47,979 nucleotides of DNA from the NCBI GenBank assembly GCA_001295935.1, contig LJHX01000085.1, positions 1-47,979 on the forward strand, read 5' to 3'. This document shows positions 1 through 47,979 of the stretch, piece after piece. Position 1 is the first letter of the stretch. The number at the start of each line of letters is the position of its first letter. The position numbers and the translations under genes were made by a program. The stretch comes from an alpha proteobacterium AAP81b. Lineage in GTDB: Bacteria > Pseudomonadota > Alphaproteobacteria > Sphingomonadales > Sphingomonadaceae. The notes under the pieces are model-generated. The model was not told where the DNA came from, made no database searches, and saw only the letters and a program-made list of their open reading frames with translations.

Positions 1-134
1 GTCGTGAAAGCCGCTCTAAAGGACGTGGGTCATCCGCTCTTTGAAATGTCTATATCGGCAAAGGCTCGCGGCCGGGGCAGTCTGGCGGTGACCGCACGCC
101 CGTGCGCCGCGTCGAACCCGGCGGCATTGCTTGT

Positions 135-174
135 GGAAAACGGCCGAAACGGTCAATTTGGTAAACTTCCGCGC
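135..174 (+). repeat. 40-bp dispersed intergenic element, copy 1
   Basis: This stretch has the core CGGTCAATTTGGTAAAC and matches, in reverse complement, 24251-24291. About 38 of 41 aligned positions agree with one gap. It lies about 65 bp beyond the 3' end of the RNase J/DUF1467 operon, in otherwise featureless sequence (1-238). Inside it the half-site GGTCAA or GGTAAA recurs with a 9-nt period. Function unknown; it could be a regulator site, a small-RNA promoter or a mobile repeat. Confidence 0.6.
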
Positions 175-238
175 GTGCAGTCGTGCAGCGCACGCCGGCA
201 TCTCGCCGCGCGGCGGCAGGCATCCCTCGGCCAACGCG

Positions 239-538
239 CTACCGCATCGGCCGGTAAGGCCCGGCATTCTCCCAGCCCGGGATATCCTCCAGCGCGACCC
301 AGCCATTGACATAGTTCGCCCAGAACAGCCCGAACAGCGCTGCCGAAATCGCCGTCGTCCATGCAAATTTGCGCAGGATCATCGGGTTGTGCGGCGCCGA
401 TTCGGGGGCGCCGGGCACTCTTTCGGCGCCCTTCTCGTCGCCGATTTCCTCGGGCGTCCGCACCCCGAAGGGCAGCACGACGAACAGGGTCAGCATCCAG
501 AACAGCAGGTAGATGGCGAGCGCCGAGCCGGGTTGCAT
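239..538 (-). CDS. DUF1467 family small membrane protein
   Basis: The 99-residue product has two predicted membrane helices: one near residues 7-25 (LAIYLLFWMLTLFVVLPFGV) ending in FGVRTPEE, and one near residues 60-75 (AISAALFGLFWANYV). The N-terminal helix followed by LPFGVRTPEE is the hallmark of the alphaproteobacterial DUF1467 family, whose function is not known. It sits at the inner membrane by inference. It is the last gene of the nuo-birA-coaX-RNase J operon; its ATG lies 4 nt after the RNase J stop codon, so it is almost certainly translated from the same mRNA. Length is normal for the family. Confidence 0.9.
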   Translation of the reverse strand: MQPGSALAIYLLFWMLTLFVVLPFGVRTPEEIGDEKGAERVPGAPESAPHNPMILRKFAWTTAISAALFGLFWANYVNGWVALEDIPGWENAGPYRPMR

Positions 539-542
539 CCTG

Positions 543-2189
543 CTAGATCCGGATCACCTGGACGTCGGTGACGGGCTTCTTGCCCGTCCATTCGCGCGCC
601 ACGCGGCGCACCGCGACGCGGATGGCATCGGCGAATTTCTCGGCCTGGCGGGGATCGGCCTTGCCGGCGGCGGCTGCCGCCGCGTCCGAACATTGCGCGA
701 GGAAGTCGACCTTGTCCTCCTCGACCGGCACGCCTTGCGCGGTGATCGCCGGGGGCGCCGCGAGCTTGCCGTCCTTCTTGAGCACCACCGTCGCGCCCAT
801 ATGGCCATTGTGCATCAGCCGCCGGCGCTCGACCATCGTCGCGCCATCGGCGGGCAGGATGACATCGCCGTCGAGCACCAGCCGCCCGGCCTTTTCATGG
901 CCGAGCAGCGCCGGGCCATTGGGGGCGAGGCGGATGGCGCTGCCGTTGATCGGCACCATCGCCTTTTTGACGCCGCAGGCCTTCGCCAGCTTGGCGTGCT
1001 CCTCCATGTGGCGGCGCTCGCCGTGCACGGGAATGGCGATCTCGGGGCGGATCCACTCGTACATCGCCTCCAATTCGGGGCGGCCGGGGTGGCCCGAGAC
1101 ATGGACGTGCGCCTGTTTCTCGGTGATCACCTCGATGCCGCGCGTCGCCAGCAGATTCTGCACCCGGCCGATCGACAGTTCGTTCCCCGGAATCTGCTTC
1201 GACGAATAGACGACGAGGTCGCCGGGCGCGAGCTTGAGCGCCGGATGCGAGCCATCGGCCATCCGCGACAGCGCCGCCTGGGGCTCGCCCTGGGCGCCGG
1301 TGCAGGCGATGAGCAGACTCGACGGGTCCATGCCGGCGGCGGCGTCCCACGACAGCACCGGCGGGAAATCCTTGAGATAGCCCGTCGCCTTGGCGACCTG
1401 GCTGATCCGGTCCATCGACCGCCCGGCGAGCACGAGGTGGCGGCCGCTTTCGCGCGCCACCCAGCCGAGACTGGCCAACCGCGCGGCGTTCGAGGCGAAG
1501 GTGGTGATGACGACCCGGCCGCGGCGATGGCCCTTGACGACCTTGAGCAACCCTTCGCGGACGTCGAGCTCGCTGCCCGAGGCTTCGGGATTGAAGACAT
1601 TGGTCGAATCGCCGATCATCGCGAGGATGCCGCTGTCGCCGATCGCCTTGAGTTCCGCCGCCGACGCCGGCGACCCCAGCAGCGGCGCGTCGTCGAGCTT
1701 CCAGTCGCCGGTGTGGAAAATCCGGCCATAGGGGGTGTCGATGATCAGCGCATTGCCCTCGGGAATCGAGTGCGCCAGCGCGACATAGCGGAAGCCGAAG
1801 GGGCCGAGCTTCAAGGTGCCGCCCATCGGGATGATGTTGAGCTTCACGTCGCGCTCGATGCCCTCTTCCTGGAGCTTCTTGGCGATCAGCCCGGCGGTGA
1901 AGGGCGTCGCATAGAGCGGCACGCCGAGATCGTTGGCGAGATAGGGAATGGCGCCGATGTGGTCCTCATGACCATGGGTCAGCACCACGCCGAGCAGATC
2001 CTTCGAGCGTTCCTCGATGAAGGCGAGATCGGGGAGGACCAGCTCGATCCCCGGATAGCTGGGATCGCCGAAGGTCATGCCGAGATCGACCATCACCCAT
2101 TTGCCGTCGCAGCCGTACAAATTGACGTTCATGCCGATCTCGCCCGAGCCGCCGAGCGGCAGGAAAATCAGCTCCTTGCCTGGTGTCAT
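543..2189 (-). CDS. rnj: ribonuclease J
   Basis: This 548-residue protein is a metallo-beta-lactamase/beta-CASP ribonuclease that acts in mRNA decay and rRNA/sRNA maturation in the cytoplasm. Seen in the sequence: N-terminal LPLGGSGEIGMN, the metal-binding motif THGHEDHIGAIP at residues 71-82, later metal ligands in HTGDWK, the beta-CASP part with ITTFASNAARL, and the motif HVSGHPGR near residue 390. Length is typical (about 550). The frame is open farther upstream through coaX, but the ATG at 2187-2189 gives the conserved N-terminus and lies 11 nt after the coaX stop. In Alphaproteobacteria RNase J coexists with RNase E. The coaX-rnj-DUF1467 order is common in sphingomonads. Confidence 0.95.
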   Translation of the reverse strand: MTPGKELIFLPLGGSGEIGMNVNLYGCDGKWVMVDLGMTFGDPSYPGIELVLPDLAFIEERSKDLLGVVLTHGHEDHIGAIPYLANDLGVPLYATPFTAGLIAKKLQEEGIERDVKLNIIPMGGTLKLGPFGFRYVALAHSIPEGNALIIDTPYGRIFHTGDWKLDDAPLLGSPASAAELKAIGDSGILAMIGDSTNVFNPEASGSELDVREGLLKVVKGHRRGRVVITTFASNAARLASLGWVARESGRHLVLAGRSMDRISQVAKATGYLKDFPPVLSWDAAAGMDPSSLLIACTGAQGEPQAALSRMADGSHPALKLAPGDLVVYSSKQIPGNELSIGRVQNLLATRGIEVITEKQAHVHVSGHPGRPELEAMYEWIRPEIAIPVHGERRHMEEHAKLAKACGVKKAMVPINGSAIRLAPNGPALLGHEKAGRLVLDGDVILPADGATMVERRRLMHNGHMGATVVLKKDGKLAAPPAITAQGVPVEEDKVDFLAQCSDAAAAAAGKADPRQAEKFADAIRVAVRRVAREWTGKKPVTDVQVIRI

Positions 2190-2200
2190 GTAAGTTTCGT

Positions 2201-2989
2201 CTAATCCTGTGTTGAGGCATTGAGCGCATGAAGGCGCACAAGCCCGCGAATCGTCAGATCGCCATCGACATGATGGATGGCCGAGGTGTGACGATTGAAC
2301 AATGTGGCAAGGCCGCCCGTGGCAATTACCGTGACCGGCCCGGTGATCTCCTGCGATATGCGCCTTACCAGCCCTTCGATCAACCCGACATAGCCCCAGA
2401 ACACCCCCGACTGCATGGCGTGGACGGTGCCCTTGCCGATGGCGCCGCCATTTCCGGCCGGCGGCTCGACGGCAATCCGCGGCAGTTTCGCCGCCGCCTG
2501 GTAGAGCGCGTCCATGCTGAGGTTGATGCCAGGCGCGATGGCGCCGCCCTGATAGGCGCCATCGGCCGAGACGACATCGAAGGTCGTCGCCGTGCCGAAA
2601 TCGACGATGATGAGGTTTCCCGGCCATTGCGCATGCGCCGCGACGGCGTTGACGAGGCGGTCGGCGCCGACCTCGGCGGGATTGGGCAGGTCGATCGCCA
2701 GCCCCATGTTGATCTCGCCGATGGCGACGACGAGCGGTTCGACATGGAAATATTTGCGGCACAGGCGCTGCAGGTTGAAGAGGGTCGGCGGCACGACGGT
2801 GGCGATGATCGCGGCGTCGATCAGGGTGCGCTCGACTCCCTCCAACTGCATCAGCTGGTGCAGCCAGACGGCATATTCATCGGCGGTGCGCTGGCCATCG
2901 GTGCTGATCCGCCAGCGCCATTTGATGGTGTCGCCCTCGCAGATGGCGAAGACGATGTTGGTGTTGCCGACGTCGATGGCGAGCAGCAT
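2201..2989 (-). CDS. coaX: type III pantothenate kinase
   Basis: This enzyme phosphorylates pantothenate with ATP, the first step of coenzyme A synthesis. The 262-residue protein has the ASKHA-fold motifs of the CoaX type: DVGNTN at residues 6-11 (phosphate-1 loop), GADRLVN near residue 107, DFGTATTFD near residue 129, GGAIAPG, and TGG near the C-terminus. A strong Shine-Dalgarno run (GAGGGGGA) precedes the ATG at 2987-2989. It lies between birA and the RNase J gene in one operon, with gaps of 14 and 11 nt. Biotin ligase and CoA synthesis next to each other make metabolic sense, since both serve acetyl-CoA carboxylase. Confidence 0.96.
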
Positions 2990-3003
2990 GGGTCCCCCTC
3001 CCC

Positions 3004-3703
3004 TCAGATCGCGAAGACTTCGCCGGCGTGGATGGCGCGGCAGCTGCCATCGTCAAGCCGCAACGTCAGCGCGCCATCGGCTTCAAGGCCCTCGAAAATG
3101 CCGGTGATTTCCTCGGTGCCGAGGCGCGCGACGATCGGAATGCCGAGCCCCGACGCCGCCGCCAGCCAGCGCGCGCGGATCGGCGCGAAGCCTTGGGCGG
3201 CCCAGAGCGCGCGCAACGCGGCGAAGCGGTCGGCGAGGCTGGCGAACAACGCGTCGCGGTCAATGGCGAGGCCCGCGGCGGTGAGTGAAATGCCCATCGG
3301 CGCCCGGACGATGTTGACGCCGATGCCGATGACGAGGGCGTCGCCGCTCCGTTCGAGGAGGATGCCCGAGACCTTCTCGCCATCCAGCAGCAGGTCGTTG
3401 GGCCATTTGAGCCGAAGCCGGCCTTCCGCCTCCTCCCTCTGGAGGGGGGAGGAGATCGAGGATCGCCTCCCTGAGCGCCACCGCCGCCACAAAACTCAGC
3501 TGCTGAACCGGCCCCGCCGCCTTGACGAGCACCGACGCCATCAGATTGCCGGCGCCGTCGTTCCACACCCGGCCGCGCCGGCCGCGCCCGGCGGTCTGAC
3601 GATCGGCGATGATCCAATGGCCATCGGGCAGCGCGTCGGCGCGCGCCAGCAGCCAGTCGTTGGTCGATCCCACCTCGGCGAGGCGGGTGACGGCGTCGCT
3701 CAA
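3004..3703 (-). pseudogene. birA: biotin--[acetyl-CoA-carboxylase] ligase, frameshifted
   Basis: The gene reads in two frames. The first part, from a TTG at 3701-3703, gives VGSTNDWLLARAD and the biotinyl-AMP loop AGRGRRGRVW, then VALREAILDLL. The second part, ending at 3004, gives GRLRLKWPNDLLLDGEKVSG and the C-terminal domain. Removing one G from the six-G run at 3444-3449 fuses them into a colinear protein of about 232 residues reading ...DLLPLQREEAEGRLRLKWPND. There is no N-terminal helix-turn-helix, so it would be a monofunctional ligase. The shift lies in a palindrome (CTCCTCCC/GGGAGGAG, 3430-3454) resembling intergenic repeats of this genome. It could be a sequencing error, phase variation or a real lesion; birA is normally essential. 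Confidence 0.88.
3430..3454. repeat. palindromic GC-rich repeat core inside birA
   Basis: The arms CTCCTCCC (3430-3437) and GGGAGGAG (3447-3454) pair around a TCTGGAGGG core that contains the G6 run of the birA frameshift. The same core, CTCC-CTGGAGGGGGGAGG, starts the intergenic repeat at 22393. Confidence 0.6.
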
Positions 3704-3710
3704 GCCGGGA

Positions 3711-5165
3711 TCAACCGAACAGCGCCGCGGCGGCGCGGCCGGCGGCGGCGACGATCGGCGTGATCGTCAGCATGCCGAGCGGCGAGCAGAAGGTCGCCGC
3801 GACGAGGATCAGCCCGCCGTTGATCGGATCGCGGGTCGAGGCGACCGCCACCCCGGGATCGTCGAAATACATGATCTTGACGACGCGCAGATAGTAGAAG
3901 GCAGCGATCACCGAGGTGACGAAGCCGATGATGGCAAGCGGCACCAGCCCGGCGGCGATCGCCGCCTGGAACACCGCGAACTTGGGCCAGAAGCCGAGCA
4001 AAGGCGGGATGCCGGCGATGCTGAACATGAACACCGCCAGCGCCGCCGCGAGCCCCGGGCGCACCCGCGACAACCCTGCCAGGTCGCTCATCAGCTCGAC
4101 GGCGCTGCCATCCTCGCGGCGCAGCTGCAGGACGACGAGGAAGCTGCCAAGCGTCATCGCCAGATAGACGGCGAGGTAGAAGAGCAACGCCTCGATGCCC
4201 TGCGGCGTGCCAGCGGCCAGCCCGACCAGCGCAAAGCCGATATTGGCGATCGACGAATAGGCGAGCAGGCGCTTGATGTTGGTCTGGCCGATCGCCGCGA
4301 CGGCGCCGAGGCCCATCGAGGCGACCGAGAGGAACAGGACGATCTGCTGCCAGTCGAACTGCATCGGCCCGAAGGCGCCGACGAGGACGCGGACGGTCAG
4401 GCCAAGCGCTGCCGCCTTGGGCGCCGCCGAGAAGAATGCCGCAACGGGGGTCGGCGCGCCTTCATAGACGTCGGGGGTCCACATATGGAAAGGCACCGCC
4501 GAAATCTTGAAGGCGAGGCCGGCAAGAATGAAAACCAGCCCGAACAGGATGCCGAGAGAGCGCGGCCCCGGGCCGGCAAGCAGGCGATGGATGCTGTCGA
4601 ACTCGGTCGAACCGGCGAAACCATAGACCAAAGTCACGCCGTAGAGCAGAATGCCCGACGCCAGCGCGCCGAGGACGAAATATTTGAGACCTGCCTCCGA
4701 AGACCGCGCCTCGCCGCGGTGAAAGGCGGCGAGGACATAGGCGGCGAGGCTCTGGAGTTCGAGGCCGACGTAGAGCGTCAGCAGATCATTGGCCGAGACC
4801 ATGATGCACATGCCAAGCGTCGCCAGCAGCAGCAGCACCGGATATTCGAAGCGCCCGGTCTTCGCCCCGGCGAGATAGGGCAGCGCCAGCAGCATCGACG
4901 CCGCCGACGCCGCCAGGATCAACACCTTGAGAAAGCTCGAATAAGCGTCGGTGACGTAAAGGCCATCGAAGGCGAGCGTCCGCCCGACGGGATCGTCGAT
5001 CAGGGTCAGCCCGGCGATGGCGACGATGGTCACGGCGACGAAGGTCAGCCAGCGCAGCGCCTTGTCGCCGCCACCGAAGGTGCCGAGCATCAGCGCCGTC
5101 AGGCTGCCGGCGGTGAGCACCGTTTCGGGGCCGGCAAGGGCGATGGAGGCGAGCGTCGGGTTCAT
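3711..5165 (-). CDS. nuoN: NADH-quinone oxidoreductase subunit N
   Basis: A 484-residue, very hydrophobic protein with about 14 membrane helices. It is one of the three antiporter-like proton channels of respiratory complex I, in the inner membrane. Seen: LTLYVGLELQSLAAYVLAAF around residue 120 with the functional helix glutamate, the segment LKYFVLGALASGILLYG, FKISAVPFHMWTPDVYEGAP with the conserved lysine, and LLAYSSIANIGFALVGL. The start MNPTLASIAL is chosen because its ATG overlaps the nuoM stop by one base (TGATG); an open frame continues upstream through nuoM but has no meaning there. birA follows after 7 nt. Confidence 0.97.
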   Translation of the reverse strand: MNPTLASIALAGPETVLTAGSLTALMLGTFGGGDKALRWLTFVAVTIVAIAGLTLIDDPVGRTLAFDGLYVTDAYSSFLKVLILAASAASMLLALPYLAGAKTGRFEYPVLLLLATLGMCIMVSANDLLTLYVGLELQSLAAYVLAAFHRGEARSSEAGLKYFVLGALASGILLYGVTLVYGFAGSTEFDSIHRLLAGPGPRSLGILFGLVFILAGLAFKISAVPFHMWTPDVYEGAPTPVAAFFSAAPKAAALGLTVRVLVGAFGPMQFDWQQIVLFLSVASMGLGAVAAIGQTNIKRLLAYSSIANIGFALVGLAAGTPQGIEALLFYLAVYLAMTLGSFLVVLQLRREDGSAVELMSDLAGLSRVRPGLAAALAVFMFSIAGIPPLLGFWPKFAVFQAAIAAGLVPLAIIGFVTSVIAAFYYLRVVKIMYFDDPGVAVASTRDPINGGLILVAATFCSPLGMLTITPIVAAAGRAAAALFG

Positions 5166-6727
5166 CAATGGGTCCGCTCGGGGGCTTCGGCGGCATGCGC
5201 CGGGGCGATAACGGTCGGCAAAGCGGGGGTCAGGCTCATCTCGGTCGGCAGGGTCGCCAGTTCGCGGCCCTTGAGCCGATCGACGACCGCCGCCACCGCC
5301 GGCTTCATCGGCACCTGGAAGCTGGCGGGGTAGATCCCCATCCACAGCACGGCGAGGGCGATCGGCACCAGGATCGCCAGCTCGCGGCCGCTGAGATCGG
5401 GCATCGTCCGCGCGTCCTCCCCCGCGGCGGTGCCGAAGGCGACGCGCCAATAGAGGTAGAGCATGTAGGCGGCGCCGAGGATGATCCCCGTCGTCATCCA
5501 GAAGGTCGCCCATGTCGACACCTGGTAGAGGCCGAGCAACACCAGGAACTCCGAGACGAAGCCGCTCGTCGCCGGCAGCCCGACCGACGCCATGGTGAAC
5601 AACATCAGCAGCAGCGCATAGCGCGGCATGTTGTCGGCAAGCCCGCCATAGCGCGCAATCTCGCGGGTGTGGAGGCGGTCGTAGATTACGCCGACGCAGA
5701 GGAACAGCGCCCCGGAGACCAGCCCATGACTGAGCATCATCACCATCGCGCCTTCGATGCCTTGCGTATTGAGCGCGAACAGCCCGGCGGTGACGAAGGC
5801 CATGTGCGCCACCGATGAATAGGCGATCAGCTTCTTCATGTCGCGCTGCACCAGCGCGACGAGGCTGGTGTAGACGACCGCGACCATCGACAATGCGAAG
5901 ACCAGCCAGATCAGCTGCGCCGAGGCATCGGGGAACATCGGCAGCGAAAAGCGCACGAAGCCATAGCCGCCGAGTTTGAGCAGCACGCCGGCGAGGATGA
6001 CCGACCCCGCCGTCGGCGCCTCGACATGGGCGTCGGGCAGCCAGGTGTGGACGGGCCACATCGGCATCTTGACGGCGAAGCTCGCAAAGAAAGCGAGAAA
6101 CAGCCAAAATTGGGCGCCCTTGTCGAAATCGGTCGTCGCCAGCACGCCGATGTCGGTCGAGCCGGCGATGCCGACCATGTAGAGCATGGCGACGAGCATC
6201 AGCACCGAGCCGAGCAAGGTGTAGAGGAAAAACTTGTAGGACGCATAGATGCGCCGCGCGCCGCCCCAGACGCCGATGATCAGGAACATCGGGATCAGGC
6301 CGCCTTCGAAGAACAGATAGAACAGGAAGATGTCGCGCGCCGCGAAGGTGCCGATCATCAGCGATTCCATCAGCAGGAACGCCGCCATATATTCGGGAAC
6401 GCGCTTGCTGATGCTCGTCCAGGAGGCGAGGATGCACATCGGCATCAGGAAGACGCTGAGGACGATCAACATCAGCGCGATGCCGTCGATCCCGAGATGC
6501 CAGGCGAGATAGGGCGCGAACAGCGGCAGCTTCTCGACGAACTGGAACGGCGCGCCGCTGGCATCGAAGCCGGTCCACAGCACGACGCCGAGGGCGAATT
6601 CGAGCAAGGTCGTCGCCAGCGCGACGATCCGCGCGCGCGCCGCCTGCTCGGGCGCCTCGCCGGGCAAGGTCACCGCCACCAGCGCCGCGACCACCGGCAG
6701 CAGGATCATGATCGAAAGGATCGGCAT
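5165..6727 (-). CDS. nuoM: NADH-quinone oxidoreductase subunit M
   Basis: A 520-residue antiporter-like membrane subunit of complex I. Motifs seen: LFYLFFEGGLIPMFLIIGVWG with the conserved glutamate, VKMPMWPVHTWLPDAHVEAP with the channel lysine and histidine, and KKLIAYSSVAHMAFVTAGLF. It sits between nuoL and nuoN. Two starts are possible: a GTG at 6731-6733 overlapping the nuoL stop, or the ATG at 6725-6727 that gives MPILSIMILLP; I chose the ATG. The stop codon overlaps the nuoN ATG. Length is normal for the family (about 500-520). Confidence 0.97.
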   Translation of the reverse strand: MPILSIMILLPVVAALVAVTLPGEAPEQAARARIVALATTLLEFALGVVLWTGFDASGAPFQFVEKLPLFAPYLAWHLGIDGIALMLIVLSVFLMPMCILASWTSISKRVPEYMAAFLLMESLMIGTFAARDIFLFYLFFEGGLIPMFLIIGVWGGARRIYASYKFFLYTLLGSVLMLVAMLYMVGIAGSTDIGVLATTDFDKGAQFWLFLAFFASFAVKMPMWPVHTWLPDAHVEAPTAGSVILAGVLLKLGGYGFVRFSLPMFPDASAQLIWLVFALSMVAVVYTSLVALVQRDMKKLIAYSSVAHMAFVTAGLFALNTQGIEGAMVMMLSHGLVSGALFLCVGVIYDRLHTREIARYGGLADNMPRYALLLMLFTMASVGLPATSGFVSEFLVLLGLYQVSTWATFWMTTGIILGAAYMLYLYWRVAFGTAAGEDARTMPDLSGRELAILVPIALAVLWMGIYPASFQVPMKPAVAAVVDRLKGRELATLPTEMSLTPALPTVIAPAHAAEAPERTH

Positions 6728-6729
6728 CG

Positions 6730-8763
6730 TCACAGCCCGCCGCGCAGGAACCAGGCGGCGCTGGCGGCAAGGCCGACGAGCATCACCAGCGCATAGGAAT
6801 AGACATAGCCCGACTGGAAGCGCTTCAATGCCACCGCGCCGGCGGCGACGACGGTCGCGGCGCCATCGGGGCCGAAGCGGTCGATCGTCCGCTGGTCACC
6901 ACGCACCCAGAACAGCCCGCCGAGCGCCTGCGCACCGCGGACGAAGACGAAATGGTAGAGCTCGTCGAAATACCATTTGTGGGTGAGGAAGGCGTAAGCC
7001 CAGCTGAACGTCCGCGCCCAGGCCGCCGGCGTCTCCGGCCGGCGCAGATAGGCATACCAGGCGCCGATCAGCCCCAGGAAGAAGGCGACCGACGGCGTCC
7101 ACACCACCCATTCGGGAACATGGTGCATCGCTTCCATCAGCGGCTCGCGGAAGGCGAGGCTGCCGCGCCAAAATTCGCCACCCTCATGCGCGCCGACAAA
7201 GCTTTCGTGCCACAGCCAGCCGGCGCCGAGCGCGCCGAGCCCAAGGACGAACAGCGGCAGCAGCATCGACAACGGGCTTTCGTGCGGATGATAGCCGGCG
7301 GTGCCGGTGGCCGGGGCATGGTGCGCATGGGTGTCGTGCGCGTGGGTGTCGTGCGCGTGATCGTCATGGCCATGATCGCCGTGCACCGCGTGCTGGATGT
7401 GCTCCGAGCCCGCCCAGCGCGGTTCGCCATAAAAGGTCAGGAACACCAGCCGCCACGAATAGAAGCTGGTCAGCAGTGCGACAAAGGCGCCGATCACAAA
7501 GGCGAAGCGCGCATGGTCGCTGCCATTGGCGAAGGCCGCTTCAAGGATGGCGTCCTTCGAATAATAGCCGGCGGTGAAGAAGAAGCCGGTCAGCGCCAGC
7601 GTGCCGATCGTCATCATCGCGAAGGTGATCGGGATATGCTTCCGCAAGGCCCCGTAGAAACGCATGTCCTGCTCATGGTGCATCGCATGGATCACTGAGC
7701 CGGCGCCAAGGAACAGCAGCGCCTTGAAGAAGGCGTGGGTGAAGAGGTGGAACATCGCCGCGCCATAGGCGCCCGAGCCGGCGGCGAAGAACATGTAGCC
7801 GAGCTGCGAGCAGGTCGAATAGGCGATGACGCGCTTGATGTCGGTCTGCACCAGCGCCACCGACGCCGCGAACAATGCTGTCGCGGCACCAACGTAAGTC
7901 ACGACCGCCTGGGCGGTGACGCTCGCCTCGAACATCGGCGACAGCCGGCAGACCATGAAGACGCCCGCCGTCACCATCGTCGCCGCATGGATCAGCGCGC
8001 TGACCGGCGTCGGACCTTCCATGGCGTCGGGCAGCCAGGTGTGCAGGCCCAATTGCGCCGACTTGCCCATCGCGCCGACGAACAGCAGCAGGCAGAGCGT
8101 CGTCATCACATCGGCGCGGCCGCCGAGGAAGCTGAACGTCTGCCCGGCATGGGCGCCGACATTGCCGAGGATCGCGTCAAGCGACACCGTCCCGAACACC
8201 AGGAAGGTCGCGAAAATCCCCAGCGAAAACCCGAAATCGCCGACGCGGTTGACGACGAAAGCCTTCATCGCCGCGGCATTGGCCGAGGGCTTGTAGTACC
8301 AGAAGCCGATTAGCAGGTAGGACGCGAGGCCGACGCCCTCCCACCCGAAGAACATCTGGACGAGATTGTCGGCGGTCACCAGCATCAGCATGGCGAAGGT
8401 GAACAGCGAGAGGTAGGCAAAGAAGCGGCCCTGGCTGGGGTCCTCGGCCATATAGCCCCAGCTGTAGAGGTGCACGAGCGCCGACACGCTGGTGATGACG
8501 ACGAGCATCACCGCGGTCAGCGTATCGACCTTCAAGGCCCAGGCGACGCGCAGATCCCCCGACTGGATCCAGTCGAGGACATGGACGGTGTAGCCTTGCG
8601 CGCCGCTCAGCCAGAATTGCGTGAACACCACCCAGGCGAGCGCCGCCGAGACGAACAGCCCGGCGGTGGTCAGCCCCTTGGCGGCGGTCGCGCCGATCAC
8701 CCGGCCGCCGAGCCCGGCGATCAGTGCCGTGACGATCGGCAGAAAGACGAGAAGCTGGATCAT
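6730..8763 (-). CDS. nuoL: NADH-quinone oxidoreductase subunit L
   Basis: A 677-residue complex I subunit that carries the distal proton channel and the long lateral helix. Seen: [38 protein letters not shown] with the conserved glutamate, [21 protein letters not shown] split over the channel lysine and [23 protein letters not shown], and [16 protein letters not shown]. An unusual loop near residues 440-475 is extremely rich in His and Asp ([21 protein letters not shown]). The ATG overlaps the nuoK stop by one base (TGATG) and the stop abuts nuoM. Confidence 0.97.
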
Positions 8764-9068
8764 CAGCCCTTCAGCATGTCGGCTTCGTCAACCGCGATGG
8801 TGCCGCGGTTGCGGAAATAGATGACGAGGATGGCGAGCCCGATCGCTGCCTCGCCGGCGGCCACCGTCAGCACGAACATCGCGAAGATCTGGCCATGGAC
8901 CTGGTGCAGGAAGCTCGAAAAGGCGATGAAGTTGATGTTGACGGCAAGCAGGATCAGCTCGATCGACATCAGGATGATGATGATGTTCTTGCGGTTGAGG
9001 AAAATCCCCAGCACGCCGAGGACGAACAGCGCTGCCGACACCGCCAGATAGTGCGAAAGCCCGATCAC
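8763..9068 (-). CDS. nuoK: NADH-quinone oxidoreductase subunit K
   Basis: A 101-residue, three-helix complex I subunit of standard length. Seen: [36 protein letters not shown] with the buried glutamate of helix 2, and [14 protein letters not shown] with the second conserved glutamate. Together these form part of the proton path next to NuoA, NuoJ and NuoH. Translation starts at a GTG at 9066-9068 that overlaps the nuoJ stop by four bases (GTGA). An open frame extending further upstream (to 9728) only shadows nuoJ. Confidence 0.96.
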
Positions 9069-9679
9069 AGCTCGACCCCCTGCCCCAGCGCGGGCTGGGT
9101 CGTGCGCGTGGCGTTGGCCGGCGTCCGCGCCACCTGGGCGGCGACGTCCTGGCGCTTGGTGCCGAGGCGCTGGCGGTGGGTCAGCACGATCGCGCCGATC
9201 ATCGAAACGAGCAGCACCAGGCCAGAGTTGGCGAAGATGAAGACATAGCGCGTATAAAGCTGCGAGCCGATCCACTGGGTGTTGCTCATGCCGTCGGGCG
9301 GCACGCCGAGCCCGGGGAAAGCGACGCCGGCGCCGCCGAGCCAGCCCGAGGTCGCGAGCAGAATCTCGCCGAGGATGACGCCGGCAACCGCCAGCCCGAA
9401 GGGCAGATAGCGCCCCATCCCCGAGCGCAGCGTCGCGAAATCGACATCGAGCATCATCACGACGAACAGGAAGAGCACGGCGACGGCGCCGACATAGACG
9501 ATGACCAGCAGCATCGCCAGGAACTCGGCGCCGAGCAGAACGAACAGCCCGGCGGCGTTGAAGAACGACACGATCAGCCAGAGCACCGAATGCACCGGGT
9601 TGCGCGCGGTGATCACCAGCACGGCGCTGACCAGCAGCACGGTGGCGAACAGGTAGAAGGCGAAGACGGCGGTCGTCAC
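9065..9679 (-). CDS. nuoJ: NADH-quinone oxidoreductase subunit J
   Basis: A 204-residue membrane subunit of complex I. The N-terminal half has five hydrophobic helices including [20 protein letters not shown], the conserved [20 protein letters not shown] (the pi-bulge helix) and the end of the core, LDVDF. The C-terminal tail after residue 170 is hydrophilic. The start is a GTG (9677-9679) with GAGAG six bases upstream. It follows nuoI after 64 nt and overlaps nuoK by four bases. Confidence 0.95.
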
Positions 9680-9743
9680 GAAACTCTCTCAACGGCGCCG
9701 GCGAGGGCCGCGCCACAGGCTGCGGCATGGCCGCGCGCGGGGG

Positions 9744-10232
9744 TTAGCGCCACGGGGCGTCGGCGGCAAGGTTGGCGGCGATGGCGCGTTCCCATTTCTC
9801 GCCATTGGCGATCAGCTTGGCCTTGTCGTAGATCAGCTCCTCGCGGGTTTCGGTCGAAAACTCGAAATTCGGCGTCTCGACGATGGCATCGACGGGGCAC
9901 GCCTCCTGGCACAGCCCGCAATAGATGCACTTGGTCATGTCGATGTCGTAGCGCGTCGTGCGGCGGCTGCCGTCCTCGCGGGGTTCGGCCTCGATGGTGA
10001 TCGCCTGCGCCGGGCAGACCGCCTCGCACAGCTTGCAGGCGATGCAGCGTTCCTCACCATTGGGATAGCGGCGCAGCGCATGCTCGCCGCGGAAGCGCGG
10101 CGAGAGCGCGCCCTTTTCATAGGGGTAGTTGAGCGTCGCCTTGGGGCGGAACATGTAGTTGAGCGTCAGCGCCATGCCGCGAACGAATTCGAGCAGCAGC
10201 AGGCCCTTGGCCGAGCGGAGGAAGGCGTTCAT
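9744..10232 (-). CDS. nuoI: NADH-quinone oxidoreductase subunit I
   Basis: A 162-residue ferredoxin-like subunit that passes electrons through clusters N6a and N6b in the peripheral arm of complex I. Two [4Fe-4S] motifs are seen: [12 protein letters not shown] at residues 63-74 and [12 protein letters not shown] at residues 102-113. The N-terminal amphipathic helix ([13 protein letters not shown]) anchors it at the membrane. Length and motif spacing are standard. Its ATG overlaps the stop codon of the aspartyl protease gene (ATGA), so the two are likely translationally coupled. Confidence 0.97.
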
Positions 10233-10630
10233 GGCTGCTGCACCGCAAAGCTCATCGCCAGCGACACGGCGATGTTGGGGTTCTCGGGGTTGGGCACCGC
10301 CGTCCGCCGCGCTGGATGGACGACCAGGTCCATGTCTTCCATCGGGATGGCGCCGAGCAGCACCTGGTTGCCGAAGACCAGCGCGCCGGTGACGCAGCCG
10401 CGCCCCTGCGTCTCGACGCGGACGCCGCTGACATAAGGCACCAGCTTGCGGCCGCCATCGGCGAGGATGACCTCGCGCTCATAGCGCTTTTCGAGCTTGA
10501 GCTGCCGCGCCAGCTGCTCGGGGATGCACAGGTTCATCGCGCCGGTGTCGACGAGCGCCTCGGCGTCGATCTCCTCGATGTCGCCGCGCGCGTCATTGTA
10601 GAGGCGGACGGCGACGGTCACGATGCCCAT
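10229..10630 (-). CDS. retropepsin-like (clan AA) aspartyl protease inside the nuo operon
   Basis: A 133-residue protein. The active-site motif [12 protein letters not shown] (catalytic Asp28, then Thr-Gly-Ala) followed by a beta-rich domain with [16 protein letters not shown] matches the small bacterial clan AA retropepsin-like family. It has one DTGA motif, so it would need to dimerise to be active; this is family knowledge. No signal peptide or membrane helix is seen. The ATG at 10628-10630 ([10 protein letters not shown]) is preferred over a GTG 12 bases upstream because GGAGG sits five bases before it. It lies between nuoH and nuoI, and its stop overlaps the nuoI start by four bases. A substrate cannot be told from sequence; a role in complex I assembly or turnover is only an inference from position. 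Confidence 0.85.
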
Positions 10631-10646
10631 ATTGGCCTCCACTCGC

Positions 10647-11708
10647 TCATGCCGGGATCGTGTCGAAATGGCCGGTGAACATCAGCCAGCCACTGACGAC
10701 GACGACCCAGAACAGCGACAGCGGCAGGAAGACCTTCCAGCCGATGCGCATCAGCTGGTCATAGCGGTAGCGCGGCACCGTCGCCTTCACCCAGGCGAAG
10801 ACGAAGAACATGAAGAACAGCTTGGCGAGGAACCAGATCCAGCCCGGAATCCAGTAGAGCGGCGCCCAATCAACGGGCGGCAGCCAGCCACCGAGGAACA
10901 GCACCGGGATCAGCGCGCACATGAACAGGATGTTGGCGTATTCGCCGAGGAAAAACAGCGCGAAGGCCATCGACGAATATTCGACCTGATAGCCGGCGAC
11001 GAGCTCGGCCTCGGCCTCGGGAAGATCGAAGGGCGGGCGATTGGTTTCGGCAAGCGCAGTGATGAAGAACATGATCGCCATCGGAAACAGCAGCGGATTG
11101 AAGATGTTGCCGTTGAGGATGCCGAGAACATTGCCCTTCTGGCTCATGACGATGTCGGAGAGGTTGAGGCTCTGCGCGTACATCATCACCGCGACGAGGA
11201 TGAACCCCATCGAGACTTCGTAACTGACCATCTGCGCCGCCGAGCGCAGCCCGCCCAGGAAGGCGTATTTCGAGTTCGACGCCCAGCCCGACATGATGAT
11301 GCCATAGACCCCCATCGAACTGACCGCGAAGACATAGAGCAGCCCGACGTTCAGATCGGCGAGCACCACCCCGGCATCGAAGGGCATCACTGCCCAGACG
11401 ACCAGCGCCAGCACGAAGGTGATCATCGGCGCCAGCAGGAAGACGGCGCGGCTGGCGCCTGACGGGATGATGGTTTCCTGCAGGAACAGCTTCGCCGCGT
11501 CGGCGAAGGTCTGCAGCAGGCCGAAGGGGCCGACGACATTGGGGCCGCGGCGCAGCTGCATCGCCGCCCAGATCTTGCGGTCGGCATAGACGGCAAAGGC
11601 GACACCGACCATCACCGGGAACGCGATCAGCAGGATCAGCGCCAGGGTCGCGAGGAACCAGCCGAGGTCGGCGCCGAAGAGGCCCTGGAAAAAGCCGGTG
11701 AAGGTCAT
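10647..11708 (-). CDS. nuoH: NADH-quinone oxidoreductase subunit H
   Basis: A 353-residue membrane subunit that forms the quinone chamber at the junction of the membrane and peripheral arms. Seen: [20 protein letters not shown] with the conserved quinone-site residues, [31 protein letters not shown], and [20 protein letters not shown] with the acidic loop. Eight membrane helices are expected. The ATG at 11706-11708 overlaps the nuoG stop (ATGA). The following gene is not nuoI but the aspartyl protease. Confidence 0.97.
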
Positions 11709-13726
11709 TCGGCGGCCTCCCGCAGCGGCGCCACGATCTGCGCGACGCACTCGGCCATCGTCTCGCTGGCGCGGGCGATCGGGTTGGTCTGGTAATAGTT
11801 GGTGATCGGCAGCGCGATCGGGCCGGTGGGTGCCGACCCAGCGGTGATTGCCAAGCCGGTCATCGCCGCCGGCGCGACGCTGTCGACCGCCACCAGATGC
11901 GGCCATTCAGCGCCGATCCGGGCGCGCAGCGTGGCGAGGTCGTCATAGGGCAATTTGCGGTCGAGCACCTGCGACAACGCGCGCAGGATCGTCCAGTCCT
12001 CGCGCGCCTCGCCGGGCGGGAAGACGGCGCGCAGCGAACGCTGCACCCGGCCTTCGAGGTTGACCCAGGTCGCCGCCTTCTCGGTATAGGCGGCGGCGGG
12101 CAAGATGACATCGGCGGTGCGGACGCCATGATCGCCGTGCGTGCCGATATAGACGGTGAAGGCGGCCTTGGCGGGCGTCAGGTCAATCTCGTCGGCACCG
12201 AGGACGAACAGTGCCTTGATGCCAGGGTCGCCGACGATGCCGGCAACGCCGCCGTCGCTGACCAGACCGAGGTCGAGGCCGCCGACGCGCGCCGCGGCGG
12301 TGTGGAGGAGGTTCCAGCCGTTCCACTCGTCGCGCACAACATTGAAGCGCCCCGCCAACGCCGCCGCCGCGCCGAGCAGGCCGGGGGTCCGTAGCGCCCC
12401 CATGCCGATAATGATCGCCGGGCGCTCGGCAGCTTCGAGCGCCGCGACCACCTCTGCCGGCAGGTCGGCGACAAGCGCCGCGTCGTCGCCCAGCCAGGTC
12501 ACCGGCCAGGTCAGGTCGACCGCCGGGCCGATGCCGAAGACCTTCGACTTGCCGCGCACCGCGGCCTTGCGCAGCCGCGTGTTGACCAAGGGCGCTTCGC
12601 GCCGCGGATCGGTGCCGATCAGCAGCACGACATCGGCCGCCTCGATCCCGGCGAGCCCCGAATTGAACAGATAATGGCCGCGCGCCGACGCATCGATCTC
12701 GGCACCGTCCTGGCGGCACTCAATGCGCGTCGACCCGAGCGCGCCGAGCAGGTCCTTCAGCGCCACCATGTCCTCGACCGCGGCAAGGTCGCCGACCAGC
12801 CCGGCAACGCCCTCGCCCGGCACGCCGTCGAGGCCGCGGGCGATCGCCGCAAAGGCTTGCGTCCAGCTCGCCGGCTGCAGCTTGCCGTCAATGCGCACCC
12901 AGGGCTTGTCGAGGCGCCGCTCGGCGAGGCCGTCGCAGGCGAAGCGCGCCTTGTCGGCGAGCCATTCCTCGTTGACGTCGTCGTTGATCCGCGGCGTGAT
13001 GCGCAGCACGGCGGGGCCGCGGCTGCCGATGACGATGTTGCTGCCCACCGCATCCATCACGTCGATGCCATCGGTCTTCTTCAGCTCCCAGGGCCGCGCC
13101 TGGAAGGCATAGGGCTTCGACGTCAGCGCGCCGACCGGGCAGAGATCGATGATGTTGCCGCTGATCTCCGACGTTACCGCGCCTTCGAGATAGGAGGTGA
13201 TCTGCATGTTCTCGCCGCGGCCGATGGCACCGATCTCCTCGACCCCGGCGACCTCCTCGGCGAAGCGGACGCAGCGGGTGCAATGGATGCAGCGCGTCAT
13301 CACCGTCTTGATCAGCGGGCCCATGTATTTCTCGGTCACCGCGCGCTTGTTCTCGTCATAGCGCGTGAAGCCCTTGCCATAGGCGATCGACTGGTCCTGC
13401 AGGTCGCATTCGCCGCCCTGGTCGCAGATCGGGCAATCGAGCGGATGGTTGATGAGCAGGAACTCCATCACCCCCTCGCGCGCCTTGCGGACCTTCGGCG
13501 TCGTCGTGAACACCACCTGGCCGTCGGCGGCGGGCATGGCGCAGCTCGCCACCGGCTTGGGCGCCTTTTCCATCTCGACAAGGCACATCCGGCAATTGCC
13601 GGCGATCGAGAGCCGCTCATGATAGCAGAAGCGCGGGATCTCGGCGCCGGCGGCCTCGCACGCCTGCAGCACCGTGGCGCCGGCGGGCACCTCGACCGCA
13701 ATGCCGTCGACGGTCAGCTTCGGCAT
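11705..13726 (-). CDS. nuoG: NADH-quinone oxidoreductase subunit G
   Basis: A 673-residue iron-sulfur subunit of the NADH module of complex I. An N-terminal [2Fe-2S] ferredoxin domain carries Cys34, Cys45, Cys48 and Cys62. A His-Cys3 cluster follows in [15 protein letters not shown] (His94, Cys98, Cys101, Cys107), then a [4Fe-4S] site in [10 protein letters not shown] (Cys146, 149, 152) with a distal Cys in [12 protein letters not shown]. The rest is the molybdopterin-oxidoreductase-like fold without cofactor. ATG at 13724-13726 gives the conserved MPKLTVDG. It is the first nuo gene here; the usual nuoA-F are not upstream. Confidence 0.97.
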
Positions 13727-13732
13727 CAACGG

Positions 13733-13750
13733 CTCCCCGAGCTGGGGGAG
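13733..13750 (-). promoter_or_regulatory. hairpin covering the nuoG ribosome binding site
   Basis: CTCCCC (13733-13738) and GGGGAG (13745-13750) form a 6-bp stem with a 6-nt loop. On the minus strand the 3' arm GGGGAG is the nuoG Shine-Dalgarno, six bases before the ATG, so the stem would hide it. Could control nuoG translation or be part of a GC-rich repeat. Confidence 0.45.
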
Positions 13751-14253
13751 GCGTGGAGGGTGTCGCGCAGCGGGGCGCAGGCGGCCATGACAGGATTCCG
13801 GCAAAAGGACGTCGCGGGTGCAGCATCGCTGCGTTGCGGCAGGGCTATAGCGACGGCCTTCGCCGATGGGAAGGCGTCGCCGCGGTATTGCCCGCCGGCT
13901 GCCGTGGCAACGTCGCGCTGGCGGTGCTCACAGCGGATAACATATGAAAACCGTATCGATTCTCGGTGGGGGTGCGTCAAAGCGCCACTATTCGATGCGC
14001 CAACAGTATGAACATGTTACGTGTACGGCATGAAAAGAATGCTACGATCAGGGGTTCTACTTAGCACAACCAGCGACGCTATACCCGATACGAATAAAGG
14101 TTGCACGGTTCGTCGCAAATTTCGATTGAAAGTCGTTTCGTTCACCATTTTGTCGCATTCACCCTCCTAGAACGAACATACAGATCGCCTTCCGGGGGGA
14201 AGCGAGCCGGCAAAGGGCCGGGCGACTGCCAAATTGTTGCGGGGGGTTGCATC
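13751..14253. other. non-coding stretch between divergent nuoG and metalloprotease gene
   Basis: No convincing coding frame is seen on either strand, and no trace of nuoF or nuoE. The part at about 13930-14180 is much richer in A and T than the rest of the window, as expected for promoter DNA, but I cannot assign a promoter with confidence. It separates the divergent nuo operon and the plus-strand metalloprotease pair. Confidence 0.6.
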
Positions 14254-15075
14254 ATGAAGTCGAACTGGATCCGGCCGGTACTGGCCGGCGTTTTGCTGGC
14301 CGTAACCGCCGCCGCGCCGGCTGGCGCGGTCGTCACCAAATCCTGGAATGGCTGGAAATGGGCGCGACAGGGCAATCTGGCGCTCACCGCCGGTGACAAT
14401 GTCTCGGCGCAATGGAAGCCGCTGTTGGCCACGGCCAGCACCGCCTGGTCGGCCGATCCGGTGATCGACATCGCCGTCGCCGCCGGCCGGACGACGGCAA
14501 GCAGTTGCAGTCCCGTCTATGGCACCATCCAGGTGTGCAGCGGCAGCTATGGCTTCAACGGCTGGCTCGGCTATTCCAACGTCTGGCTGCAGGGCGGCAA
14601 CATCGTCATGGGCGTCATCCGATTGAACGATTCCTACTTCGCCGCCGCCAAGTACAACAACGACGCTTGGCGCCAGGCGACGATCTGCCACGAACTCGGC
14701 CACAATCTCGGCCTCGATCATGCCGACGCGGTGCGCACCAACGCCAATCTCGGCAGTTGCCTCGATACCACCAACGACGTGACCGGCGTCATCAGCAACG
14801 GCCCCCTCGCCAATACCGCGCCCGGGGCAGGCGATTTCGCCGGGCTCGGCGTGATCTACGCGGTTCCGGCCGGCACCCAGCTCGCCTCGACTCGCCCAAC
14901 GGCGGTTGCCGGCGCCGGGCTGTTCGTCGAAGGCTGGGAGGGCAGCACCGAAGACACCTGGGTCAGCCTCAGCAACGTTCCCGAACCATCGACCTGGACG
15001 ATGCTGCTGGCAGGGTTCGGCCTGACCGGTGCGGCGATGCGCCGGCGCAACCGCGCAAAATTGGCCGCGGCATAA
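14254..15075 (+). CDS. secreted PEP-CTERM zinc metalloprotease, copy A
   Basis: A 273-residue protein with a signal peptide (MKSNWIRPVLAGVLLAV..., cut probably after PAGA near residue 25). The zinc site HELGHNLGLDH lies near residue 150 and fits HExxHxxGxxH of metzincin-type peptidases. Downstream, SCLDTTND replaces the SCMDxTND usual in this bacterial group, so the Met-turn methionine is Leu. The C-terminus is a PEP-CTERM signal: VPEPSTWTMLLAGFG, a helix, and RRRNR, recognised by an exosortase and sorted to the cell surface. The ATG at 14254 is chosen because it starts the signal peptide. Substrate unknown. The next gene is a paralogue with roughly half its residues identical. Confidence 0.9.
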   Translation: MKSNWIRPVLAGVLLAVTAAAPAGAVVTKSWNGWKWARQGNLALTAGDNVSAQWKPLLATASTAWSADPVIDIAVAAGRTTASSCSPVYGTIQVCSGSYGFNGWLGYSNVWLQGGNIVMGVIRLNDSYFAAAKYNNDAWRQATICHELGHNLGLDHADAVRTNANLGSCLDTTNDVTGVISNGPLANTAPGAGDFAGLGVIYAVPAGTQLASTRPTAVAGAGLFVEGWEGSTEDTWVSLSNVPEPSTWTMLLAGFGLTGAAMRRRNRAKLAAA

Positions 15076-15096
15076 AAGCAACCCGAGCGCGCCCGA

Positions 15097-15121
15097 CGGC
15101 GCCGCTGCTGCAGCGGCGCCG
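15097..15121. terminator. perfect 11-bp hairpin after metalloprotease A
   Basis: CGGCGCCGCTG (15097-15107) pairs perfectly with CAGCGGCGCCG (15111-15121) around a CTG loop, 22 bases after the stop codon. There is no T-run, so it may be a processing or partial terminator hairpin rather than a classical rho-independent terminator. Confidence 0.55.
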
Positions 15122-15344
15122 CACGGACGCGCCATCGTGTGAGGCGACTGCCCGTCGGGGCAAAACAAGCACAAAAGCTGCCACAAGACCGTTGCCGCCG
15201 CGCAACATCGCTGCGGTTCCGCAACCCGTCGTGTTTGCCGACAAAGTGCCGGCCGCCGCAATGGCAACGTCACAATCGCCGGGCTAGCCCTGTCGCTGTC
15301 GGACGGCGTTGGGACTGGGCCGACCTCAGTCAAGGGGTTGCTTC

Positions 15345-16118
15345 ATGCAGGGTTGGAACAGCGCAGCGCAGCTGCGAACACTGGCGCTTTGCCTGGCGGG
15401 TATCGCGCTCGCGGCACCGGCGCAGGCGGTGGTGACGCCGTCGCTCAACGGCTGGAAATGGGGGCGCACCGGCGTCGTCAAGCTCAAGGTCGGCGTCAAT
15501 GTCAGTGCCGAATGGCAGCCGCTGATCGCGCCGACGCTCGCCGACTGGTCGCGCTCGGCGGTGTTCGATCTGACGGCAACAAAGGGCGCCACGATCGCCA
15601 GCCTGTGCAACCCCGTTTACGGCACCGTCCAGATCTGCAGTGCCGATTATGGCGCCACCGGCTGGCTGGGCTATGGCAATGTCTGGCTGTCGTCGGGGCG
15701 CATCGTCATGGGCACCGTCCGGTTGAACGACTATTACTTCGATAGTGGCCGCTACGACACCAGCGCCTGGCGCGCGGCGACCCTCTGCCACGAGGTTGGC
15801 CACACGCTCGGCCTCAACCACAACGACAGCATCCGCACCAATGCCAACAACGGCTCGTGCCTCGATATCACCAACGATCCGACGGGCACGCTGGCGGCCA
15901 ACGGTCCGCGCACGACGACGCGGCCGAGCTATGGTGACTTCGTCGGGCTGACGACGCTTTACAAGGACAAGGACAAGACCCAGCTGGTGCAAACCGGCAG
16001 CACGGTGATCAGCGCCGCCTATGGCATCGTGCCCGAGCCCGGCAGCTGGGCGCTGCTCATCGCCGGCTTCGGCCTTACCGGCGCGATGCTGCGCCGCCGG
16101 CGCGCCGGCATCGCCTGA
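15345..16118 (+). CDS. secreted PEP-CTERM zinc metalloprotease, copy B
   Basis: A 257-residue paralogue of the gene before it. Signal peptide MQGWNSAAQLRTLALCLAG... with AQA near residue 26 as likely cleavage site. The mature N-terminus VVTPSLNGWKWGRTG mirrors VVTKSWNGWKWARQG in copy A. Zinc site HEVGHTLGLNH; the following NNGSCLDITND again has Leu where family members have the Met-turn Met. C-terminal PEP-CTERM signal VPEPGSWALLIAGFG and RRRRAG. The start at 15345 gives a proper signal peptide; GGGGTTGC in front of the ATG is shared with copy A. The stop lies only 2 bases from the end of the convergent dnaE gene. Confidence 0.9.
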   Translation: MQGWNSAAQLRTLALCLAGIALAAPAQAVVTPSLNGWKWGRTGVVKLKVGVNVSAEWQPLIAPTLADWSRSAVFDLTATKGATIASLCNPVYGTVQICSADYGATGWLGYGNVWLSSGRIVMGTVRLNDYYFDSGRYDTSAWRAATLCHEVGHTLGLNHNDSIRTNANNGSCLDITNDPTGTLAANGPRTTTRPSYGDFVGLTTLYKDKDKTQLVQTGSTVISAAYGIVPEPGSWALLIAGFGLTGAMLRRRRAGIA

Positions 16119-16120
16119 GG

Positions 16121-19100
16121 TCAGCTGGCGAGAACCAGGCGCGGCGCGGCATTGGCTTCGGCGACGACATTGTCGGCGCCGAAGGCCCGCGCCAGCCGCG
16201 CCTGGAGTTCGGCATCGAGCAGCCAGTCGCGCCCCAGGGCGACCCGCACCAGGCCGAGGTCCGCCGGCACCAGCGCAACCAGTTCGCCGCGGCCCTTGCC
16301 CTTGGCAGGCACTACCAGCACGCCGAGCTCGGCGACATCGGCGAGGCTGGCGAGCGTCACCAGCAGCCGGCCACGCACCCGCGCCGCCAGCGCCGCCAGC
16401 GGCGTCGCGCCATTGACGCGCAGCCGCGGCGCATCTTCGCCCTGGCGCCAGTTGAGCTCGGCACGCAGCAGCACCGCCGGCGACTCGCGCGCGAAGCGTT
16501 CGAGGCTTTCATGCGCCGCCTCGTCGAAGCAGCTCGCCTCGAACTGGCCGGTGCGGTCCGACAGTTTCAGCGTGAGATAGCGCCCGCCGCGCCCGGTCTG
16601 CGAGGTTCGCCAGCGCGCTTCCTCGATCAGCCCCGCCATGACGATGCCGGCCCGCGCATTGCCATTGCGGTCGAAGCTCGTCGGCGCCGGCGTTTCCATC
16701 GCCTCGCCGAAGGTTTTCGCCCCTTCGGCATCGAGCACGGCCCGCCAGGCATCGACGGGGTGGCCCGAGAAATAGAAGCCATAGGCGTCCTTTTCCTTGG
16801 CCATCGTCTCGGCCAGCGACCATTCGGCCTTGGGCACCAGCATGGCGAGGCCGCGGTCCTCGACCCCCGTGGCTTCGCCGAACAGCGCCGTCTGCGCCGA
16901 AGCGCGTGCCTCGGCGGCGGCCTGGGCGGTGCCGAGCAGCGCTTCGGCGAGCAGATAGACGCCGGCGCGATTGGCATCGATGGCATCGAAGCACCCCGCG
17001 GCGATCAGGCTTTCCAATTGGCGCTTGTTGAGCAGCTTGGGGTCGACGCGGCGGGCGAAGTCGGCGAGGCTGGCGAAGCCTGCCCCGCGCGACGCCACCG
17101 CATCGGCCATCGCCTTCTCGCCGACGCCTTTCAGCGCCGCCAGCGCATAACGCACCGTTAGCCGCTCGCCGTCAGCAACAACGGTGAAATCGGCTTCGGA
17201 GCGGTTGATGCACGGCGGCAGCAACGGCACCCCCAGCCGTCGCGCGTCCTCGGCAAAGGCGGCGAGACGATCGGTGTTGTCGATATCGAAGGCCATCGAC
17301 GCCGCGTAGAATTCATGCGGGTAATGCGTCTTCAGCCAGGCGGTCTGATAGCTGACCAGCGCATAGGCGGCGGCGTGGCTCTTGTTGAAGCCGTAGTTGG
17401 CGAACTTCAGGATCAAGTCGAAGATCGCGTCCGACGTCTTGGGGTCGATGCCATTGGCGGCGGCGCCCTCGCTGAAGCGCGCCTTTTGCGCCACCATCTC
17501 GGCGTGGATCTTCTTGCCCATGGCGCGGCGCAGCAGGTCGGCTTCGCCGAGGCTGTAGCCGGCGAGCGCGCGCGCCAGGCTCATCACCTGTTCCTGGTAG
17601 ACGATGATGCCGTGCGTCTCGCGCAGGATCGGCTCCATCGCCGGATGCAGCAGCTCGACCTTCTCGCGCCCGGCCTTGCGCGCCGCGAAGTTGGGGATGT
17701 TCTCCATCGGCCCCGGCCGGTAGAGCGCGCCGAGCGCGACGATATCGGCGAAGCAATCGGGGCGCACCTGCGTGAGCGCGCGGCGCATGCCTTCCGATTC
17801 GAACTGGAACACCCCGACGGTATCGCCGCGGGCGATCAGCGCATAGACCGCCGGATCGGCGAGCGGCAGCCGCGTCCAGTCGACGGTGATGGCGCGTTTC
17901 GCCAGCAGCTTCTTGGCGCGGTCGAGCACCGACAGCGTCTTCAGCCCGAGGAAGTCGAACTTGACCAGCCCGGCCTTCTCGGCGGCCTTCATCTCGAACT
18001 GGGTCACCGCCATGTCGGACTTGGGGTCGCGATAGAGCGGCACCAGCTGCGACAGCGGTCGATCGCCGATGACGACGCCGGCGGCATGGGTCGAAAGATT
18101 GCGTACCGCGCCTTCGAGTTGCAACGCGACGTCGAGAAGTTTCCGGACCTTGGGGTCCTTGTCGCGCTCGGCGATGAATTCGGGCACGCCTTCATAGGGC
18201 TTGCCGTCCTTGTCCTTGCCCTGCCCCAGCGTCCGCGCCAAGGTCCAGGGGTCGGTCGGATGGTTGGGGATCAGCTTCGCCAGCCGGTCGGTCTGACCAT
18301 AGGGAAATTGCAGCACCCGCCCGACGTCTTTCAGCGCCTGGCGCGCCTTCATCTTGCCGAAGGTGATGATCTGCGCGACCTGCGCCGCGCCATAGCGATC
18401 CTGGACATAGCGGATGACCTCGCCGCGCCGCGTTTCGCAGAAGTCGATATCGAAGTCGGGCATCGACACACGGTCGGGATTGAGGAAGCGCTCGAACAGC
18501 AGGCCATGCTCGAGCGGGTCGAGGTCGGTGATCGTCAGGCTCCAGGCGACGACCGAGCCGGCGCCCGAGCCGCGGCCGGGGCCGACGGGGATGTCATTGG
18601 CCTTGGCCCATTTGATGAAGTCGGCAACGATGAGGAAATAGCCGGGAAACTTCATCGACTTGATGACAGCGAGCTCGAACGCCAGCCGTTCGCGATAGGG
18701 GGTGGCGGCATCGCCCGCGATGCCGGCAGCGGCGAGGCGGGCTTGGAGGCCGGCGGTGGCTTCGGCGTCGAGCGCGGCTTCCTCGGCCTCCGGGTCGCCG
18801 GCGAGGCTCGGCAGGATCGGCTTGCGGTTCGGCGCCATCACGGCGCAGCGCTGCGCGACGACAAGCGTGTTGGCAATTGCCTCGGGCAGGTCGGCGAAGA
18901 CGGCGCGCATTTCGTCGGCGGACTTGAGGCGATGCTCGGGGTTCGAGCGGACGCGATCCTCGGCCTCGACATAGGCCGAATTGGCGATGCACAGCAGCGC
19001 GTCATGCGCATCATGGCCCTTGGCATCGAGGAACTTCGCCGGGCAGGTCGCGACGATCGGCAAATCGCGCGCCGTCGCCAACCGCAGCAGCGCGGCCTCG

Positions 19101-19651
19101 GCGCGCGTTTCGATCGGATCGCCCGAACGGCTGATCTCGACATAGAGCCGACCCGGGAACAGCCCGACGAGCGCCTCGGCATAGCCGTCGACGTCCTGGC
19201 CCTCGGCGAGCAGCCGCGCCAGCGCGCCATCGGCGCCGCCGGTCAGGCAGAGCAGCCCCTCGGTCCGACCCTCGAGCGCCGCCAGGGTGACATGGGCATC
19301 CTCGGGCGGTTCGGTGGCGAGATGGGCTTCGCTGATGAGCCCGATGAGATTGGTGTAGCCGACCATGTCCTGGGCGAAGAGCACCAGCCAGTCGTTGACC
19401 GGCCGCGTCAGCGCGGTGCGCGACCCCGGCCGCTCGATGGCGAGCAGCGCACCGATGATCGGCTGCACGCCGGCATCCTTGGCGGCGGCGGAGAAGTCCA
19501 TCGCCGCGAACATGTTGCCGCGATCGGCAAGCCCGGCGGCGGGAAACCCCGCCTTGCGGCAGGCCTTGGCGAGGGCATCGGGCTGGATGGTCGATTCGAG
19601 AACCGAGAACGCCGAATGCAGGCGAAGGGGGACGAATCCGGCGTGGGGCAT
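16121..19651 (-). CDS. dnaE: DNA polymerase III subunit alpha
   Basis: The replicative polymerase catalytic subunit, 1176 residues. N-terminal PHP domain (FVPLRLHSAFSVLE), where the metal-ligand pattern is partly degenerate. Polymerase motifs: VGPGRGSGAGSVVAWSL, MPDFDIDFCETRRGEVIRY with the two catalytic aspartates near residues 399 and 401, GVFQFESEGMRRAL, LGALYRPGPMENIP, and FNKSHAAAYALVSYQTAW. A tandem helix-hairpin-helix follows, then an OB-fold (GIVMAGLIEEARWR). Length is normal for a DnaE1 type. It ends the minus-strand proS-lolC-lolD-hypothetical-dnaE run, starting 63 bases after the small gene upstream. A long open frame on the other strand is a GC-rich shadow. Confidence 0.97.
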   Translation of the reverse strand: MPHAGFVPLRLHSAFSVLESTIQPDALAKACRKAGFPAAGLADRGNMFAAMDFSAAAKDAGVQPIIGALLAIERPGSRTALTRPVNDWLVLFAQDMVGYTNLIGLISEAHLATEPPEDAHVTLAALEGRTEGLLCLTGGADGALARLLAEGQDVDGYAEALVGLFPGRLYVEISRSGDPIETRAEAALLRLATARDLPIVATCPAKFLDAKGHDAHDALLCIANSAYVEAEDRVRSNPEHRLKSADEMRAVFADLPEAIANTLVVAQRCAVMAPNRKPILPSLAGDPEAEEAALDAEATAGLQARLAAAGIAGDAATPYRERLAFELAVIKSMKFPGYFLIVADFIKWAKANDIPVGPGRGSGAGSVVAWSLTITDLDPLEHGLLFERFLNPDRVSMPDFDIDFCETRRGEVIRYVQDRYGAAQVAQIITFGKMKARQALKDVGRVLQFPYGQTDRLAKLIPNHPTDPWTLARTLGQGKDKDGKPYEGVPEFIAERDKDPKVRKLLDVALQLEGAVRNLSTHAAGVVIGDRPLSQLVPLYRDPKSDMAVTQFEMKAAEKAGLVKFDFLGLKTLSVLDRAKKLLAKRAITVDWTRLPLADPAVYALIARGDTVGVFQFESEGMRRALTQVRPDCFADIVALGALYRPGPMENIPNFAARKAGREKVELLHPAMEPILRETHGIIVYQEQVMSLARALAGYSLGEADLLRRAMGKKIHAEMVAQKARFSEGAAANGIDPKTSDAIFDLILKFANYGFNKSHAAAYALVSYQTAWLKTHYPHEFYAASMAFDIDNTDRLAAFAEDARRLGVPLLPPCINRSEADFTVVADGERLTVRYALAALKGVGEKAMADAVASRGAGFASLADFARRVDPKLLNKRQLESLIAAGCFDAIDANRAGVYLLAEALLGTAQAAAEARASAQTALFGEATGVEDRGLAMLVPKAEWSLAETMAKEKDAYGFYFSGHPVDAWRAVLDAEGAKTFGEAMETPAPTSFDRNGNARAGIVMAGLIEEARWRTSQTGRGGRYLTLKLSDRTGQFEASCFDEAAHESLERFARESPAVLLRAELNWRQGEDAPRLRVNGATPLAALAARVRGRLLVTLASLADVAELGVLVVPAKGKGRGELVALVPADLGLVRVALGRDWLLDAELQARLARAFGADNVVAEANAAPRLVLAS

Positions 19652-19714
19652 GGGGTCATGATGGGGTGTTCAGACCGGTGGTGAAAGGCCGATATCCGAC
19701 TTATCCCCGCCTGA

Positions 19715-20260
19715 TTATGGGGACGGCGCCGGGTCGCCGGTCGCAACGGCTGCCACCGCGCGTGCCAGATCGCTGAAATCCACCGCCCGCGCCAATCGCT
19801 GCAGCGACGCGAGCCCGATCGACTGCTGCGCCGGGAGCAATGGCTCCGGCGCAACGTAAAAGCGCCATTGTCGTAAATCGCGATGATCGCAGCTCTCGTC
19901 CAAAATCGGGTGCCAGGCGAAGACGAACAGATCGGCATTGCGCGAGCGACCGGCGTGCCAGACGGCCCCATCCCACCGCCCGGTCTTGTAGGCGATCGCA
20001 AACCGCGGGGCGCCCCACCCTGCCGGACCCGGCGCCCAACTCTGCCGCGCCGCCGACTGCTTGACCTGAAGGTACCGGCCACTCGCCGGATGATGAAGAT
20101 CGGCCGCCCCCCAATCGCCGCCGCAATGCCGCCAATCGGGTTCGAGCGCCATGAGGACGATTTCTTCGGCGACCTCGCCGCGAAGGTCGTTACGGATGAT
20201 CGGAAGATCGAGCTGACGCCGAACCAATCGATCGATGACGCTGCCTTGTGGTCGCTGCAT
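19715..20260 (-). CDS. hypothetical protein with PD-(D/E)XK-like signature
   Basis: I do not recognise this 181-residue protein by name. Features seen: EVAEEIVLMAL followed by DWGAADLHHPASGRYLQVKQ. The E...D...QVK arrangement resembles the core of PD-(D/E)XK nucleases with Gln in place of Glu, as in some restriction-type and Mrr-like enzymes. It is rich in Trp and Arg and has no signal peptide or membrane helix. The ATG at 20258-20260 (MQRPQGSVID) is preferred to a TTG 24 bases upstream. It sits between lolD (27 nt) and dnaE (63 nt) on the same strand, so co-transcription is likely. A DNA-related role is an inference from fold signature and neighbour only. Confidence 0.7.
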   Translation of the reverse strand: MQRPQGSVIDRLVRRQLDLPIIRNDLRGEVAEEIVLMALEPDWRHCGGDWGAADLHHPASGRYLQVKQSAARQSWAPGPAGWGAPRFAIAYKTGRWDGAVWHAGRSRNADLFVFAWHPILDESCDHRDLRQWRFYVAPEPLLPAQQSIGLASLQRLARAVDFSDLARAVAAVATGDPAPSP

Positions 20261-20287
20261 CGGGATAGTCCTGCCACGTGGCAAGCG

Positions 20288-20998
20288 CTAACGCACGGGC
20301 AAGGCATCCGTTTCCGGCTGGGCAAGCGTCGCCAACCGCCCCTCGTGAAGCGTCACCACGCGATCGACCGCCCTTGCCAGCGCGATGTTATGCGTGGCGA
20401 TCAGCGCTGCCGAGCCTTGGCCGCGCACCAGCGCGACGAATTCGGCGAGGACCATTTCCGCGGTCGCCTCGTCGAGGTTTCCGGTGGGTTCGTCGGCGAG
20501 AACCAGCACCGGCTTGTTGGCCAGCGCCCGCGCCACGGCGACGCGCTGCTGCTCGCCGCCCGACAGCTGCGACGGGCGGTGGTCGAGGCGGGCGCCGAGA
20601 CCGAGCGTGGTGAGCAAGTCGGTGGCGCGGGTGGCGGCGTCGCGCTCGCCGCGCCCGGCGACGAGGCCGGCGAGGAGCACATTCTCGCGCGCCGAGAAGT
20701 CGGGCAGCAGGTGATGGAACTGATAGACGAAGCCGAGACGGTCGCGGCGGACACGGGTGCGGCCGAGGTCGTCAAGCGCCTCGACGCGCTCGCCGGCAAT
20801 GCTGATCTGGCCGGAGAAGCCGCCTTCCAAGAGGCCGACGGCTTGCAGCAAAGTCGATTTACCTGAGCCCGACGGCCCCAGCAGCGCGACGATCTCGCCC
20901 GCGGCGATGGCGAGATCGACGCCGCGCAGGACTTCGATGACCGCCTCGCCCTGGCGGAAGCTGCGGCGGAGATCGCGAACGTCGAGGACGCGGGTCAT
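20288..20998 (-). CDS. lolD: lipoprotein-releasing ABC transporter ATP-binding protein
   Basis: A 236-residue ABC ATPase. Walker [10 protein letters not shown] near residue 40, signature [15 protein letters not shown], Walker [14 protein letters not shown], and H-loop ATHNIAL. The pattern [20 protein letters not shown] is typical of the LolD branch. It drives extraction of outer-membrane lipoproteins from the inner membrane to LolA, with the LolC/E permease encoded directly upstream. The ATG at 20996-20998 ([14 protein letters not shown]) gives the family N-terminus; the extra open frame upstream lies in a GC-rich repeat. Confidence 0.95.
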
Positions 20999-21002
20999 CC
21001 GT

Positions 21003-21132
21003 CCCCCTCCCCCCCCGCGAAGCGGAGAGTGGGGAGGGGCGTGGGGGCTGTGCCGTAGTGACCGCTCGACGCCGCCGACCCCCACCCCGACCCTCCCCAC
21101 TCTCGGTTCGCTGCGCTCACCGGGGGGGAGGG
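21003..21132. repeat. GC-rich inverted repeat between lolC/E and lolD
   Basis: The left arm (about 21003-21048, with GAGAGTGGGGAGGGG) is roughly complementary to the right arm (about 21076-21132, with CCCTCCCCACTCTC). Similar C/G-run palindromes recur at 3430, 22393, 25230, 27350 and 46811, which suggests an interspersed repeat family. It separates the two genes by 144 bases and could form a strong hairpin in the mRNA. Confidence 0.65.
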
Positions 21133-21142
21133 AGCAGTGCGG

Positions 21143-22390
21143 CTATTCATAGCGCAGCACCTGCACCGGGTCGGTGCTCGCCGCCTTCCACGCCGGGTAG
21201 AGCGTCGCCAAGAACGACAGCAGCAGCGCCATCGCCAAAATGCCGACGACTTCCATCGGGTCGGTGCGCGCCGGCAGGTCGGTCAAATAGCGCAGCGACG
21301 GGTCCCAGACCTGGGTGCCGGTCAGCCGGCTGGCGCCGTCGATCAGCGGCTGGCGGAAAGCCAGCAGCAGGAAACCCAGGCCAGTGCCGACCAGGATGCC
21401 GAGGCCGCCGATCACCGTGCCGACGGTCATGAACACGCGCATCAGCGCCATACGGCTCGCCCCCATGGTGCGCAGGATGGCGATGTCGCGCGTTTTCGCG
21501 CGCACCAGCATGATCAACGACGACAATATGTTGAACACCGCGACGAGGATGATGATCGACAGCACCCAGAAGGTGACGGCGCGATCGACGACGAGTGCCG
21601 AGAACAGCGCCGAATTGGTCGACTGCCAGTCGCTGACCACCGCCTTGCCGACGATGGCCGGCGCGATCGGCGCGAGGATCTCGGCAACGCGATCGGGATC
21701 GTTGGTCGTCACCTCGACCATGCCAACCGCGTCCCCCAGCCGCAGCAGGGTCTGCGCGTCGGGCAAGGGCATGACGACAAAGGCCTTGTCATAGTCATAG
21801 ACGCCGACTTCGAAGATCGCGCCGATGCGATAGGCGACGATGCGCGGCACCGTGCCGAAGGGGGTCGATTCGCCCTGCGGATTGATTAGCGACAGCTGGT
21901 CGCCGACATGCGCGCCAAGGGCTTCGGCAAGCCGCGCGCCGATCGCGACGGTATTGCTGCCCGGCTGCAGGGTCTTCAGCGCGCCCGCCAGCACATTGTC
22001 GCGCAGCAGTGGCGTGCCGTTGATGTCGGCCAAGGTCATGCCGCGAACGATGACGCCCTCGACGCGGCCGTTGAGGCTCCCCATCAGCGGCTGTTCGATC
22101 AGCGGCGTCGCGGTGACCACCCCCGGTAGCGCGCGAATCTTGACGGCCAGCGGCTGCCAGGCGTCGATGCGCCCGCCGAAGCCCTGAACGACGGCATGGC
22201 CATTGAGCCCGAGGATACGGTCGAACAGCTCGGCGCGGAAACCGTTCATGACGCTCATCACCGCGATCAGCGCGGCGACACCGAGCGCGACGGCGACGAG
22301 GCTGATGCTGGCGACGAGAAAAATGAAGCCCTCGCCGCGGCCGGGCAGCAGATAGCGCCGCGCGATCAGGCGTTCGTAGCGGGTGATCAT
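21143..22390 (-). CDS. lolC: lipoprotein-releasing ABC transporter permease LolC/LolE
   Basis: A 415-residue inner-membrane permease. It begins YERLIARRYLLPGRGEGFIFLVASISLVAVALGVAALIAVMSVMNGFR (first membrane helix and the conserved start of the periplasmic domain) and ends with three helices of the FtsX-like core (ILVAVFNILSSLIMLVRAKTRDIAILRTMG; LLSFLATLYPAWKAASTDPVQVLRYE). In Alphaproteobacteria one LolC/E-type protein often acts as a homodimer with LolD, so the C or E label is not certain. proS lies upstream and lolD downstream on the same strand. Confidence 0.93.
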   Translation of the reverse strand: MITRYERLIARRYLLPGRGEGFIFLVASISLVAVALGVAALIAVMSVMNGFRAELFDRILGLNGHAVVQGFGGRIDAWQPLAVKIRALPGVVTATPLIEQPLMGSLNGRVEGVIVRGMTLADINGTPLLRDNVLAGALKTLQPGSNTVAIGARLAEALGAHVGDQLSLINPQGESTPFGTVPRIVAYRIGAIFEVGVYDYDKAFVVMPLPDAQTLLRLGDAVGMVEVTTNDPDRVAEILAPIAPAIVGKAVVSDWQSTNSALFSALVVDRAVTFWVLSIIILVAVFNILSSLIMLVRAKTRDIAILRTMGASRMALMRVFMTVGTVIGGLGILVGTGLGFLLLAFRQPLIDGASRLTGTQVWDPSLRYLTDLPARTDPMEVVGILAMALLLSFLATLYPAWKAASTDPVQVLRYE

Positions 22391-22392
22391 CT

Positions 22393-22545
22393 ATACTCCT
22401 CCCCCTGGAGGGGGGAGGCGAGAGACGCCCGCAGGGCGGCCCGGGTGGGGGTGGTCGCCGCGCGGGATCGCTTGGTCGCGTGGCAACCACCCCCTCCCGC
22501 CGCGCTTCGCGCGAGTCGCCTCCCCCCTCAAGGGGGAGGAGTTGA
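22393..22545. repeat. GC-rich inverted repeat between proS and lolC/E
   Basis: ACTCCTCCCCCTGGAGGGGGGAG at the left is mirrored by CCTCCCCCCTCAAGGGGGAGGAGT at the right, with inner matching stretches GGGTGGGGGTGGT and ACCACCCCCTCCC. The whole element, about 150 bases, can fold into one long hairpin. It is related to the elements at 21003 and 3430. Confidence 0.7.
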
Positions 22546-22551
22546 ACTCAC

Positions 22552-23865
22552 TCACGCCGTCAGCCTCGCAAAAGCCGCTTCAGCGGTCATCTCCAGCCGA
22601 TCGCCGCCACGGCGCTTGAGTTCCACCGTTCCCGCGGCAACCCCCTTGGGGCCGACGACCAGCTGCCAGGGAATGCCGATCAGATCGGCGGTGGCGAACT
22701 TCGCCCCGCCGCGCTCGTCGCGGTCGTCGTAAAGCACCTCGACGCCGGCATGTTCGAGCTCGGCGTAGAGCTTGTCACAGGCGGCGCTGCAGGCGGCATC
22801 GTCAGCGCGCAAATTGAGCAGCGCCACCTTGAACGGCGCCACCGCCTCGGGCCAGATGATCCCGGCGTCGTCATGGCTCGCCTCGATGATCGCGGCGACC
22901 AGGCGCGACACGCCGATGCCATAGCTGCCCATCAGCGGCGTCACCGCGGCGCCGTCGGGGCCCTGGACGGTGACCCCCATTGCCCGGGTATATTTGTCGC
23001 CGAAGTAGAAGACCTGGCCGACCTCGATGCCCTTCGACTGTTTGAGTGCCGCGCCCGTCGCGGCCTCGGCGGCGGGATCGCGCATCTCGTCGGTCGCGGC
23101 ATAATCGGCGTTGAGCGCGTCGATCCAGGCGGCAAGCCCCGCCGCGTCATCGGCGTCGACGCCGCTGGTATCGCGGCCCGCTTCCCAGTTCTCGTGATAG
23201 AAAACATCGCTCTCGCCATTGGGGGCGAGCACGATGAACTCATGGCTGAGGTCGCCGCCGATCGGCCCGGTATCGGCGCGCATCGGGATGGCGTGGACCC
23301 CCATCCGCGCGAAGGTGCGTAAATACGCCAGGAACATCCGGTTGTAACTGTGGCGCGCCCCGGCGAAGTCGAGGTCGAAGCTGTAGGCGTCCTTCATCAG
23401 GAACTCGCGGCCGCGCAGCACGCCGAAGCGCGGGCGGACCTCGTCGCGGAACTTCCACTGGATCTGGTAGAGGTTGCGGGGCAGGTCGCGATACGAGCGC
23501 GCGCCGTTCTGGAAGATCGTCGTGAACAGCTCCTCGGCGGTCGGGCTGAACAGCATGTCGCGGTCGTGGCGATCGGTGATGCGCAACATTTCGGGGCCAT
23601 AGGCGTCATAACGCCCCGATTGCTGCCAGAGGTCCGCAGCCTGGATCGTCGGCATCAGCACCTCGATGGCACCGGCGCGGTCCTGCTCCTCGCGGACGAT
23701 CTGGCTGATCTTCTGCAGCACGCGTTGGCCGAGCGGCAGCCAAGCATAGATGCCGCTGGCGGTCTGGCGGATCATCCCGGCGCGCAGCATCAGCTGGTGG
23801 CTGACCACTTGGGCGTCGCCCGGGGTCTCCTTGAGGACGGGGAGGAAATAGCGGGACAGGCGCAT
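22552..23865 (-). CDS. proS: prolyl-tRNA synthetase, short form
   Basis: A 437-residue class II synthetase that charges tRNA-Pro. Class II motif 1 is around [22 protein letters not shown]; motif 2 is [35 protein letters not shown]; motif 3 is [16 protein letters not shown]. The C-terminal anticodon-binding domain follows ([10 protein letters not shown]...). The bacterial editing insertion of about 180 residues between motifs 2 and 3 is missing, as is usual for the short alphaproteobacterial form. The ATG at 23863-23865 gives [13 protein letters not shown], the family start. First gene of the proS-lol-dnaE run. Confidence 0.96.
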
Positions 23866-24208
23866 GGGGACCGTTCGGGAGGCTGATGGGGGACTTGGCG
23901 GCGGCCCGGCGTGTAGCATGGGAACGTCGCGGTGCAATGCGGCCCCTGCCCCGCCGGCTGTTGCAGCATGGTCACAGTCCCGCCGCAATTCGCCGAATGC
24001 GGCACGGCGAGTGCCAGCGACCGATGACAAGCGCCCAGCATCGGAATATCGATCGCTTCGAACAGCTTGCGAAGGCAGGGGTTCAGGGAGAAGGCAAGGC
24101 CGACACGGCTTCGGCGCCAGCAAATGGCGCCCGCGCGAACACCGGTGGGGGCACGGGTTGCCGCGCGCGAGAGCCGATCGGCCGGACTGTTAGAGGTCTC
24201 GTCACGGG

Positions 24209-24240
24209 AACGCCCGGGTGTGCAAACGCCCGGGCGTTTT
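24209..24240 (+). terminator. rho-independent terminator-like hairpin without an obvious gene
   Basis: AACGCCCGGG (24209-24218) pairs with CCCGGGCGTT (24229-24238) over a 10-nt loop, followed by TTTT. On the plus strand no gene ends upstream of it: the nearest upstream gene is proS on the opposite strand. It may end a small RNA transcribed from within 23866-24208, or be a hairpin in the proS leader read in the other direction. Confidence 0.55.
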
Positions 24241-24250
24241 CGCGCGGGTG

Positions 24251-24291
24251 GCGCGGAAGTTGACCAAATTGACCGTTTCGACCGATTTTCC
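24251..24291 (-). repeat. 40-bp dispersed intergenic element, copy 2
   Basis: Read on the minus strand it contains CGGTCAATTTGGTCAAC, with the direct half-sites GGTCAA-TTT-GGTCAA. It matches 135-174 at about 38 of 41 positions. It ends 11 bases from the terminator-like hairpin at 24209-24240. Confidence 0.6.
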
Positions 24292-24443
24292 TCGGCCACC
24301 TCCCTTCGGCCCTGCCGACCTGCGCCGCGACACGATCACCATAACCCGGCGGCGTGCCTGTAGGACAGCCCCCTCCATTTCGGCACTGGCCGGCGCGGCG
24401 CTCGCCCCGCACAAACGGCGGCGCAACGCTTGGGAGACGCGCC

Positions 24444-25226
24444 ATGACCCATGAACACGCCACCACCGAGATCGCCGGCCGCACGCTGATCGTCACCATC
24501 AACCGGCCGGAGCGGATGAACGCCCTCCACCCGCCTGCCAACGCCGAGCTCGATGCGATCTTCAACGATTTCGCCGCCAATCCCGATCTCTGGGTGGCGA
24601 TCGTCACCGGCGCCGGCGAGCGTGCCTTCAGCGCCGGCAATGACTTGCGCTGGCAGGCCGAGGGCAATGCCATCACCGTACCGCCGTCGGGCTTCGGCGG
24701 GCTGACGAGCCGATTCGACCTCGACAAGCCGGTGATCGCCGCGGTCAACGGCGTCGCGATGGGCGGCGGCTTCGAAGTCGCGCTCGCCGCCGACATCATC
24801 CTCGCGTCGGAGAACGCGACCTTCGCCCTGCCCGAGCCCAAGGTCGGGCTGGCGGCATTGGCCGGCGGGCTGCACCGGCTGCCGCGCGCCATCGGCCTCA
24901 GCCGCGCCATGGCGATGATCCTGACGGCGCGGACGGTGAGCGCCGCCGAGGGCAAGACGCTGGGCTTCGTCCATGATGTCGTGCCGCAAGCCGAGCTGCT
25001 GACGGCGGCAAAGGCGCTGGCGGCGGCGATGTGCGAGCTGTCGCCGCTGTCGCTGCGCGCCTCGAAAGCCGCGGTTTTGCAAGGGCTTGGCGAGCCGACG
25101 TTGCAGGCCGCCTATGAAGGCCAGGGGCGCTATCCGGCGGTGCAGGCGCTGTTCCGCAGCGAGGATCTGCGCGAGGGGCCACTGGCCTTTGCCCAGAAGC
25201 GCAAGCCCGAGTGGAAGGGCCGCTAA
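24444..25226 (+). CDS. enoyl-CoA hydratase/isomerase family protein
   Basis: A 260-residue crotonase-fold enzyme. Oxyanion-hole segments FSAGNDLRW (near residue 68) and GVAMGGGFEVALAAD (near residue 105) are present, and a glutamate in ALPEPKVGL occupies a catalytic position. It would hydrate or isomerise an enoyl-CoA; the exact substrate is not readable from sequence. The end ALFRSEDLREGPLAFAQKRKPEWKGR is the typical C-terminus of such hydratases. GGGAGA lies 9 bases before the ATG at 24444. No partner gene of a beta-oxidation set is adjacent. Confidence 0.9.
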   Translation: MTHEHATTEIAGRTLIVTINRPERMNALHPPANAELDAIFNDFAANPDLWVAIVTGAGERAFSAGNDLRWQAEGNAITVPPSGFGGLTSRFDLDKPVIAAVNGVAMGGGFEVALAADIILASENATFALPEPKVGLAALAGGLHRLPRAIGLSRAMAMILTARTVSAAEGKTLGFVHDVVPQAELLTAAKALAAAMCELSPLSLRASKAAVLQGLGEPTLQAAYEGQGRYPAVQALFRSEDLREGPLAFAQKRKPEWKGR

Positions 25227-25229
25227 GCT

Positions 25230-25251
25230 CCCCTCCCGCTTGCGGGAGGGG
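25230..25251. terminator. 10-bp hairpin at the end of the hydratase gene
   Basis: CCCCTCCCGC (25230-25239) pairs perfectly with GCGGGAGGGG (25242-25251), four bases after the stop. No T-run follows, so it is a weak terminator or another member of the GC-run repeat family. Confidence 0.5.
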
Positions 25252-25261
25252 CGAAGATGGC

Positions 25262-25291
25262 AAAAGGCCGCCGGGGTTTCCCCCGGCGGCC
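25262..25291 (-). terminator. rho-independent terminator of the 21-codon cistron
   Basis: On the minus strand an 11-bp GC stem (GGCCGCCGGGG with its complement, 25266-25291, loop of 4) is followed by TTTT (25265-25262). It begins 36 bases after the stop codon of the small reading frame at 25328. Confidence 0.75.
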
Positions 25292-25327
25292 CGCATTGTC
25301 ATCCGGCCTCGAAAGGCGGTGCCTTCG

Positions 25328-25393
25328 TCAGATCGTCGCGATTCCGTCCGCGACCACCAGCATTTCGAAGCCAGTCATGAAGCAATGAGACAC
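25328..25393 (-). CDS. 21-residue peptide with an exceptionally strong ribosome binding site
   Basis: Starting at a GTG at 25391-25393 this frame gives MSHCFMTGFEMLVVADGIATI. AGGAGG lies seven bases upstream, and the whole leader GAAAGGAGGTGATCCA is complementary over 16 bases to the standard 3' end of 16S rRNA. A short hairpin (GTGTT-CAAC-AACAC) lies just before the ribosome binding site, and a good terminator follows the stop. I do not recognise the peptide. Its middle (GFEMLVVADGIATI) is hydrophobic but too short for a normal membrane helix. It could be a small functional peptide, the precursor of a modified peptide, or a leader. It is divergent from the MOSC gene. Coding status is inferred from signals, not homology. 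Confidence 0.6.
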   Translation of the reverse strand: MSHCFMTGFEMLVVADGIATI

Positions 25394-25409
25394 TGGATCA
25401 CCTCCTTTC
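25394..25409 (-). promoter_or_regulatory. extended Shine-Dalgarno, 16-base anti-SD complement
   Basis: The plus-strand text TGGATCACCTCCTTTC equals the canonical 16S rRNA 3' end, so the minus-strand RNA is fully complementary to it. Ordinary ribosome binding sites in this window match 4-6 bases. Confidence 0.75.
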
Positions 25410-25449
25410 GTGTTGTTGAACACCGCGGACAATGTCATGCGCTTTCGCC

Positions 25450-26103
25450 ATGATTGCAAGCGGGCGAATCGAGGAAGTGCGGGTCGGCGTCGCGGCGCCG
25501 CTCGATGGCACCGGCATCGTCACCGGCTATCGAAAATATCCCGTGGCGGGCGGCCGGGTGGTGCATGAAACGGGCATCGAAGGCGACGTCCAGGTCCACA
25601 AAAAGGTACATGGCGGACCGGAAAAGGCGGTCTATGCGTATCCGCTGGCAGGCTACGACCTCTGGCGCGCCGAATTTCCCGATCTGGCGCCGCGACTCGG
25701 CCCCGGCGCCATGGGCGAGAACCTCGTCGTCGCCGGGCTCGACGAAGCCAGCGTCTGCCTCGGCGACCATATCGCCTGCGGCAGTGCCGTCCTTCAGATC
25801 GCCCAGCCGCGCCAGCCTTGCGACATCTTCGCCGCCAGCCTCGGCACGCCCAAGGTCGTCCGCGCCATGGCGCGCAGCGCGCGCTGCGGCTGGTATCTCC
25901 GCGTCCTCCAGCCCGGCACCGTCGCCGCCGGCGACGCCCATGACGTTGTCGAGCGCCCCAATCCCGACTGGACGATGGCGCGCTTTGCCGCGCTGATCGT
26001 CGCCAAGGCGCCTGCCGTCGGCGACCTCGCTGAAATCGCCGCGCTGCCCGGCCTTACTCGGCAATGGCAACTTTGGGCGGCACAGCGCCTCGCGTCCGCC
26101 TGA
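25450..26103 (+). CDS. MOSC domain-containing protein, YiiM-like
   Basis: A 217-residue MOSC-domain protein. Seen: GIEGDVQVHKKVHGGPEKAVYAYP near residue 45, GPGAMGENLVVAGLDEASVCLGD near residue 85, and QIAQPRQPCDIFAA carrying the conserved cysteine that in this family is thought to bind sulfur or molybdenum cofactor. YiiM-type proteins detoxify N-hydroxylated compounds using molybdenum cofactor; the assignment here is by domain, not proven. The start at 25450 (MIASGRIEEVRVG) fits the family; an in-frame ATG at 25432 is the alternative, and neither has a good ribosome binding site. Its 3' end overlaps the convergent membrane-protein gene by 50 bases. Confidence 0.88.
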   Translation: MIASGRIEEVRVGVAAPLDGTGIVTGYRKYPVAGGRVVHETGIEGDVQVHKKVHGGPEKAVYAYPLAGYDLWRAEFPDLAPRLGPGAMGENLVVAGLDEASVCLGDHIACGSAVLQIAQPRQPCDIFAASLGTPKVVRAMARSARCGWYLRVLQPGTVAAGDAHDVVERPNPDWTMARFAALIVAKAPAVGDLAEIAALPGLTRQWQLWAAQRLASA

Positions 26104-27085
26104 CAGCGCGCGCCTCGCCGATCAGCAGCACCGCGACGCCAGCCAAGAACGGCACATAGGTATAGACGATCCGCCACATCACCAGTGCCGCCAGCACGCC
26201 GGCCTTGTCGCTATCGCGCAGCAGCGCGACGATGACGAGTTCGAACACCCCGAGGCCCCCCGGCGCATGGGCGAGCGCGCCCGACACCATCGCGACGCCA
26301 TAGATGGTCAATACCCCCAGCAGCCCCGGCCCCGCATCGGGCAGCAGCAGGAACAGCGCCCCGCCGGCAAAGGCCAGATCGATGATGCCGATGCCGATCT
26401 GCAGCACGGTCGAGCCGGCATCGGGCAGCGCGAAGCGGTAGCGCCACAGCTTGAGCGGCCGCCGCCGTACCGCCGCCAGCCCCACCCAGGCGATGACGCC
26501 GCCGAGCATCAGCGGGCCGAGCAGCGCCTCGAAGGGCCCGGCCAGCGCCGCCGGCAGATAGGCGGCGACTGGCCGCGCCAGATCGGGGTTGGCGACCAGC
26601 CCCAGCCCTGCCACCGTCACGACGCCGAGCCAAAAGGTCCAGCCGCACATCACGACGATCATCGCGATATCGGCGGCCTTGACCCCGGCGCGGCTGTAGA
26701 TGCGGTAGCGCACGGCGCCGCCGGTGACGACGGTCAGCCCCAGGGTATGGCTCATGGTGAAGCTCGAGAAGGACGCCGCCGCCATCGTCGACCAGGGCAG
26801 GCGATAGCCGAGATGCCGCGTCGCGAACCAGTCGTAACCGATCAGGAAGACATAGGACATCGCCGCCGACAGCGCCGCGGCGATGAACAGGTGCGGCGGC
26901 GTCGCGCGGATGTCGGCGATAACGTCGGCGAGGGTCACCTGGCCGGCGATCGTGGTGATGCCCCAGACGGCGAGCGCCAGGATGACGATGCCGAAGGCAG
27001 CGCCCGCCCAGCTGTGCCAATTGGCGCGGGGAGCAGGCGGGGCCGGGTCGGCGGGCAAAGCGGGGTCGGACAGAATCGGCTCCAA
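26054..27085 (-). CDS. lysylphosphatidylglycerol synthase TM-region/UPF0104 (YbhN-like) membrane protein
   Basis: A 343-residue integral inner-membrane protein with about eight helices, for example WAGAAFGIVILALAVWGITTI near residue 30 and VLAALVMWRIVYTYVPFLAGVAVLL near the end. HTLGLTVVTGGAVRYRIYSRAGV and ALAHAPGGLGVFELVIVALL are signatures of the flippase-type TM region found in MprF and YbhN. Role in lipid handling is inferred from the family. No ATG lies near the N-terminus; the TTG at 27083-27085 (giving LEPILSDPALP) is the first plausible start after the tRNA-Ile gene, which ends 12 bases upstream on the same strand. The start is uncertain. Confidence 0.87.
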   Translation of the reverse strand: MEPILSDPALPADPAPPAPRANWHSWAGAAFGIVILALAVWGITTIAGQVTLADVIADIRATPPHLFIAAALSAAMSYVFLIGYDWFATRHLGYRLPWSTMAAASFSSFTMSHTLGLTVVTGGAVRYRIYSRAGVKAADIAMIVVMCGWTFWLGVVTVAGLGLVANPDLARPVAAYLPAALAGPFEALLGPLMLGGVIAWVGLAAVRRRPLKLWRYRFALPDAGSTVLQIGIGIIDLAFAGGALFLLLPDAGPGLLGVLTIYGVAMVSGALAHAPGGLGVFELVIVALLRDSDKAGVLAALVMWRIVYTYVPFLAGVAVLLIGEARAVRRTRGAVPPKVAIAE

Positions 27086-27097
27086 ATTTGCCGCCGG

Positions 27098-27170
27098 TGG
27101 GCCCGGAGGGACTCGAACCCCCAACCTAGCCGTTATGAGCGGCCAGCTCTGACCATTGAGCTACAGGCCC
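27098..27170 (-). tRNA. tRNA-Ile (anticodon CAT)
   Basis: A 73-base cloverleaf: 5' GGGCCTG pairs with CGGGCCC, D-arm GCTC/GAGC, anticodon stem GGCCG/CGGCT around loop CTCATAA (anticodon CAT at 27135-27137), T-arm with GGTTCGAGTCC. The loop and stems match the Ile2 type whose C34 is changed to lysidine by TilS and that reads AUA, not initiator or elongator Met. The 3' CCA is not fully encoded (ACCG). The YbhN-like gene follows directly. Confidence 0.9.
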
Positions 27171-27247
27171 GGTCCGGCGGGACAGGCCTAGCGCAAGGCG
27201 GGGGCTGACGCAAAGATGGGGCGCGACGTCGCGATTGGAAGAGCGCG

Positions 27248-27283
27248 AAAAAAAGGGCCGGGCGCGCGAGGCGCGCCCGGCCC
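27248..27283 (-). terminator. strong rho-independent terminator
   Basis: GGGCCGGGCGCGC (27255-27267) pairs perfectly with GCGCGCCCGGCCC (27271-27283) around GAG; on the minus strand it is followed by seven T. It would end transcripts coming from the toxin-antitoxin operon, or insulate the tRNA-Ile promoter from them. Confidence 0.85.
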
Positions 27284-27468
27284 GAAACTTGACCCGGCGG
27301 TCAGGCAGGCACCGAGGGGGCGGTGCGGCGACGCCGGGTCGGGGTTCGGTCGCGAGGGGGAGGGAGTGCGACCAAAACCCCGCGGTCCGCCCGCAAGGGG
27401 GAGGAGAAGGCGAAACCGCTGCGCCGTCCGTGACGGCCACGGGGTGTAGATACGGCGGCGACGGAATT

Positions 27469-27483
27469 TTGTGCAGTGCACAA
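27469..27483. promoter_or_regulatory. perfect 15-base palindrome TTGTGC-AGT-GCACAA
   Basis: An operator-like perfect inverted repeat in AT-richer intergenic DNA. It lies 113 bases beyond the toxin stop codon and 300 bases upstream of tRNA-Ile, with respect to the minus strand. The regulator is not identifiable here. Confidence 0.5.
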
Positions 27484-27556
27484 TCGGGCAAGGCTGCCAT
27501 GCGTTTTGTGCATGGCGGGACGCTGCCATGGGCGGCCGACAGGCTAGCGGGGACGT

Positions 27557-27600
27557 CGGCAGAATTCATTCGGCAGAGTTCATTCGCGGCAGAATTCACT
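27557..27600. repeat. three tandem 14-base units at the toxin 3' end
   Basis: CGGCAGAATTCATT, CGGCAGAGTTCATT and, after a CG spacer, CGGCAGAATTCACT. The third unit contains the toxin stop codon (27596-27598), so the array extends from the coding end into the 3' region. Confidence 0.75.
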
Positions 27601-27919
27601 CGCGAAACAAATCGCTATGGGTGCCGGTGCGGACGAAGATGATCCCGCCGCCTGGCCCCATGTCATCAACCAATTTGTAGATCAGCAGGAAATCGCCGCC
27701 GATATGGCACTCACGATGCCCGGCCCAATCACCCTTCAAGGGATGGTCTCGCCATTCCGCGCCCAACGGCGCGTCATTGGCGATGAGCAGCAGCATCGCC
27801 TGCTTCAACCGGCCAAGGTCATATCGGCCGGACCGCGACATCCGTTCCCAATCCTTCAGGAACACCTTGGCATAGTCGATATCGCGTGGAAATCGCGCCC
27901 GTTTATTTTCCGGCGGCAT
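27596..27919 (-). CDS. YafQ-family type II toxin (mRNA interferase)
   Basis: A 107-residue RelE/ParE-superfamily toxin. HPLKGDWAGHRECHIGGDFLLIYK near residue 60 and FVRTGTHSDLF at the C-terminus are hallmark YafQ motifs; the histidines and the aspartate in these are the residues that support ribosome-dependent mRNA cleavage in YafQ. The ATG at 27917-27919 (MPPENKRARFPR) is chosen; an in-frame start at 27943 is possible. It overlaps the antitoxin gene by 17 bases, the usual order antitoxin first. The tandem repeat array touches its stop codon. Catalytic positions look intact. Confidence 0.9.
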   Translation of the reverse strand: MPPENKRARFPRDIDYAKVFLKDWERMSRSGRYDLGRLKQAMLLLIANDAPLGAEWRDHPLKGDWAGHRECHIGGDFLLIYKLVDDMGPGGGIIFVRTGTHSDLFRE

Positions 27920-28184
27920 GGTCGAGCGAAGCAAAAACGTCATCGGCGTTGGAGAAGCGCAGCTTGCCGCTGGCAGCGATTTGCTGCGCCTCCGCGATGG
28001 CCGCGCGAGATTCGGCGTTGGGGACTTTCAGCTCCAGCGGAAACGCCTGGTCGACGGCGATGCGATGGAACAGCAGTCGCACAGCCTCGGACGCGGTCAG
28101 GCCCATCGCCGCCAGCGCCGTCGTGGCACGCTCCTTTACGTCATTCTCCATGCGCACATGCAGCATCGAGCTTTCCGTCGCCAT
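27903..28184 (-). CDS. RelB/DinJ-family antitoxin
   Basis: A 93-residue antitoxin. LHVRMENDVKERATTALAAMGLTASEAVRLLFHRIAV is the ribbon-helix-helix region of the RelB/DinJ family; the C-terminal half (AIAEAQQIAASGKLRFSNADDVFASLDHA) would wrap the toxin. It pairs with the YafQ-type toxin directly downstream. The ATG at 28182-28184 has GGGAG eight bases before it; a GTG one codon upstream is the alternative. A 24-base interrupted palindrome 18 bases upstream is the likely autoregulatory operator. Confidence 0.9.
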   Translation of the reverse strand: MATESSMLHVRMENDVKERATTALAAMGLTASEAVRLLFHRIAVDQAFPLELKVPNAESRAAIAEAQQIAASGKLRFSNADDVFASLDHAAGK

Positions 28185-28201
28185 CACCGGCTCCCGAAAT
28201 T

Positions 28202-28225
28202 CCGTATCTCAATTGCGATATACGG
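28202..28225. promoter_or_regulatory. probable toxin-antitoxin operator
   Basis: CCGTAT (28202-28207) and ATACGG (28220-28225) are a 6-base inverted repeat with 12 bases between them, centred on CAATTG. It lies just upstream of the antitoxin start in an AT-rich patch, where RelB-type ribbon-helix-helix proteins bind. Confidence 0.55.
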
Positions 28226-28446
28226 TCGTCGGCCGGAAAATCAAGCTCAACCGGTGCCTTCAGCGGCAGCGACTTCCCGGTGGCAAGCCGCTGCCAATTG
28301 GTCCCGATTGACGAGAAAGAACTCACCGCGGAGGGAACGACCATTCGCTTGAGAAAGTCCTTCATCGCCAGCGCGACGACATCATGCGAGGCGAAAGCGG
28401 GTCGATGGGCTCGGCCCTCACCATCGGAGCCACCTCCTGGCTCCCC

Positions 28447-29364
28447 TCACCCCGCGAACGCCGCGCGGTCGATATCGAGGTTCGCCGCGGTCATTCGTGC
28501 CACCAGGAAATCGCGCAGCGCCGCCACGCGCAGTGAGCGGCGCAGTTCGGCGGGATAGGTGAAGAAGGTGCGGAACACCGGGCCTTCGAGATCGGGCAGC
28601 ACCAGGCGGACCTTGCCGGAAAAGCGGATCAGATAGCTCGGCAGCGCGGCGATCCCTGCCCCGGCCTCGACCGCCTGCAGCACGCCATGGCTGTTGTTGA
28701 TGGTCAGCGCCGCGCTGAACGGCCGCTCCTCGGGGCCGAGGTCGAGCACCCAGTTGATCGATTTGAGATACTCGGGCGCCGCCGCACCATAGGCGATGAG
28801 GCGGTGGCGGGCGAGGTCGGCGACGCTCGCCGGCGTGCCGTGCCGCGCGAGATAATCGGGCGACGCGCAGAGATAGTGGCGAATGGGGAAGAGCGGCTTC
28901 TGCACCAGTTCCGACTGGAAGGGCACGTGGAAGCGGATCGCGACATCGGCCTCGCGGCGGGCGAGGTCGGCGTCGGTATCGGCCAGTTGCAGGCACACCG
29001 AAATATCGGGGTAGAGATCGAGGAAATCGACGAGCTGGCGCGCCAGCCAGGTCGAGCCGAAGCTGACGGTGGTGGTGACGCGGATCTCGCCGCTCGGCCG
29101 GTCGCGCGACGTGTCGATCGAAACGCGCGCCGCCTCCAGCCGCTCGGCCATGTCATGGGTCGCGGTGCGCAGCTGCTCGCCTTCGTGCGTCATGGCGAGG
29201 CCGCGGGCGTGGCGGTGGAAAAGCTTGGCGCCGACCTGTTCCTCGAGCGCGCCGATCTGGCGGCTGAGTGCCGGCTGGCTCATGTGGAGGCGCCGTGCCG
29301 CCTCGGTGAAGCTGCCCGCCTCGGCGACCTGGTAGAACAGGCGGAGCTTCTCCCAGTCGATCAC
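28447..29364 (-). CDS. LysR-family transcriptional regulator
   Basis: A 305-residue regulator. The N-terminal winged helix-turn-helix reads [31 protein letters not shown], followed by [17 protein letters not shown]; the rest is the substrate-binding domain ([22 protein letters not shown]...). The start is a GTG at 29362-29364 whose GTGA overlaps the trxB stop by four bases, so it is made from the trxB mRNA. The pair trxB-lysR on one mRNA hints that it may respond to redox or oxidative conditions, but no effector is readable. Confidence 0.92.
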
Positions 29365-30323
29365 GCCGCGACTGCTACCTCCGCCGACCCGTGGGCGAGG
29401 TAACGCTCGGCCTCGAGCGCCGCCATGCAGCCCATGCCCGCCGCGGTCACCGCCTGACGCCAGAGCTTGTCCTTGACGTCGCCAGCGGCGAAGACGCCGG
29501 GCACCGACGTCGCCGTCGAATCGGGGGCGGTGAGGATATAGCCCTCGTCGTCCATTGCGACCTTGCCTTCGAAGAGGCTCGTCGCCGGCACATGGCCGAT
29601 GGCGACGAACAGGCCATCGATCGGCAGCGGCGTCAGCGCGCCCGAACGGACGTCGCGCAAGCTGACGCCGGTGACGCCGAGCGGATCCTGGGTGCCTTCG
29701 ACTTCGGCGACTTCGCTGTGCCAGTGCGTCACGACCTTGGGGTTGGCGAGCAGGCGGGCCTGGTTGGTCTTGTCGGCGCGCAGCTCGCCGCGGCGGTGGA
29801 TGAGGTGAACCTTCGAGGCGAATTTGGTCAGGAACAGCGCTTCCTCGACCGCGGTGTTGCCGCCGCCGACGACCGCCACCGTGCGGTTGCGGAAGAAGAA
29901 GCCGTCGCAGGTGGCGCACGCCGAAACGCCGAAACCACGGAACTTCGCCTCGCTGTCGAGCCCGAGCCAGCGCGCCTGCGCGCCGGTGGCGATGACCAGC
30001 GTGTCGGCGGTCCAGGCCTGGCCGCTGTCGGTTTCAAGGGCGAAAGGCCGCCGGTCGAGGTCGACATGGGTGACGATGTCGCTGACGATCTCGGCGCCGA
30101 CGTGCACCGCCTGTTCGGCCATGCGGACCATCAGGTCGGGGCCCATGACGATGGTATCGCCGGGCCAGTTCTCGACTTCGGTGGTGATGGTCAGCTGGCC
30201 GCCAGGTTGCAGCCCCTGGATCAGCACCGGGCCGAGTGCGGCGCGCGCCGCATAGACGGCAGCGGTATAGCCGGCGGGGCCCGAGCCGATGATCAGAACC
30301 GGGGCATGGCGAGGGGTGGTCAT
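29361..30323 (-). CDS. trxB: thioredoxin-disulfide reductase
   Basis: A 320-residue FAD/NADPH flavoenzyme that reduces thioredoxin. FAD-binding [17 protein letters not shown] at residues 11-27, redox-active CATC at residues 136-139, NADPH-binding [15 protein letters not shown], and C-terminal [24 protein letters not shown]. Standard length. The ATG at 30321-30323 has AGAGGA upstream; an in-frame GTG nine codons before is less likely. It is followed by the overlapping lysR gene and is divergent from the Lrp/AsnC regulator. Confidence 0.96.
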
Positions 30324-30522
30324 GACGTCGAAATCCTCTGGTGTCAGCACAGTTAGGGGTTGGCGCGGCGATTTCCACCTGTTTCGTTGGCGGGCCGGCG
30401 CAGGTTACGCAACCTCATTTCCGAACCCAAGCCTTGCGCGTTCGGGTAATATTGTTATGTCTGGCGGTAAAACAGGCCCACACCGTTTCGCCAAGACCGT
30501 TTCGCAAGGGGGACCCCCAGAC

Positions 30523-30999
30523 GTGCACCGTTCCCGGTTGCCGATCGACGATATCGATCGCGTCATCCTTCGCCATCTCCAGGCCGAGGGCCGCATCACC
30601 AATGTCGAGCTTGCCGAACGCGCCGGGCTGACGGCGCCGCCGTGCCTGCGCCGCGTCCGCGCGCTCGAGGAAAATGGCACGATTCGCGGCTATCACGCCG
30701 ACCTCGACGCCCAGGCACTCGGCTATGGCATCACCGTCTTCGCCATGGTGTCGCTGAAGAGCCAGGCCGAGGCCGACCTCCAGGCCTTCGAGGACCATGT
30801 CGCCGGGCTGCCGCAGGTGCGCGAATGCCATATGCTCAATGGCGAGATCGACTTCATCCTGAAGGTCGTCGCGCATGATCTGCAGGAGTTCCAGCGCTTC
30901 CTCACCAGCGCGCTGACGCCGGCGCCCAATGTCGAGAGCGTCAAGACGAGTTTCGTCATCCGCACGGCGCTGAGCAAGCCGGGGGTGCCGGTCGACTGA
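30523..30999 (+). CDS. Lrp/AsnC-family transcriptional regulator
   Basis: A 158-residue regulator. The N-terminal helix-turn-helix is IDDIDRVILRHLQAEGRITNVELAERAGLTAPPCLRRV; the C-terminal RAM/ActD domain binds effectors, usually amino acids (GITVFAMVSLKSQAEADLQAFEDHV...VRECHMLNGEIDFIL). The start is a GTG at 30523 (MHRSRLPIDD); a TTG at 30538 is possible. AAGGGGG lies upstream. It is divergent from trxB across a 199-base region that is AT-richer near 30445-30470. Target genes unknown. Confidence 0.92.
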   Translation: MHRSRLPIDDIDRVILRHLQAEGRITNVELAERAGLTAPPCLRRVRALEENGTIRGYHADLDAQALGYGITVFAMVSLKSQAEADLQAFEDHVAGLPQVRECHMLNGEIDFILKVVAHDLQEFQRFLTSALTPAPNVESVKTSFVIRTALSKPGVPVD

Positions 31000-31011
31000 G
31001 GCGACGCGCCA

Positions 31012-31086
31012 TGGTGGGCGGTGACGGGTTCGAACCGCCGACCCTCTCGGTGTAAACGAGACGCTCTACCGCTGAGCTAACCGCCC
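31012..31086 (-). tRNA. tRNA-Val (anticodon TAC)
   Basis: A 75-base cloverleaf including an encoded CCA. 5' GGGCGGT pairs with ACCGCCC, D-arm GCTC/GAGC, anticodon stem TCTCG/CGAGA around TTTACAC (anticodon TAC), T-arm with GGTTCGAACCC. It lies 12 bases after the Lrp/AsnC gene, on the opposite strand. Confidence 0.95.
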
Positions 31087-31201
31087 GGTGCGCGCCGGCT
31101 AGCCGCGTCGCGCGGCGCGCGCAACCCGGCGGCGCTGGCAGGCCGCCGGGAAATCGGCAATAAGGCCGGGGTTCGCCCGCCGCGCACTGCCAGGAGCCGC
31201 C

Positions 31202-31423
31202 ATGTTCGCCCGCCTGTTCATCGACCACCCGCGCGCCGTCAATGAAAGCTATTTCGAGCATATGGCAGCTTCGCTCGGCGTCGCCTCGCGGCTTGCCGCG
31301 GCGGCGGCGAAGTGCGTTGTCCATGCGATCGTCCCCGGCCTGTGCACGACCGCCGGCAGCGATGCGATCCTGAAACTCCACGCCGAAGTCGCGCCGCGCC
31401 GCTTCGACCAGCCGACGTTCTGA
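31202..31423 (+). CDS. DUF6356 family small protein
   Basis: A 73-residue protein. The opening MFARLFIDHPRAVNESYFEHMAAS followed by a hydrophobic stretch with CVVHAIVPGLCTTAGSDAILKLH is the pattern of the DUF6356 family, common in sphingomonads and of unknown function. One membrane helix around residues 30-48 is possible. GGAG precedes the ATG. The serine hydrolase gene starts 17 bases after its stop on the same strand, so co-transcription is likely. Confidence 0.85.
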   Translation: MFARLFIDHPRAVNESYFEHMAASLGVASRLAAAAAKCVVHAIVPGLCTTAGSDAILKLHAEVAPRRFDQPTF

Positions 31424-31440
31424 GCCCCGGAGAACCCGCG

Positions 31441-32661
31441 ATGGACACGGCTTTCGACTCGCTCGGCTTCTCCCGCCAGCGCCTGGCGCGCATCGACGCC
31501 TTCCTCGATCACAAGTATGTCGCCGCCGGCAAGCTGCCCGGCACGCTGGCGCTGGTGGCGCGCCACGGGGAAGTCGTCCATCTCGGCATGACCGGCCATG
31601 CCGATGTCGCCTCGGGGCGCCCGATCGCCGAGGACACGATCTTCCGCATCTATTCGATGACCAAGCCGATCACCTCGGTGGCGCTGATGATGCTTGTCGA
31701 GGCGGGCAAGATCGCCCTCGACGATCCCGTCCACCGCTGGATTCCGGAATGGAAGAACCTCGGGGTCTATGTCGCCGGCACGGTCGGCCAGGGCTTTGTG
31801 ACCCGCCCGACGGCGGCACCGATGCGCGTCGTCGACCTGATGCGCCACACCTCGGGGCTGACCTATGGCTTTCAGCTGCGCACCAATGTCGATCACGGCT
31901 ATCGCGCCAAGAAGATCGGCGAGATCGAGAAAGCCGGCACGCTCGCCGACATGATCGCGGCGCTCGCCGACCTGCCGCTGGAATTCTCGCCGGGCGAGGC
32001 GTGGAATTACTCGGTCAGCACCGATGTCTGCGGCTGGCTGGTCGAAAAGGCCAGCGGCATGGCGTTCGAGGACTTCTTGCAACAACGCATCTTCGCGCCG
32101 CTCGGCATGGTCGATACCGGCTTCCATGTCCGCGACGGCCAGGGCCATCGCCTCGCCAGCTGCTACCAATGGGGCAAGGACGGCATGACGGTCCAGGACG
32201 ATGCCGCGACGAGCGGTTTCCTTGCGCCCCCCAGCTTCATCTCGGGCGGCGGCGGCCTTGTCTCGACCGCCCCCGATTATCTGCAATTCTGCCGGATGCT
32301 GGCGAACGGCGGCAGCTTGGGTGGCCACCGCTTCCTCAGCCGCAAGACCATCGACCTGATGACCGCCAACCATTTGCCCGGCGGCGTCGACCTGCCGGCG
32401 CTGTCGGTGTCGATGTTCTCGGAGGCCGCCTATCAGGGCGTCGGCTTCGGCCTCGGTTTCGCCACCACCACCAACGCCGCCCGCACGCTGATCCCGGGCA
32501 GCAATGGCGATTACTTCTGGGGCGGCGCCGCCAGCACCTTCTTCTGGATCGACCCCGAGGAAGACATCATCGCCATCTTCATGACCCAGCTGATGCCGAG
32601 CTCGACCTGGCCGGTGCGGCGCGAGCTGCGCACCCTCGTCTACGCCGCGCTCGACGACTGA
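31441..32661 (+). CDS. serine hydrolase, beta-lactamase (class C-like/EstB) family
   Basis: A 406-residue protein of the penicillin-binding-protein-like serine hydrolase family. The catalytic SMTK (Ser72, Lys75) follows IFRIY; the second motif is YSV in GEAWNYSVSTDVCGWLVE. The end (GGAASTFFWIDPEEDIIAIFMTQLMPS) is typical of the esterase EstB-like group with a third motif around GGAAST in place of KTG. No signal peptide, so probably a cytoplasmic esterase rather than a resistance enzyme. The ATG at 31441 follows GGAG. It ends overlapping the convergent small gene by 22 bases. Confidence 0.9.
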   Translation: MDTAFDSLGFSRQRLARIDAFLDHKYVAAGKLPGTLALVARHGEVVHLGMTGHADVASGRPIAEDTIFRIYSMTKPITSVALMMLVEAGKIALDDPVHRWIPEWKNLGVYVAGTVGQGFVTRPTAAPMRVVDLMRHTSGLTYGFQLRTNVDHGYRAKKIGEIEKAGTLADMIAALADLPLEFSPGEAWNYSVSTDVCGWLVEKASGMAFEDFLQQRIFAPLGMVDTGFHVRDGQGHRLASCYQWGKDGMTVQDDAATSGFLAPPSFISGGGGLVSTAPDYLQFCRMLANGGSLGGHRFLSRKTIDLMTANHLPGGVDLPALSVSMFSEAAYQGVGFGLGFATTTNAARTLIPGSNGDYFWGGAASTFFWIDPEEDIIAIFMTQLMPSSTWPVRRELRTLVYAALDD

Positions 32662-32996
32662 TGCGGGTCGGCGCTTTCCAGCCCCCACATTTCGCGCCAG
32701 TTCGGCGCCACCTGATCGACCGGGGCTTCGAGCCGGTCCATCTCGGCCTTGAATTCGGCGAGCAGGCGATCGCCCTCGCCATTCTTGAGCCATTCGGCCC
32801 AGAACGGAAAACCAGCGGTGTTCCGGCGCAGCTGGCGCGGCGTCCAGGGCATGGTGGTGGCGGCGCGGGCTTCGGCGAGCGTCGCCTCGCACAGCGCGCG
32901 AACGGTTTCGGGGGTATGGACGATCGGCGCCGTGACCGGCATCGGTTCCTGGAACAATTCGCCCTTCTGGGGCACGTGGCCGAACAGATCGTCCAT
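32640..32996 (-). CDS. hypothetical protein downstream of the type IIG gene
   Basis: I do not recognise this 118-residue protein. It contains the block MPWTPRQLRRNTAGFPFWAEWL near residues 49-70 and the C-terminal ANWREMWGLESADP-like tail; it is acidic, with no signal peptide or membrane helix. It starts 34 bases after the stop of the restriction-modification gene on the same strand, so the two may share a transcript. The last 22 bases overlap the convergent serine hydrolase gene. Standard GC content, unlike the 3' half of its upstream neighbour. Confidence 0.75.
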   Translation of the reverse strand: MDDLFGHVPQKGELFQEPMPVTAPIVHTPETVRALCEATLAEARAATTMPWTPRQLRRNTAGFPFWAEWLKNGEGDRLLAEFKAEMDRLEAPVDQVAPNWREMWGLESADPHQSSSAA

Positions 32997-33030
32997 AGGG
33001 CGGAACTGTCATCACATCGCGCCACCGGCA

Positions 33031-36000
33031 TCAAGCCGGGCCGAGCAACTTCTCCACAAGTTTCTCGATTTCGCCGCCGATGCCATCGGCGATCAGCGCG
33101 CGGCGCACGCGCTGGCGCGCGGCGACGAAGCGCTCGCCCTCGGGGATTTCGACAAGACCGGCAATCCGTTCGGCCTCGGCACCGGCAGCGGCGAGGTCGC
33201 GGTGGAGCGGCGCGGCGGCATCGAAAAGCGGGATGGGCAGGTTGAACATCACCTTGTCGAAATCGCGGGCACCGAACTGGCCGCGCGATTGATAGCGTTC
33301 CGCACGGGTGCGCGCGGTCTCGCTATTTAGTATGGAGACGACATAATTTGCATCTGCCTCAGTCGGCACCTTCCCCCAATACAATTTATGTTCGATAATT
33401 GCATCCGAGTCTCGTAGTACGTGGGCGGCAGTATTAGAACCTGATGCCGAATAAACTACTCGGAATGGTGCCACAGGGAATTGACTGGATAGTTGACCTA
33501 TGTAGTCAAGTTGTTCTACAAAGCGGCGCTTACCTTTGCCATTTTTGTCCCAGCCGGCTTCGGCATGCTTCATCCATGCCGACAAGTGTTCATAGCCATT
33601 GTCTGCAGCAGCGCTAGACGTAAGCAATTCGCCCTGCTTAGTAACCGGGATGACCCCCTCGAATGTCCGGAACAGCCGATAAGGCAAAATGGACTCGCCT
33701 AGCAAAACTGGATAGAGAAACTGATTTTCGACGTTGTTCTCCAGCCCCGGAAGGTCGCGCCACGGCCGCTTCTCTTGCGCCGACCTCCGACTGGCAACCA
33801 GCGGAGCAGCTGGATTGCTGCCAAGCCGTCCCGATAGTTTCCGCTCGACCAGTACGAAGGAACGCGGGATGAGAATTGCTCCCTGCCTGAACGCCGTTCG
33901 ATAGGCCGACCCGCCAGACCGTTGCGCGGTACTGGGGGCCGGTACGCCATCACGAACCAACAGGTGAGCGTCGGCCATCACTTCAGGAGCGTCACGCATC
34001 GGCACCGAGCCCGAATATTCGCGGACGGTTTCGGGGGTCTTTGCAGCTATGGCCCGCTTGCGACCAAACACGACACAAGACGGTACCGGAAAAATGGCTC
34101 CGGTAGCGCCGACCTTAACATCGGTGGTCCACGCCTCATCCCAAGCCACGTTATAGGACGCGTATCGTCCGGTCCTGAACTTTTCGAATTGCGCCCGCGT
34201 CAGGGCGGCAAGCGGCAGGACGAACGCAAGACGGCCGCTCGGGCGGAGATAAAGGTGGGAGCTGCGTGCAACAAACAGCGCGCACAAGTCATTGTGCGAT
34301 GGAATTGTGCCGACGTAGATGCGCTCGCCAGTTGCCAATTCCTTAAAGCGCTTCTGCAGATCCGCCGACATGTGGCGGTAAGCCACCCAGGGCGGGTTAC
34401 CGACCAGCACATTGGCCCAGCCGCCGCCGCTCGCCAATGCCAGCGGTCGTGACAGGTTGCGCGCGACATAGCTCCAGATCGTGTCGCGCCCTTCCAGCCG
34501 CAGCTTGTGGAATGTCTCATAGGTCGTGCCAAGATCGCCGATGGCGAGGCGTTCCTCGGCGCTGATGTCGCGCTTGTAATGCTGTTCGGTGCGCCGGGTG
34601 ATGTCGGCTTCGACCTGAGCGCGGGTCCGGTCGCCAAGCGAACCGCTACGCATCGCGTCGATCGCCTTGTCGAACAGCGCCGGGTCGCGGCAGAAGGTTT
34701 CGGGAAAGCTCAGCTTTTCCTTCTTGCCCGCGCCCGCCGGCGGCGGCGGCACCTGGATGACGAGTTCCTTGTCGCTGCCCAGCTGGCTGATCGACAGCTG
34801 CATGGCGTCGCCAAGATAGACCGGCACCGACAGCGCGCCGCTGCGTTGCGCCAGCGCCGGCGCCAGCGCGAGCAGATAGGTGACGCGCGCGATGATGACC
34901 GCGACCGGGTGGATATCGGTGCCCGCGACGAGCGCACAGGCCTCGGCGGCGCGCACCGTCGAATCCATGCCCGCCGCTTCCGCTTCGGCGAGCACCCGGC
35001 GGACGGCGTGGAACAGGAAAGTGCCCGAGCCGCAGGCGGGATCGAGCACCTTCTGCTCAAGCGGCCGGTCAACGGCGTGGCGGACGATCTTCGCCGCCAG
35101 CCAGTCGGGGGTGTAATATTCGCCAAGGCCGTGGCGCTCGTCGCGGTCGATCAGCGATTCATAGAGGATCTTGAGGACGTCGCTTTCGACCTCGCGCAGC
35201 CGGAAGCGGCGGACATGCGCCATGATGCGGCGGACCAGCGCCTCGCCGGCCGGCGTCGCCACCATCCAGTCAAAAAAGTCGCTTTCGACCGCGCCACCGA
35301 TGCCGGCCGCGGTAAAGGCTTCGCCCGACAGCATCCGGCGCGGATCATCTTCGGCAAGATCCATGACCGCCAGCGCGATGCATTTGGCGACGACGACGAG
35401 ATAGCTGTGCTGAAACCACAGCGCATCGCCTTCGACCTCGCGGCCATAGACGAGCTTGAGCATATTGGCCCAGAGCTGGCGCTTCAGCGCTTCGGCGGGG
35501 TGATCCTGCAAACTTTCCCAGACGGCGCGCAAGCCGCGATCGACGATGCGATAGGCAACCGAATCCTGGCCGAGTTCGGCGCGGATGGTCAACGGATCGG
35601 GCGGCAGCGAGGCCTTGAGCGCGACGGCGCCATCGAGCCAGGCGAGGAACGCCTCGGGCTTGTCGGGATCGAGGATGGTTTCCTTGACGCGCACCAGCGC
35701 GCCGCCGGCGAGTTCGAACACCACCCATTTGCGGCCATCGGCGGCCAGGCCGGTGCAGCGCTCGCCTTCCTCGCGCTCGCGGTCAGCGAGATAATCGGGC
35801 ATCCGCCGCGCAACATCGCCCCATTCGGTATCGAGGTTGCGCTTGGCCTCGAACACCGTCCGCCCGATCAACGCATCGAGGCGCCCACGTACTTCGGGCA
35901 CCCGGCGTTCGAACTCGAGCGCCGCCAGGTCGACGCCGAATTCGCGCACCAGCAGGTCGCGAAAGCCGGCCTTAACTTCATCATGGCCGGGTCTGGTGGC

Positions 36001-36048
36001 GAGGTGGCGCAGCAGATCGAGCGTCGGGGCCGCGATAGTCATCGCCAT
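33031..36048 (-). CDS. type IIG-like restriction-modification enzyme (Eco57I-type N6-adenine methyltransferase with nuclease motif)
   Basis: A 1005-residue single-chain enzyme. A PD-(D/E)XK signature lies at the N-terminus: Asp58 in VRGRLDALIG and Glu67-x-Lys69 in VFEAKRN. A helical part leads to GLGEYYTPDWLAAKIV, methyltransferase motif I DPACGSGTFLF (residues 336-346) and motif IV NPPW (551-554), which marks an N6-adenine methylase. The C-terminal 350-450 residues should be the target recognition domain. DNA for this part (about 33.3-34.4 kb) is visibly lower in GC than the conserved half, indicating a mosaic gene. No separate restriction gene is adjacent, fitting a fused enzyme. ATG at 36046-36048, with an alternative two codons later. 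Confidence 0.87.
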   Translation of the reverse strand: MAMTIAAPTLDLLRHLATRPGHDEVKAGFRDLLVREFGVDLAALEFERRVPEVRGRLDALIGRTVFEAKRNLDTEWGDVARRMPDYLADREREEGERCTGLAADGRKWVVFELAGGALVRVKETILDPDKPEAFLAWLDGAVALKASLPPDPLTIRAELGQDSVAYRIVDRGLRAVWESLQDHPAEALKRQLWANMLKLVYGREVEGDALWFQHSYLVVVAKCIALAVMDLAEDDPRRMLSGEAFTAAGIGGAVESDFFDWMVATPAGEALVRRIMAHVRRFRLREVESDVLKILYESLIDRDERHGLGEYYTPDWLAAKIVRHAVDRPLEQKVLDPACGSGTFLFHAVRRVLAEAEAAGMDSTVRAAEACALVAGTDIHPVAVIIARVTYLLALAPALAQRSGALSVPVYLGDAMQLSISQLGSDKELVIQVPPPPAGAGKKEKLSFPETFCRDPALFDKAIDAMRSGSLGDRTRAQVEADITRRTEQHYKRDISAEERLAIGDLGTTYETFHKLRLEGRDTIWSYVARNLSRPLALASGGGWANVLVGNPPWVAYRHMSADLQKRFKELATGERIYVGTIPSHNDLCALFVARSSHLYLRPSGRLAFVLPLAALTRAQFEKFRTGRYASYNVAWDEAWTTDVKVGATGAIFPVPSCVVFGRKRAIAAKTPETVREYSGSVPMRDAPEVMADAHLLVRDGVPAPSTAQRSGGSAYRTAFRQGAILIPRSFVLVERKLSGRLGSNPAAPLVASRRSAQEKRPWRDLPGLENNVENQFLYPVLLGESILPYRLFRTFEGVIPVTKQGELLTSSAAADNGYEHLSAWMKHAEAGWDKNGKGKRRFVEQLDYIGQLSSQFPVAPFRVVYSASGSNTAAHVLRDSDAIIEHKLYWGKVPTEADANYVVSILNSETARTRAERYQSRGQFGARDFDKVMFNLPIPLFDAAAPLHRDLAAAGAEAERIAGLVEIPEGERFVAARQRVRRALIADGIGGEIEKLVEKLLGPA

Positions 36049-36379
36049 CTGCTATGCTGCGGGCAGCCGCGGTGCAACCGCCGGCGGCCAGTAGGGCGCC
36101 AGCCTGTCCTACACGCCGGGATTTGGCTATGCTTCCGCATGGCCAGCGACCGGTCGGCCGGCATTTCGAGAAACGCAAGAATGACCCAGAGAACCACGCG
36201 CGCCGATTCGCGCCAGGAGCGTCAGCGACTGTACTTCGGCGTAATTCCGAACTTTCGGTAATGTTTGGCGCCAACGCCGCCGCTGCCGCCACTGCGGCAC
36301 CGGCAAGAATATCTAGCTGTTGTGGCAGCGACACCTCCGCTAGCAACTGCTGCGGCGCTGGGCGCCCTAGGAGCCGATG
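36049..36379. other. intergenic stretch upstream of yghU
   Basis: 331 bases without a certain gene. Two short plus-strand frames exist: 36139-36261 (40 codons, no ribosome binding site, probably not real) and 36261-36380 (39 codons with two Cys-Cys pairs, overlapping the yghU start). A CCGAA-CT-TTCGG palindrome lies at about 36247-36258. Confidence 0.5.
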
Positions 36380-36380
36380 A
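36261..36380 (+). CDS. possible 39-codon upstream reading frame with two Cys-Cys-Gly motifs
   Basis: The frame starts MFGANAAAAATAAP and continues with SSCCGSDTSASNCCGAG. It ends in TGA (36378-36380) overlapping the yghU start region. It contains a cluster of codons rare in this GC-rich genome (AGA ATA TCT, TGT TGT). No clear Shine-Dalgarno is seen, and rare codons also fit non-coding DNA. Could be a leader peptide or chance. Confidence 0.25.
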   Translation: MFGANAAAAATAAPARISSCCGSDTSASNCCGAGRPRSR

Positions 36381-37261
36381 TGACCGATTATACCCCGCCG
36401 AAAGTCTGGACCTGGAACAAGGAAAGCGGCGGCCGCTTCGCCAACATCAACCGCCCGATCGCCGGGGCGACGCATGACAAGGAACTCCCGGTCGGCAAGC
36501 ACCCGATCCAGCTCTACTCGCTGGGCACGCCCAATGGGGTGAAGGTGACGGTGCTGCTCGAGGAGCTGCTGGCGCTGGGCCATTCGGGCGCCGAATATGA
36601 CGCCTGGCTGATCAACATCGGCAATGGCGACCAGTTCGGCTCGGGCTTTGTCGAGATCAATCCCAATTCGAAGATCCCGGCGATGGCCGATCATTCGACC
36701 GATCCCGCCACCCATCTGTTCGAATCGGGGTCGATGCTGGTCTATCTTGCCGAAAAGTTCGGCGCGTTTCTGCCGGCATCGGGCAACGCCCGCGCCCAGA
36801 CCTTCAACTGGCTGATGTGGCAGATGGGCTCGGCGCCCTTCCTCGGCGGCGGCTTCGGGCATTTCTACGCCTATGCGCCGCTGAAGATCGAATATGCCAT
36901 CGATCGCTATGCCATGGAGGTGAAGCGGCAACTCGACGTGCTCGACCGCCATCTGGCGGCGAACCGCTTCATGATCGGCGATGAATATACCATCGCCGAT
37001 ATGGCCATCTGGCCCTGGTATGGCGCGCTCGCCATGGGGCTGCTCTACGAAGCCGGCGAATTCCTCGATGTGACGACCTACACCAACGTCCGCCGCTGGA
37101 CCGCCGAAATCGCCAAGCGCCCGGCGGTGCAGCGCGGCCGCATGGTCAACCGCGCCTTCGGCGAGCCTTCGAGCCAGCTCCACGAACGCCATGACGCCAG
37201 CGATTTCGAAACGCGCACCCTCGACAAATTGCAGGCGCAGGCCGCGTCGGCGCCCGAATGA
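36380..37261 (+). CDS. yghU: glutathione-dependent disulfide-bond oxidoreductase YghU
   Basis: A 293-residue glutathione transferase-family protein that reduces disulfides using two glutathione molecules. It closely follows E. coli YghU: VWTWNKESGGRFANINRPIAG, LPVGKHPIQLYSLGTPNGVKVT, FVEINPNSKIPAM, GGGFGHFYAYAPLKIEYAIDRY, YTIADMAIWPWYG, and the tail LHERHDASDFETRT. N-terminal thioredoxin-like fold, then an all-helical GST domain. Two ATGs lie at 36377 and 36380; AGGAG at 36369-36373 is better spaced for 36380. The stop overlaps the next start (ATGA). Confidence 0.95.
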   Translation: MTDYTPPKVWTWNKESGGRFANINRPIAGATHDKELPVGKHPIQLYSLGTPNGVKVTVLLEELLALGHSGAEYDAWLINIGNGDQFGSGFVEINPNSKIPAMADHSTDPATHLFESGSMLVYLAEKFGAFLPASGNARAQTFNWLMWQMGSAPFLGGGFGHFYAYAPLKIEYAIDRYAMEVKRQLDVLDRHLAANRFMIGDEYTIADMAIWPWYGALAMGLLYEAGEFLDVTTYTNVRRWTAEIAKRPAVQRGRMVNRAFGEPSSQLHERHDASDFETRTLDKLQAQAASAPE

Positions 37262-37689
37262 ACGCCGTCGTTTCCGGGCTGCCGGCGGCGGCCAACGACC
37301 TTTCGGCGACGCTCGGCTTCGTTCGCGTCGTCAGCCTCGAGCCCGGTCGTGCCGCGGTCGAATACGCCTGCGGCATGCACATGTGCCATTCGGGCGGCGT
37401 CGCCCAGGGCGGCTTCGTCGCCGGCTGGATCGACGCCGCCATGGCGCATGCGGTGATGGCCAAGTTCGGCCATGATCCGGTGCCGATCAGCCTCGAACTC
37501 AAGATCAGCTATTTCGCCCCGGCCAACCCGGGAGTGGTGCTGGCGACCGGCTGGATCGAGGCAGGCGGCAAGTCGACGCTGTTCGCCGAAGGCACGCTCC
37601 ACGATGCCGCGGGCAAGCTGCTCGCCAAAGGCACGTCGACGGTCCGGATGATCCCGGTGGCGCGGGTCAGCGCGATGGCGGGGGGCTGA
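37258..37689 (+). CDS. PaaI-family hotdog thioesterase
   Basis: A 143-residue hotdog-fold protein. HSGGVAQGGFVAGWIDAAMAHAV near residue 43 is the PaaI-type signature helix with the active-site acid in WIDAA; ISLELKISYFAPANPGVV and KLLAKGTSTVRMI complete the fold. It probably hydrolyses an acyl-CoA thioester; substrate unknown. Its ATG overlaps the yghU stop by four bases, so the two are translated together. Confidence 0.9.
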   Translation: MNAVVSGLPAAANDLSATLGFVRVVSLEPGRAAVEYACGMHMCHSGGVAQGGFVAGWIDAAMAHAVMAKFGHDPVPISLELKISYFAPANPGVVLATGWIEAGGKSTLFAEGTLHDAAGKLLAKGTSTVRMIPVARVSAMAGG

Positions 37690-37693
37690 CCGC

Positions 37694-38320
37694 TCAGATC
37701 AGCGCCGCCTCGCGCGCGCGGAACACCGCCTCGGCGCGGTTGCTCGCCCCCAGCGCGGCGATCGCCGCCGCGGTATGCGCCTTGACCGTCGCCGGCGACA
37801 GATCGAGGTCGCGGGCGATTTCCTTGTTCGATTGCCCCGCCGCGATCAGCCGCAGCACATCGACCTGGCGCGCCGTCAGCCGCGCCGGTGCGGCACGCGG
37901 CGCCGTCCCCTGCCCGCGCGCCGCGGCGAGATCGAGCAACCGCGGCGGCAGATAGCGCCCGCCGGCGACGATCACCCGGATCGCGGCATCGATCAGCGCC
38001 GCCTTCGACGTCTTGGGCGCCAGCCCCGCGACGCCGAGATCGAACAGCGCCAGCAAGGTCGCGTCATCCTCGCTGCCGGTGACGACGAGGATCGGCGACG
38101 CCGGCGCCGCGGCGCGCAGCGCGGCGATGCCCGGCACCGGCGCCGACCCGGGCATGATCAGGTCGGAAATGATCAGATCGGGGCGCGCCACCGCCGCCGC
38201 CCAGGCCGAGGGGAAATCGCCGCACTGGACGATCTCGGCATCGGGCCAGCCGAGCGCCACCGTGCCGGCGATGGCGTCGCGCAGCATGGCGTGATCGTCG
38301 GCGATAAGGCAGCTTTGCAT
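37694..38320 (-). CDS. LuxR-family two-component response regulator
   Basis: A 208-residue regulator of the NarL type. The receiver domain has IADDH at residues 6-10, phospho-acceptor Asp53 in LIISDLIMPG, Thr in VVTGSEDD, and Lys in GLAPKTS. The C-terminal LuxR helix-turn-helix reads LTARQVDVLRLIAAGQSNKEIARDLDLSPATVKAH. The ATG at 38318-38320 gives MQSCLIADD; a longer frame upstream lacks meaning. It lies 46 bases after the histidine kinase gene on the same strand, surely its partner. Confidence 0.92.
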   Translation of the reverse strand: MQSCLIADDHAMLRDAIAGTVALGWPDAEIVQCGDFPSAWAAAVARPDLIISDLIMPGSAPVPGIAALRAAAPASPILVVTGSEDDATLLALFDLGVAGLAPKTSKAALIDAAIRVIVAGGRYLPPRLLDLAAARGQGTAPRAAPARLTARQVDVLRLIAAGQSNKEIARDLDLSPATVKAHTAAAIAALGASNRAEAVFRAREAALI

Positions 38321-38366
38321 GTCGGCCCGGTTCCACCGGCATGCCGGCACTTTGCCGAAATGACCA

Positions 38367-39623
38367 TCAAGCGGTCGGAAGTTCAACCCAGAAGGCGCTG
38401 CCGCGCCGCCAGCGCGGCTCGTGCCCGGCGCTGCCGCCCATCAGTGCGGCCATCCGCCGCGTCGAGGCGAGCCCGAGCCCGAAGCCGCCGCGGATCTCGT
38501 CGCCATGGTCGGAGCCCTGGACATGGTCGTCGAACAGCCGCGCCAGATCGGCGGGCGCGATGCCGGCGCCATCGTCGATCACCCAGAGCCGCACCCGTTG
38601 GCCCTGCCGCCGCGCCCCTACCAGCAGTCGCCCGGCCTTGGCGTGGCGGATGGCATTGGTGACGAGATTGCCGAGCGCGCGTTCGGCGAGCGCCCGGTCG
38701 GCCGCCGCCACCAGCCGGCTCGGCATGGCGATGATCGCGGTGGCGGCAAGGCGCGCCGCCGGTTCGTGAAGTTCGGCAACGCGGGCGATCAGCGGCCCCA
38801 GCGCGACCGGCGCAATGTCCGCCGTCACCTGGCCCGATTCGAGCCGCAGATGTTCGAGCATCTGGCCGAGCAGCGCCTCGGTCGCATCGAACGCCCAATG
38901 GACACCGCGCACCGCCTTGTCGTGCGCCGGCCCGGCCGGCGTGGCGACGGTCTGATCGAAGAACAGCCGCGCCGCCTGCAACGGCTGGCCGAGGTCATGG
39001 CTCGCCGAGGCGAGAAAGCGCGTGCGGGCGTCGCGCGCCGCCTCGGCGGCCTGTTTGGCGCGCCAGGCCTCGTGAACACTGTCCTGCACCACTTCGCGCA
39101 GCAGCAGCATGACGGCGGTGAAGCTCGCCAGGAACAGCAGCATCGGCCAGCGGAATTCGTCGCCCGATTGCGCGAACCACGCCCCCAGCCCGAGCGGGAT
39201 GCCGATCGGCACGATCGTCGAAGCGAAACCGCGAGGGCCGAATTTCGGCGGCCGGATGGTGCCGAGCACTTCGACGGTGATCGGCCCAAGGCACATCATC
39301 GTCACCATCAGCCGCATCGCCTCGCTGCCATAGGGCAGCGCCAGCCAGAAGGTCGAAACCGTCGCGAAGTTGCCGAACCAGAAGACCTGGGAGGTGTGCC
39401 AGAACCAGGCGTCGGGATCGTCGGGGGCGACACGGCGCGTCGCGCGCAGCCAGGCGATCGAGACGATCCACCAGGCGACGAAGCCCCCCATGATCGCATC
39501 GAAGACGACAAGCTCGCGCGGCGGGATGATCGCGCCGAGCCACAGATGCACGAACAGGATCGACGCCGCGGCCACGGCGATCGCCAGGATCTGCAGGCGC
39601 AGCATCAGCGTCATGGCCGCCAT
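38367..39623 (-). CDS. membrane sensor histidine kinase
   Basis: A 418-residue kinase. Six hydrophobic segments cover residues 5-180 (for example LVVFDAIMGGFVAWWIVSIAWL and WPMLLFLASFTAVMLLL), with no large periplasmic sensor loop. The phospho-acceptor site is FLASASHDLGQPLQAARLFFDQ. ATP-binding boxes: NLVTNAIRHAKAG (N), WVIDDGAGI (G1), GGFGLGLAST (G2). The SHDLGQPL sequence is typical of kinases paired with NarL-type regulators. Signal unknown; a membrane-embedded stimulus is likely from the architecture. Divergent from the PEP-CTERM gene at 39755. Confidence 0.92.
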   Translation of the reverse strand: MAAMTLMLRLQILAIAVAAASILFVHLWLGAIIPPRELVVFDAIMGGFVAWWIVSIAWLRATRRVAPDDPDAWFWHTSQVFWFGNFATVSTFWLALPYGSEAMRLMVTMMCLGPITVEVLGTIRPPKFGPRGFASTIVPIGIPLGLGAWFAQSGDEFRWPMLLFLASFTAVMLLLREVVQDSVHEAWRAKQAAEAARDARTRFLASASHDLGQPLQAARLFFDQTVATPAGPAHDKAVRGVHWAFDATEALLGQMLEHLRLESGQVTADIAPVALGPLIARVAELHEPAARLAATAIIAMPSRLVAAADRALAERALGNLVTNAIRHAKAGRLLVGARRQGQRVRLWVIDDGAGIAPADLARLFDDHVQGSDHGDEIRGGFGLGLASTRRMAALMGGSAGHEPRWRRGSAFWVELPTA

Positions 39624-39656
39624 GTTCGCGCGAAACGATGGCGGCGCAAGCGACTA

Positions 39657-39696
39657 GGCCATCGGGTTAGGCCAACCGGCCAATGGGCCATCGGGT
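39657..39696. promoter_or_regulatory. direct repeat between kinase and PEP-CTERM genes
   Basis: GGCCATCGGGT occurs at 39657-39667 and again at 39686-39696, 29 bases apart, with GGCCAAC and GGCCAAT between them. Placed in the 131-base divergent promoter region, it could bind a regulator of both genes. Confidence 0.45.
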
Positions 39697-39754
39697 GCCC
39701 GGCCCGGTAGACCAGCACGGCAAATGGGATCGTTCAACCCGAGGGAAAACATCG

Positions 39755-40663
39755 ATGCGCTTTACCGCCGCCCGGCTGCCAACGGTCGCGCTCGCCGCAC
39801 TTGCCCTGCCCGCACCCGGGCTCGCCGCCACGGTCTCCATCTTCACCCGGGCGGGCACGGTCAGCGACAGCGCGTCCGGCCAGGCGTCGGTGTCGATCGG
39901 CCGTGCCGACGAACAGGCGAGCGGTGCTGCCAATGAGCGCCCCGGCTTCGTCGGCGTCGCCTCGAGCACCGCAGCGCAGAGCCGGCAACCCGATCCCTTC
40001 AACCAGCCATCGGACCTCATCCCGCAGGTTTCGACGCAGGCAGGTTTCGCTGATCTCTTCTTCCATCGGCTGGGCAGCAGCCCCGATCTCGGCAATGGCA
40101 CCTACCGCCTGACCTTCGCCGTCAGCCTCGGCGGCACCTCGGCCGCGGGCCAGACACCAGCGCCCAACGGCGTGCCGATGTCATCGTCGGCGGCCTTTAC
40201 CTACCGCTACAGCCTCGGCAGTCTCGTGCGCGAAGGCAGCTTCAGCCTCTCCCGGTTCAACGGTGGCACCGATATCGTCACCTCGGGCCTCGGCGCCGGC
40301 GGCGTTTACTTCGATCAGAGCATCGTCCACATCGGCGATTTCACCACCATCGGCCTCAATGCCTCGGGCTTTTCCTCGGCGGCTGCCTATGGGCTGGGCA
40401 GCGCCAGCAGCTCGGTCGGCGCCGAGGCGCGCTGGCTCGGCGTCAGCGCGGTCGAATATGATGCCGGCGGCGGCAATTTCGTCGCCGCCCCCACCGGCTT
40501 CCGGCTTGACCTGACCAGCGACAGCAGCGGTTTCGACTATTGGAACGCCGCCGTCGCTCCACCTGCCGGCGGCGTCCCCGAACCCGCCAGCTGGGTGCTG
40601 CTGATCACCGGCTTCGGGTTCGTCGGCGGGTCGCTCAGGAGGCAGCGTTACGCCGCCGCCTGA
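39755..40663 (+). CDS. PEP-CTERM sorting domain-containing surface protein
   Basis: A 302-residue secreted protein. Signal peptide MRFTAARLPTVALAALALPAPGLA, cut probably after Ala24-Ala25. The middle part is Ser/Gly/Ala rich beta-type sequence with no recognised catalytic motif. The C-terminus is VPEPASWVLLITGFGFVGG, then RRQRYAAA: an exosortase-recognised anchor. GAGGGA lies 9 bases before the ATG at 39755. Together with the two metalloproteases it makes three exosortase substrates in the window; the exosortase itself is not here. Confidence 0.88.
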   Translation: MRFTAARLPTVALAALALPAPGLAATVSIFTRAGTVSDSASGQASVSIGRADEQASGAANERPGFVGVASSTAAQSRQPDPFNQPSDLIPQVSTQAGFADLFFHRLGSSPDLGNGTYRLTFAVSLGGTSAAGQTPAPNGVPMSSSAAFTYRYSLGSLVREGSFSLSRFNGGTDIVTSGLGAGGVYFDQSIVHIGDFTTIGLNASGFSSAAAYGLGSASSSVGAEARWLGVSAVEYDAGGGNFVAAPTGFRLDLTSDSSGFDYWNAAVAPPAGGVPEPASWVLLITGFGFVGGSLRRQRYAAA

Positions 40664-40673
40664 GCCGCTCGCC

Positions 40674-41054
40674 TCAGCCCATGCGGTGGAGCGCGCAGAG
40701 CTTGTTGCCGGCGGGGTCGCGCAGGTAAGCGAGGTAGAGCTTGCCGAGGCCGCCGTCGCGGACGCCGGGGGGCTCCTCGCAGGTCGTGCCGCCATTGGCG
40801 ATGCCGGCGGCGTGCCAGGCGTCGGCCTGTTCGGGCGATGCCGCGGCGAAGCCGATGGTGCCGCCATTGGCGTGGCAGGCAGCTTCGCCGTTGATCGGAA
40901 TCGAAACGCTGAAGATGCCGGTCGGCGTCATCCAGAAGGCGCGGCCCTTGTCGTCCTTCATGCCCGCCGGATGGCCGAGCGCGGCGAGGGTGGCGTCATA
41001 GAATTTCTTCGAGGCATCGAGGTCGTCGGCGCCGAGCATGATGTGGCTGAACAT
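40674..41054 (-). CDS. VOC family protein (glyoxalase-like)
   Basis: A 126-residue vicinal-oxygen-chelate protein. FSHIMLGADDLDASKKFYDATLAALG at the N-terminus and YLAYLRDPAGNKLCALHRMG at the C-terminus are the paired beta-alpha-beta motifs with potential metal ligands His4 and Glu/Asp positions. The function (dioxygenase, isomerase or resistance-like) cannot be set from sequence. The ATG at 41052-41054 gives the family start; GGAAGGGACTGCC precedes it. Confidence 0.9.
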   Translation of the reverse strand: MFSHIMLGADDLDASKKFYDATLAALGHPAGMKDDKGRAFWMTPTGIFSVSIPINGEAACHANGGTIGFAAASPEQADAWHAAGIANGGTTCEEPPGVRDGGLGKLYLAYLRDPAGNKLCALHRMG

Positions 41055-41171
41055 GGCAGTCCCTTCCCGTGAGATGGCGGCGATTGGTCGCCTGCCGGGC
41101 GCAGCCATGCCGCGCCGCTTGGCGCTTGTCGATTGCCGCTGGCGCAAGACCGAATTGCCGATGCGCGGGGC

Positions 41172-42035
41172 CTAACGCGCCAGCCGCCGGATCAGCGACG
41201 AGGTGTCCTGGCGCCCGCCGCCCATCGCCTGGATATCGGCGTAGAAGTGATCGACCAGCGCCGCCAGCGGCAGCGACACCCCGAGCCGCCGCGCCTCGTC
41301 GAGCGTCAGCCCCAGGTCCTTGCGCATCCAGTCAACGGCGAAGCCGAAATCGAACTGCCCCCGCGCCATGGTGGCGGCGCGATTGTCCATCTGCCAGCTT
41401 TGCGCCGCGCCCTTGGAAATGACGTCCACCACCTGGTCGAGATCGAGCCCCGCCGCCTTGCCGAAGGCGAGCCCCTCGGCAAGGCCCTGGACGATGCCGG
41501 CGATGCACAGCTGATTGACCATCTTGGTCAGCTGGCCGCTGCCCGCCGGCCCCATATGGCCAACGCGCTTGGCATAAGCGGCGAAGATCGGCTCGGCGGC
41601 GGCGAAGGCTTGCGGGCTGCCGCCGCACATGATGGTCAGCGCGCCATTCTCGGCGCCCGCCTGGCCGCCCGATACCGGCGCATCGACGACGAGCAGTCCG
41701 CGCGCCTCGCCTTGCTGCGCCAGTTCGCGGGCAATCGCCGCCGAGACGGTGGTGTGATCGACAAACAGGCTGCCGGGCGCCATCGCGGCAAAGGCGCCGT
41801 CGGCACCGAGGGTAACGGCGCGCAGGTCGGCGTCGGCGCCGACGCAGGCGAGCACGACCTCGGCCCCTTTGGCAGCAGCGGCGGGAGTCGGCGCGGCGCG
41901 CCCGCCGTGCGCTGTCACCCAGGCGTCGGCGCGGGTGGCGGTGCGGTTGTAAACGGTGACGTCATGGCCGGCGGCGGCGAGGTGACGCGCCATCGGTCCA
42001 CCCATGACGCCGAGGCCGAGAAAAGCGATGCGCAT
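41172..42035 (-). CDS. NAD(P)-dependent oxidoreductase of the 3-hydroxyisobutyrate dehydrogenase family
   Basis: A 287-residue beta-hydroxyacid dehydrogenase. Dinucleotide-binding MRIAFLGLGVMGGPMARHL at the N-terminus, substrate-binding DAPVSGGQAGAENGALTIMCGG near residue 118, and the catalytic lysine in GSGQLTKMVNQLCIAG near residue 170. The C-terminal helical domain completes the family length (about 290). It reduces or oxidises a 3-hydroxyacid such as 3-hydroxyisobutyrate, tartronate semialdehyde or glyoxylate; which one is not clear. The start at 42033-42035 gives the conserved N-terminus. Confidence 0.93.
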   Translation of the reverse strand: MRIAFLGLGVMGGPMARHLAAAGHDVTVYNRTATRADAWVTAHGGRAAPTPAAAAKGAEVVLACVGADADLRAVTLGADGAFAAMAPGSLFVDHTTVSAAIARELAQQGEARGLLVVDAPVSGGQAGAENGALTIMCGGSPQAFAAAEPIFAAYAKRVGHMGPAGSGQLTKMVNQLCIAGIVQGLAEGLAFGKAAGLDLDQVVDVISKGAAQSWQMDNRAATMARGQFDFGFAVDWMRKDLGLTLDEARRLGVSLPLAALVDHFYADIQAMGGGRQDTSSLIRRLAR

Positions 42036-42101
42036 TCGTGTGTCCCTCACAGTTCCGGTGGCGGTCCTAGCGGCGGCTACGCGCCGACGGAACTGCACGC
42101 C

Positions 42102-42169
42102 GCTCATGCCGAGCGAAGTCGAGGCGCGGTTGGCGCTTCGGGCGTGCCTCGACTGCGCTCGGCATGAGC
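42102..42169. repeat. long inverted repeat of the CTCATGCCGAGC type
   Basis: The arm at 42102-42125 (GCTCATGCCGAGCGAAGTCG...) and the arm at 42146-42169 (...GACTGCGCTCGGCATGAGC) are complementary at 23 of 24 positions with 20 bases between. This type of inverted repeat is spread between genes in many sphingomonad genomes. It lies between two genes of the same strand and could work as a terminator or mRNA stabiliser. Confidence 0.8.
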
Positions 42170-42191
42170 GGGAGGAGACTCAGCCTGATTG

Positions 42192-42935
42192 CTAAACCAC
42201 CGCGCCGAACAGCCGCCCGACGAGCGCCGAGGCCGCCATCGCCATCGCCCCCCAGAACAGCACGCGCAAGGTCGCCCGCCCCGCCGGCGCGCCGCCGAGA
42301 CGCGCGCCGACCAGCCCCAGCAGCCCGAGAAACGCCAGCGCGCCGCCCGTCACCGCCCAGCCGAGCACCGCCAGCGGCACCAGCGCCGCCACCAGCAGCG
42401 GCAGCCCGGCACCACCGGCAAAGGCCAGTGCCGACGCCAGCGCCGCCTCGATCGGCCGCGCCGCGGTGGCGTCGTGCATCCCCAGTTCGTCGCGGGCATG
42501 GGCGGCAAGGGCATCATGCGCCATCAGCTGCGCCGCCACCCGCGTTGCGGTGGTGTCGTCGAGGCCGCGGTCGCGATAGATGCCGGCGAGTTCGGCCGCC
42601 TCGCCGTCGGGATCGGCGGCGAGCTCGGCGGTCTCGCGGGCAAGGTCGGCGCGCTCGGCATCGGCCTGCGACGAGACCGAGACATATTCGCCCGCCGCCA
42701 TCGACATGGCGCCCGCCACCAGCGCGGCGACGCCGCTGAGCATCACCTGGCGATGATCCGACGCCGCCGCGGCGACGCCGACGAGCAGTGCCGCGGTCGA
42801 GACGATGCCGTCATTGGCCCCGAGCACCGCGGCGCGCAGCCAGCCGCCGCGGCCGAGACGATGGCCTTCCGAATCGTCGCGTGAAATGATCGGACTCCTG
42901 GCGGCGAGCGGTGCGAAATGCCTTGCACGCGCCAC
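42192..42935 (-). CDS. VIT family (CCC1-like) Fe2+/Mn2+ transporter
   Basis: A membrane protein of about 231-247 residues. WLRAAVLGANDGIVSTAALLVGVAAA and LVAGAMSMAAGEYVSVSSQADAERADLARE are the two signatures of the vacuolar iron transporter family, with the metal-binding acidic helix behind. The C-terminal half has three more hydrophobic helices. It would move Fe(II) or Mn(II) across the inner membrane. The start is unclear: the nearest canonical codon is the GTG at 42933-42935, but a perfect AGGAG at 42895-42899 sits right before ATC (42890) and ATT (42887), the expected N-terminus. Confidence 0.88.
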   Translation of the reverse strand: MARARHFAPLAARSPIISRDDSEGHRLGRGGWLRAAVLGANDGIVSTAALLVGVAAAASDHRQVMLSGVAALVAGAMSMAAGEYVSVSSQADAERADLARETAELAADPDGEAAELAGIYRDRGLDDTTATRVAAQLMAHDALAAHARDELGMHDATAARPIEAALASALAFAGGAGLPLLVAALVPLAVLGWAVTGGALAFLGLLGLVGARLGGAPAGRATLRVLFWGAMAMAASALVGRLFGAVV

Positions 42936-42957
42936 GCCGGCTGCCAAGGCGCAAGGC

Positions 42958-44589
42958 TCAGCCGGCGGCGCGGCTGCGACGTTTGGGGGCGGCGTCGGCG
43001 CCCGCCGCCACATCGCCGGCGCCGGTTTCGGTCGCCAGCACCAGCAGCGCCTCGGCGGCGGCATGCCCGCAGCGCCGCGCGTCGTCGAGCGGGGTGTTGC
43101 CCCAGCGGTCCTTCGGCGCCGGCGCCGCGCCATGATCGAGCAGGAAGCGCAGCACCTCGCCATGGCCCTCGCAGGCGGCGAGATGCAGCGCCGTGCGGCC
43201 ATCATAGTCGGCGCTGTCGATGTCGATCTTCTTGGCGATCAGCCGGCGCAGTTCCGAAAGATCGCCGCGCGACGCGGCGGCGCACATCAGGAAGGCCGGC
43301 TCGACGGCGCTCGCCGTCTCGGTGCGGCGCGGGTCGCTCAAATGGCTGTCGGCGACCATATTGGCATAGGTGTGGAAGGGGAAAGTCTCGACCAGCCGCT
43401 TCGAGAATTCGACGCCGCGCACCGAATTGCCGAGCTTGTCGAGCCGCGGCGACCAGATGGCGATGCCGCAGACGCCCGGGACGACGATGAACAGCGACCC
43501 CGACACCCCCGATTTCGCCGGCAGCCCGACGGTAAAGGCATATTCGCCCGAAAAATCATACATGCCGCACGAATACATCAGCGACAGACAGTTCTTGGTC
43601 GTCGCCGCCGAGAACACCGCCTTGCTGGTCAAGGGGCAGATGCCGCCATTGGCGAAGGTCGCCGCCACCACCGCCATCTGGCGCGCGGTGACGGTCAGCG
43701 AGCAGGTCTGGAAATAGAGATCGAGCGCCGCCATGATGTCGGTCTTGGGCGGGAAGGCATTGGCCTCGCGCATGAAATAGGCGAGCGCGAAATTGCGGTC
43801 GGCGGTGTCCTTCTCAGAAAGATACACCGAATTGTCGAAGCCGACGCGCTCGTTGCCGGCCAGGCTCTTCCAGACGCTGGTGACATAGTCGAAGCGGTCG
43901 GCGAGCGGCGCCTGCGGCTTGATCAGCGACGCGCACATGATCGCCCCGGCGTTGATCATCGGATTGTGCGGCAGGCCGCGGCCATTGAGGGTCAACTCGT
44001 TGAACGAGCGGCCGGAAGGCTCGCGGCCGACATGGCTGTGGACGGTCTGCGGCCCCAGGCTGTCCAGCGCAATGGCATAGTTGATCGGCTTGCACGTCGA
44101 TTGCACGCAATAGCGTTCGTCGTCGTCGCCAAGGCCGAAGCGCTGGCCGTCGACGGTGCACACCGCCATGGCATAATGTTCGGGATCGACGCGGGCGAGC
44201 TGGGGGATGTAGCTCGCCACCTCGCCCTGGCGATAGTCGCGGACGAAATGGAAGATCGACGCCAGCCGCGCCTTGAACTGCGGAAAATCGGGGATGACGA
44301 GATCGCCGCGCAGCGCGCGGTGCAGCAGGAAGACATTGGCCGGATGGACCAGCGCCGCGAAGCCGCGCTCGTCGATCGGTTCGAGGTCGGTCAGGCCCTT
44401 GAGCGCCTGGGCGGTTTCGCGGATGCGCGGGTCGCTCAGCAGCACGCCGGTCTGTTCGATCGCCGCTTCGATGTCGCGGCGGGTGACGATCCGGTCGGCG
44501 CTGCCGCGGATGGCGTCGAACATCGCCGCGACAAGGCTGTCGGCGGGCTCGCCGCCGGGATCGAAGCTTGGCGCGAACTGCATCGTCAT
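42958..44589 (-). CDS. glsA: glutaminase with C-terminal ankyrin repeats
   Basis: A 543-residue protein. The core is a serine-dependent beta-lactamase-like glutaminase that turns glutamine into glutamate and ammonia: QSTCKPINYAIAL with Ser164 and Lys167, GRSFNELTLNGRGLPHNPMINAGAIM, and LPAKSGVSGSLFIVVPG. A helical N-terminal extension of about 110 residues precedes it. After residue 440 come ankyrin repeats (DYDGRTALHLAACEGHGEVLRFLLDHGA, and DRWGNTPLDDARRCGH). Plain bacterial GlsA proteins have about 310 residues; this architecture looks like animal kidney-type glutaminase. ATGs at 44589 and 44583 are both possible. Divergent from the threonine ammonia-lyase gene. Confidence 0.94.
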   Translation of the reverse strand: MTMQFAPSFDPGGEPADSLVAAMFDAIRGSADRIVTRRDIEAAIEQTGVLLSDPRIRETAQALKGLTDLEPIDERGFAALVHPANVFLLHRALRGDLVIPDFPQFKARLASIFHFVRDYRQGEVASYIPQLARVDPEHYAMAVCTVDGQRFGLGDDDERYCVQSTCKPINYAIALDSLGPQTVHSHVGREPSGRSFNELTLNGRGLPHNPMINAGAIMCASLIKPQAPLADRFDYVTSVWKSLAGNERVGFDNSVYLSEKDTADRNFALAYFMREANAFPPKTDIMAALDLYFQTCSLTVTARQMAVVAATFANGGICPLTSKAVFSAATTKNCLSLMYSCGMYDFSGEYAFTVGLPAKSGVSGSLFIVVPGVCGIAIWSPRLDKLGNSVRGVEFSKRLVETFPFHTYANMVADSHLSDPRRTETASAVEPAFLMCAAASRGDLSELRRLIAKKIDIDSADYDGRTALHLAACEGHGEVLRFLLDHGAAPAPKDRWGNTPLDDARRCGHAAAEALLVLATETGAGDVAAGADAAPKRRSRAAG

Positions 44590-44745
44590 CGTCGCTCACC
44601 CGATTGTTACTTGGGTTCTGCCGCCATAGGGCGGAAATGCGACGGTTTCGATGCAGCGATATTGCCGGTCTGCAACATTGGCGCGCCCGTTGCTGCCGCG
44701 ACCGCCATCTGGCCAAGCGCCGAGCGCGCGCCTAAGGGCGACATC

Positions 44746-45999
44746 ATGACTCCCGCTGCCGCTGCCGCCCCTGCCGATCCGACCGTGCTGCCGATCGGCC
44801 TCGCCGATGTCGAAGCCGCGGCGCGCGCCATCGACGGCGCTGTCGTCAAGACGCCGTGCCTGCGCAGCCAGACGCTTTCCGAACTGACCGGCGCCGATGT
44901 CTGGCTGAAGTTCGAAAATCTCCAGTTCACCGCCGCCTATAAGGAACGCGGCGCGCTCAACAAGCTGCTCGGGCTGACCGCCGAAGAGCGCGCCCGCGGC
45001 GTCATCGCGGCATCGGCGGGCAATCACGCCCAGGGCCTCGCCTATCACGCCCGCCGCCTCGGCATTCCCGCCACCATCGTCATGCCGCGCTTCACGCCGA
45101 TCGTGAAGGTCCAGCAGACCGAGGGCCATGGCGCCAATGTCGTCCTCCACGGCGAGAAGTTCGAGGACGCCTCGGCGCACGCCCATGAGCTGGCGGCGAA
45201 GCGCGGTTACGTCTTCGTGCCGCCCTTCGACGATGCGCTCGTCATGGCCGGCCAGGGCACCGTCGGCCTCGAGATGCTCGCCCAGGCGCCGCACCTCGAC
45301 ACGCTGATCGTGCCGATCGGCGGCGGCGGGCTGATCTCGGGGATCGCCACCGCGGCGAAAGCCATCAAGCCGGGCATCGAGGTGATCGGCGTCCAGGCCG
45401 AACTCTATCCGTCGATGTACGCGCTGCTGCGCGGCGAAAGCGCGGTCTGCGACGGCGACACCCTTGCCGAGGGCATTGCGGTGAAAACGCCCGGCGTGCT
45501 GACCGCGCAGGTCGTCCGCGCGCTGGTTGACGATATCGTCCTCGTCGGCGAGCGCGACCTCGAACACGCCGTGTCGATGCTGCTCAACATCGAAAAGACC
45601 GTCGTCGAGGGCGCCGGCGCCGCGGGACTCGCGGCGCTGCTCGCCCATCCGCGGCGTTTCCGCGGCGCCAGCGTCGGCCTGGTGCTGTGCGGCGGCAATA
45701 TCGACACCCGCCTGCTCGCCAATGTGCTGCTGCGCGAACTCGCCCGCGCCGGCCGGCTGGCGCGGCTGCGCATCCGGCTGAAGGACCGCCCGGGGCAGCT
45801 CTTCGAGGTGATGCGTATCTTCGACCAGAAGCAGGTCAATATCATCGAAATCTATCACCAGCGGGTGTTCACCAACCTGCCCGCCAAGGGGCTGATCACC
45901 GACATCGAATGCGAGACGCGCGACCGCGACCATCTCGACCGCCTGGTCGAGGCGCTGCGCGCCGCCGGTTATGACGTTCGGCTGATCGAAGCCGATTAG
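44746..45999 (+). CDS. ilvA: threonine ammonia-lyase with ACT domain
   Basis: A 417-residue PLP enzyme that deaminates threonine to 2-oxobutanoate, the start of isoleucine synthesis, or serine to pyruvate. PLP lysine Lys66 in FTAAYKERGALNKLL, SAGNHAQGLAYHAR, and phosphate-binding PIGGGGLISGIA. The C-terminal 80 residues (LRIRLKDRPGQLFEVMRIFDQKQVNIIEIYHQR) form a single ACT-type regulatory domain, unlike the double ACT of E. coli IlvA. It may be the degradative or the biosynthetic type. ATG at 44746; the frame is open far upstream only through the antisense of the glutaminase gene. Confidence 0.93.
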   Translation: MTPAAAAAPADPTVLPIGLADVEAAARAIDGAVVKTPCLRSQTLSELTGADVWLKFENLQFTAAYKERGALNKLLGLTAEERARGVIAASAGNHAQGLAYHARRLGIPATIVMPRFTPIVKVQQTEGHGANVVLHGEKFEDASAHAHELAAKRGYVFVPPFDDALVMAGQGTVGLEMLAQAPHLDTLIVPIGGGGLISGIATAAKAIKPGIEVIGVQAELYPSMYALLRGESAVCDGDTLAEGIAVKTPGVLTAQVVRALVDDIVLVGERDLEHAVSMLLNIEKTVVEGAGAAGLAALLAHPRRFRGASVGLVLCGGNIDTRLLANVLLRELARAGRLARLRIRLKDRPGQLFEVMRIFDQKQVNIIEIYHQRVFTNLPAKGLITDIECETRDRDHLDRLVEALRAAGYDVRLIEAD

Positions 46000-46071
46000 G
46001 CGCGTTGCGGGCTTCCCTCGTGCAACTTTACAGCTACGATGCCGTCCTGACTCCCCGGACAGGATGGCCGC

Positions 46072-46806
46072 TTGACCGATCAGAGTTTCAAATTTCCGCG
46101 CTTCTTCGTGACGGCGCCGGCACCCTGCCCCTATGTGCCGGGGCGGACGGAGCGTAAGGTATTCGCCGAGCTGAAAGGCCATGGCGCGCCCGAAATGAAC
46201 GAAGCGCTCGGCCGCATCGGTTTCCGGCGCAGCCAGAATGTCGTCTATCGCCCCTCCTGCGACTTCTGCCAGGCCTGCGTTTCGGTGCGGGTGGTGGCGC
46301 CGCGCTTCCGCCCCAGCCCCAGCCAGAAGAAGCTGCTGCGCCGCCACGACGACCTCGAGGTGCATGCCTGCGAACCCTGGTCGACCGAGGAGCAATGGCA
46401 GCTGCTCCGGCGCTATCTGCGGCTGCGCCACCCGCAGGGCGGCATGGCGACGATGGACGGCCATGATTATGCCGACATGGTCGAACAGTCGCCGGTCGAT
46501 ACTGTCGTCGTCGAATATCGCGAGCCGAGCGTCGGCGGCCGGCCGGGGCGGCTGGTCGGCTGCTGCCTGACCGACAAACAGTCGGACGGCCTCAGCATGA
46601 TCTACAGCTTCTACGACCCCGAGGCGCCCGGCCGGCCCGGCCTCGGCAATTACATCATCCTCGATCACATCGTCCGCGCCGGGCGGGCGGGGCTGCCCTA
46701 TGTCTATCTCGGCTATTGGATCGAGGGCTGCGACCGCATGGCGTACAAGCAGCAGTATCGCCCGGCCGAGGCGTTGCTCGCCGGGGTGTGGCGAGATCTG
46801 GTGTGA
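46072..46806 (+). CDS. bpt: aspartate/glutamate leucyltransferase (arginyltransferase family)
   Basis: A 244-residue N-end-rule enzyme that adds Leu to proteins starting with Asp or Glu, marking them for ClpSAP. N-terminal [16 protein letters not shown] and [25 protein letters not shown] carry the conserved cysteines; [12 protein letters not shown] and [35 protein letters not shown] are transferase signatures of the Ate1/Bpt family. The start is a TTG at 46072-46074 with AGGA eleven bases upstream. An ATG at 46064 is in another frame and ends at once. Confidence 0.94.
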
Positions 46807-46810
46807 CCCT

Positions 46811-46837
46811 ATCCCTCCCCCCTTGAGGGGGAGGGAT
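46811..46837. terminator. hairpin between convergent bpt and pgi
   Basis: ATCCCTCCCCC (46811-46821) pairs perfectly with GGGGGAGGGAT (46827-46837) around CTTGA. It lies between two convergent genes and could stop transcription from both sides; it belongs to the same GC-run palindrome family as the elements at 22393 and 25230. No T-run. Confidence 0.6.
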
Positions 46838-46848
46838 GAGAACGCCAC

Positions 46849-47979
46849 CTAGATCCCGACCCGCGCCATCAAATCCGCCGTCGACGCATCGAAGCCCCCC
46901 GCGCCGCCCTTGAGGATCGCCGTCGCCATTTCCTTGCCGAGCTCGACCCCCCATTGGTCGAAGGGGTTGATGCCCATCAGCACGGCGCCAGCGAAAGTCC
47001 GGTGCTCGTAGAAGGCGAGCAGCGCCCCCAGGGTGAAGGGATCGAGGCGATCGAGCAGGATCGTCGCCGAGGGCCGGTTGCCGGGGAAGGTCTTGGCGTG
47101 GGCCAGTGCCGCATCGCCGCCGGACAGCGCCAGTGCCTCGCCGAACGTCCGCCCGCGCATCAGCGCCGCCCCTTGCGCGAAGCAGTTCGCCAGCAGCTGG
47201 CGGTGGTGGGTGTCGGGCAGCGCGTGCCCCGGCTCCTTGACCGCGACGAACTCGACCGGGCCGACGACCGTGCCCTGGTGGAGCAACTGGAACACCGCAT
47301 GCTGGGCATCGGTGCCGACGCCGCCCCAGGTCACCGTCGCCGTGGGCCCCGCGACCGGGGCACCGTCGCGCGTCACCGACTTGCCGTTCGATTCCATTTC
47401 GAGCTGCTGGAGAAAGCTCGGCAGCAGGCGCAGCCGCTCGTCATAGGCGAAGACGGCGCGCGTCGCCCGGCCGAGATAGCGTGCCGACCAGACATCGAGC
47501 TGCGCCGCCAGCAACGGCGCATTGGCGGCATCGGGCGCCGTGGCGAAATGCGCGTCCATGGCATGCGCCCCGGCGAGCAGCGCTTGCCAGGCCGGCACCC
47601 CGCAGCGCAGCGCCAGCGGCAGGCCGACCGCCGACCACAGCGAATAGCGGCCGCCGACGGTCTCGGCGAAAGGCAGCACCGCGCCCGCCCCCCAGGCGTG
47701 CGCCTTTTCGGGCGCGGCGGTAACGGCGATCGTGCGCCCCTGGGGGTTGTCGACCCCCGCCGCCGCCAGCCAGGCCATCGCCGTTGCGGCATTGGTCATC
47801 GTCTCGGTCGTCGTGAAAGTCTTCGAAACGACGACGACGCGGGTGCGAAGCGGGTCGCACGCCGCCGCGGCGCGGGCAAAGGCGGTGCCGTCGATATTGG
47901 CGACGATCTCGACCGCCGGGCCATCGCCCCTCGGCCCCAGCGCGTCGACGAGCAGCGCCGGCCCCAGCGCCGACCCGCC
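46849..47979 (-). CDS. pgi: glucose-6-phosphate isomerase, N-terminus outside the window
   Basis: The frame is open to the right edge and gives 376 residues of the C-terminal part. It begins GGSALGPALLVDALG, the conserved sugar-phosphate loop, then VEIVANIDGT and TRVVVVSKTFTTTETMTNA. The catalytic region is seen in LQQLEMESNGKSVTRDG, GGVGTDAQHAVFQLLHQG and INPFDQWGVELGKEMA with the conserved lysine. It interconverts glucose-6-phosphate and fructose-6-phosphate. About 120-130 residues should be missing beyond the window. The ATG at 47799 is internal, not the start. Confidence 0.95.
   Translation of the reverse strand, partial: GGSALGPALLVDALGPRGDGPAVEIVANIDGTAFARAAAACDPLRTRVVVVSKTFTTTETMTNAATAMAWLAAAGVDNPQGRTIAVTAAPEKAHAWGAGAVLPFAETVGGRYSLWSAVGLPLALRCGVPAWQALLAGAHAMDAHFATAPDAANAPLLAAQLDVWSARYLGRATRAVFAYDERLRLLPSFLQQLEMESNGKSVTRDGAPVAGPTATVTWGGVGTDAQHAVFQLLHQGTVVGPVEFVAVKEPGHALPDTHHRQLLANCFAQGAALMRGRTFGEALALSGGDAALAHAKTFPGNRPSATILLDRLDPFTLGALLAFYEHRTFAGAVLMGINPFDQWGVELGKEMATAILKGGAGGFDASTADLMARVGI

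Follow-up and report, generated by a model that had tools for sequence, protein, structure and literature searches.

A candidate translated small RNA of Alphaproteobacteria, homologous to CC2171, with a reading frame conserved in length and not in peptide

What kind of gene is a 21-codon reading frame that stands by itself behind an exceptionally long match to the 3' end of 16S rRNA, and does selection act on its peptide, on its RNA or on the passage of the ribosome? The question is raised by a locus in the window, that is, the whole stretch of 47,979 nucleotides analysed here (contig LJHX01000085.1, assembly GCA_001295935.1, of the alphaproteobacterium AAP81b, Sphingomonadaceae). The initial annotation had described a compact, free-standing cistron with a 16-base match to the 16S 3' end and a terminator of its own, and had offered as products an abundant micro-peptide, a RiPP-like precursor or an RNA that titrates ribosomes. 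The unit is real, and all the parts described are present on the minus strand (Table 1). We propose, with a probability of about 0.58, that it is a self-contained gene encoding a folded RNA of ~160 nt, a CC2171 homolog that is also translated and whose function would lie in ribosome traffic and not in the peptide.

Table 1. Parts of the element and their positions in the window
Feature	Position	Strand	Basis
5' hairpin GTGTT-CAAC-AACAC, includes the widely kept CAACAA	25410-25423	minus	sequence
GAAAGGAGGTGATCCA, 16-base complement of the usual 16S 3' end	25394-25409	minus	sequence
Extended Shine-Dalgarno, 17-base 16S complement counting the G of GTG	25393-25409	minus	core common to relatives
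GTG and 20 codons, frame MSHCFMTGFEMLVVADGIATI, stop TGA	25328-25393	minus	stop and length conserved, peptide not
Helix P1, 5' strand, CATTG, codons 3-4	25383-25387	minus	changes in step with 3' strand
Helix P1, 3' strand, ATGACAATG	25294-25302	minus	covariation and minimum free energy (MFE) fold
Hairpin GTCGCG...CGCGAC within the reading frame	25335-25354	minus	97.9% of cells paired; 4/6 pairs changed on both sides (24 sequences)
Long body helix, 5' strand (approximate), within the reading frame	25355-25374	minus	MFE fold, z -4.10; 67.7% of cells paired in the genus
Long body helix, 3' strand (approximate), past the stop codon	25303-25321	minus	MFE fold, genus pairing
Intrinsic-terminator-like hairpin, then four T	25266-25292	minus	88.5% of cells paired; 7/12 pairs changed on both sides
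Putative promoter: CTTGC (25456-25460) and TGACA(T) (25432-25437), 18 apart	25432-25460	minus	genus conservation
Full RF01867 (CC2171) match	25265-25417	minus	57.8 bits, model 1-159 of 159, E 1.4e-11

Layout, relatives and family of the element

Read along the minus strand, GGAGG and GTG are spaced by 7 bases, and the terminator-like hairpin begins ~35 bases past the TGA. A strict terminator scan listed none at the locus, where the T tail consists of only four T, yet the terminator helix is kept across the 24 same-genus sequences. Of the putative promoter, CTTGC is present in 23 and TGACA in 22 of these 24 sequences, and the 18-base gap recurs in 20 of the 21 that carry both; a scan for the sigma-70 consensus gave no match to it. 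Since ATCAT, the complement of a possible start region of the neighboring MOSC gene, is kept in just 15 of the 24 loci, the conservation of CTTGC suggests that it belongs to the promoter of the RNA. With the start listed for it, the MOSC gene overlaps this putative promoter (25432-25450), and an in-frame ATG at 25450 is the likelier start. A 5' hairpin of at least four pairs, the stem letters of which vary, is found in 20 of the 24 sequences, and CAAC or AACA lies within 14 bases upstream in 80 of the 92 elements defined below.

The 16S 3' end against which the match was read is the one that we take to be usual, and it agrees with antisense-16S matches in relatives. That the 17-mer is its complement could mean that the element is nothing but the antisense of the end of a 16S rRNA gene. 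However, an Rfam scan of the window found no rRNA gene over its cut-offs and two tRNAs only, and the flanks are unlike those of the antisense-16S matches, which read ...GATCCAGCCGCAGG; we therefore rule out this artefact, the chance of which is next to nil. The 16-mer has a single place in the 3.45-Mb genome, the element itself (its reversed control has none), so the genome's own 16S end must be absent from the assembly in that form.

Every one of the 23 same-genus relatives searched gave a DNA match, and in each of them the element could be read, so that the combination of parts is beyond chance, as had been claimed at the outset. Matches in 31 of 74 other genomes are mostly short, and some fall beyond the leader, for example in the region of the terminator. 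At least 120 stretches were found with the pattern GGAGGTGATCNNRTGTCTCAY; by their titles, read by eye, 116 of those listed are alphaproteobacterial (including Sphingomonadales, Caulobacterales, Hyphomicrobiales, Acetobacteraceae and Azospirillum), three are labeled only as Proteobacteria, and one, from Micromonospora (L159; 533-codon frame), is probably a chance match. The pattern AAAGGAGGTGATCNNRTG, made up of the Shine-Dalgarno match and start codon only, occurs in 54 of 289 class genomes and in 46 of 299 genomes of a phylum sample. By a count made by eye, all 46 lie among the 86 own, same-family or same-class rows; none of the remaining 213 phylum-sample genomes has the pattern, and its reversed control gave zero matches in both samples. 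Two copies per genome were seen in Sphingomonas naasensis (L072 and L140), in Sphingomonas sp. Leaf21 (L138 and L165) and in G159; each of the two named strains has one MSHC-type and one MSHG-type copy, which suggests an old duplication of the element in sphingomonads.

In a permissive Rfam scan, the element aligned with RF01867 ("caulobacter sRNA", CC2171) over the full length of the model, and since its 57.8 bits fall short of the gathering score of 75 bits, we treat the unit as a CC2171 homolog below the formal cut-off and not as a formal member; this link to a described RNA family is absent from the initial annotation. The likeness extends to the core GAAAGGAGGUGAUCCAGUGUCUCAUUG, which is identical, and to the RF01867 architecture of a long helix closing with CAUUG-CAAUG followed by a terminator helix; the 5' hairpin of the same-genus forms is an addition relative to RF01867. 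G159, from the same family, scores 68.9 bits, and 10 of 18 wider loci scanned, drawn from the at least 120 pattern loci, pass the cut-off. Among the 289 class genomes, 61 match RF01867 at E<=0.001, nine of them over the cut-off, and six of the 61 have two or three matches (count by eye); among 14 control genomes, only Caulobacter vibrioides has a match. In the accessible text of two papers, Rfam 15 lists one added covarying pair for CC2171/RF01867 (PMC11701678), and a candidate sRNA of Mesorhizobium huakuii from a prediction study is assigned to RF01867 (PMC5596092). A literature search on CC2171/RF01867 returned no described function and, within a coverage that excludes the original report and most subscription papers, no statement that the CC2171 RNA is translated.

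In the window, the gene upstream is a divergent MOSC gene (PF03473) and the one downstream a convergent enoyl-CoA hydratase gene; across the 24 loci of the genus, the former occurs in 23, likewise divergent, and the latter in 10, some loci ending early (counts by eye, with the duplicate L001 left out). A short frame with hairpins and a terminator behind it would fit a leader peptide or attenuator for an adjoining gene, and a same-strand cluster does lie downstream, at ~120-220 bases in the nearest examples, in 14 of the at least 120 loci. However, the window offers such an attenuator no co-directional downstream gene, given the orientation of its two neighbors, and among the 25 clusters listed no same-strand downstream one is commoner than this one; we rejected this explanation as very improbable.

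Other features of the surroundings deserve mention. In Sphingomonadales, many MSHG-type copies (L084, L123 and others) lie mostly 70-260 bases 3' of a same-strand gene. The cluster upstream of these copies, built by single linkage and including shadow frames, touches 45 of the at least 120 loci, and two of its products that were scanned resemble small secreted proteins and have no Pfam match. In the window, the listed start of a lysylphosphatidylglycerol-synthase-like frame (26054-27124, minus strand) falls inside a tRNA-Met gene (27096-27170), so that the frame probably begins further downstream.

Reading frame and peptide

For the frame tests, 180 sites were reduced to 151 distinct elements, of which the 146 with TCTCAT as codons 2-3 were used here and for helix P1 below; the five dropped (L118, L179, L186, L187 and L234) have frames of 20-26 codons, and the Micromonospora stretch was never within the 151. 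In 97.3% of the 146 elements, the frame meets its first stop at codon 14-26, compared with 13.7% and 23.3% for the other two frames and with a mean of 17.6% (maximum, 26.7%) in dinucleotide shuffles. The misses, all retained, are L105, L137 and L152 of Azospirillum (57-59 codons) and L148 (33 codons). Such shuffle controls overstate independence, since the elements share descent, and a set of 65 representatives less than 60% identical, which mends this in part only, gave 95.4%, versus 16.9% and 20% when the other frames are read and 18.3% on average in shuffles (maximum, 29.2%).

The same was found when the peptide was ignored altogether. The AAAGGAGGTGATCNNRTG places in the class (55) and phylum (47) samples, with 8 shared, yielded 92 distinct elements picked by ribosome site and start, and 88 of them (95.7%) have frames of 14-35 codons, a range reached by the other frames in 30.4% and 28.3% and by the shuffles in a mean of 30.4% (maximum, 47.8%); for the narrower range of 14-26 codons, the figures are 81.5%, versus 21.7% and 14.1% in the other frames and 20.3% in shuffles. 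Of the four exceptions, L207 meets the end of its contig after 16 codons, and the rest have 39, 56 and 57 codons. The frames end in TGA (36), TAA (36) or TAG (19), and codon 2 encodes Ser in 83 of the 92 elements through four synonyms (TCT, 63; TCG, 12; TCA, 5; TCC, 3). Within the genus, the frame measures 63 nt in 23 elements and 78 nt in one, after an in-frame gain of 15 bases, while all three stop codons are used (TGA, 20; TAA, 3; TAG, 1) and the length of the spacer between the stop and CAATG falls in each of the three phases.

These comparisons show that start, stop and frame length are under selection, as of a frame selected for translation, and that the predicted initiation site, with its match of 13-17 bases to the 16S 3' end, is conserved. 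Rfam types RF01867 as an sRNA gene, in keeping with a non-coding regulator in which GGAGGTGATCC would pair with CCUCC-bearing RNAs, whether as a titrator of the 16S 3' end or with anti-Shine-Dalgarno sRNAs of the alphaR8/MmgR/SisA type, and in which the frame would be incidental. The strong conservation of an in-frame stop and of frame length across the element family argues against an incidental frame, and we give such a regulator a slim chance.

Longer frames with a signal-peptide-like start, of 56-59 codons, follow the Shine-Dalgarno match in the three Azospirillum elements L105, L137 and L152 and also in L200 and L275. After this start comes CSxSH in L105, L137 and L275, CSPNH in L152 and neither in L200. 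These frames represent either a different gene that has the same leader or a take-over of the small frame that is specific to a lineage. In L142, from Azospirillum oryzae, the frame has 26 codons instead.

Conservation of the frame in relatives, which the initial annotation had put forward as a check, thus holds for start, stop and length, but the substitutions past codon 4 are not protein-like. Over that part, 18 same-genus sequences give a non-synonymous/synonymous ratio of 0.93 and 44 MSHG-type sequences one of 1.36; the means after column shuffling are 0.955 and 0.932, respectively, and 51 and 97 of 100 shuffles do not exceed the observed value. Because these two groups were chosen by length (21 and 18, respectively), the conservation of the stop is drawn from the tests on 146 and 92 elements. 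Neither the 18 nor the 44 sequences show purifying selection of the peptide past codon 4, although restraint of synonymous sites by RNA structure may mask a weak peptide constraint. The peptides of distant relatives share little except Ser2, and a Pfam scan of the 21-residue peptide found no match. An abundant micro-peptide is left unsupported by these results, as is a RiPP-like precursor; the three neighbors scanned were MOSC, enoyl-CoA hydratase and a lysylphosphatidylglycerol-synthase-like protein, with no RiPP-modifying enzyme among them.

Folding of the frame body

The RNA of the window element has an MFE of -77.4 kcal/mol (z -4.10), and 1 of 200 shuffles is as stable. From 24 same-genus sequences, RNAalifold proposes 39 pairs, 18 of them changed on both sides. 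When the fold of the window element is mapped onto the genus alignment, 22 of its 50 pairs are changed on both sides and 80.0% of the cells pair, compared with 35.3-51.2% after sliding the partner. The structure played no part in making the alignment, but was itself derived from one of the aligned sequences. Among five covariation measures, four beat all 500 shuffles, whereas 67 of the 500 equalled or exceeded the fifth, which counts further pair types.

The best cross-family evidence for the predicted fold comes from helix P1, whose 3' partner was sought within 150 bases past the stop in the 146 elements. CATTG at codons 3-4 is accompanied by CAATG in 80 of 85 elements, CATGG by CCATG in 52 of 52 and CATCG by CGATG in 6 of 7, and two single variants are without an exact partner. 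As controls, 12 of the 85 CATTG elements have CCATG and 13 have CGATG past the stop, and 2 of the 52 CATGG elements have CAATG there. Because codons 3-4 co-vary with bases past the stop, codon 4 (Cys, Gly or Arg) tracks the RNA helix. Thermodynamic folds also leave codons 3-4 less open than when the body is shuffled (mean unpaired, 0.22 versus 0.40). Taken across relatives, the comparison shows a predicted helix between codons 3-4 and the pre-terminator bases which, together with further helices, would fold the body of the frame.

Other tests of the fold were less favorable. The long body helix pairs in just 67.7% of cells across the genus. The Shine-Dalgarno bases are no more open in the thermodynamic folds of the 146 elements than in 60 shuffled-body controls (unpaired, 0.37 versus 0.39), so an exposed landing site is unsupported. 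A simple helix test of codons 2-8 against the pre-terminator bases gave p<=0.05 in just 14 of 42 terminator-bearing elements, and for the window element it chose another helix, with a p of 0.38.

The behavior of codon 4 also bears on whether the element is an ordinary small mRNA, the 18-26-residue peptide of which would act by general properties (charge, hydrophobicity, short contact with membrane or ribosome) and so tolerate change. Such a peptide would fit the conservation of start, stop, length and Ser2, and a TWI-A-S-like stretch recurs in many peptides outside sphingomonads. Yet the non-synonymous/synonymous ratio is around 1 or above and no lower than in column shuffles, the character of the peptide differs between groups, and codon 4 follows RNA pairing, so that we consider this explanation unlikely.

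A proposed role in ribosome traffic, and known systems

Since start, stop and length are kept while the peptide is not, we suggest that the visit of the ribosome matters over its product. Our best reading is that the element is a translated sRNA or small mRNA in which the property under selection would be ribosome loading, a short run and release, and not a defined peptide; an RNA that engages ribosomes, which the initial annotation had suggested in the form of a titrator, comes close to it. In our working model, a 30S subunit would be captured by the long Shine-Dalgarno match, the ribosome would run over ~20 codons, opening P1 and the body helix, and it would leave the RNA at a guaranteed stop, short of the terminator. 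Loading could thereby switch the RNA between closed and open forms, with an effect on how stable the RNA is or how accessible its 3' half becomes; alternatively, the RNA might tie up initiating 30S subunits. The broader idea of an alphaproteobacterial RNA family in which passage of the ribosome is selected, by near-maximal Shine-Dalgarno capture, some 14-35 codons and an assured stop, and the peptide left free, serving as a sensor of ribosome availability or as a 30S-capturing RNA with a fold, and hence a stability or pairing, set by translation, is tentative, and we rate it as somewhat doubtful.

If true, a class-wide RNA selected for ribosome capture would bear on how free ribosomes are sensed or buffered. 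The comparative evidence for translation of CC2171 members, with length and not peptide under selection, also shifts what tests of CC2171 should address. Literature searches by the letters of the peptide returned unrelated papers only, and the accessible text of PMC4117421, PMC11005374, PMC5521070, PMC4842269, PMC2245857, PMC7566282 and PMC5082802 leaves the element unmentioned.

Three known systems invite comparison, each as described in the accessible part of its source. In Sinorhizobium meliloti, where 33% of 54 new sORFs sit on annotated sRNAs, rnTrpL/peTrpL is, like the element with its predicted translation, a small RNA with a short frame; peTrpL, however, is a functional peptide from a leaderless frame (PMC10117765), whereas the element combines an extreme Shine-Dalgarno leader with an unconserved peptide. 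Extended Shine-Dalgarno initiation in Staphylococcus aureus similarly involves extended motifs and small frames, some of them over sRNA annotations, but these motifs occur species-wide (PMC13009471), whereas the strict pattern AAAGGAGGTGATCNNRTG has one place in 53 of 54 positive genomes of the class sample and in 45 of 46 of the phylum sample. Finally, alphaR8/MmgR/SisA are, like the element, conserved alphaproteobacterial sRNAs; they carry a motif with an anti-Shine-Dalgarno signature (PMC12559287), whereas the element bears the Shine-Dalgarno side, and they are a possible pairing partner of the element.
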